A stretch of 37,656 nucleotides of DNA from positions 2,776,539 through 2,814,194 of the forward strand of contig NZ_CM002285.1 in assembly GCF_000497445.1 (NCBI RefSeq), read 5' to 3'. The notes beneath the pieces are model-generated. The model had not been told where the DNA came from, did not search any database, and saw nothing but the letters and a program-made list of their open reading frames with translations. The position numbers were made by a program, and so were the translations under genes. The stretch's first letter is position 1, and every line of letters starts with the position of its first letter. Source of the DNA: Streptomyces roseochromogenus subsp. oscitans DS 12.976. GTDB taxonomy: Bacteria > Actinomycetota > Actinomycetes > Streptomycetales > Streptomycetaceae. Below, one piece after another: positions 1-37,656 of the stretch.

Positions 1-42
1 CTGGTCGGAGCGCATCTTGTGGTATTCGAACTCGATCATCAT
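1..42 (-). CDS. Start of an unrecognised protein (partial, N-terminal 14 codons)
   Basis: Only the first 14 codons are inside the window, reading MMIEFEYHKMRSDQ. The start is supported by a GAAGGA Shine-Dalgarno-like stretch six bases before the first ATG; the second ATG (39) is also possible. The frame stays open to the window edge. The fragment is too short to assign a family. It is preceded by a 200-bp gap with a strong hairpin that ends the upstream gene, so it probably has its own promoter. Confidence 0.55.
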   Translation of the reverse strand, partial: MMIEFEYHKMRSDQ

Positions 43-175
43 GGCGGGTCCTTCGAGGAGAGTCGGTGTGGTGCATCGCTTTCTGCGATGCCTCCACCTT
101 CGTCTCCCAGGGGGGTGCGCCACATCGGGAGAGTTCCGCATCTTCGGGCGGCGTACGGGCCGCACGCGCGCGTAA

Positions 176-222
176 GGGGCCTTAGGGAATCCATGAGGTG
201 CTCATGGATTCCCTAAGGCCCC
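176..222 (-). terminator. Perfect 22-bp hairpin, probable terminator
   Basis: Left arm 176-197 and right arm 201-222 are perfect 22-bp inverted complements around a GTG loop. It lies 27 bases after the stop of the minus-strand membrane-protein gene. There is no long U tract, which is common for Streptomyces terminators. Because it is symmetric it could also stop transcription arriving from the left. Confidence 0.75.
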
Positions 223-249
223 GGTGAACTGCGGGTTCTCAGCCGGCCC

Positions 250-834
250 TCAGCCAGTCGAGGGCAGGGCGAGCAGGGCGTCCGAGTACTTCAGCACCGC
301 CAGCAGCAGGCCGACGGCACCGAGGCAGACACCCGCCCAGGCGACCGACTTGATCCAGGGGGCCTGCGGACGGCCGGGCGCGCCGAAGGCGGGCCTGGCG
401 AGCACGACCACACCGGTGAGCAGCGCGGCCAGCGCGAACAAACCGGCCCACAGGGCGGTGCTGTGCCAGGCATTGCCGTAGACCGCCTTGATCTGGGTGG
501 CGACGCTCGCCGTGGAGGAGGTGCGCAGCTGGCCGACGAGCTGCTCGCGGGCGCCCGCCACGGTGCCGATCCAGCCGCCGCTGAGCGAGACGAGGCCCAG
601 CGCGGCGGACACGACGGCACCGGCGCCCTGACCCACCCCGGAGGGCACCTTGGCATCCGGATCGGCGGCGTCCCCGTCCGGTTCCAGGTTCTCCTCCGGT
701 TCCAGGGTCCCCTCGGATTCCGGGCTCTCCTCGCCGGCCTCCGCCTCGGCGGCCTCCTCCTCGGCGCCGACGGCCTCCACCGCCGTCTTCTCGTCGTTCC
801 GCGCCTCGGCGCCTTCCTCAGTCTTCGTAGCCAT
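250..834 (-). CDS. Hypothetical membrane protein with acidic N-terminus
   Basis: A 194-aa protein. Residues 1-60 are a low-complexity Glu/Ala/Asp-rich segment, predicted disordered. The C-terminal half carries hydrophobic stretches: a Gly/Ala/Val segment near 70-95, then two clear membrane helices (around WAGLFALAALLTGVVVLA and SVAWAGVCLGAVGLLLAVL). I start at the ATG (834); a GTG three codons upstream (843) is the alternative, and neither has a good Shine-Dalgarno. No domain recognised and no function assigned. A 22-bp hairpin ends the transcript 27 bases after the stop. The upstream neighbour, a GNAT gene on the same strand, ends 45 bases away, so co-transcription is possible. Confidence 0.7.
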   Translation of the reverse strand: MATKTEEGAEARNDEKTAVEAVGAEEEAAEAEAGEESPESEGTLEPEENLEPDGDAADPDAKVPSGVGQGAGAVVSAALGLVSLSGGWIGTVAGAREQLVGQLRTSSTASVATQIKAVYGNAWHSTALWAGLFALAALLTGVVVLARPAFGAPGRPQAPWIKSVAWAGVCLGAVGLLLAVLKYSDALLALPSTG

Positions 835-879
835 GCGAGGCACCGTACGGACGCTGTCTGAGAAGTCCCTTAATGATCG

Positions 880-1455
880 TCAATGATCGTTGCGCGGTGT
901 ACGCACGCGTGCCACGCGCCATTCCGGGGCGAGCACCGACCAGATCTCGGTGCTGGCGCGCACACCCCGGTACGGGTGGTTCTCGCGGAGCACGCCCTCG
1001 CGGGTCATGCCGAGCCGCCGGGCGACGTTGATGCTGGGCTCGTTGGCGGAGGACACGTGCCACTCCACGCGGTGCATGCCGCGCTCTTGGAAGGCCCAGT
1101 CCAGCAGCACCCGCAGGCCGCGTGTGACCAGCCCGCGGCCGGCCACCGCCGGTTCCAGCCAGCAGCCGGCCTCGCACACCCCGCTCGGGGTGTCCCACAC
1201 CCGGAACAGCAGACCACCGACCAGCTTCCCGTCCAGCCAGATGCCGTGCAGGCTCCCGGCGTCGGCGGCGCGCTTGTCGGCGTACGACCTCAGCCAGGAA
1301 CGGGCGCCGTCCAGGTCGGACACCACGTCCGGCAGACCGATGTGCCGGCCGATGAACTCCCGTCCCCGGTCGATCTGGGCGAGGAGTTCCTCGGCGTGCC
1401 AGACCTCCAGGGGCCGCAGCTCGGCGCCGTCGTCACCCAGGGATATCGCGTACAT
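880..1455 (-). CDS. GNAT-family N-acetyltransferase (RimJ/RimL type)
   Basis: A 191-aa GNAT protein likely to transfer an acetyl group from acetyl-CoA to an amine, perhaps a protein N-terminus or a small molecule. The N-terminal MYAISLGDDGAELRPL strand, the mid-protein LDGKLVGGLLFRV strand, the AGRGLVTRGLRVLLDWAF motif-A segment (acetyl-CoA pyrophosphate loop) and the RVEWHVSSANEPSINVARRLGMTREG-type segment are typical of the RimJ/RimL group. The ATG at 1455 has GGAAGG upstream and lies inside the 3' end of the MMPL transporter gene (23-base overlap), so the two are probably translationally coupled. The substrate cannot be told from sequence. Confidence 0.88.
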   Translation of the reverse strand: MYAISLGDDGAELRPLEVWHAEELLAQIDRGREFIGRHIGLPDVVSDLDGARSWLRSYADKRAADAGSLHGIWLDGKLVGGLLFRVWDTPSGVCEAGCWLEPAVAGRGLVTRGLRVLLDWAFQERGMHRVEWHVSSANEPSINVARRLGMTREGVLRENHPYRGVRASTEIWSVLAPEWRVARVRTPRNDH

Positions 1456-3664
1456 CGGGGTGGCCTTCCTTCCGCAGTTCCTCCACCGGCATCCTGCCGA
1501 GCCTCTCATGCGCGGCGCGGCACTCGGGCGGCTCGATGCTGAGGCGGGGCAGCCGGCGCTCCAGCCAGGCGGGCAGCCACCAGTTGGCGGCGCCGAGCAG
1601 ATGCATCAGCGCGGGCACCAGCAGGGTGCGCAGCACGAAGGCGTCCAGGGCGACGGCGGCGGCCAGCGCGATGCCGAACATCGCGATGACCCGGTCGCCG
1701 CTGAGCACGAAGGCGAGGAAGACCGAGATCATGATGACCGCGGCGGAGTTGATGACCCTGCTGGTCTCGGCGAGGCCCACGCGGACGGCGCGCCGGTTGT
1801 CACCCGTCTCCAGCCACTCCTCGTACATCCGGCTGATCAGGAAGACCTGGTAGTCCATGGAGAGGCCGAACAACACCGACACCATGATGACCGGCAGGAA
1901 CGGTTCGATGGGGCCTGCCCGGCCGAGTCCCAGCAGTTCGCTGCCCCAGCCCCACTGGAAGACGGCGACGACGACACCGAACGCGGCGGCCACGGCGGCG
2001 ATGTTCATCACGGCGGCCTTCAGCGGGATGCCGAGCGAGCGGAACGCGACGAGCAGCAGCAGACAGCCGAGCCCGATGACCGCGCCGACGAACAGCGGCA
2101 ATTTACCGACGATCACATCCGCGAAGTCGTCGTAGCCGGCGGTGACCCCGCCGACCTGGACGTCCAGGGAGGTGCCGGTCTCCGCGCGCGGCAGCACCTC
2201 GGTGCGCAGCCGGTCCACGAGGTCGCTGGTGTCCTGCGACTGGGGCGCGGAGTCAGGGACGACGGTGAGGTAGGCGGTGCCGCCGCCGGTGTCGTAGACG
2301 ACCGGGGTGACGGAGGCGACGCCCTGAGTGTCGCGCAGGGTGGTGTCGAGGTTGTCCAGGGCGAGCTTGTCGGCGGCGCCGTCCACCCGGGTCACCAGGG
2401 TCAGCGGCCCGTTCACGCCGGGTCCGAAGCCGTCGGCGAGCAGGTCGTAGGCCTTGCGGGTGGTGGCGGTGCGCGGGTCGTTGCCCTGGTCGGAGGTGCC
2501 GAGGTGGAGGGAGAGGGTCGGCACGGCGAGTACGGCGATGACGGCGACGGCGAGCGCGGCGAGCAGCTTGGGGCGGCGTTCGACCAGCGCCGCCCAGCGG
2601 GCGGCGAGACCGGTGGGCAGTTCCGGGCGCGGTCCGTGCTCGGCGAGCCGGCGCCGCTCGCGGCGGCTGAGGGCGTGGGGGCCGAGGTACGACAGCAGGG
2701 CGGGCAGCAGGGTGACCGAGGCGGCGACGGTGAGCACGACCGTCAACGAGGCGGCCACGGCGACCCCGTTGAGGAAGCCCAGCCGCAGGGTCAGCATCCC
2801 CAGCAGGGCTATGCACACCGTCGCACCCGCGAAGACGACCGCACGTCCGGTGGTGGCCACGGCGTTCACGGCGGCCTCGGCGACACTCAGGCCGCGTTTC
2901 AGACCGCGCCGGTGCCGGGTCACGATGAACAGCGCGTAGTCGATGCCGACGCCGAGGCCGATCAGCATGCCGAGCATGGGCGCGAAGTCGGCGACCGTCA
3001 TGGCGTGTCCGAGCAGCCCGATACCGGCGTAGGCGGTGCCGACGCCGACCAGCGCGGTGGCGATCGGCAGCAGCGAGGCGGCGAGCGAGCCGAAGGCGAG
3101 GAACAGCACCACGGCGGCGACGAGTACGCCGACCAGCTCGGCGATGTGCTCGCGCGGGGACGCGGTCAGCCCGATCGCGCTGCCGCCCAGCTCGACCTGG
3201 AGTCCGTCGGCCTCGGCGGCCTTGGCGGTGCGCACCACGGCCCGCGCCTCGGAGGCGCCGATGTGCTCGGCGGACTGGGTGAAGGTGACGGTTGCGTAGC
3301 CCGTGTGGCCGTCGGCGCTGATCCGGTGCCCGCCCTGGCCGCTGTACGGGCCGGTCACCGAGGCGACGCCGGGCAGCGCGGCGATCCGGTCCAGGGTCTG
3401 GGTCATCGTCTGCTCGACGTCGGCGGCACGGACGGTGCCGGTGGCGGTGTGCCAGACGACGGTGTCGCTGTCCCCGCCGAGGCCCGGGAACCCCTCTTCG
3501 AGCAGCTGTGTCGCGCGGCCGGACTCGGTGCCGGGGACCTCGTAGTCGTTCGAGTACGCCGACCCGGCCACGGCGGCGGCAGCGGTGAGCCCGCCGAAGG
3601 CGAGCAGCCACAGCAGCACCGCGATCAGCCGATGCCGGACACACCAACGGGCGAGGTCTGCCAC
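1433..3664 (-). CDS. MMPL-family (RND superfamily) transporter
   Basis: A 743-aa protein with classic actinobacterial MMPL architecture. There is one N-terminal helix (LIAVLLWLLAFGGLTAAAAVAG), a first extracytoplasmic loop, five helices, a second soluble loop, and a second helix cluster ending near residue 710. The helix repeat contains the conserved GLGVGIDYALFIVTRHR and SVLFGLSMDYQVFLISRMYEEW segments (Gly-x-Asp-Tyr, proton-relay region). Such proteins export lipids, siderophores or drugs using proton motive force. The start is GTG at 3664, with GGGAG eight bases upstream; the open frame continues 5' to 4252 but that part reads as non-coding. It is followed by an overlapping GNAT gene. The substrate is unknown. 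Confidence 0.9.
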   Translation of the reverse strand: MADLARWCVRHRLIAVLLWLLAFGGLTAAAAVAGSAYSNDYEVPGTESGRATQLLEEGFPGLGGDSDTVVWHTATGTVRAADVEQTMTQTLDRIAALPGVASVTGPYSGQGGHRISADGHTGYATVTFTQSAEHIGASEARAVVRTAKAAEADGLQVELGGSAIGLTASPREHIAELVGVLVAAVVLFLAFGSLAASLLPIATALVGVGTAYAGIGLLGHAMTVADFAPMLGMLIGLGVGIDYALFIVTRHRRGLKRGLSVAEAAVNAVATTGRAVVFAGATVCIALLGMLTLRLGFLNGVAVAASLTVVLTVAASVTLLPALLSYLGPHALSRRERRRLAEHGPRPELPTGLAARWAALVERRPKLLAALAVAVIAVLAVPTLSLHLGTSDQGNDPRTATTRKAYDLLADGFGPGVNGPLTLVTRVDGAADKLALDNLDTTLRDTQGVASVTPVVYDTGGGTAYLTVVPDSAPQSQDTSDLVDRLRTEVLPRAETGTSLDVQVGGVTAGYDDFADVIVGKLPLFVGAVIGLGCLLLLVAFRSLGIPLKAAVMNIAAVAAAFGVVVAVFQWGWGSELLGLGRAGPIEPFLPVIMVSVLFGLSMDYQVFLISRMYEEWLETGDNRRAVRVGLAETSRVINSAAVIMISVFLAFVLSGDRVIAMFGIALAAAVALDAFVLRTLLVPALMHLLGAANWWLPAWLERRLPRLSIEPPECRAAHERLGRMPVEELRKEGHPDVRDIPG

Positions 3665-3894
3665 GGACGTGCTCCCAGGGACGACGTGTGGATCTTTGGC
3701 CGGGAACGATCGTCCAAAAGCTGAACAGCCCGCAAAGAACGTATGAGCAATCGCAGGACACTCTTGCAGGCGAAAGTGATCGTTTGCCGCGTTCGTGGGC
3801 TTATTCACACGAGTGGGAGGGACGTCACAGTACACTCCGGCGAACTCTGTCGCCCCGGGCGGCATTTCGCGGGCTTCGGGCGGCGCTTCGCACT

Positions 3895-4218
3895 TCAGCC
3901 GGACTGATCTCCGAACGCCATGACCATGGTCCCCACGATCAACAGCCACAAGGCCCTGCGGGTACGGCCCTTGGCCCCGAGCACCGCGGCGAGCCCGCAC
4001 ACGGCGGCGCCGAGGGCGAAGGCGGCGGGGACCCGGGCCGGCGCGGAGCCGGTGAACCGCACCAGCGAGGCGGCCAGCCCCGCGAGCGCCAGCAGCACCC
4101 CGGTGGCGGCCGCGATCCAACGGGCCCGACGAGCCTCCCCGATCTGCTGCTCCCCGATCTGCTGCTCCGCGTCCTCCGCTATCGCGGGTCCGGCATCGGA
4201 ATCGGTGCGTCCACTCAT
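3895..4218 (-). CDS. Small membrane protein, hypothetical
   Basis: A 107-aa protein starting MSGRTDSDAG at the ATG at 4218. The N-terminal 35 residues are hydrophilic and contain a QQIGE pentapeptide repeated twice, encoded by a perfect or near-perfect 15-bp duplication (4141-4170). Three membrane helices follow: WIAAATGVLLALAGLAASL, VPAAFALGAAVCGLAAVLG and ALWLLIVGTMVMAFG. No family recognised. It precedes the MMPL gene by 230 bp on the same strand and follows the gatB terminator, so it likely has its own promoter. Confidence 0.65.
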   Translation of the reverse strand: MSGRTDSDAGPAIAEDAEQQIGEQQIGEARRARWIAAATGVLLALAGLAASLVRFTGSAPARVPAAFALGAAVCGLAAVLGAKGRTRRALWLLIVGTMVMAFGDQSG

Positions 4219-4293
4219 GGCGGGCGAGCGTAGTACCTCCGGCCGCGAGCATGTGGAGCGGGGCGCCCGGGAATGCGGTTGGCCCCGGCGATG

Positions 4294-4331
4294 CGTACGG
4301 CCCCGGAGGGCGAGCCTTCCGGGGCCGTACG
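4294..4331 (-). terminator. Terminator of the gatCAB operon
   Basis: A 17-bp stem (4294-4310 with 4315-4331, one G-U pair) closes on a CGAG loop. It lies 15 bases downstream of the gatB stop. There is little U tract, as is usual in this genus. Confidence 0.8.
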
Positions 4332-4346
4332 GTGCGCGATGCGGGC

Positions 4347-5861
4347 TCAGCCCTCGCTCACGCCCAGCTTCTCCAGGATCAGTTCCTTGACGCGAGCCGC
4401 GTCGGCCTGGCCCCGGGTCGCCTTCATGACCGCGCCGACCAGGGCGCCGGCCGCGGCCACCTTGCCGCCGCGGATCTTGTCCGCGATGCCGGGGTTGCCG
4501 GCGATGGCCTCGTCGACGGCCGTGCCAAGGGCCGAGTCGTCGGAAACCACCTTGAGGCCGCGCTTCTCGACGACCTCGTCCGGGGTGCCTTCGCCCGCGA
4601 GGACGCCCTCGATGACCTGGCGGGCCAGCTTGTCGTTCAGCGAGCCGTCGGCGACGAGAGAGGTCACCCGGGCCACCTGCTCCGGGGTGATGGCCAGCTC
4701 GTCCAGCGCCTTGCCCGACTCGTTGGCGCTGCGCGCCAGTTCGCCCATCCACCACTTGCGGGCGGAGGCGGCGTCGGCACCGGCCTCGATCGTGGCGACG
4801 ATCGGGTCCAGCGCACCGGCGTTGAGGATCGCCTGCATGTCGGTGGCGGAGATGCCCCACTCGGCGAGCAACCGGGTGCGGCGGGCCAGCGGCATTTCGG
4901 GCAGGGCCGCGCGGATCTCCTCGACCCACTCACGCGAGGGCGCGACCGGCACGAGGTCGGGCTCCGGGAAGTACCGGTAGTCCTCGGCCTCCTCCTTCAC
5001 TCGGCCCGAGGTCGTGGACCCGGTGTCCTCGTGGAAGTGGCGGGTCTCCTGGACGACCGTGCCGCCGGACGAGAGCACGGCGGCATGCCGCATGATCTCG
5101 AACCGGGCCGCACGCTCCACGGAACGCAGCGAGTTGACGTTCTTCGTCTCGGAGCGCGTGCCGAACTTGTCGGCGTCCTTGGGCATCAGCGACAGGTTCA
5201 CGTCGCAGCGCATCTGGCCCATCTCCATGCGGGCCTCGGACACGCCGAGGGCACGGATGAGCTCGCGCAGCTCACGGACGTACGCCTTCGCCACCTCGGG
5301 GGCACGCTCGCCGGCACCGACGATCGGCTTGGTGACGATCTCGATGAGCGGGATACCGGCGCGGTTGTAGTCCAGCAGCGAGTGCGAGGCGCCATGGATA
5401 CGACCGGTCGCGCCACCCACGTGGGTGGACTTGCCGGTGTCCTCCTCCATGTGGGCGCGCTCGATCTCCACGCGGAAGGTTTCCCCGTCCTCCAGCTGTA
5501 CGTCGAGGTAGCCGTTGAAGGCGATCGGCTCGTCGTACTGGGAGGTCTGGAAGTTCTTCGGCATGTCCGGATAGAAGTAGTTCTTCCGGGCGAAGCGGCA
5601 CCACTCGGCGATCTCGCAGTTCAGCGCGAGACCGATCTTGATCGCGGACTCGACGCCGGTCGCGTTGACGACCGGGAGCGCGCCGGGCAGGCCGAGGCAG
5701 GTCGGGCAGGTCTGCGAGTTGGGCTCGGCGCCCAGCTCGGTCGAACACCCGCAGAACATCTTGGTCTTGGTGCCGAGTTCGACATGGACTTCGAGGCCCA
5801 TGACGGGGTCGTACGACGCCAGCGCGTCCTCGTACGACACCAGGTCGGTCGTGGTGGTCAC
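4347..5861 (-). CDS. gatB: Aspartyl/glutamyl-tRNA amidotransferase subunit B
   Basis: A 504-aa GatB, full length for the family. It activates misacylated Glu-tRNA(Gln) (and Asp-tRNA(Asn)) by phosphorylation and receives ammonia from GatA. Seen: the N-terminal [13 protein letters not shown] kinase-fold motif, metal-site cysteines in MFCGC and [10 protein letters not shown], the [15 protein letters not shown](T)SQYD signature, the [10 protein letters not shown] signature at mid-protein, and the C-terminal helical/YqeY-like tRNA-binding domain. It is the last gene of gatC-gatA-80 aa-gatB; the preceding small gene ends 16 bases upstream. Streptomyces lack GlnRS, so this enzyme should be essential (family knowledge). 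Confidence 0.98.
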
Positions 5862-5877
5862 GATGAAAACTTCCCTC

Positions 5878-6116
5878 TCAGCCCAGCAGGACGTCGTCGT
5901 CGCCCAGCCGCTTCAGCTCGCGGTAGAGGATCGCGAGGCCGGTCACGATCGCCACGGCGGACACCGTCGCGTCGATCAGCCGCAGCGTGTCGTGCTCGGC
6001 GCGGGCCTTCTTGATCTGCTTGGCGACACCGACCGCGCCGAACGCGGTGGTGGCCATGGACAGGTACGTACCGGACTTGGACTTCTTGAAGCCCTTGGCC
6101 TTCGACAGAGCGCTGC

Positions 6117-6120
<4 letters not shown>
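5878..6120 (-). CDS. Conserved-looking 80-aa protein inside the gatCAB operon
   Basis: An 80-aa protein with a Lys/Ser-rich basic N-terminus ([11 protein letters not shown]), a small hydrophobic segment around [19 protein letters not shown], and a C-terminal likely membrane helix ([17 protein letters not shown]). The GTG start at 6120 overlaps the gatA stop by four bases (GTGA), and the stop is 16 bases before gatB, so it is translated within the operon. I recognise no domain. Its position suggests a membrane-associated accessory or simply a conserved passenger; no function should be assumed. Confidence 0.85.
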
Positions 6121-7616
<1,496 letters not shown>

Positions 7617-7621
7617 GTCGG

Positions 7622-7918
7622 TCACTCCTCCCCCAGGATCTGCGGCACCTTGAAACGCTGCTGCTCCTGGGCCGGGGCGCCGGAGAGCGCCTGCGCGGGG
7701 GTGAGCGAGGGACGGACCTCGTCCGGCCGCATGACATTCGTCAGCGGGAGCGGGTGCGAGGTCGGCGGTACGTCTTGGTCGGCGACCTCGCTGACGCGGG
7801 CGACCGCGCCGATGATGTCGTCCAGCTGTCCCGCGAAGTGGTCGAGTTCTTCGGGCTTCAGCTCCAGACGCGCCAGCCGGGCGAGGTGGGCGACCTCCTC
7901 GCGCGTGATGCCAGGCAT
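7622..7918 (-). CDS. gatC: Aspartyl/glutamyl-tRNA amidotransferase subunit C
   Basis: A 98-aa GatC, normal size. It wraps around GatA and stabilises the GatA-GatB interface. It begins [20 protein letters not shown], the family's N-terminal helix, and has the central [20 protein letters not shown] segment and a C-terminal FKVPQILGE motif. GAGGA lies seven bases before the ATG. It is the first gene of the operon; its TGA abuts the gatA ribosome-binding site. Confidence 0.97.
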
Positions 7919-7958
7919 GCAGCGATCCTCTGGGTGAGTGTGTGTGGTTTGAGTCCCA

Positions 7959-7964
7959 ATCCTA
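7959..7964 (-). promoter_or_regulatory. Candidate -10 element for the gatCAB operon
   Basis: On the minus strand this reads TAGGAT, a good Streptomyces housekeeping -10, placing the start about 34 bases before the gatC ATG. No convincing -35 is visible at 17-18 bases. It lies between the cupin terminator hairpin and gatC. Confidence 0.4.
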
Positions 7965-7981
7965 TGGGGCAAGCCCGGGTG

Positions 7982-8002
7982 CCCGTGAAACGGTTTCCCG
8001 GG
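7982..8002 (-). terminator. Terminator-like hairpin after the cupin gene
   Basis: An 8-bp stem with one mismatch (CCCGTGAAA pairing with TTTCCCGGG) and a CGG loop, about ten bases after the cupin stop on the minus strand. It separates the DUF4267-cupin unit from gatC. Confidence 0.5.
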
Positions 8003-8011
8003 GCCTCGCCC

Positions 8012-8506
8012 TCAGTGGCGCCGGGTGTCCCACACGGCGCTCTGCAGGAAGTGGTTGTCGTACAGCTCCTGCACCTCCAGGAGGCTCTCCGGGGTGGCCT
8101 CGCCGAGGGCGATGCGCCGCAGATGGCGGAAGTACTCGAAGCGCTCGACGCCGGGTGTGATCACGATGAGCAGATCGGCGTCGGCTCCCGGTACGGCGGC
8201 GAAGGCGTGCGGCTTGCCGGGCGGGACGACGACGAGGTCGCCGGGGCCGGCGGTGACGACGTCCTCGCCGGAGAGGATGTCGGCGGCGCCGTCGAGCAGG
8301 AAGAACATCTCCGCGGAGTGGTCGTGCCAGTGCGGCTTGGCGCCGTCGGCGCCCTGGGTGAGCGTGACCCGCTGGGTGGACAGGGCGCCGCCGGTCGAGC
8401 TGCTGTCGGCCAGCAGGCGGACGGTGGTGGGCGCGCGGCCTACGACTTCGGCCTCGGCCTCGCGGACGATCACGGACTCTTCGAACTTCGGTACGAACAG
8501 CGACAT
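8012..8506 (-). CDS. Cupin-domain protein
   Basis: A 164-aa single-domain cupin. Motif 1 (PHWHDHSAEMFFLLDG) gives metal ligands H59/H61 and E66. Motif 2 (GPGDLVVVPPGKPHAF) gives H100, so the metal site looks complete. Members are dioxygenases, isomerases or small-molecule sensors; the substrate is not deducible. The ATG has AAGGGG upstream. It lies 28 bases after the DUF4267 gene and is likely in the same TetR-controlled transcript. Confidence 0.88.
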   Translation of the reverse strand: MSLFVPKFEESVIVREAEAEVVGRAPTTVRLLADSSSTGGALSTQRVTLTQGADGAKPHWHDHSAEMFFLLDGAADILSGEDVVTAGPGDLVVVPPGKPHAFAAVPGADADLLIVITPGVERFEYFRHLRRIALGEATPESLLEVQELYDNHFLQSAVWDTRRH

Positions 8507-8534
8507 GGGACGCCCCTTGTGAGTGACCGGGTGA

Positions 8535-8906
8535 TCAGACGGCGAACAGCAGACCCGCGCTGATCAGTACAACGACCGCGGTGGCGAAGTGGATCCCGAA
8601 GGCGACCGCCTTCGTGCCTCCGTTGCGCAGGACGATCAGCGTGTCGACGAGCGGGACGAGCGCGACGCAGAGCATGAACAGCGCCTCGGCGCCGGCTCCG
8701 GCGAAGGCCAGCAGGACCAGGCCCAGCAGACCGAAGGTGCCGTCCCTGAGCCCCTTGATCGAGAGGTAGGCGCGGGCGTCGCCGGCGGGGTCGGCGGGGA
8801 CGCCGTAGCCGGCCGCGGCGGGGCCGGGCTGGAACAGGAAGCGGTAGCCGAGGAACACACAGAACAGGTCGAGCAGGACGGCCAGGGTGTACGCGGTGAC
8901 AGTCAT
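8535..8906 (-). CDS. DUF4267-type small membrane protein
   Basis: A 123-aa protein with four predicted membrane helices: an N-terminal one (YTLAVLLDLFCVFLGYRFLF), FGLLGLVLLAFAGAGAEALF, LCVALVPLVDTLIVL and IHFATAVVVLISAGLLFA. Between helices is a PADPAGDARAYLSIKGLRDG loop. The pattern fits the DUF4267 family as I remember it; the function is unknown. It has a strong GAGGAGGGG ribosome site. It is divergent from a TetR gene and a CTAGC-GCTAG palindrome lies 16 bases upstream of its start, so repression by that TetR is very likely. Confidence 0.82.
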   Translation of the reverse strand: MTVTAYTLAVLLDLFCVFLGYRFLFQPGPAAAGYGVPADPAGDARAYLSIKGLRDGTFGLLGLVLLAFAGAGAEALFMLCVALVPLVDTLIVLRNGGTKAVAFGIHFATAVVVLISAGLLFAV

Positions 8907-8921
8907 GATTTCCCCTCCTCA

Positions 8922-8934
8922 CTAGCATTGCTAG
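8922..8934. promoter_or_regulatory. TetR operator 1 (CTAGCATTGCTAG)
   Basis: A perfect 6-bp inverted repeat around a single central base, 16 bp upstream of the DUF4267 start. Operator 2 at 8972-8984 has the same CTAGC/GCTAG arms, centre to centre 50 bp away, and a GCTAGC half-site lies between them at 8948-8953. The location between divergent tetR and target genes supports operator function. Confidence 0.7.
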
Positions 8935-8971
8935 GAACGTGAGCGAAGCTAGCAGAACATCGACAGGTTGG

Positions 8972-8984
8972 CTAGCGCTGCTAG
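8972..8984. promoter_or_regulatory. TetR operator 2 (CTAGCGCTGCTAG) overlapping the tetR promoter
   Basis: CTAGC and GCTAG arms around GCT. It overlaps the TAGAAT hexamer (8982-8987) that looks like the -10 of the tetR gene, so binding would repress tetR itself. Confidence 0.68.
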
Positions 8985-8994
8985 AATTTCTGCC

Positions 8995-9588
8995 ATGACG
9001 ATCCAGACGCGCCGGGAGCGCGAGCGAGCGGAACGGGAGCGGCTGATCGTGACGGCCGCCCGGGAGCTGGCCGAGGCCGAGGGCTGGGACGCGGTGACCA
9101 CACGCCGGCTGGCCGCCGAGATCGAGTACAGCCAGCCGGTCCTCTACAGCCACTTCAAGGGCAAGGACGCGATCATGGCGGCGGTCGCGGTCCAGGGCTG
9201 CGCCGACCTGGCCACGGAGCTACGGCAGGCGCGGACGGCGGTGCGCGGCACGCGGGAGGCATTGGCGGCCGTGGCGGAGACCTACACATCCTTCGCCCGC
9301 CGCCGGCCTGCCCTCTACGACGCGATGTTCACGCATCTGGTGGATCTGCCGTTCGCGACGGAGGAAGCACCGGCGCCGCTCCGGGAGGCGTTCGGCGAGC
9401 TGCTCGTGGTCGTGGAGCCGATCACGTCCGAGGGCGAGGACCCGGGCCTGCTGACGGAGACGTTCTGGGCGGGCCTGCACGGCCTGGCGACGCTGATGAG
9501 AAGCGGCCGCCTGCCGGAAAAGGCCCACGGCGAACGCTTGGCGCTACTGATCAGCCACTTCACGGGAGGCCGACCGCAAACCGCCTGA
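8995..9588 (+). CDS. TetR-family transcriptional regulator
   Basis: A 197-aa TetR repressor. The N-terminal helix-turn-helix is clear: RERERAERERLIVTAARELAE, then WDAVTTRRLAAEIEYSQPVLYSHFKGKDAIM. The C-terminal ligand/dimer domain resembles the TetR_C group found next to DUF4267 genes. I start at the ATG (8995). It has no Shine-Dalgarno, but a TAGAAT -10 lies seven bases upstream, so the mRNA is probably leaderless. It is divergent from DUF4267-cupin with two matching palindromes in between, indicating autoregulation and control of that pair. The ligand is unknown. Confidence 0.9.
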   Translation: MTIQTRRERERAERERLIVTAARELAEAEGWDAVTTRRLAAEIEYSQPVLYSHFKGKDAIMAAVAVQGCADLATELRQARTAVRGTREALAAVAETYTSFARRRPALYDAMFTHLVDLPFATEEAPAPLREAFGELLVVVEPITSEGEDPGLLTETFWAGLHGLATLMRSGRLPEKAHGERLALLISHFTGGRPQTA

Positions 9589-9665
9589 GGGGCGCGGGGC
9601 TGTGTCGATATGCGACGGCCGTCGCGTGGGCGCGACACACCACGACGAACTCGCACCTGCCAACG
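9589..9665 (+). repeat. Interspersed 3'-flanking element, copy 1
   Basis: Begins right after the tetR stop: GGGGCGCGGGGCTGTGTCGATATGCG followed by a GC-rich hairpin part and GCGACACACCACGACG. A second copy lies at about 36490-36569 on the minus strand. I recall this kind of sequence as common downstream of Streptomyces genes. The rest of the gap to 9731 shows no gene. Confidence 0.6.
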
Positions 9666-9731
9666 GCGACCGGGCCACACGGCAAAGGTCCGCCACTCGA
9701 CCAAGTTGAACGGACGGGCAGGCGGGAAAGG

Positions 9732-11969
9732 CTATTCGGCGGCCGGCAGCGCGGCGCGCGGCCTCTGCCACCCCCGCGACCCCCGCGCCCGCAACCACGC
9801 CGTCGTCTCCTCGGGCGGCATCGCCGCAGCGACCAGCCACCCCTGCACGGCGTCACACCCCATGTCCCGCAACCGCTCCCACGTCTCGTCGTCCTCCACC
9901 CCCTCGGCGACGACCAGCAACCCCAGCGAATGCGCCAGATCGACCGTGCAGCGCACGATCTCCGCGTCCTCGTTGTCCACGGCCAGCCGCGCCACGAAGG
10001 AGCGGTCGATCTTCAGCTCGCTCACCGGCAGCCGCCGCAGATGCACCAGGGACGAGTACCCGGTGCCGAAGTCGTCCAGGGACATCTTCACGCCGTGCCC
10101 GGTGAGCCCGGCGAGGGTGTCGGCGGCCCGCTGCGGATCCTCCAGCAGCACATGCTCGGTGATCTCCAGCTGCAGAGCGCCCGCAGGGACCCCGTGCCGG
10201 GCCAGCCGGGCCGCGACCGATCCGGCGAAACCGGGCGTATGCACATCACGCGGCGAGACATTCACAGCCACCGGCACCCGCAGCCCCTGGGCGCGCCACT
10301 TGGCGACCTGTCCGAGCGCGGTCTCCAGGACGTACTCCGTCAGATGGGGCATCAGTCCGGAGGACTCGGCGATCGCTATGAACTCGTCCGGCGGAACCTT
10401 CCCTCGCTCCGGATGCACCCAGCGGACCAGCGCCTCCAGGCCCGCGACCTGTCCGTCGAAGCGGACCTTGGGCTGGTAGTGCAACTGCACCTCGTGCGCG
10501 TCCAGCGCCCGGCGCAGATCGCCCAGCAGGCCGAGCCGGTCCGGGGTGTTGGAGTCCCTCTTGGACTCGTACACCTCCACGCCCGTACGATCCCTTTTCG
10601 CCTGGTACATCGCCACATCCGCCCGCCGCAGCAGCCCTTCGGCGTCCAGCGCGTGGTCGGGGAAGACGGCGACGCCGGCGCTGGCCTCCAGGACGAGGGT
10701 GAGCCCGTCGAGGTCCAGCGGGGAGCTGAGCGCGGCGACGAGGCCGCGGGCGATCCGGGTGGCCGACGTGGTGGAGTCGGCGACGGGCAGTAACACGGCG
10801 AACTCGTCGCCGCCGAGCCGCGCGGCCTCCGCTCCACGCGGCAGGGCGAGCCGCAGCCGGTCGGCGATCTGGAGCAGCAGCCGGTCACCGGCGAGATGAC
10901 CGAGGGTGTCGTTCACCGAACGGAACCGGTCGAGGTCGATCAGCATGAGGGCCGAGCGGGCGCCGATGCGTTCGGCGTCGTCGAGAGCCGTCCAGATCCG
11001 CTCCAGCAGCCACTGCCGGTTGGGCAGCCCGGTCAGCGGGTCGCGCAGTTGCTCCTCGGCACGCGCGCGTGCCATCCACAGGGTGGAGTCGAGGGCGATG
11101 AGGGGGATGGCGAACAGCGGAAGAAGGATCGGCTGGGCGTCGGCCACGACGCACAGCAGCGGTGCGATGCCGAGCAGCGCGACGGCGACCAGGCCCTGTC
11201 TGACCAGGGCGGTCCGGGCCACGGTGGGCACCTTGCCGGTGCGCGGGGCGTACAGATACCACTGCAGACCGCGGCTGACCGCGAGGTAGGCGACGGCGGC
11301 GAGGACGACCTCGGGTGCGGTGGCGATGCTCCAGCTGTGCGGCCGCCAGGGCGTCTCGACGCTCGGGACGCGGCCGAACGCGCCGAGCAGCAGGGCGCCC
11401 GCGCCGATGCCGAGGATGTCCACCGCGCCGTGCAGCACGCCTTGACGCCAGCGGTGACGCCGGGCGATGCCGACCAGGACGACGACGGTGAGGCTGACCA
11501 TGCCGGCGGGCACCCAGCCGTACAGCAGCAGCACGGCGAGGGTGAGGGCGGCGCCGGAGCCGGTGCCGCCCCACCAGCGGGCGCGGCCCAGCATCACCAG
11601 GTGGCCGACGATGACGCCGGTGAGCAGCGCCAGCGACCAGCCGACAGTGCCGCTCGGGAAGAGGGCGTGGTGGCCGCTGAAGCCGCGGTAGAAGCCGGCG
11701 CCGAGGACGAACGCGGCGGCGGCCACGACGGCCGCGGGCAGTGCGGGCCAGGACAGATGCCGTTCGGAGTCGGCGCCGGTCAGGCCGGGGGCAGGCTCGA
11801 TGGCCAGGGGTATGGCCGGGTGAGCGTCGGTGGCGGTGCCCGGTCCGGCCGCGCTGGCCTGGCCCGTACGGCCGTGGCCCCGCGCTGTCCACCGGGTTCC
11901 GCGCCAGGTGATCGCGCGGCCGCGCAGGCGTAGCCGTGAGTCCGGGGCGACGCTCTCGGTCGGTTCCAT
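9732..11969 (-). CDS. rmdB: Membrane GGDEF-EAL cyclic-di-GMP protein (RmdB-like)
   Basis: A 745-aa protein. Residues 75-300 hold about eight membrane helices, then a GGDEF domain (LTGLPNRQWLLERI near 312; GGDEF at 386-390) and an EAL domain (EAL at 512-514). The EAL catalytic set is present: NVSPRD, EITEHVL, LDDFGTGYSSL, KIDRSFV, VAEGVED, QGWL. This supports phosphodiesterase activity. The GGDEF motif is intact, but the RxxD inhibitory site is absent (PRGA at that position). The location next to ligA matches S. coelicolor rmdB (SCO5495), a c-di-GMP phosphodiesterase affecting development (literature knowledge). The start is the ATG at 11969 with AGAGGGA upstream. The 259-bp gap before it contains only the ligA terminator. 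Confidence 0.9.
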   Translation of the reverse strand: MEPTESVAPDSRLRLRGRAITWRGTRWTARGHGRTGQASAAGPGTATDAHPAIPLAIEPAPGLTGADSERHLSWPALPAAVVAAAAFVLGAGFYRGFSGHHALFPSGTVGWSLALLTGVIVGHLVMLGRARWWGGTGSGAALTLAVLLLYGWVPAGMVSLTVVVLVGIARRHRWRQGVLHGAVDILGIGAGALLLGAFGRVPSVETPWRPHSWSIATAPEVVLAAVAYLAVSRGLQWYLYAPRTGKVPTVARTALVRQGLVAVALLGIAPLLCVVADAQPILLPLFAIPLIALDSTLWMARARAEEQLRDPLTGLPNRQWLLERIWTALDDAERIGARSALMLIDLDRFRSVNDTLGHLAGDRLLLQIADRLRLALPRGAEAARLGGDEFAVLLPVADSTTSATRIARGLVAALSSPLDLDGLTLVLEASAGVAVFPDHALDAEGLLRRADVAMYQAKRDRTGVEVYESKRDSNTPDRLGLLGDLRRALDAHEVQLHYQPKVRFDGQVAGLEALVRWVHPERGKVPPDEFIAIAESSGLMPHLTEYVLETALGQVAKWRAQGLRVPVAVNVSPRDVHTPGFAGSVAARLARHGVPAGALQLEITEHVLLEDPQRAADTLAGLTGHGVKMSLDDFGTGYSSLVHLRRLPVSELKIDRSFVARLAVDNEDAEIVRCTVDLAHSLGLLVVAEGVEDDETWERLRDMGCDAVQGWLVAAAMPPEETTAWLRARGSRGWQRPRAALPAAE

Positions 11970-12180
11970 TCCCGTCCCTCTCACAGCCGGCGGTGCCCGC
12001 GCCACGCGGCCCGATGTCCGAAACCCATCAGCAGCTCCGCGTCGAAGAAACCGTCCGCGCGCGCCGGGAGCGCACGAGGATGCCCCAACCGCAGCTGGGC
12101 ACGGCAGGTGCACATCTCAACAGTAGGCCGCGGAAGGCTTCCACGGGCACCGGTCGTCGACGGTTGCCCGAATGCGCCCG

Positions 12181-12220
12181 GGCCACCCGTATGCAACTGA
12201 TATGCGCCGAACGGGTGGCC
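12181..12220 (-). terminator. Terminator of ligA
   Basis: GGCCACCCGT (12181-12190) and ACGGGTGGCC (12211-12220) are perfect 10-bp arms around a 20-base loop, eight bases after the ligA stop. No other element is seen in the 11970-12228 gap. Confidence 0.65.
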
Positions 12221-12228
12221 TTCAACCG

Positions 12229-14442
<2,214 letters not shown>

Positions 14443-15450
14443 TTACTCTGGGTCGTCCGCGAGGGATCTCGCCGCCCGGACGCAGTGGGCGAGCGCCTGG
14501 CGTGCGTACGTGGGGGAAGCGCCCGCGAGACCGCACGCCGGGGTGACCGTGACCGCAGCCGTGAGCAACCCCGGATGCAGCCCCAGCCTGCGCCACAGCG
14601 TCCTGACACCCATGACGCTACCGGCAGGGTCTGACAATGGCCCTTGAGTCCCGCTCACGACTCCGGCGAACAGCCGCGTGCCGGCCTCGACGGCCTCGCC
14701 GATCGTGTCGTCGTCACGCTCGGTGAGAAGCGAGAAGTCGAAGGAGACGGCTGCTGCGCCGGCCCGGCGCAGCAGCGCGAACGGCACGTCAGGGGCGCAG
14801 GAGTGCACGATCACGGGCCCGTCGCCATGGACTGCGATCACGTCCCGCAGGGTGGCCTCCACGGCCTGCCGGTCCGCGGCGCGGTGCGTGCGGTAGCCGC
14901 TGGCGGTACGGACCTGTCCGCGCAGTACGGCGATGAGGGATGGCTCGTCGAGCTGGAGGACGAGCCGGGCGCCGGGGATACGACGGCGCACCTCGGCGAG
15001 GTGGAGCCGCAGCCCCTCGGCGAGCGAGCCGGCGAGGTCACGGCAGGCGCCGGGGTCGGAGAGGGCGGCCTCGCCGTTCTTCAGCTCCAGGGCTGCGGCC
15101 AGGGTCCACGGCCCGACCGCCTGCACCTTCAGATCGCCCACGTACCCCTGGGTGAACTCCTCCAGGGCGTCCAGGTCCTCCCCCAGCCAGGACCGGGCCC
15201 GCTTGGTGTCCTGGCCCGGCCGGTCCCCGATCCGCCAGCCGCTGGGCTCCACGCGCGCGTACAGCTCGACGAGCATGCCCGCGGTACGGCCGATCATGTC
15301 GGCGCCGGGCCCGCGGGCGGGCAGCTCGGGCAGGAACGGGAAGTCCTCGAAGGTGCCGGTGACTGTCTTGGCGGCCTCGCGCGCATCACCGCCCGGCATG
15401 GACCCGACGCCGGTGGCCCCCGGGAACCTGAACTGGCTGTTCTCACTCAC
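14443..15450 (-). CDS. Cobalamin-independent methionine synthase-like (MetE C-terminal/UROD fold) protein
   Basis: A 335-aa TIM-barrel protein related to the catalytic half of MetE. Two zinc-ligand motifs are retained: the His-x-Cys of VIVHSCAPDVP and the Cys of TPACGLAG near the C-terminus. The opening FRFPGATGVGSMPGGDAREA motif is typical of short methionine synthase II-like proteins. It lacks the MetE N-terminal half, so it is unlikely to be the main folate-dependent methionine synthase; a methyltransferase with another donor is possible. The start is GTG 15450 (VSENSQF). It lies directly upstream of ligA. Confidence 0.82.
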   Translation of the reverse strand: MSENSQFRFPGATGVGSMPGGDAREAAKTVTGTFEDFPFLPELPARGPGADMIGRTAGMLVELYARVEPSGWRIGDRPGQDTKRARSWLGEDLDALEEFTQGYVGDLKVQAVGPWTLAAALELKNGEAALSDPGACRDLAGSLAEGLRLHLAEVRRRIPGARLVLQLDEPSLIAVLRGQVRTASGYRTHRAADRQAVEATLRDVIAVHGDGPVIVHSCAPDVPFALLRRAGAAAVSFDFSLLTERDDDTIGEAVEAGTRLFAGVVSGTQGPLSDPAGSVMGVRTLWRRLGLHPGLLTAAVTVTPACGLAGASPTYARQALAHCVRAARSLADDPE

Positions 15451-15500
15451 CCCGGCAGGGTATGCCGAACACCCGCCACCCGGCTCCGCCGAGGAAGCGG

Positions 15501-16190
15501 TCAGCGCCCCGGTCGTACCGTCAGGTCGTTGACCTCCGCGTCCCTCGGCAGGTCCAGGGCCATCAGGATCGTCGTGGCGACCGACTCGGGGTCGATCCAC
15601 CGCGCGGCGTCGTAGTCCTTGCCCTCCTGCTGGTGGACCTTGGCCTGCATGGGGCTGGCCGTGCGGCCGGGGTAGACCGAGGTGACGCGGACGCCGTTGC
15701 CGTGCTCCTCGTGGCGGAGCGAGTCGGCGAGGGCCTTCAGGCCGTGCTTGGAGGCGGCGTACGCGGACCAGCCGGCATGGGCGTTGAGGCCGGCGCCGGA
15801 GTTGACGAAGATCACATGGCCGCGGGCCGCGCGCAGCTGGGGCAGGAAGTGCCGGGTCAGCTCGGCGGGCGCGATCAGGTTGACATTGAGCTGGTGGCGC
15901 CAGGACTTGGGGGTCAGGTCGCCGACCTCGCCCAGGTCGACGACGCCGGCGATGTGCAGCAACGAGTCCACGCGGTCCGGGAGCGTCTGGTGCGAGAAGG
16001 CCCAGGACAGTTTGTCCGGGTCGGCGAGGTCGCCCACCAGGGTCCGGGCGCCGGGGAACTCGGCCGCAAGTTCCTTCGCACGGCCCGCGTCGCGCGCGTG
16101 CAGGACGAGTTCGTCCCCGCGCGCGTGCAGACGGCGGGCGACGGCCGCGCCGATGCCGGACCCGGCCCCGGTGATCACATGAGTAGCCAT
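15501..16190 (-). CDS. Short-chain dehydrogenase/reductase (SDR)
   Basis: A 229-aa classical SDR. The cofactor loop TGAGSGIG is at residues 7-14, an acidic/basic stretch follows beta-2 (HARDAGR, suggesting NADPH preference), and LHIAGVVD corresponds to the NAG region. The catalytic S131, Y144 and K148 (SAYAASK) are present. The substrate is unknown. I start at the ATG 16190 (MATHVITG); an in-frame ATG three codons upstream exists. It begins 16 bases after the LOG gene stop on the same strand. Confidence 0.92.
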   Translation of the reverse strand: MATHVITGAGSGIGAAVARRLHARGDELVLHARDAGRAKELAAEFPGARTLVGDLADPDKLSWAFSHQTLPDRVDSLLHIAGVVDLGEVGDLTPKSWRHQLNVNLIAPAELTRHFLPQLRAARGHVIFVNSGAGLNAHAGWSAYAASKHGLKALADSLRHEEHGNGVRVTSVYPGRTASPMQAKVHQQEGKDYDAARWIDPESVATTILMALDLPRDAEVNDLTVRPGR

Positions 16191-16206
16191 GACCGCCATG
16201 CTCGCA

Positions 16207-16746
16207 TCAGTGGGCGCCGAGCTGCTCTTCCAGGTGGGCCAGGGCCCCGGCCGGCTCCTCGGTGAAGAACATCAGCTCGGACAGCGGACGCGGCAGGAAG
16301 CCCTCGTCCTCCATGCGGCGGAACTGCTGCTTGAGGCCGTCGTAGAAGCCCGCCGTGTTCAGCAGGACCACCGGCTTGTCGGCGCGGCCGTGCTTCTTCA
16401 GCTCCAGGATCTCGGTGGCCTCGTCCAGCGTGCCGGTGCCGCCCACCATGATCACCACGGCGTCCGCCTTCTCCAGCAGCAGCTTCTTGCGTTCGGCGAG
16501 ATCGGCGGCGATGACCATCTCGTCGACGCCGGGCCGTGACTTGTTCGCGAGGAACTCCACGGAGACGCCCAGCAGCCGGCCGCCCGCCTCCTCCACTCCA
16601 TCGGCGACGACCTTCATGAGCCCGACGTTCGAGCCGCCCCAGACCAGGGTGTGACCGGCCCGGCCGAGCAGTTCCGCGAACTCGCGCGCGGGCCGCGTGT
16701 AACGCTCGTCGAGGTCGGCGGCGGACAGGAAGACGCAGATGTTCAT
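16207..16746 (-). CDS. LOG-family (cytokinin riboside-monophosphate phosphoribohydrolase-like) protein
   Basis: A 179-aa Rossmann-like protein. It contains VWGGSNVGLMKVVADGV, the ERKKLLLEKADAVV segment and VGGTGTLDEATEI (residues 101-113), which corresponds to the family's PGGxGTxxE motif but with Val in place of Pro. Family members hydrolyse nucleoside 5'-monophosphates to free base and ribose 5-phosphate. It is divergent from the DUF427 gene and upstream of the SDR. Confidence 0.88.
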   Translation of the reverse strand: MNICVFLSAADLDERYTRPAREFAELLGRAGHTLVWGGSNVGLMKVVADGVEEAGGRLLGVSVEFLANKSRPGVDEMVIAADLAERKKLLLEKADAVVIMVGGTGTLDEATEILELKKHGRADKPVVLLNTAGFYDGLKQQFRRMEDEGFLPRPLSELMFFTEEPAGALAHLEEQLGAH

Positions 16747-16844
16747 GGTCCCTACCGTACGGCTCCCGCCATACGAGTCCCGCCGTACGCGGCAAGAGGC
16801 GCCGTAAGCGGGAAGAAGCGCGGCACCGCCGGTGCTGTCCAGAT

Positions 16845-17168
16845 ATGACCCAAGGACACACGATCACCATCGAGACGAGCGAGCGGCACGTGCGCGTGGT
16901 GCACGGCGACCAGGTGCTCGCGGAGACCGACCGACCGCTGGTACTGCGCGAGACGGGCTGTCCGGCGCGGTACTACATCCCCGCCGAGGACGTACGCCTC
17001 GACCTGCTGACGCCCTCCGGCACGCACACCGTGTGCCCCTTCAAGGGCACCGCGTCCTACTGGTCGCTGCCGGACGCCGCGGACCTGGTGTGGGCGTACC
17101 CGGACCCGAAGCCCGAGGTGGCGGAGATCAAGGATCACTACTGCTTCTACGACGTCGACGTGTCGTGA
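16845..17168 (+). CDS. DUF427-domain protein
   Basis: A 107-aa protein matching the compact beta-rich DUF427 family: ERHVRVVHGDQVLAET, RYYIPAEDVRLDLL, THTVCPFKGTASYW and VWAYPDPKPEVAEIKDHYCFYD. The function is unknown. The ATG at 16845 has no obvious Shine-Dalgarno. A hydrolase gene follows 37 bases downstream. Confidence 0.9.
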   Translation: MTQGHTITIETSERHVRVVHGDQVLAETDRPLVLRETGCPARYYIPAEDVRLDLLTPSGTHTVCPFKGTASYWSLPDAADLVWAYPDPKPEVAEIKDHYCFYDVDVS

Positions 17169-17205
17169 GCGATGAGTTCCGGCCGGTACGGCAGTCTGCA
17201 CCGGC

Positions 17206-17988
17206 ATGGACAAGAAGACGACTTCGCGCGACGGCACCGCCCTCGCGTACCAAGTGACCGGCCAGGGGCCGACGGTGATCCTGGTGAGCGGCGCGATGTC
17301 CACCGGCGGCACCATGGCGCCCCTGGCCCAGCGGCTCGCGGACCGCTGCACGGCCGTCGTCTACGACCGCCGGGGCCGCGGCGCGAGCGGTGACACGGCG
17401 CCGTACTCGGTCGGGCGCGAGGTCGAGGACCTGGCCGTGCTGATCGACGCGGTGGGCGGTGACGCGGTGCTGTTCGGGGTCTCCTCGGGCGGTGCGCTGG
17501 TGCTGGAGGCGGCGGCGAGCGGGCTGCTGATCCGCCGGGCGGCCGTGTACGAGGTGCCGTACGCCGACACGCTGGCGGGCGGCGCCGAGCGGGCTGCCGC
17601 GTACAAGGAGAACCTGACCAAGGCGCTGGCGGACGGCCGGCGCGGGGACGCGGTGGAGCTGTTCCTGCGGCTGACCGGCCTCGGCGAGGAGATGATCCAG
17701 GGCGCGCGGCAGTCGCCGATGTGGGCCGGGATGGAGGCCGTCGCGCCGAGCCTCGCGTACGACGACACGGTGATGGGCGACGGCCTGCTCCCGCGCGAGC
17801 GGCTCGCGGCGGTCTCCGTACCGGTGCTGTCGGTCGTGGGCGGGGCGAGCCCGGAGTGGATGCGCGACGCGTCCCGCGCGATCGCCCGGACCGTGCCCCG
17901 GGGCACCTACCGGGTTCTGGAGGGGCAGACCCACATGGTGGACCCGGAGGTGCTGGGGCCGGTGCTGGCGGAGTTCGTCACGGGGTGA
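17206..17988 (+). CDS. Alpha/beta-fold hydrolase
   Basis: A 260-aa alpha/beta hydrolase. The nucleophile elbow GVSSGG gives S93, the oxyanion region follows VILVSGAMSTGG, VYDRRGRGASGD is the usual RGxGxS segment, and the C-terminal GQTHMVDPEVL supplies the catalytic His. No signal peptide is visible, so it is probably cytoplasmic. The substrate is unknown. It is convergent with mnmA, with only 17 bases between the stops. Confidence 0.92.
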   Translation: MDKKTTSRDGTALAYQVTGQGPTVILVSGAMSTGGTMAPLAQRLADRCTAVVYDRRGRGASGDTAPYSVGREVEDLAVLIDAVGGDAVLFGVSSGGALVLEAAASGLLIRRAAVYEVPYADTLAGGAERAAAYKENLTKALADGRRGDAVELFLRLTGLGEEMIQGARQSPMWAGMEAVAPSLAYDDTVMGDGLLPRERLAAVSVPVLSVVGGASPEWMRDASRAIARTVPRGTYRVLEGQTHMVDPEVLGPVLAEFVTG

Positions 17989-18005
17989 GCGGCGGTCGGC
18001 GGCGG

Positions 18006-19130
18006 TTACACAGCCGCGGCCGTCGCGCGCGTGGTCGTCGCGATCGTCGCCGAGCCCACCACGCGCGTGCCGTCGTACAGGACGATCGCCTGGCCGGGCG
18101 CCACGCCACGGACCGGCTCGGTGAAGCTGACGCGCAGCTCGCCGTCGGCCGGTTCCGCGGTGACCTCGGTCTCGCCGCCGTGGGCGCGCAGCTGGGCGGT
18201 GTAGGTGCCGGGGCCGGTGGGGGCGGTGCCGCACCAGCGGGGCTTGATCGCCGTCAGCCCGGTCACGTCCAGGGCGGTGGCCGGGCCGACGGTCACGGTG
18301 TTCGTCACCGGCGAGATGTCGAGGACGTAGCGCGGCTTGCCGTCGGGGGCCGGGGTGCCGAGGCGCAGGCCCTTGCGCTGGCCGATCGTGAAGCCGTACG
18401 CGCCCTCGTGCGTGCCCAGCTTGGCGCCGGACTCGTCGACGATGTCGCCCTCGGCCTTGCCGAGCCGCTGGGCGAGGAAGCCCTGGGTGTCGCCGTCGGC
18501 GATGAAGCAGATGTCGTGCGAGTCGGGCTTCTTGGCGACGGCCAGGCCCCGGCGCTCGGCCTCGGCGCGGATCTCCTCCTTGGTGGTGACCGTGTCGCCG
18601 AGCGGGAACATCGCGTGGGCGAGCTGCTTGTCGTCGAGCACACCGAGCACGTACGACTGGTCCTTCGCCATGTCGGAGGCGCGGTGCAGCTCGCGCACGC
18701 CGTCCTCGCGCACGATCACCTTGGCGTAGTGACCGGTGCAGACCGCGTCGAAGCCCAGCGCCAGCGCCTTGTCGAGCAGCGCGGCGAACTTGATCTTCTC
18801 GTTGCAGCGCAGGCACGGGTTGGGGGTGCGGCCCGCCTCGTACTCGGCGACGAAGTCCTCGACCACGTCCTCGCGGAAGCGGTCGGCGAGGTCCCAGACG
18901 TAGAACGGGATGCCGATGACGTCGGCCGCGCGGCGGGCGTCACGGGAGTCCTCGATGGTGCAACAGCCCCGCGCGCCGGTCCGGAAGGACTGCGGGTTCG
19001 CGGAGAGCGCGAGGTGGACACCGGTGACGTCATGGCCGGCTTCCGCGGCGCGCGCGGCGGCGACGGCGGAGTCGACTCCACCGGACATGGCGGCGAGGAC
19101 GCGGAGGGGGCGCTGCGGGGTCTCAGTCAT
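18006..19130 (-). CDS. mnmA: tRNA-specific 2-thiouridylase
   Basis: A 374-aa enzyme that adenylates U34 and inserts sulfur to form s2U in Lys, Glu and Gln tRNAs. The PP-loop SGGVDS is at 16-21. Catalytic cysteines are C106 (NPCLRCN, with a second Cys at 109) and C208 (DSHDICFI). The C-terminal region carries the GQRKGLRLG and beta-barrel segments. The ATG at 19130 has GGAAGGG upstream. Sulfur comes as persulfide from a cysteine desulfurase, encoded upstream on the same strand across a 404-bp gap. Confidence 0.96.
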
Positions 19131-19188
19131 AGCCCTTCCAGGGTACGGGCCCCGCGACGCGGCTCCGAAAAAATCAAGGCCGTACCTC

Positions 19189-19216
19189 TTGCGCACGATA
19201 GGTACCGATTTACCCT
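19189..19216 (+). promoter_or_regulatory. Candidate promoter reading toward the TPP element
   Basis: On the plus strand TTGCGC (19189-19194), a 16-bp spacer and TACCCT (19211-19216) give a plausible sigma-HrdB-type promoter with a start near 19223, about 95 bases before the riboswitch core. The -35 is a moderate match only. Confidence 0.35.
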
Positions 19217-19310
19217 GGAATTAGACCTGCGAGACGAGTGAGGGAGTTCAAGCGGAGTAGCCGACTTCAGCGAGAGATGCAGTATCTCCCCTAGTGAGAG
19301 GTAGACGATC

Positions 19311-19420
19311 TCCGCTGGTGCCGACGTCGACGCTCGGGCTGAGAGGCTGGAAGGTCGCAAGGACTGGACCGGAAGGCGACCCCCATTACCTGATCCGGAC
19401 AATACCGGCGAAGGGAACCC
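19311..19420 (+). ncRNA. TPP riboswitch-like element without a downstream gene
   Basis: The plus strand at 19388-19416 contains ACCTGATCCGGACAATACC followed by GGCGAAGGGA, the highly conserved P4/P5 and loop region of thiamine-pyrophosphate (THI) riboswitches. Upstream are the matching CTGAGA box (19339-19344), a CCGA/TCGG stem before it (P3 position), GGTGC (19317-19321) and an ACCC (19379-19382) placed five bases before ACCTGAT as in known examples. An extra stem GGTCGC/GCGACC (19353-19358 with 19376-19381) sits between CTGAGA and the 3' half. P2 is short (three pairs) and P1 is not obvious. A plus-strand terminator follows, but the flanking genes mnmA and nifS both lie on the minus strand. 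Confidence 0.75.
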
Positions 19421-19442
19421 GCCTCGTAGGTCGCCTCACGTC

Positions 19443-19476
19443 GCGGCTGTCGCTTTGCGCCTCAGCCGCCCTTTTA
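19443..19476 (+). terminator. Intrinsic terminator after the TPP element
   Basis: GCGGCTG (19443-19449) pairs with CAGCCGC (19463-19469), followed by CC and TTTTAT, a U tract that is unusually good for this GC-rich genome. The hairpin plus T-run is oriented to stop plus-strand transcripts 30-60 bases after the aptamer, as in a riboswitch expression platform. The hairpin may also serve the minus-strand nifS transcript. Confidence 0.6.
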
Positions 19477-19479
19477 TGC

Positions 19480-19532
19480 CCAGCTGCCTCTGTTCGGCCA
19501 GCTGCCCCTGTTTGGCCAGCTGCCTCTTTCCG
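19480..19532. repeat. Three imperfect 18-bp tandem repeats
   Basis: Units start at 19480, 19498 and 19516 and share CCAGCTGCC(T/C)CTGTT(C/T)GG. They fill the space between the terminator and the nifS stop codon. Confidence 0.7.
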
Positions 19533-19534
19533 TC

Positions 19535-20704
19535 TCAACTCAGGCCCGCGGCGCGCGCCCTTTCCACCGCCGGGCCGATCGCCTTCGCCACCGCTTCCAC
19601 GTCCGCCTCGGTGGACGTGTGGCCGAGAGAGAAGCGCAGGGTGCCGCGAGCCAGGTCCGGGTCGGTGCCGGTGGCGAGCAGCACATGGCTGGGCTGGGCG
19701 ACACCCGCGGTACAGGCGGAGCCGGTCGAGCACTCGATGCCCTGGGCGTCCAGCAGGAGCAGCAGGGAGTCGCCCTCGCAGCCGGGGAAGGTGAAGTGCG
19801 CGTTGGCCGGGAGGCGGCCCTCGGGGGCCGGGTCGCCGCCGAGGATGGCGTCCGGGACGGCACCGCGGACGGCCGCGATCAGCTGGTCGCGCAGGGCGCC
19901 GATCTCGCGGGCGAACCATGTGCGCCGCTCGGTGGCGAGCCGGCCCGCGACGGCGAAGGAGGCGATGGCGGGGACGTCGAGGGTGCCGGAGCGGACATGC
20001 CGCTCCTGGCCGCCGCCGTGCAGGACGGGTACGGGCGTGTGGTCGCGGCCGAGCAGCAGCGCGCCGATGCCGTACGGGCCGCCGATCTTGTGGCCGGAGA
20101 CGGTCATCGCGGCGAGGCCCGAGGCGGCGAAGTCGACCGGGACCTGGCCGAGGGCCTGGACCGCGTCGGCGTGCATCGGGATACCGAACTCGGCGGCCAC
20201 GTCGGCGAGTTCACGGACCGGCAGGATGGTGCCGATCTCGTTGTTGGCCCACATCACGGTGACCAGGGCGACGTCGTCGGGGTTGCGGGAGATCGCCTCG
20301 CGCAGGGCCTCGGGGTGGACCCGGCCGTAGGAGTCGACCGGGAGGTACTCGACCGTGGCGCCCTCGTGTTCACCGAGCCAGTGGACCGCGTCCAGGACCG
20401 CGTGGTGCTCGACGGGGCTGGCCAGGACGCGGGTGCGGGCCGGGTCGGCGTCGCGACGGGACCAGTACAGGCCCTTGACGGCGAGGTTGTCGGCCTCGGT
20501 GCCGCCCGAGGTGAAGACGACCTCGCTGGGGCGGGCGCCGAGCGCTTCCGCGAGCGTTTCGCGGGATTCCTCGACCGTGCGGCGTGCCTGGCGGCCGGAT
20601 GCGTGGAGGGAGGAGGCGTTGCCCGTGATGCTCAGCTGGGCGATCAGAGCCTCAGCCGCCTCCGGGAGCATGGGGGTTGTCGCGGCGTGGTCGAGGTAAG
20701 CCAT
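19535..20704 (-). CDS. Cysteine desulfurase (IscS/NifS-like, class V aminotransferase)
   Basis: A 389-aa PLP enzyme converting cysteine to alanine and enzyme persulfide, feeding tRNA thiolation and possibly Fe-S or thiamine thiazole synthesis. Seen: YLDHAATTP start, [10 protein letters not shown] (cofactor phosphate), [10 protein letters not shown]178/D180 region ([10 protein letters not shown]), PLP lysine K206 (VSGHKIGGP) and the mobile-loop catalytic C331 (STGSAC). The ATG is at 20704 with no ribosome site, but a TAGAAT hexamer (20714-20719) lies nine bases upstream, suggesting a very short or absent leader. A role as the sulfur donor for MnmA is inferred from position. Confidence 0.95.
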
Positions 20705-20713
20705 GGTGTGCCG

Positions 20714-20719
20714 ATTCTA
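20714..20719 (-). promoter_or_regulatory. Candidate -10 of the cysteine desulfurase gene
   Basis: Reads TAGAAT on the minus strand, nine bases before the ATG, which would give a leaderless or near-leaderless mRNA. No good -35 is visible. Confidence 0.4.
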
Positions 20720-20840
20720 CGGCGCCGGTTCCCTGCGGTTGGCTTCGACCGTGCAGGTTGGCTGGGCTTGCCGTGCGCGTTGCGTTGGCTGCGCCTGGGC
20801 TTGGTGGCGTGGCGCCCGGCACTGTCGGCCGTGCCCACCC

Positions 20841-20857
20841 GTTCCGCCCTGCGGAAC
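20841..20857. other. 7-bp hairpin GTTCCGC/GCGGAAC
   Basis: Perfect 7-bp arms (20841-20847 and 20851-20857) with a CCT loop, in the gene-free stretch 20705-21141, just left of the tandem repeats. The role is unknown; it could end the DUF4190 transcript. Confidence 0.45.
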
Positions 20858-20874
20858 GACTGCCCACGGCGGTG

Positions 20875-21071
20875 GCGGTTCGGCTGCCCTACGGCAGTAG
20901 CGGTTGGCTGCCCCACGGCGGGAGCCGTTCGACTACCCCACGGCGGGAGCGGTTGGCTGCCCCACGGCGGAAGCCGTTCGACTACCCCACGGCAGGAGCG
21001 GTTGGCTGCCCCACGGCGGAAGCCGTTCGACTACCCCACGGCAGGAGCGGTTCGGCTGCTCCCCGGTGGGG
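20875..21071. repeat. Eight 24-25 bp tandem repeats in two alternating forms
   Basis: Unit starts: 20875, 20900, 20924, 20949, 20973, 20998, 21022 and 21047. Form A is GCGGTTGGCTGCCCCACGGC plus GGRA; form B is GCCGTTCGACTACCCCACGGC plus RGGA. They alternate to give a 49-bp higher-order unit, with divergent outer copies. Each B unit carries an internal GCCGT...ACGGC inverted repeat. This, with the hairpin at 20841, occupies most of the 437-bp gene-free stretch between the cysteine desulfurase start and the DUF4190 stop. Confidence 0.9.
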
Positions 21072-21141
21072 GCGGGGGGCCAGCTCCGGCCGGGGCCCCG
21101 TCGTCCTCGGGGGCCGGTCGGTCAGGTGGGGCTTGGGCGGG

Positions 21142-21420
21142 TCACAGGCTCCACGACAGCGTGTGGGACACCTGCATGGCGATCGCCAGGACGGCCAGGT
21201 CGGCCACGCCCAGGGTGAGGCCCAGGAGGGCTCGGGCGCGGCGGGTGGTGCCGCGCCAGAGGGACACCACGGCCAGGACGATGGAGATCGGTCCGAGGAA
21301 GATGTTGAGGACGAGCAGGCCGAGCAGGCCGAGGATGAAGGACGCCACGGCCATGCCGTCGGCGTCACGTGCGGTCGGACGGGTCTCGTTGCTGCTCGTG
21401 ACCGGTGCGGTGAGTTGCAT
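21142..21420 (-). CDS. Small DUF4190-like membrane protein
   Basis: A 92-aa protein. After a hydrophilic N-terminus come two hydrophobic hairpin helices: MAVASFILGLLGLLVLNIFLG and LLGLTLGVADLAVLAIAM, with PISIVLAVVSL and an Arg-rich turn (WRGTTRRARALLG) between. The ASFILGLLG...RARA pattern resembles DUF4190 proteins. The ATG has AGGAG ten bases upstream. It lies 32 bases downstream of a 55-aa membrane-protein gene and probably shares its transcript. The function is unknown. Confidence 0.75.
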   Translation of the reverse strand: MQLTAPVTSSNETRPTARDADGMAVASFILGLLGLLVLNIFLGPISIVLAVVSLWRGTTRRARALLGLTLGVADLAVLAIAMQVSHTLSWSL

Positions 21421-21452
21421 GACGTTCAGCTCCTGGAAGTCGTGGCGGACGG

Positions 21453-21620
21453 TCAGTTGGCCGGCGTACGGCGCCGGCGGCCGTGGCGCTCGCGGATCGC
21501 GAAGACGCCGAGCCAGACGGCGATGACCGCGGCGACGACGGCGGTGACGGTCAGCGGCGCGTGGGCCACGGTGCCCAGGACGACGCCGAGCAGCATGAGT
21601 GCGGCGACGAGGAACAGCAT
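21453..21620 (-). CDS. 55-aa membrane protein
   Basis: Starts MLFLVAALMLLGVVLG at 21620, with GAGGGGGGA nine bases upstream, a strong site that fixes the start inside a longer open frame. It has two helices (MLFLVAALMLLGVVLGTVA and TVTAVVAAVIAVWLGVFAI) and a basic tail (RERHGRRRR). It is the first gene of a two-gene unit with the DUF4190-like gene, divergent from a TetR regulator. No function recognised. Confidence 0.7.
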   Translation of the reverse strand: MLFLVAALMLLGVVLGTVAHAPLTVTAVVAAVIAVWLGVFAIRERHGRRRRTPAN

Positions 21621-21675
21621 GGGATCAGATCCCCCCTCAGGGATGCCTGGTGATGCAGGCCGGTGTGAAATTTCG

Positions 21676-21703
21676 GTGAACAGTTGTAGTAACAGTTGTT
21701 CAC
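21676..21703. promoter_or_regulatory. TetR operator region (double AACAGTTGT motif)
   Basis: GTGAACA (21676-21682) and TGTTCAC (21697-21703) form perfect outer arms. The interior has two AACAGTTGT copies (21679-21687 and 21691-21699) 12 bp apart. A third AACAGTTGTT is at 21747-21756. A TAGAGT -10 for the leftward genes lies between (21712-21717). This suits repression of both divergent promoters. Confidence 0.65.
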
Positions 21704-21746
21704 TGACTTCTACTCTAGCGCGCCGCGCGGCTTTCCAATTCCAGAG

Positions 21747-21756
21747 AACAGTTGTT
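21747..21756. promoter_or_regulatory. TetR operator, third AACAGTTGTT copy
   Basis: An AACA-GT-TGTT dyad 12 bp before the tetR ATG, identical to the copy at 21691-21700. It likely mediates autoregulation. Confidence 0.6.
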
Positions 21757-21767
21757 AACTGGATGAC

Positions 21768-22394
21768 ATGAGTCACACCCTCGGCATCCGGCAGGCGCAG
21801 AAGCAGAAGACCCGGCAGGCGTTCCTCGACGCCGCGCTCGCACTGCTGGAGGAGCAGAGCCTGAGCAGCCTGGGTCTGCGCGAGGTCACCCGGGCCGTCG
21901 GCGTCGCCCCGACCGCCTTCTACCGGCACTTCCGCTCGACCGCCGACCTCGGTGTCGCGCTGGTCGACGAGGCGCTGGGCAGCCTGCACCCGATGGTGCG
22001 GACGACGGTGTCCACGGCGGGCGGCAGCGAGGAACGCATCGCGCGCGCCATCGAGTTGATCGCCCGGCACGTGGACACGCACCCGGCCCACGTCCGGTTC
22101 ATCGCCCGGGAGCGGCACGGCGGGGTGCAGCCGGTGCGGGAGGCCATCCGGGCCCAGCTGGTCCGGTTCGCCGAGGAGGTGAAGGCCGAGCTGGCCAAGG
22201 ACCCCGAGGCCGTCGGCTGGAACGACGACGACCTGCTGATGCTCGCGCACCTCTACGTCGACCAGATGCTCATCACCGCCTCCCTGTTCCTGGAGGCCCT
22301 GGAGGCCCCGGCGGAGGAGCGGGAGCGGATCACCCAGCTCGCCACCCGTCAGCTGCGGCTCATCACCATCGGCCGCGGCCACTGGCTGGACTGA
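21768..22394 (+). CDS. TetR-family transcriptional regulator (FabR-like)
   Basis: A 208-aa regulator. The helix-turn-helix is RQAFLDAALALLEEQ, then SLGLREVTRAVGVAPTAFYRHFRSTADLG (recognition helix PTAFYRHF). The C-terminal domain, with FIARERHGGVQPVREAIR and a long helical bundle, resembles FabR-type regulators of membrane lipid genes. It is divergent from two small membrane-protein genes with three operator-like motifs between. The ribosome site is weak (GGATG). A perfect hairpin directly after the stop ends the transcript. Confidence 0.9.
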   Translation: MSHTLGIRQAQKQKTRQAFLDAALALLEEQSLSSLGLREVTRAVGVAPTAFYRHFRSTADLGVALVDEALGSLHPMVRTTVSTAGGSEERIARAIELIARHVDTHPAHVRFIARERHGGVQPVREAIRAQLVRFAEEVKAELAKDPEAVGWNDDDLLMLAHLYVDQMLITASLFLEALEAPAEERERITQLATRQLRLITIGRGHWLD

Positions 22395-22427
22395 GCCGCC
22401 CCTGGGCACGCACAGCACAGGGGCGGC
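22395..22427 (+). terminator. Terminator of the second tetR gene
   Basis: GCCGCCCCTG (22395-22404) and CAGGGGCGGC (22418-22427) are perfect 10-bp arms starting at the base after the stop codon. A second hairpin (GCCGTAC/GTACGGC, 22452-22472) follows and may serve the convergent lipoprotein gene. Confidence 0.7.
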
Positions 22428-22451
22428 ACGCCCGGCGCGCCGGTCCCTACA

Positions 22452-22472
22452 GCCGTACGGCCGTCGTACGGC
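22452..22472 (-). terminator. Hairpin downstream of the lipoprotein gene
   Basis: 7-bp arms GCCGTAC and GTACGGC with a 7-base loop, 19 bases after the lipoprotein stop on the minus strand. No U tract. Confidence 0.45.
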
Positions 22473-22491
22473 CCTCGGGCCTGTCCTTAGG

Positions 22492-22839
22492 TCAGCCCTG
22501 CTGAGCCTGGCCCCGTGCCCGACCCCCGCCCGGACCGCCGCAGCCGCCGCCGGGCCCGCCCTGGCCACCGGGCGCGCCGCCAGCCATGCCCGAGGGCATA
22601 CCGCTGGACGTGCCGGTCGGCTTCACGGTGGACGCTCCCGACGGCATCCCGCTCGGGCGCTGGCCCTTGGCTCCGCCCGTGGGCATGCCGGAAGGCCGCT
22701 GACAGCTCTGCCGCCGACCGGAGCCGCCACTGCCGGAAGAGCTGCCGGAGGACGACGAGTCGCCCGAGGCGCACGCGGTCAGCAGCAGCGGGGTCAGCGC
22801 CAGCAGGGCGACGGCGGGGACGAGACGGGCACGCTTCAT
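22492..22839 (-). CDS. Small low-complexity lipoprotein
   Basis: A 115-aa protein with a lipoprotein signal: MKRARLVPAVALLALTPLLLTAC, lipobox LTAC, Cys at residue 23. The mature part is Ser/Gly/Pro-rich, with PSGMP recurring (RPSGMPTGG, RPSGMPSGA, SSGMPSGM) and a Gly-rich tail (GGQGGPGGGCGG). It should be anchored to the outer face of the membrane. No domain recognised. The ATG has GGAG upstream. It is a single gene between convergent tetR and the WYL regulator. Confidence 0.75.
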   Translation of the reverse strand: MKRARLVPAVALLALTPLLLTACASGDSSSSGSSSGSGGSGRRQSCQRPSGMPTGGAKGQRPSGMPSGASTVKPTGTSSGMPSGMAGGAPGGQGGPGGGCGGPGGGRARGQAQQG

Positions 22840-22938
22840 GAGAGTCAGCTCCGGGAACTATGAGGAAGTCCTGAGGGCCGCACTCAACCAACGGTGTCTT
22901 GGCGGTACTTGGGCTCACCCTGTCCGCCGGCTGTCAAT

Positions 22939-23910
22939 TCAGGAGCCCGGAGCCTCCTGGTACAAGGCCGTGACAGAACGGACCGCCGCCAGCAGTTCCG
23001 CTCGGGCCTCGGGCGGGCCCAGCACCTCCACCCGGTCGGAGAACGCGAGGAGTTGACGCACCGCACCCAGCACCGGGTAGGCCAGCCGGGCGGTGACCCA
23101 CTCGCTCTCGCCGTCGTCGTCCGGCGGAGCGGCCAGATGAGCGGCGGCCACCCGCCGGAACATGTCCAGCCGCTCGCGCCGTACCCGCACGGTCACCTCG
23201 ATCCCGCCCTCCCACTCCTCCACCTGGCGCCGCAGCACCTCCCAGGCGTCCGCGAGTTCGACGCCGGGACGCCGCCGCACGGGCTCCTCCAGCGGCCGGG
23301 CCGAGCGGATCCGGTCGGCCCGGAACAGCTGCGGCGCGCCGCGCCGGTCGGCGACCAGGTACCAGACCCCGGCCTTGGAGACGAGGCCGTACGGGTCCAC
23401 GGTGTACGTCCGCGGCTCCCGCTCCCCGCTGTGCCGGTAGCGCAGCTTCAGGCGCCGGTCGGAGAAGACCGCGTCCTGGAGCACCTCCAGGTCGACGGCC
23501 TGCTGGGGGCCGCTCTTCCAGCGGGTGGCGTCCACCAGGATGCGGCGGCTGGTCACCTCGGCGGCGGGCCGGTGCGGCGCCGGCAGCGCGGCCATCACCT
23601 TGCGCAGGGCCGAGCCGAGGGCCGCGTCCAGCCCGAGGGCGGCGTGAGCGCCCTGTGCGGCCAGGATGAACAGGGCGCGGGACTCGTCGGCGGTCAGTCC
23701 GGTGACGTCGGTGCGGAAACCGGCGAGGAGTTCGATGCCGCCGTGCCGGCCGCGCTCGGCGTACACCGGGACGCCGGAGGCCGACAGTGCCTCGATGTCC
23801 CGGTAGATGGTGCGCACCGACACCTCCAGCCGGTCGGCGAGTTCGGGCGCGGGGACGCGGCCCCGGGTCTGCAGGAGCAGCAGGATCGACAGCAGCCGGT
23901 CGGACTTCAC
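22939..23910 (-). CDS. WYL-domain transcriptional regulator (YafY family)
   Basis: A 323-aa protein. The N-terminal DeoR-like HTH reads RLLSILLLLQTRGRVPAPELADRLEVSVRTIYRDIEAL, with the GIELLAGF wing. The WYL domain spans about residues 135-225 and includes YTVDPYGLVSKAGVWYLVADRRG; a C-terminal extension with LLAFSDRVEVLGPPEARAEL follows. The start is GTG 23910. It is divergent from a TIGR03086-type gene, the usual arrangement for regulator and target, with a TGAC...GTCA dyad between them. Confidence 0.9.
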   Translation of the reverse strand: MKSDRLLSILLLLQTRGRVPAPELADRLEVSVRTIYRDIEALSASGVPVYAERGRHGGIELLAGFRTDVTGLTADESRALFILAAQGAHAALGLDAALGSALRKVMAALPAPHRPAAEVTSRRILVDATRWKSGPQQAVDLEVLQDAVFSDRRLKLRYRHSGEREPRTYTVDPYGLVSKAGVWYLVADRRGAPQLFRADRIRSARPLEEPVRRRPGVELADAWEVLRRQVEEWEGGIEVTVRVRRERLDMFRRVAAAHLAAPPDDDGESEWVTARLAYPVLGAVRQLLAFSDRVEVLGPPEARAELLAAVRSVTALYQEAPGS

Positions 23911-23950
23911 GCGCCCAGCATTCCGCCGCGGTACGGGCTCACGCAAATGT

Positions 23951-23965
23951 TGACGGTATCTGTCA
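23951..23965. promoter_or_regulatory. Candidate WYL-regulator operator (TGACGGTATCTGTCA)
   Basis: TGAC/GTCA arms around a 7-bp centre in the 101-bp divergent gap between the WYL regulator and the TIGR03086 gene. It is short, so only tentative. Confidence 0.4.
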
Positions 23966-24011
23966 GGTTATCCGGGGATGCTCGGCGTACCGGCTCACCG
24001 AGAGGCACATC

Positions 24012-24608
24012 ATGACGAACGTGTTCACCGACCCCCGCCCCCTCTACACCCGCGCCACCGAGCAGGCGGCCGCGCTCATCAAGACCGTGCGCCCCGAAGA
24101 CCTCACCCGGCCGACCCCCTGTACCGAGTACGACGTGCGCATGCTGCTGAGCCACATCGTCGGGGCCACCCGGCGGATCGCGGTGATCGGCGAGGGCGGG
24201 GACGGGCTCGCCGTGCACCCGTTCGCCGACGGCGTCGCGGACGACGGCTGGTCGGCGGCCTACGACGAGGTGCGCGTCCGCGTCCTGGAGGCATGGGAGA
24301 GCGACGAGCGGATGACGGCCCCGGTACGGGTGCCCTGGGGCGAGGTCCCCGGCCATGCGGCCCTCTCGGGCTACGTCATGGAGATCGTGACCCACACCTG
24401 GGACCTCGCCGAGGCCCTCGGCCACCCCCTTCAACTCGACCTGGAGCTGGCCGAGTTCGCCCTCGCCACCGCCCGCCGGGTACTGCCCGACTCCCGCCCC
24501 CGCGGCGAGGAAACCCCCTTCGGCACCCGCCAGGAAGCGCCCGAGGAAGCGGGAGCCTACGACCAGCTGGCGGCCTGGCTGGGCCGCAAGCCGCTCAGCC
24601 GAGCCTGA
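24012..24608 (+). CDS. TIGR03086-type metal-binding (DinB/maleylpyruvate-isomerase-like) protein
   Basis: A 198-aa protein of the mycothiol-associated, metal-binding DinB-like group. It contains the PTPCTEYDVRMLLSHIVGA motif (metal His in LLSHIVG), the VMEIVTHTWDLAEALG motif with the second His, and a C-terminal ATARRVLPDSRP...FGTRQEAPEEAGAYDQLAAWLGR segment that is characteristic of the subfamily. It is likely a thiol-dependent transferase or isomerase; the substrate is unknown. GAGAGG precedes the ATG. Its stop overlaps the convergent thioesterase gene by 14 bases. Confidence 0.87.
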   Translation: MTNVFTDPRPLYTRATEQAAALIKTVRPEDLTRPTPCTEYDVRMLLSHIVGATRRIAVIGEGGDGLAVHPFADGVADDGWSAAYDEVRVRVLEAWESDERMTAPVRVPWGEVPGHAALSGYVMEIVTHTWDLAEALGHPLQLDLELAEFALATARRVLPDSRPRGEETPFGTRQEAPEEAGAYDQLAAWLGRKPLSRA

Positions 24609-25458
24609 CCCGGGCCAGCTGCCGGGACTGGGCGACCAGACGGTCTTCGCTGTCCCAGACCTCGGCGTCCTCCTCCAGGAAGCCGCCGGCCAGGTTGCGG
24701 GTGGTGACGGACACCCGCAGCGGGCCGGGGGCCGGGCGGTGGCGGACATGGACGGTGAGTTCCACCGTCGGGACCCAGCCCTTGAGTCCGATCTCGAAGG
24801 CGGTGGGCGGCAGGGCGTCCACCGCCAGCAGCAGCGAGAGGGGGTCCGCGTCGCGGCCGTCGGCCAGACCGAACCAGGCGCGCATCTGGCCCTTGCCGGA
24901 GGGCGCGCCCAGCGCCCAGCCGAGGGTGGCCGGGTCCAGCTTGATCATCAGCCGGTCGGCGATGGCGGAGCCGCCGTCGACCGGGGCCGGGCCGTCGTCG
25001 GGCCCGAAGCACTGTTCCAGCGGCGGGATCGCGGGCGGCGTCGCCGTCGTACGGACGTCGTCGGGGAGGGTGGCGAGGTCGCCGTAGGAGGCCAGGACGC
25101 GGATGCGTTCGACCTCGTCGCCCTCGTCGTCGTACTGGAAGAGCGAGGCCTGGCCGGTGGAGAGGGTGCGGCCGGTGCGGACCGCTTCGGTACGCACGAC
25201 CGCCGGGCCGGGCCGGGAGGCGGTCAGATAGTGCGCGGAGATGGTGAACGGGTCCGGGTGCGGGAGGGCGTCCGCGAGGGCACGGCCGAGGACGGCCAGC
25301 AGAAAGCCGCCGTTGACGGCACCGAAGATGGTCCAGCCGTCGGACAGGTCGATGTCGTAGACACCGGGCTCGCGCCGGACTACCGCGCTGTCGCGGTCGA
25401 ACTCGCTGTCGCCGGTCACGACCCGGGATGGGGAGGGGGCGGAAGCTGCTTCTGGCAT
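24595..25458 (-). CDS. Acyl-CoA thioesterase-like (double hotdog) protein
   Basis: A 287-aa protein with two hotdog repeats (4HBT_3/TesB-like). The first opens with YDIDLSDGWTIFGAVNGGFLLAVLGRAL (catalytic-region NGG) and HYLTASRPGPAVVRTE; the second covers PTAFEIGLKGWVPTVELTVHVRHRPAPGPLRVSV. It likely hydrolyses acyl-CoA thioesters. I start at the ATG 25458 (MPEAASAP). A CTACTAAGCGGTAG dyad lies 22 bases upstream, where a repressor could act. Confidence 0.85.
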   Translation of the reverse strand: MPEAASAPSPSRVVTGDSEFDRDSAVVRREPGVYDIDLSDGWTIFGAVNGGFLLAVLGRALADALPHPDPFTISAHYLTASRPGPAVVRTEAVRTGRTLSTGQASLFQYDDEGDEVERIRVLASYGDLATLPDDVRTTATPPAIPPLEQCFGPDDGPAPVDGGSAIADRLMIKLDPATLGWALGAPSGKGQMRAWFGLADGRDADPLSLLLAVDALPPTAFEIGLKGWVPTVELTVHVRHRPAPGPLRVSVTTRNLAGGFLEEDAEVWDSEDRLVAQSRQLARVRLG

Positions 25459-25480
25459 GGGTGAACGGTACAACAGGAAA

Positions 25481-25494
25481 CTACTAAGCGGTAG
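25481..25494. promoter_or_regulatory. Candidate operator CTACTAAGCGGTAG
   Basis: A CTAC/GTAG dyad just upstream of the thioesterase start, followed by a further GTAG at 25500. It could bind a TetR-type fatty-acid regulator encoded elsewhere; the identity of the regulator is a guess. Confidence 0.35.
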
Positions 25495-25621
25495 CTTTGT
25501 AGCTCTTCGGCCGGTGACCGACTACCATCGGATCCCTCGGTCGAGTGAGGTTCCGGCAATTTCTCGGTAAGTGTCCGGACACGTCCACAACCTCGCAGCG
25601 CTGATTACCCTCTATGGGGAC

Positions 25622-26875
25622 ATGAGCCTCACCGGGACTCCGTTCCTCTACACGACCATCTTGCTGGCCGTGGTCGCACTGATACTGCCGCTCGTCCTCT
25701 GGTCGCGAGTGCGCGGGCCCAAGGCCCTGCGCGCCGCAACCCGGGTGCTGATGCTGCTGTTCGCCCAGGGCACGGCCATCACGCTCGTCTTCGTGCTGGT
25801 CAACAACTCGAACAACCTGTACGACAACTGGGCCGACCTGCTCGGCACGGGCAACCATGTGCAGCAGGCCGCCAACCTCGGCGCCGACGGCACCGGCGGC
25901 ATCGCGTACAAGAAGCTGCCCAAGGTGCAGCAGAAGTTCACCCCCGCCGACGGGCCCGGCATGCACGCGGCCGGCGGCGTCAAGGTCACCCAGCTCAAGG
26001 GCCGGGTGTCGGGTGTGAACGCCGAGGTCTACGTCTGGCTGCCGCCGCAGTACAACGACCCGGCGTACAAGAACAAGAAGTTCCCGGTCGTCGAACTGCT
26101 GTCGGGCTATCCGGGTTCGGCGAAGGCCTGGTTCGGCTCACTGAAGGTGCACGAGCAGCTGGAACCGCTCATGAAGAGCGGCCAGGTCGCCCCGTTCATC
26201 CTGGTGTCCCCGCGGACGAACCTGATCGCCAAGATCGACACTGGGTGCGCCAACATCCCCGGCACCGTGAACGCGGACACCTGGCTGAGCATCGACGTGC
26301 CGAAGATGATCACGGACAACTTCCGCGCCGAGTCAGCGCCGGACGGCTGGGCCGCGGCCGGCTACTCGGCCGGCGCCCACTGTGCGGCCAAGCTCGCCGT
26401 CGCGCACCCCGACCGCTACCGGGCCGCCATCAGCCTGTCCGGCTACAACGACCCGATCGGCGAGCGTAACTCGCTGGCCGCCGGGAGCATCGAGCTGCGG
26501 CGGGCCAACAACCCCTACTACATCCTGAAGAACTACCGCACCCCGCCGAAGGTCGCGCTGTACATCTCCGGTGAGAACGGCGACGGCTACCAGGCCGGGG
26601 TGGCGCTGGAGCAGATCGCGAAGCCGCCGACGTATGTGCGGGTGGTGTTCCTGCCGCGCAGCCTGGGCGGGCACTCGATGGCGCTGTGGCGGCCGCAGGT
26701 GCCGACGGTGTTCGAGTGGCTGACCATGGAGATCGGGCACGGCAGCAGCGCCGGGCACACCGGCACGCACACGGGCAGCCCGATCACTCCTCGGTCACCG
26801 TCGACCGGCGGTTCCACGCGCGCGGAGCTCGCCAGTGGAACCGCATCGCGAGCAGGCGCAGCACGAAAGCCGTGA
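25622..26875 (+). CDS. Membrane-anchored esterase (antigen 85/esterase-D-like alpha/beta hydrolase)
   Basis: A 417-aa protein. Two N-terminal helices (residues 8-30 TTILLAVVALILPLVLW and 42-62 VLMLLFAQGTAITLVFVLV) are followed by an exported hydrolase domain. That domain has VVELLSGYPGSAKAWF (oxyanion strand), nucleophile S249 (AGYSAGAHCA), the AISLSGYND segment and the C-terminal GGHSMALWRPQ with the catalytic His. The start is chosen at ATG 25622 (GGGGA just upstream); a GTG at 25571 has no ribosome site. The last 30 or so residues are Ser/Thr/Ala-rich and run 92 bases into the convergent TRIC gene. The enzyme may act on acyl esters at the cell surface (inference). Confidence 0.85.
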   Translation: MSLTGTPFLYTTILLAVVALILPLVLWSRVRGPKALRAATRVLMLLFAQGTAITLVFVLVNNSNNLYDNWADLLGTGNHVQQAANLGADGTGGIAYKKLPKVQQKFTPADGPGMHAAGGVKVTQLKGRVSGVNAEVYVWLPPQYNDPAYKNKKFPVVELLSGYPGSAKAWFGSLKVHEQLEPLMKSGQVAPFILVSPRTNLIAKIDTGCANIPGTVNADTWLSIDVPKMITDNFRAESAPDGWAAAGYSAGAHCAAKLAVAHPDRYRAAISLSGYNDPIGERNSLAAGSIELRRANNPYYILKNYRTPPKVALYISGENGDGYQAGVALEQIAKPPTYVRVVFLPRSLGGHSMALWRPQVPTVFEWLTMEIGHGSSAGHTGTHTGSPITPRSPSTGGSTRAELASGTASRAGAARKP

Positions 26876-27470
26876 CGGCGGCCAGTCCGCTGGTGAACGG
26901 GGTGAGGACGTCGTAGCGCAGGCACAGCACCACCATGGTGGCGCCGACGATCGCTGGGACCGCGTACAGATCGCGGTCCCAGCGCAGCAGTGAGGGCACC
27001 TCGTTGGCGAGCACGTCCCGGAGCACACCGCCGCCGACGGCGGTGGCGAGGCCGAGTGTCGCCGACGCGGTCAGGTTGAGGCCGTAGCTGTACGCCTTCG
27101 TCGTACCGCTGACGCAGAACAGGCCGAGGCCGGCCGCGTCGAAGACCAGCACCGCCGACTGGATGCGTTCCACGTGCGGGTGCAGGAAGAAGACGACCAG
27201 CGCGGCCAGCAGCGGGGTCAGGAAGTACCCGAGGTCGGTGAAGGCGGCCGGGGGTACGGCTCCGATGATGAGGTCGCGGAACAGCCCTCCGCCCAGCGCG
27301 GTCACCTCGGCGAGTACGGCGATGCCGAACACGTCGAAGTTCTTCCGGACGGCCAGCAGCGCGCCGGAGATCGCGAACACGAAGATGCCGATGACATCGA
27401 GCGCGTGCTGGACGGAGGGGCTGAAGATCTGCTGGAGCTGCACCCCGACATTGTCACTCGCCGAGTGCAT
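26784..27470 (-). CDS. TRIC-type cation channel (UPF0126/YicG family)
   Basis: A 228-aa protein with seven hydrophobic helices in two related halves. Both halves have the family signature after a kinked helix: GGGLFRDLIIG and GGGVLRDVLANEVP. This fits prokaryotic TRIC channels (monovalent cation conductance). The ATG is 27470 with AAGG just before it; the open frame extends further but no better start is seen. The C-terminus overlaps the esterase gene on the other strand by 92 bases. The M1 peptidase gene ends 19 bases upstream. Confidence 0.9.
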   Translation of the reverse strand: MHSASDNVGVQLQQIFSPSVQHALDVIGIFVFAISGALLAVRKNFDVFGIAVLAEVTALGGGLFRDLIIGAVPPAAFTDLGYFLTPLLAALVVFFLHPHVERIQSAVLVFDAAGLGLFCVSGTTKAYSYGLNLTASATLGLATAVGGGVLRDVLANEVPSLLRWDRDLYAVPAIVGATMVVLCLRYDVLTPFTSGLAAVTAFVLRLLAMRFHWRAPRAWNRRSTVTEE

Positions 27471-27489
27471 GAACCTTACAAAACCAGGC

Positions 27490-28881
27490 TCACAGGGCGG
27501 GTTTCCCCGGCGTGAACAGCCAGGTGTGGAAGAGGTCGTCCAGCCGCTGTCCACTGACGCGCTCGGCGAGGCGGATGAAGTCCGCGGTGTCCGCGTTGCC
27601 GTACCGGTGGAGCGTCGTCCAGGCGGGCAGCAGCTTGAAGAAGGCCTTGTCGCCGATGCGCTCCCGGAGCATCTGAAGCGTCATCGCGCCACGCTGGTAG
27701 ACGGCGGAGGCGAACATCGTGTCGCGCTGCGGGTCGGCGACCTTGAGCTGCCAGAACGCGTCGTCGGCTTGGAGGGCGTTGTAGGCGGCCAGGAACGAGT
27801 CGTGGGCCGAGCGGGTGCCCTGGTGCTCGGCCCACAGCCACTGGGCGTAGGTGGCGAAGCCCTCGTTGAGCCAGATGTCCTTCCACTGCTTGACGCTCAC
27901 CGAGTCGCCGAACCACTGGTGGGCCAGCTCGTGCACGATGGTCGTCTCGCTGCGCACCCCCGAGTAGGCGGGCTTGCTCTGCACCTCCAGCGAGAACCCG
28001 GCCTCGGGCATGTCGTCCACGATGGCGCCGGTCTCCTCGAACGGGTACGGCCCGAAGATCTTCGACCAGTAGTCGGTCGCGGCGGCGGTGACGGCGTACA
28101 CGTCGACTTTGTTGCTGTTCTTCAGGACGGGGTCGATGGCGACGTAGACCGGGATGCCGCCGGGGGTCCGTCCGGTGCGCACGTCGAACTTTCCGATGGT
28201 GGCGGTGGCGAGGTAGGTCGCCATGGGTTTCGACTCGCGCCAGTGGGTGTAGGTCGAGCCGCCCTTGTCGTACGTCGACACGAGCCGGCCGTTGGAGACT
28301 CCGGTCAGGCCCTGGGGTGCCTTGATCCGGATGTCGTAGGTGGCCTTGTCGGAGGGATGGTCGCTGGACGGGAACCAGGTGGAGGCGGCGTTGGGCTCAC
28401 AGGCGACGAAGACGCCGTCGGCGGTCTTCATCCAGCCGTAGTCGGAGCCGAACACGATCGGGCCGCCGAGGGGCTGGGGTATGCCGCCGTAGGTGACGGT
28501 CACCCGGAAGGTGCGGCCCCGGGCGAGGCTGTGGCGCGGGGTGATGACGAGTTCGTCCCCGGTGCGGGTGAACTCGGCGCGTCTGCCGTCGACTTCGACG
28601 CGGCTGACGTCCAGCTGCTGCAGATCAAGGTCGAAGGAGGACAGGTTCTGCGTGGCGCGGGCGGTGAGGGTAGTACGGCCGTCCAGGCGGCCGGTGCCGG
28701 GAGTGTAGGCGACGTTCAGGTCGTAGTGCAGCGCGTCGAAGCCGCCGTTGCCCAGCTGCGGGAAGTAGGGGTCGCCGATGCCGGGGGCGCCCGGCGTGGG
28801 GGCGGGGGCGGCGGCGATGAGGAGGAAGGAGGCCGCGGCGGTGACCAGCGCCCCTGAACGTGCCGAACGGGAGAGTGCCAT
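27490..28881 (-). CDS. Secreted M1-family metallopeptidase
   Basis: A 463-aa zinc peptidase. The N-terminal ALVTAAASFLLIAAAPAP is a Sec signal peptide with likely cleavage after the Ala/Pro region. HELAHQW (H317, E318, H321) and NEGFA (E340) give the HExxH-x18-E zinc site. The usual GxMEN exopeptidase motif is replaced by GFSLEVQSKP (residues 295-304), a variant I associate with actinobacterial M1 proteins. At 463 aa it lacks the large C-terminal helical domain of full aminopeptidases. AAGGGA precedes the ATG. It sits next to an oligopeptide importer, so it may trim extracellular peptides for uptake (inference). Confidence 0.93.
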   Translation of the reverse strand: MALSRSARSGALVTAAASFLLIAAAPAPTPGAPGIGDPYFPQLGNGGFDALHYDLNVAYTPGTGRLDGRTTLTARATQNLSSFDLDLQQLDVSRVEVDGRRAEFTRTGDELVITPRHSLARGRTFRVTVTYGGIPQPLGGPIVFGSDYGWMKTADGVFVACEPNAASTWFPSSDHPSDKATYDIRIKAPQGLTGVSNGRLVSTYDKGGSTYTHWRESKPMATYLATATIGKFDVRTGRTPGGIPVYVAIDPVLKNSNKVDVYAVTAAATDYWSKIFGPYPFEETGAIVDDMPEAGFSLEVQSKPAYSGVRSETTIVHELAHQWFGDSVSVKQWKDIWLNEGFATYAQWLWAEHQGTRSAHDSFLAAYNALQADDAFWQLKVADPQRDTMFASAVYQRGAMTLQMLRERIGDKAFFKLLPAWTTLHRYGNADTADFIRLAERVSGQRLDDLFHTWLFTPGKPAL

Positions 28882-28980
28882 GGTCGTCCCTTTCGAGCGT
28901 GTACCGATCAGTGGTCGGACACGGACGACTCTGCACTCTCCCATTCAGGCATGTACATGACTTTGCCGGACTGTCATGCG

Positions 28981-30276
28981 CTACTTGTCGGTTGACTCCT
29001 GCGAATCGGACTCGGACTCGGACTCGGAAGCCTCCGCGGAGCCCTCGTCGGCACCGGTCTCTTCGGCACCGGTCTCTTCGGCAGCCTCTTCCGTGGTCTC
29101 CTCCGCCAGCTCCGCCGCCACCGCGGCCGACGTCTCCGCCGACTCCGCGAGGACCTCGTCGGCGACCAGCTCCGCCGCCTCCTTCGCGGCGGTCAGCAGA
29201 ACCGTGTCCTGCGGTGCCTGGTCCTCGAAGTTCTCCGGGTGGTGGCAGGCGACCCGCTGACCGGGCTTCAGCTCCAGCAGAGCCGGCTCGGTGGTGCGGC
29301 AGATCTCCGTCGCCTTCCAGCACCGGGTGTGGAAGCGGCAGCCCGAGGGGGGCGAGATCGGCGAGGGCACGTCGCCTTTGAGCAGGATGCGCTCGCTCTT
29401 GGCGTTCTTCCGCTTCGGGTCCGGGATCGGCACCGCCGACATCAGCGCCTTGGTGTACGGGTGCATCGGCGCCTTGTACAGCGAGTCCCGGTCGGCCAGC
29501 TCGACGATCTTGCCGAGGTACATCACCGCGATACGGTCCGACACGTGCCGGACGACCGAGAGGTCGTGCGCGATGATCACATACGTCAGGCCCAGTTCCT
29601 CCTGGAGGTCGTCCATGAGGTTCACGACCTGCGCCTGGATCGACACGTCCAGCGCGGACACCGGCTCGTCCGCGACGACCAGCTTCGGCTTCAGAGCGAG
29701 CGCGCGGGCGATGCCGATGCGCTGGCGCTGGCCGCCGGAGAACTCGTGCGGATAGCGGTTGTAGTGCTCGGGGTTGAGGCCGACGACCGACAGGAGCCGC
29801 TGGACCTCCTTCTTGATGCCGCCCTCGGGCTCGACGCCCTGCAGCCGGAAGGGGGCCCCGACGATCGTGCCGATGGTGTGCCGCGGGTTCAGCGACGAGT
29901 ACGGGTCCTGGAAGATCATCTGCACATCGCGGCGCATCGGGCGCATGCCGCCCACGCCGAGGTGCGTGATGTCCTTGCCCTCGAACTCGATGGTGCCGGC
30001 GGTCGGTTCGAGCAGCCGGGTGATCAGCCGGCCCATCGTCGACTTGCCGCAGCCCGACTCGCCCACGACGCCGAGGGTTTCGCCGGAGCGGACCTCGAAG
30101 TCGAGCCCGTCGACCGCGCGCACGGCGCCTACCTGCCGCTGGAACAGGCCCTTCTTGATGGGGAAGTGCTTCTGCAGCCCGGTCACCTTCAGCAGGGTCT
30201 CGCCGGGCGCGGCGTCCTTGCTGAGGGTGGCCGCACCGGCAGCCTTCGCCTCTTTGTCCTCTGCGTTCTCACTCAC
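28981..30276 (-). CDS. oppF: Oligopeptide ABC transporter ATP-binding protein (OppF type) with acidic tail
   Basis: A 431-aa ATPase. It has Walker [11 protein letters not shown]-loop [17 protein letters not shown], signature [10 protein letters not shown], Walker B LVVADEP, and the Opp/Dpp C-terminal domain with [14 protein letters not shown] cysteines. About 75 extra residues follow the VACHHPE end: an acidic Ala/Glu/Ser tail ([22 protein letters not shown], with SESESESDS), partly from a 15-bp duplication (29051-29080). The GTG start overlaps oppD by four bases. It pairs with OppD to energise peptide import. It is the last gene of the operon. Confidence 0.94.
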
Positions 30277-31366
30277 AGCTTCGGCGCAATCTCTTCGGTC
30301 CAGATCCGTTCCCGCTCCTCCTGCGACATATGGCAGGCGGCCCAGTGCCCCGCTCCGACCTCGGACAGATCCGGGCGGACGGTGCGGGTCAGGTTGTCCT
30401 TCGGGAGGTCCGCGTACGGGCAGCGCGGGTTGAAGGCGCAGCCGGACGGGATGTTGATCAGCGAGGGCGGGGAGCCCTTGACCGGGATCAGGCGCTCCTG
30501 CTGGTCGCGGTCCAGGCGCGGCATCGAGCCGAGCAGACCCCAGGTGTAGGGGTGACGGGGCTCGTAGAACACCTTCTCGGCCGGGCCGCGCTCGACGCAG
30601 CGGCCGCCGTACATCACGAGGATGTCGTCGGCCAGTTCGGCTACGACGCCCAGGTCGTGGGTGATGATGATGACCGCGGAGCCGAACTCCTTCTGCAGAT
30701 CGCGGATCAGGTCCAGGATCTGCGCCTGGACCGTCACGTCGAGCGCGGTGGTCGGCTCGTCCGCGATGAGCAGTTCGGGGTTGTTCACGAGCGACATGGC
30801 GATCATGGCGCGCTGGCGCATACCGCCGGAGAACTCGTGCGGGTAGTTGTCCACCCGCTTGTCCGGCTGCGGGATGCCCACGCGGTCGAGCATCTCGATC
30901 GCCCGCTTGCGGGCGGTCTTCTTGTCGACGTCGTGGTGGATCCGGTAGGCCTCCACGATCTGCGCGCCGATCGTGTAGTACGGGTGCAGCGCGGACAGCG
31001 GATCCTGGAAGATCATCGCCATCTCGCGGCCCCGCAGCTTGCGCACGTGGTCGGGGTCGGCGGACAGCAGCTCGGTGCCGTTCAGCCAGATCTCGCCGGA
31101 GATCTGCGCCTTGCGCTTGCCGTACTGGCCGGCGGTGTGCAGGCCCATGATGCCGAGCGAGGTGACGGACTTGCCGGAGCCGGACTCGCCGACGATGCCG
31201 AGCGTCTTGCCCTTCTCCAGCTGGAAGCTCAGGCCGTCGACGGACTTCACCAGACCGTCGTCGGTCGGGAAGTGCACCTTCAGGTCGCGCACTTCGAGAA
31301 AGGAGGTCGGCGCGGGCGAGGCGTCCGTGGGCTCGCCCACGGCAGCTCCGGTCTTGCTGAGTTCGG

Positions 31367-31370
<4 letters not shown>
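30273..31370 (-). CDS. oppD: Oligopeptide ABC transporter ATP-binding protein (OppD type)
   Basis: A 365-aa ATPase. After a Pro/Ala-rich N-terminus (about 28 aa) come [17 protein letters not shown], Walker [29 protein letters not shown], signature [10 protein letters not shown], Walker B LLIADEP and the C-terminal [13 protein letters not shown] motif. The ATG at 31370 overlaps the oppB stop (ATGA), and the stop overlaps oppF (GTGA), indicating coupled translation. Confidence 0.94.
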
Positions 31371-32365
<995 letters not shown>

Positions 32366-32385
32366 AGCTTACGGCCCGCCGCGGA

Positions 32386-32420
32386 CCGCGGGCCCCCGGA
32401 GGTCTTCCGTGGGCCCGCGG
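32386..32420 (-). terminator. Intergenic hairpin between oppA and oppB (attenuator or mRNA stabiliser)
   Basis: CCGCGGGCCC (32386-32395) with GGGCCCGCGG (32411-32420) plus an inner CGGA/TCCG stem, one C-T mismatch and a five-base loop: 14 pairs. It follows the oppA stop by about 54 bases. Such hairpins allow high binding-protein levels relative to permease; this role is inferred. Confidence 0.6.
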
Positions 32421-32474
32421 CTCGCCGCGCCGGCCTTCACCTGCCTTTCGTGCCGTTCGGCGGGTGTGCCGGGA

Positions 32475-34262
32475 CTACTTCGTGGACTTCAGGCCGAGGT
32501 TGACGAAGTCGTAGTAACCGCTGTACGCGTTCGTCGTGTACACGTTGGCCAGACGCGAGGAGCGGATGTTGAGCAGCCGCTCGAAGGTGAAGGGCAGGTA
32601 GTACGCGCCCTCCATCACCTTGTGGTTGATCTCCGTGGAGATCTGGGTCTTCTTCGCCTCGTCCAGCGTGGTGGTGTACTGGTCGAAGAGCCCGTCGATC
32701 GTCTTGTCCTTGATCAGGGCGTAGTTGTTGTTACCGCTCTGCAGGATGTACTTGCTGTCCCACAGCGGGATGCCGTAGCCCTGGACGGTCGGGAAGTCCG
32801 GACCCCAGCCCATGATGATGATGCCGAGCTTCTTCTTCGCGACGTTCGAGGGCGAGCCGATGATGCCCGGGCTCTGCGAGCCGTCGTACTGGTAGATGTC
32901 GGCGTTGATGCCGACCTTCTTCAGCGCGGCCTGCAGGGACTCGGCGGTGGCGACTTCCTGCGCCTTGTTGTTGCGGACGGCGATGGTGGTCGAGAAGCCG
33001 TTCGGCTGACCGCAGGCCTTGAGCTCCTGCTTGGCCAGGTTGACGTTGCCGTTCTTGTTGGCACCCGAGATCTGGTACGGGTCGTACTTCTGGCCCTCGC
33101 CACCGGCGACCGACGGCGGGAGCATGTTGGTGCCGATGTCACCACCGGCGATCGGGCCACCGCGGGCGGTCTGCAGCGACACGTGGTCGGCTGCGTAGAT
33201 CACGGCCTTGCGGCAGTGGAGGTTGTCGAACGGCTTGACGCTCTGCGGGAAGACCGCGTAGCGGATGAAGCCGGAGACCGGGTTGTCCAGGTTGTCCTTG
33301 TGCTGCTTCAGGGCGATCTGGCGGCCCTGCGGGCCCAGGCCGGTCTGGGAGGCGTCGATGTCGTAGTCGCCGTCGATCAGGCGCTGGTCCGAGTCGGCCT
33401 GGTTGGTGGAGATGTCCAGGGTGATCTGGTCCGGGTACGCCTTGCGGACCGGGTCCGAGGACGCCTTCCAGTTGGAGTTGCGGACCAGGACCAGGTTCTT
33501 GCCCGGGCTGTACGACTGGAACTTGTACGGGCCCGAGGAGAACGGGTGCAGGCCGTACTTGGACTTGGTGTCCTTGTCCTGGCGGACCGGGGAGGCCGTG
33601 GTCATCGCCAGCACCTGGAGGAAGTCCGAGTTGGCCGTCGGCAGGTGGAAGACGATCGTCTTCGCGTCCGGCGTGTCGATCGCCTTCAGGCCCAGGTGGT
33701 CCTTCGAGGTGTCCTTGTACGGACCCTTGTAGGTGTTGTTCGGGTCCAGCATCTGCTGCAGGTAGACCGGACCGCCGGACAGGACGTCCTGCGCCCAGGA
33801 GCGCTCGATGCCGTACTTGATGTCCTGGGAGGTGATCGGCTTGCCGTCCTCCCAGGTGATGCCGTCACGCAGGGTGAACGTGTAGGTCTTGCCGTCGGCC
33901 GAGACCTTGCCGCTGTCGGTGGCGAGGTCCGGGGTGAGCTTCGCGCCCTCGGCACCCGGCGCCGTCTTGTAGGTGAGCAGCTGACGGCTGTAGTAGCGGG
34001 AGAAGTCCCACATGAAGCCGTAGTAGCCGCGCGTGGTGTCCCACGAGTCGGCGTCCTGCGTGCTCACGAACTTCAGGGTGCCGCCCTTCTTGGCCTGGTC
34101 GGCCTGGGCCACCTTGTTGTTCGCCGCGTCGAAGCCGGCTGCGCCGTCCTTCGAGCCGCTGCCGTTGCCTCCGCCGCACGCCGCCGTGGTCAGCAGCCCG
34201 GCGACCACTGCGGCAGCGGCAAGGGCCTGCTTGCGCCGCCCTGAGGTGCGTTGGGTAGTCAC
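32475..34262 (-). CDS. oppA: Oligopeptide ABC transporter substrate-binding lipoprotein (OppA type)
   Basis: A 595-aa SBP family 5 protein. The signal ends in LLTTAAC with lipidated Cys 29, then a Gly/Ser linker. The binding domain shows GTLKFVSTQDADSWDTTRG, LATDSGKVSADGKTYTFTLRDGITWEDGKPITSQDIKYGIER (family signature), the QVATAESLQ-like region and WDSKYILQSGNNNYALIKDKTIDGL. It captures oligopeptides outside the cell. The start is GTG 34262, with GGAGGA upstream; the longer frame to 34394 is not supported. It lies between the two permease genes, oppC upstream and oppB downstream. Confidence 0.94.
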   Translation of the reverse strand: MTTQRTSGRRKQALAAAAVVAGLLTTAACGGGNGSGSKDGAAGFDAANNKVAQADQAKKGGTLKFVSTQDADSWDTTRGYYGFMWDFSRYYSRQLLTYKTAPGAEGAKLTPDLATDSGKVSADGKTYTFTLRDGITWEDGKPITSQDIKYGIERSWAQDVLSGGPVYLQQMLDPNNTYKGPYKDTSKDHLGLKAIDTPDAKTIVFHLPTANSDFLQVLAMTTASPVRQDKDTKSKYGLHPFSSGPYKFQSYSPGKNLVLVRNSNWKASSDPVRKAYPDQITLDISTNQADSDQRLIDGDYDIDASQTGLGPQGRQIALKQHKDNLDNPVSGFIRYAVFPQSVKPFDNLHCRKAVIYAADHVSLQTARGGPIAGGDIGTNMLPPSVAGGEGQKYDPYQISGANKNGNVNLAKQELKACGQPNGFSTTIAVRNNKAQEVATAESLQAALKKVGINADIYQYDGSQSPGIIGSPSNVAKKKLGIIIMGWGPDFPTVQGYGIPLWDSKYILQSGNNNYALIKDKTIDGLFDQYTTTLDEAKKTQISTEINHKVMEGAYYLPFTFERLLNIRSSRLANVYTTNAYSGYYDFVNLGLKSTK

Positions 34263-34293
34263 GATCTCGGATCCTCCGGAATTGATGAGAGAC

Positions 34294-34313
34294 CCCGTGG
34301 AAGAGCTCACGGG
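34294..34313 (-). other. Hairpin between oppC and oppA
   Basis: CCCGTG (34294-34299) and CACGGG (34308-34313) around an 8-base loop in the 70-bp gap. Possible processing or partial-termination signal. Confidence 0.4.
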
Positions 34314-34332
34314 ACGCTTGGGGTACGGCACT

Positions 34333-35340
34333 TCAGCGGGAGCCCTTCGGGTCGAGCGCGTCCCGCACGCCGTCGCCGAAGAGGTTGAAGGCAAGAACCG
34401 TGATGAAGATCGCCACGCCCGGGATCACCATGTACATGGGGTCCGAGTCGTAGTAGTCGATCGCACTCGAGAGCATCTGCCCCCAGGAGGACGTGGGCGG
34501 CTTGACGCCCACGCCCAGGAAGCTGAGCGCCGCCTCGGTGAGGATGTTCGTGGGGATCATCATCGTCGTGTAGACGATGATGGGCGCGACGAGGTTGGGC
34601 AGCAGTTCCTTGAAGAGGATGTAGAACTGCCCGGCGCCGAGCGAGCGGGCCGCCTCGACGTACTCGCGCTCGCGCAGCGAGAGGGTCTGGCCGCGCACGA
34701 CACGGCCGATGTACGGCCAGCCGAAGAAGCCGATGACCAGGATCATCACGAACACACGCACGCCCGTGCCGGTGAGCCCCAGCATCTGGTTGGGCATGAC
34801 GGAGACCAGCGCGATGATGAACAGCAGCTGCGGGAAGGCGAGCAGGCCGTCCATGACGCGGCTGATGAGCGAGTCCACCCAGCCGCCGAAGAAGCCCGCC
34901 AGGATGCCGAGGATGGTGCCCAGGACGACGGCGACCACGGCGGACAGGAAGCCGACGAGCAGCGAGATCCGGGCGCCGTACAGGATGCGGGCGAAGATGT
35001 CGCGGCCGTTGACCGGCTCCACACCGAGCAGGTGGTCGCCGCTGATGCCGCCCATCGAGCCCTTGGGGGTGCTGAACAGCGGGTCGATCAGGTCCTGGTG
35101 GTAGACATCCGGGTCCTGGCCGACGAGGTTCGTGATCAGCGGTGCGAGCAGCGCGATCACGATGAGGAGAAGCACGACGATGCCGCCCGTCAGGGCGAGT
35201 TTGTCCCGCTTGAGGCGCTCCCAGGCGATCCGGCCCAGGGACCGGCCCTGGACGGCCTTCACGCCGGTGGCCGCGACCGCCGCTTCCTCTGCCGCACCCG
35301 GGGCGACTTCAGCGGCCGGCTCGTGCAATGGTGCCGTCAT
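34333..35340 (-). CDS. oppC: Oligopeptide ABC transporter permease (OppC type)
   Basis: A 335-aa permease. The N-terminus is Ala/Glu/Pro-rich and cytoplasmic, then RLKRDKLALTGGIVVLLLIVIALLAPLI (first helix). The typical GDHLLGVEPVNGRDIFARILYGARISLLVG motif and the EAA loop REREYVEAARSLGAGQFYILFKELLPN follow. The ATG is 35340 with GAGAGGGG upstream. It is first in the opp operon (C-A-B-D-F order), after a structured 259-bp leader region. Confidence 0.94.
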   Translation of the reverse strand: MTAPLHEPAAEVAPGAAEEAAVAATGVKAVQGRSLGRIAWERLKRDKLALTGGIVVLLLIVIALLAPLITNLVGQDPDVYHQDLIDPLFSTPKGSMGGISGDHLLGVEPVNGRDIFARILYGARISLLVGFLSAVVAVVLGTILGILAGFFGGWVDSLISRVMDGLLAFPQLLFIIALVSVMPNQMLGLTGTGVRVFVMILVIGFFGWPYIGRVVRGQTLSLREREYVEAARSLGAGQFYILFKELLPNLVAPIIVYTTMMIPTNILTEAALSFLGVGVKPPTSSWGQMLSSAIDYYDSDPMYMVIPGVAIFITVLAFNLFGDGVRDALDPKGSR

Positions 35341-35599
35341 CAGGCTGGGACCCCTCTCAACCGGCGGTAGCCGGCCCGCACTTGCCGCTGGTAGCGGCAT
35401 CAATCAGTCCGTCGTACACAGGGGCGAACCCCTTGAAGGGGGAGTCTTCAACGCTGGCGCGATCAGCCGCCAGCCTTGACAACGAATGGATGCGCAACCG
35501 TGATGCAAGCAGGCGTTTCCTGTTATGCGGACAGGAAGTCACGGCGAACGGACGGCACAGGCCGCCGTAGAGAAGGGGCATTTAGCCCATATGTGCAGG
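35341..35599 (-). promoter_or_regulatory. Upstream region of the opp operon with several dyads
   Basis: No convincing gene. It contains hairpins CCGGC-GGTA-GCCGG (35361-35374) and GCCGCT-GGT-AGCGGC (35384-35398), and two mutually exclusive stems sharing one CCCC (GGGG-CGAA-CCCC 35421-35432, CCCCTTGAAGGGG 35429-35441). A TTCCTGT/ACAGGAA dyad (35517-35523 with 35531-35537) lies further upstream and may end the SseB transcript or bind a regulator. A clear -35/-10 was not found. A 74-codon frame (35357-35581) ends 16 bases before oppC, but its 5' half does not look coding. Confidence 0.45.
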
Positions 35600-36418
35600 T
35601 CAGTAGCCGCCATGCACCGGCGGATAGCCGTATCCGGCGGCCGGGGCCTGCTGCTGGGGGGAGGCCTGGAGCTGGGGCTGGGGCGGGGCCGCGTGGGCCT
35701 CGCGGTCGTAGAACGGGCGGGCGTTGGCCCGCATCCAGATCACCACCGGGTCGTAGTCATCGGTCATCGCGACCGTCGACACCGGCAGGCCCTCCGGGAC
35801 CGCGCCCACGGACTGCTGCATCATCGCGCGCACCGAGTCGACCGCGGCCGGCGAGGTGTCGTACACATCCAGGCCGAGGGCGAGGTACGGCGCGCCGAGC
35901 GCCGGCTGCACCCAGGCGCGGCGCAGGGAGCGCAGGGCCGGGGTGCGGTGGGCGTTCTGCGCGAGCAGGGCGTAGAACTGGGGGATCTCGATGCCGGGCT
36001 CGGTGAGCCGGAGGGGGCCGGCGGGCTGGCGGTCCAGGCCGGTGGCGATGCGGCGCAGGTCCAGCCAGGGGATGCCGACGCCGCCGCCCGAGGCGTGCGG
36101 GTCGAGCCAGAGGCCGTAGTGGTCCGGGTAGAGGGTGCGGGCCACGTCCAGGGCGTCGACGACCTCGTACGACCGGTTCCACCCGCTGGCTGAGAGTTCC
36201 TGGGCGGAGGTGACGCAGGGGGCGTAGTGAAAGCCGTCGACTTCCATGTTCCCGTACTGGGCGTCCGGGGAGCCGGCCTGGCCGTGCCACAGGAGCATCC
36301 AGATCTGGCCGGCGGACGGGGTGGCGAGGGCGCGCAGCAGGGCCTCGTAGGCGTCGTAGCGGCTGGGGGTGACCTGGCGCAGCATGTGCGTCACGCTGCC
36401 GCTGTGACTCGCGCTCAC
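35600..36418 (-). CDS. SseB-family protein (enhanced serine sensitivity type), paralog 1
   Basis: A 272-aa protein. The N-terminal part reads SVTHMLRQVTPSRYDAYEALLRALATPSAGQIWMLLWHGQAGSPDAQYG, with GNMEVDG and LDVARTLYPDHYGLWLDPHASGG, matching SseB N-terminal domains. The C-terminal SseB domain ends DYDPVVIWMRANARPFYDREA, then a Pro/Gln-rich low-complexity tail (PPQPQLQASPQQQ...YGYPPVHGGY). The start is GTG 36418 with GAAGGG upstream. The function is not known beyond a link to serine sensitivity in E. coli (family name only). It lies downstream of paralog 2. Confidence 0.8.
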   Translation of the reverse strand: MSASHSGSVTHMLRQVTPSRYDAYEALLRALATPSAGQIWMLLWHGQAGSPDAQYGNMEVDGFHYAPCVTSAQELSASGWNRSYEVVDALDVARTLYPDHYGLWLDPHASGGGVGIPWLDLRRIATGLDRQPAGPLRLTEPGIEIPQFYALLAQNAHRTPALRSLRRAWVQPALGAPYLALGLDVYDTSPAAVDSVRAMMQQSVGAVPEGLPVSTVAMTDDYDPVVIWMRANARPFYDREAHAAPPQPQLQASPQQQAPAAGYGYPPVHGGY

Positions 36419-36489
36419 CTCGTGCCCTTCTTTTCAGTGCCCTGCGTTGGGAGACAGCTTATGCGCCTAGTAGCCCGGGGCCTCGTGTG

Positions 36490-36569
36490 CGTGCGCGGGT
36501 GCGGGGGTCGTGGGGGGTACTCGCGCCCCTGCGGCGGAGCCGCATATCGGACACAGCCCCGCGCCCCCA
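36490..36569 (-). repeat. Interspersed 3'-flanking element, copy 2
   Basis: On the minus strand reads GGGGCGCGGGGCTGTGTCCGATATGCG, then GGCTCCGCCGC, then GCGCGAGTACCCCCCACGACC. It matches the element after tetR (9589-9665) and is likewise downstream of a stop codon in the sense direction. Confidence 0.6.
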
Positions 36570-36593
36570 GGTCGGCTGCCCCTGCGTCGGCTT

Positions 36594-37385
36594 CTAGTGA
36601 CCGTACTGATAGAAGGGGCGGACGTTTGACTTGAGCCAGGTGGCCACCGGGTCGTCGGTCACGTCCAGGAGGACCAGGTTGACCGGCCACGCGACCGGGA
36701 CTTTGCCGAGGGCTCTGCCCAGGGCCTGCAGGGGGAGGTCACGGAGGTCGCCCTCCCACCGGGAGAGCTCGACGCCGACGAACATGACCGGGTCGGCCGT
36801 CTCGATGGCGGCCAGGCAGCGGCGGGCGGTGAGGACCACACCGGTCTCGGCGAACTCGGCGGACGCGGCGGAGAGAAAGTCGACCGGGTCGACCTGCCAG
36901 TCGGGCTCGAAGAGGCGGACCCGGCCGCCGGTGGCGGGGCCGTCGAGCGGGGTGCGGCCGGACCGGCACAGCTCGGCCACCGCCGGGGGCGGGAGCGGGA
37001 TGCCGACCAGGGCGTCGGGGTTCACCGCGATGCCGACCTGCGGGGGCAGACCGCGGGCGAACTCCACGGCGGGGGCGATGGTGTACGACATGTGGGAGCC
37101 GGCCGCCTGGCGCAGCTGTTCCTCGGAGCTGAACACCGGGACGTACACCTGGCCGTCGATGTCCAGCGTGGGCAGGTCGAGCGCGCCGCTGCCCGGGCCG
37201 CCGCCGGCCGGCAGCGGGATCCAGAGCAGGCTCCGGCCCAGGACCTCGACGATCCGGCCCACCGCCGCGGGTATGCCGAGGGAGGCCGAGAGCACCTCCT
37301 CCAACTCGTTGCCGGGCCAGCCGCTGTGCGGCTGGGGGTGCGCCTGTGCCGGGAAGTCCGCGGGAAAGTCTGCCGGGAAGTCCAT
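36594..37385 (-). CDS. SseB-family protein, paralog 2
   Basis: A 263-aa protein. It starts MDFPADFPADFPAQ with a DFPA repeat. The N-terminal SseB domain follows (GNELEEVLSASLG, YVPVFSSEEQLRQAA, GIAVNPDALVGIPL), then the C-terminal domain ending DDPVATWLKSNVRPFYQYGH, closely like the end of paralog 1. The ATG is 37385. It probably arose by an old duplication with paralog 1; sequence similarity is mainly at the two domain cores. It is likely cytoplasmic; the function is unassigned. Confidence 0.8.
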   Translation of the reverse strand: MDFPADFPADFPAQAHPQPHSGWPGNELEEVLSASLGIPAAVGRIVEVLGRSLLWIPLPAGGGPGSGALDLPTLDIDGQVYVPVFSSEEQLRQAAGSHMSYTIAPAVEFARGLPPQVGIAVNPDALVGIPLPPPAVAELCRSGRTPLDGPATGGRVRLFEPDWQVDPVDFLSAASAEFAETGVVLTARRCLAAIETADPVMFVGVELSRWEGDLRDLPLQALGRALGKVPVAWPVNLVLLDVTDDPVATWLKSNVRPFYQYGH

Positions 37386-37460
37386 CTGCCTACCGCCTGC
37401 TGGGAACCACTGCTGTGACCATGAAGGCTAGCGGGTGGCTGTGACAACACCGCATTTCGT

Positions 37461-37520
37461 GGACGCTGTTCGGATCTCGCGGACTCGGTCCGGACCTCAT
37501 GGACTCGGTCCGGACGGCTC
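37461..37520. repeat. Three 20-bp tandem repeats
   Basis: Units at 37461, 37481 and 37501 based on GGACTCGGTCCGGAC plus five variable bases; the first is degenerate. The core GGTCCGGACC-like sequence is palindromic. They lie just beyond the stop of the partial gene, upstream of paralog 2. Confidence 0.65.
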
Positions 37521-37656
37521 AGCCCGTGAACGCGATCCGCTGCAGGGTGTCCGCCGCCGCCCGGTCCAGCAGTACCGCCGAGCCGCAGCCCGTGGGCGGC
37601 TCGCCTCGGTCGACCGCGTCGAGCAGCCGGGCGGTCGTACGGCGGTGGCGGGCGAA
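37519..37656 (-). CDS. C-terminal end of an unrecognised protein (partial)
   Basis: Forty-five codons and a TGA on the minus strand, open at the window edge. The end reads LLDRAAADTLQRIAFTG, with GEPPTGCGSAVLL before it. Third positions are nearly all G or C, as in real genes here. It is too short for a family call. Confidence 0.5.
   Translation of the reverse strand, partial: FARHRRTTARLLDAVDRGEPPTGCGSAVLLDRAAADTLQRIAFTG

Follow-up and report, generated by a model that had tools for sequence, protein, structure and literature searches.

A TPP-type aptamer RNA with an extended P3 arm in Streptomyces: a candidate stand-alone small RNA

What is a TPP aptamer core doing between two genes, neither of which it faces? 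The question is raised by a 37,656-nucleotide stretch of the Streptomyces roseochromogenus subsp. oscitans DS 12.976 genome (the window), in which such a core sits on the plus strand between mnmA and a cysteine desulfurase gene, both on the minus strand, with no plus-strand gene ahead of it. The orphan position and the core had been noted in a preliminary description, and both observations held. The two neighbors were identified by protein models, and CTGAGA, ACCTGATCCGG, and CCGGCGAAGGGA were located within a match to the TPP riboswitch family RF00059 at 19310-19433 on the plus strand (30.0 bits, E = 4.8e-4; cmscan with open thresholds, 461 bases against 4227 families).

This score lies below the RF00059 gathering score of 54.3 bits, and a scan of the whole window against Rfam at gathering thresholds returned no matches. 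The preliminary description had set a sub-threshold score against its own reading; the score is indeed sub-threshold, but the shortfall is explained by a long arm at P3, because of which the Rfam alignment places P3 wrongly in the window element. Two better-scoring members of the same group, L095 (46 bits) and L345 (41 bits), likewise fell below the cut-off, so that the gathering score was missed by all three members scanned. Besides TPP, no Rfam family was convincing on the window element, L095, or L345 (cmscan).

Extent and architecture of the element

The full element spans 19224-19432 on the plus strand and is closed by P1, with an arm of ∼80 nt within P3 (Table 1). In an alignment of the loci of relatives, the conserved block begins near 19224 and its two ends pair with one another, the consensus CCTACGAGAC with GTCTCGTAGG. 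The extent originally proposed, 19311..19476, halves the element, as the 5' strands of P1, P2, and P3 all start upstream of 19311. P1 had been called not obvious and P2 short because that search looked too far 3'; within the full element P1 is nearly completely paired and P2 is intact. The P1-P2-P3-P4-P5 layout of the TPP riboswitch is thereby found in the window together with CTGAGA, which we take to be the pyrimidine-pocket motif of the TPP aptamer, and the P4/P5 core, presumably its diphosphate-pocket side. TPP riboswitches usually have a small loop at the P3 position.

Table 1. Coordinates of the element and its surroundings in the window. Fractions are numbers of elements.
Feature	Position	Strand	Observation
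mnmA (tRNA 2-thiouridine(34) synthase)	18006..19130	-	NF001138, 417.7 bits, cut-off 284
A-tract AAAAAATC	19168..19175	+	Upstream of promoter, ∼50 nt before P1; stretch common to different loci starts here
-10 box TACCCT (TANNNT)	19211..19216	+	13 nt ahead of P1
P1, 5' strand	19224..19236	+	12/13 positions pair with 19420-19432; covariation
GAGYGAGGGAG, conserved, P1-P3 interval	19236..19246	+	70/76; contains 5' strand of P2
P2	19242-19244 with 19382-19384	+	Alignment and window positions
Extended P3 arm	19245..19340	+	∼80 nt replacing usual P3 loop
P3 closing helix	19245-19254 with 19331-19340
P3-arm internal-loop motif GAGTAGCCGAC, 5' side	19255..19265	+	Exact in 52/76
P3-arm internal-loop motif GCCGACGTCGAC, 3' side	19320..19331	+	GCCGACNNCGAC in 60/76
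CTGAGA	19339..19344	+	68/76
P3a-like hairpin	19346..19377	+	Length variable (alignment)
P4/P5 arm	19388..19416	+	ACCTGATCCGG at 19388-19398, exact in 58/76; CCGGCGAAGGGA at 19405-19416; CCGGCGNAGGGA in 62/76; full core 100/117
P1, 3' strand	19420..19432	+	In most relatives T-rich stretch next (likely RNA end)
Extra hairpin GCGGCTG...CAGCCGC + TTTT	19443..19475	+	Sequence; appears in window fold too
Cysteine desulfurase, NifS/IscS-like	19535..20704	-	Convergent with element; best model NifS, 381.2 bits, below its equivalog cut-off of 530.75

This architecture is shared by 117 elements, which speaks against a chance match, and its pairing is supported by covariation computed from two alignments. 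In 77 rows (76 elements and the canonical leader L170, fitted to covariance model R1), 34 of 54 pairs have changed on both sides and 96.4% of the cells are paired, a result matched by none of 500 shuffles. In a MAFFT alignment of 42 diverse members, made without fitting to the model, 17 of 36 pairs have changed on both sides (7 of 12 in P1) and 97.6% of the cells are paired, again with 0/500 shuffles, the structure being derived from that same alignment, which favors it over slid controls. CTGAGAGG does not vary among these 42 members, and the P4/P5 core hardly does. The folding energy of the window copy, taken as a single sequence, is ordinary (z = 0.08 and -0.50). A short peptide encoded within the RNA was considered and rejected, as no conserved reading frame was seen by eye and the length changes are not multiples of three.

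The hairpin and T-run that the preliminary description had placed downstream are present in the sequence at 19443-19475 and in the fold, but are absent from the list produced by a terminator scan of the window. They are likely a local terminator ahead of the cysteine desulfurase gene, a similar sequence being found only in L004, the nearest relative (alignment, by eye). Between this hairpin and the 3' end of the desulfurase gene lies a tandem 18-bp unit, CCAGCTGCCTCTGTTCGG (19480-19527, 2.7 copies), and a tandem 49-bp unit occupies 20863-21066, from the desulfurase gene to the next minus-strand ORF (4.1 copies, 91% matches).

Transcription unit, neighbors, and distribution

A promoter had also been suspected upstream of the core. 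An E. coli-type sigma-70 scan found none in the window, but a TANNNT box precedes P1 there and in nearly all relatives: it lies 11-13 nt ahead of P1 in 74/76 elements, as compared with 1/2604 at shifted control places, and 10-14 nt ahead in 112/117. The -10 motif mapped in S. avermitilis is likewise TANNNT (PMC8780764). P1 itself pairs at 10/10 positions in 115/117 elements and in 14/2288 at shifted places, each count being the best over a few offsets for elements and controls alike. On its 3' side, T makes up a fraction of 0.40 over the 10 nt that follow P1 and 0.13-0.20 beyond. In a profile anchored on the model ends, similarity between different loci is at background far upstream, rises at about -62 to -56 (the A-tract) and again from -20, and stops ∼12-18 nt 3' of P1; a majority A-run at about -56 to -52 occurs in all three locus groups and is visible in most alignment rows. 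These limits indicate that the unit shared between loci comprises the promoter, the RNA, and the T-rich end. Given the box before P1 and the conservation of P1, the RNA should start and end with P1 and form an independent transcription unit, with a 5' end predicted at or just before 19224. As far as sequence goes, the element has a predicted promoter of its own and a predicted 3' end apart from any coding gene, features by which a trans-acting riboswitch sRNA was judged.

No neighbor is constant. By reading, 46 of the 76 elements lie near a group of aldehyde dehydrogenase, ferredoxin, TetR, and glycosyltransferase genes, 9 lie in the mnmA-nifS location, and 21 elsewhere, 6 of the latter before a same-strand DUF2867 gene and 15 in other places; Pfam confirms the ferredoxin (Fer4_13), TetR (TetR_N, TetR_C_20), and DUF2867 assignments. 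The next downstream ORFs of the 117 elements fall into 48 clusters, many of them short, doubtful ORFs, with one element left without a call. No thiamine gene was recognized among the 46 clusters other than TetR and nifS (by eye, five being Pfam-scanned). The position of a thiamine-gene leader is therefore not found, either in the window, where both neighbors are on the minus strand, or downstream of the element in relatives. The next gene was called convergent in 83/117 and same-strand in 33, counts that are indicative only because the ORF caller is rough; applied to canonical TPP leaders, it called 6/18 convergent and left 2/20 without a call. A same-strand gene does follow closely at some loci, and a local cis role is possible there. 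In class C (L146, L149-L153), six elements stand shortly before a same-strand DUF2867 gene, five of them with an altered P5, and a switch back to a cis role is possible.

On a tree of the 5' part of the RNA, location requires at least 17 changes among 16 states. On the same tree, the mnmA-nifS position takes 2-3 changes (L105, L109, and L110 versus L106, L118, L124, L127, L129, and the window), so that the element may have entered this gap on more than one occasion. The preliminary description had suggested a comparison of this gap across Streptomyces: among 30 mnmA-nifS loci in relatives the element is present in 3, and many of the others read as the end of an amidase gene (by eye). Among 30 TetR loci examined, the element is close by in 18 and absent in 12, and the TetR locus of the source genome has lost its ferredoxin gene and carries no element. 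One of the 12 loci without an element, L291 in genome G067, has a P5-core-like stretch upstream of the 3' end of TetR, judged by eye to be a probable remnant after deletion; element losses therefore do happen.

Within the genus, a blastn search with 19280-19480 gave matches in 67 of 199 Streptomyces genomes, and among 30 element loci retrieved a cysteine desulfurase adjoins 9 and MnmA 7 (tblastn). Model R1, built from 30 sequences, detected one long element in each of 69 of the 199, the source genome included, at 69.5-213.2 bits, with a gap from there down to 46.4 bits, where the canonical TPP leaders start (count from the listing). The other 130 genomes gave no long element in this search, and the element is accordingly dispensable. 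Across the bacterial family, it was found in 61 of 249 genomes and 8 of 17 genera at E ≤ 1e-14, i.e. in seven genera besides Streptomyces, with three copies in one genome and two in another; the elements analyzed here leave out 11 Streptomyces elements newly found by this search. Genome G652 holds three copies of the RNA (L347, L348, and the divergent L349) in ∼80 kb near one end of a 7.8-Mb contig. A second, very short model match at L346:6462-6501 (19.8 bits), ∼2.3 kb from a full element, is perhaps a collapsed copy holding the closing stem only. Outside the family, in a class-wide sample of 394 genomes, the only clear element was that of G429 (121.5 bits with R1, 142.1 bits with R2), the next best R2 score being 62.4 bits; these covariance searches were run with the stricter filters of Infernal, through which weak members may escape. 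A pattern scan of named genomes gave at least 120 stretches; among the matches listed, 80/80 are titled Streptomyces, and R1 gives a score for every one of them, including four that are cut by the end of the locus. The element of S. griseofuscus DSM 40191 (L228), a non-pathogenic carrier, scores 193.0 bits. An origin in phages or plasmids was rejected, as the 281-base query L095 matched 0 of 50,697 phage records and 1 of 72,556 plasmid records, the latter an Embleya replicon of 5.7 Mb.

Loss of the sensor arm and the proposed role of the RNA

In eight of the 76 elements (L154, L155, L156, L157, L159, L161, L162, and L169) the P4/P5 arm and an intact CTGAGA are missing, while the TANNNT box, P1 (10/10), and the P3 arm are retained. 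Aligned with one another, these eight pair in 313/327 cells, with 8 of 43 pairs changed on both sides, a figure that carries no shuffle control. A scan of the aptamer-less L161 against Rfam gave radC alone, at E = 1.2. Loss of P4/P5 requires at least three changes on the tree made from the 5' part of the element (76 rows; good support for 26 of 73 inner branches), and the aptamer-less rows have since diverged, with end branches of up to 0.5, while keeping the same parts. The full TPP core is found in 100 of the 117 elements; the 17 that fall short of it are these eight and nine with an altered core, so that some members may not sense TPP. The converse was seen in members outside the main group, with the aptamer kept and the GCCGAC motifs of the P3 arm replaced.

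The explanation that appears probable, and the best reading among those the preliminary description had listed, is that the element is a stand-alone TPP-sensing small RNA, an autonomous gene that would act in trans through its P3 arm. The first part of this reading, an autonomous RNA gene carrying a TPP-type aptamer, is much firmer than the action in trans. From a promoter of the usual Streptomyces type, transcription would begin with the first P1 base and yield a molecule of ∼185-215 nt with two arms, the extended P3 and the TPP-sensing P4/P5, closed by P1, and P1 followed by the T-rich stretch would end transcription. TPP bridges the P2-P3 and P4-P5 arms of its aptamer, bringing them side by side. 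Bound TPP could thus clamp the two arms of this RNA, and the clamping may alter how the conserved P3 arm meets a putative partner in trans, either an mRNA or a protein. The P3 arm is the candidate effector since it persists in elements that no longer have the sensor arm. A broader reading is put forward more tentatively: the RNA may be a metabolite-sensing gene of a new type, a two-armed autonomous sRNA, spread over a bacterial family, whose promoter, RNA, and terminator move together from one genome position to another. In this RNA the TPP aptamer would be a detachable regulatory arm and the effector arm would have grown inside the aptamer's own P3, such that in some lineages the sensor has gone and the effector RNA stays.

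Two other accounts also take the RNA to be self-contained. The TPP-like fold could now be a mere scaffold, or bind something other than TPP, as would suit the eight elements without a P4/P5 arm, the nine more with an altered core, and the failure to recognize any thiamine gene adjoining the element; retention of the full core in the large majority of elements, together with the invariant CTGAGAGG and near-invariant P4/P5 core of the diverse members, makes this unlikely. A TPP buffer, an abundant RNA merely holding TPP, would likewise be self-contained, with an aptamer and without a neighbor, but it leaves unexplained both the conserved P3 motif and the survival of that motif after P4/P5 loss, and is considered extremely improbable.

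The remaining explanations tie the element to a gene. The preliminary description had proposed a riboswitch-controlled antisense RNA, in which low TPP would let transcription run on into the convergent gene (in the window, the cysteine desulfurase) and silence it. In its favor, a nearby convergent gene follows the element both in the window and at the TetR-group loci, most next genes were called convergent, and AspocR of Listeria offers a precedent (PMC8079631). Yet the convergent gene is not constant, the caller also assigns convergent genes to a third of the canonical leaders, and in the window the hairpin and T-run separate the element from the desulfurase gene; antisense control of cysteine desulfurase is not a general role because the neighbors differ, and the proposal as a whole is very unlikely. 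Still less can be said for a product processed out of the 3' end of the mRNA of the upstream gene, or for a terminator structure belonging to that mRNA. Many TetR-group loci do have a same-strand ferredoxin gene ending ∼50-110 nt before the element, but nearly every element has its own box before P1, the upstream genes and their strands vary, and the upstream gene in the window is divergent, which renders this account highly improbable. The other alternative raised at the outset, a relic of the riboswitch of a lost thiamine gene or a decaying element, fits the sub-threshold Rfam score and the probable remnant in G067, which attests to losses. Against it stand an intact P1 and P2, the family-wide covariation, the retained box, and the lack of a recognized thiamine gene beside any of the 117; pairs and promoter are still constrained, so a decayed relic was rejected, and the relic account in general deserves next to no credence.

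Relation to known riboswitch RNAs

Compared with the TPP riboswitch (THI element, RF00059), the stand-alone RNA proposed here shares CTGAGA, the P4/P5 core, and the order of helices, and P3a is optional in both (PMC2258182). It differs in its scores, 30-46 bits for the three members scanned where the cut-off is 54.3, in its long P3 arm, in having no recognized thiamine gene downstream, and in that the RNA would start at P1. As the gathering score was not reached and a leader position was not found, the element was not filed as an RF00059 TPP riboswitch; from its sequence, it would rather function as a free sRNA that contains a riboswitch aptamer. Rli55, SreA, and AspocR of Listeria are precedents for such an arrangement (PMC8079631). 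As in AspocR, a B12 riboswitch antisense RNA, an aptamer with its own promoter lies opposite a gene, but here the opposed gene varies between lineages, and there is no constant target. Rli55, a protein-sequestering sRNA with a B12 riboswitch, resembles the present RNA in carrying a metabolite aptamer in an RNA that acts in trans, as is proposed here; its effector, the ANTAR hairpins, lies 3' of the aptamer, whereas the putative effector here is inside the aptamer's P3 arm, with P1 closing the whole RNA. The SAM riboswitches SreA and SreB, which have trans activity, are alike in that a riboswitch RNA would serve as a trans regulator, but they lead real operons, whereas the present RNA leads no constant gene. 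The Clostridium S-box antisense RNA, which belongs to the antisense class in PMC2258182, is likewise a riboswitch that is not upstream of its gene; there, in contrast, the neighbor is a related metabolic operon.

No account of this RNA was found in the literature searched, subscription papers and supplements lying outside the search. Barrick and Breaker (2007) noted a handful of aptamers that are not upstream of related genes and left open whether these work by way of trans RNAs or have only recently become orphans (PMC2258182). For the orphan aptamer described here, the extent is defined, the distribution is family-wide, a promoter can be inferred, and natural variants lack the sensor, which makes that question testable, and in a genus used for antibiotic production. 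If the proposed reading is correct, stand-alone riboswitches can escape family models that are tuned to those in leaders.

The source genome (9.78 Mb, two contigs) contains two stronger RF00059 matches, of 63.3 bits (above the cut-off) and 49.6 bits (below it), which by reading lie upstream of a ThiO-like gene and of a thiamine ABC transporter. A published list for S. lividans places TPP riboswitches at a thiG operon and at an operon for thiamine transport (PMC8079986). The thiC leader of the source genome (L033:923-1100) is a TPP aptamer with a long P3a insertion and scores 40.6 bits, below the Rfam cut-off.
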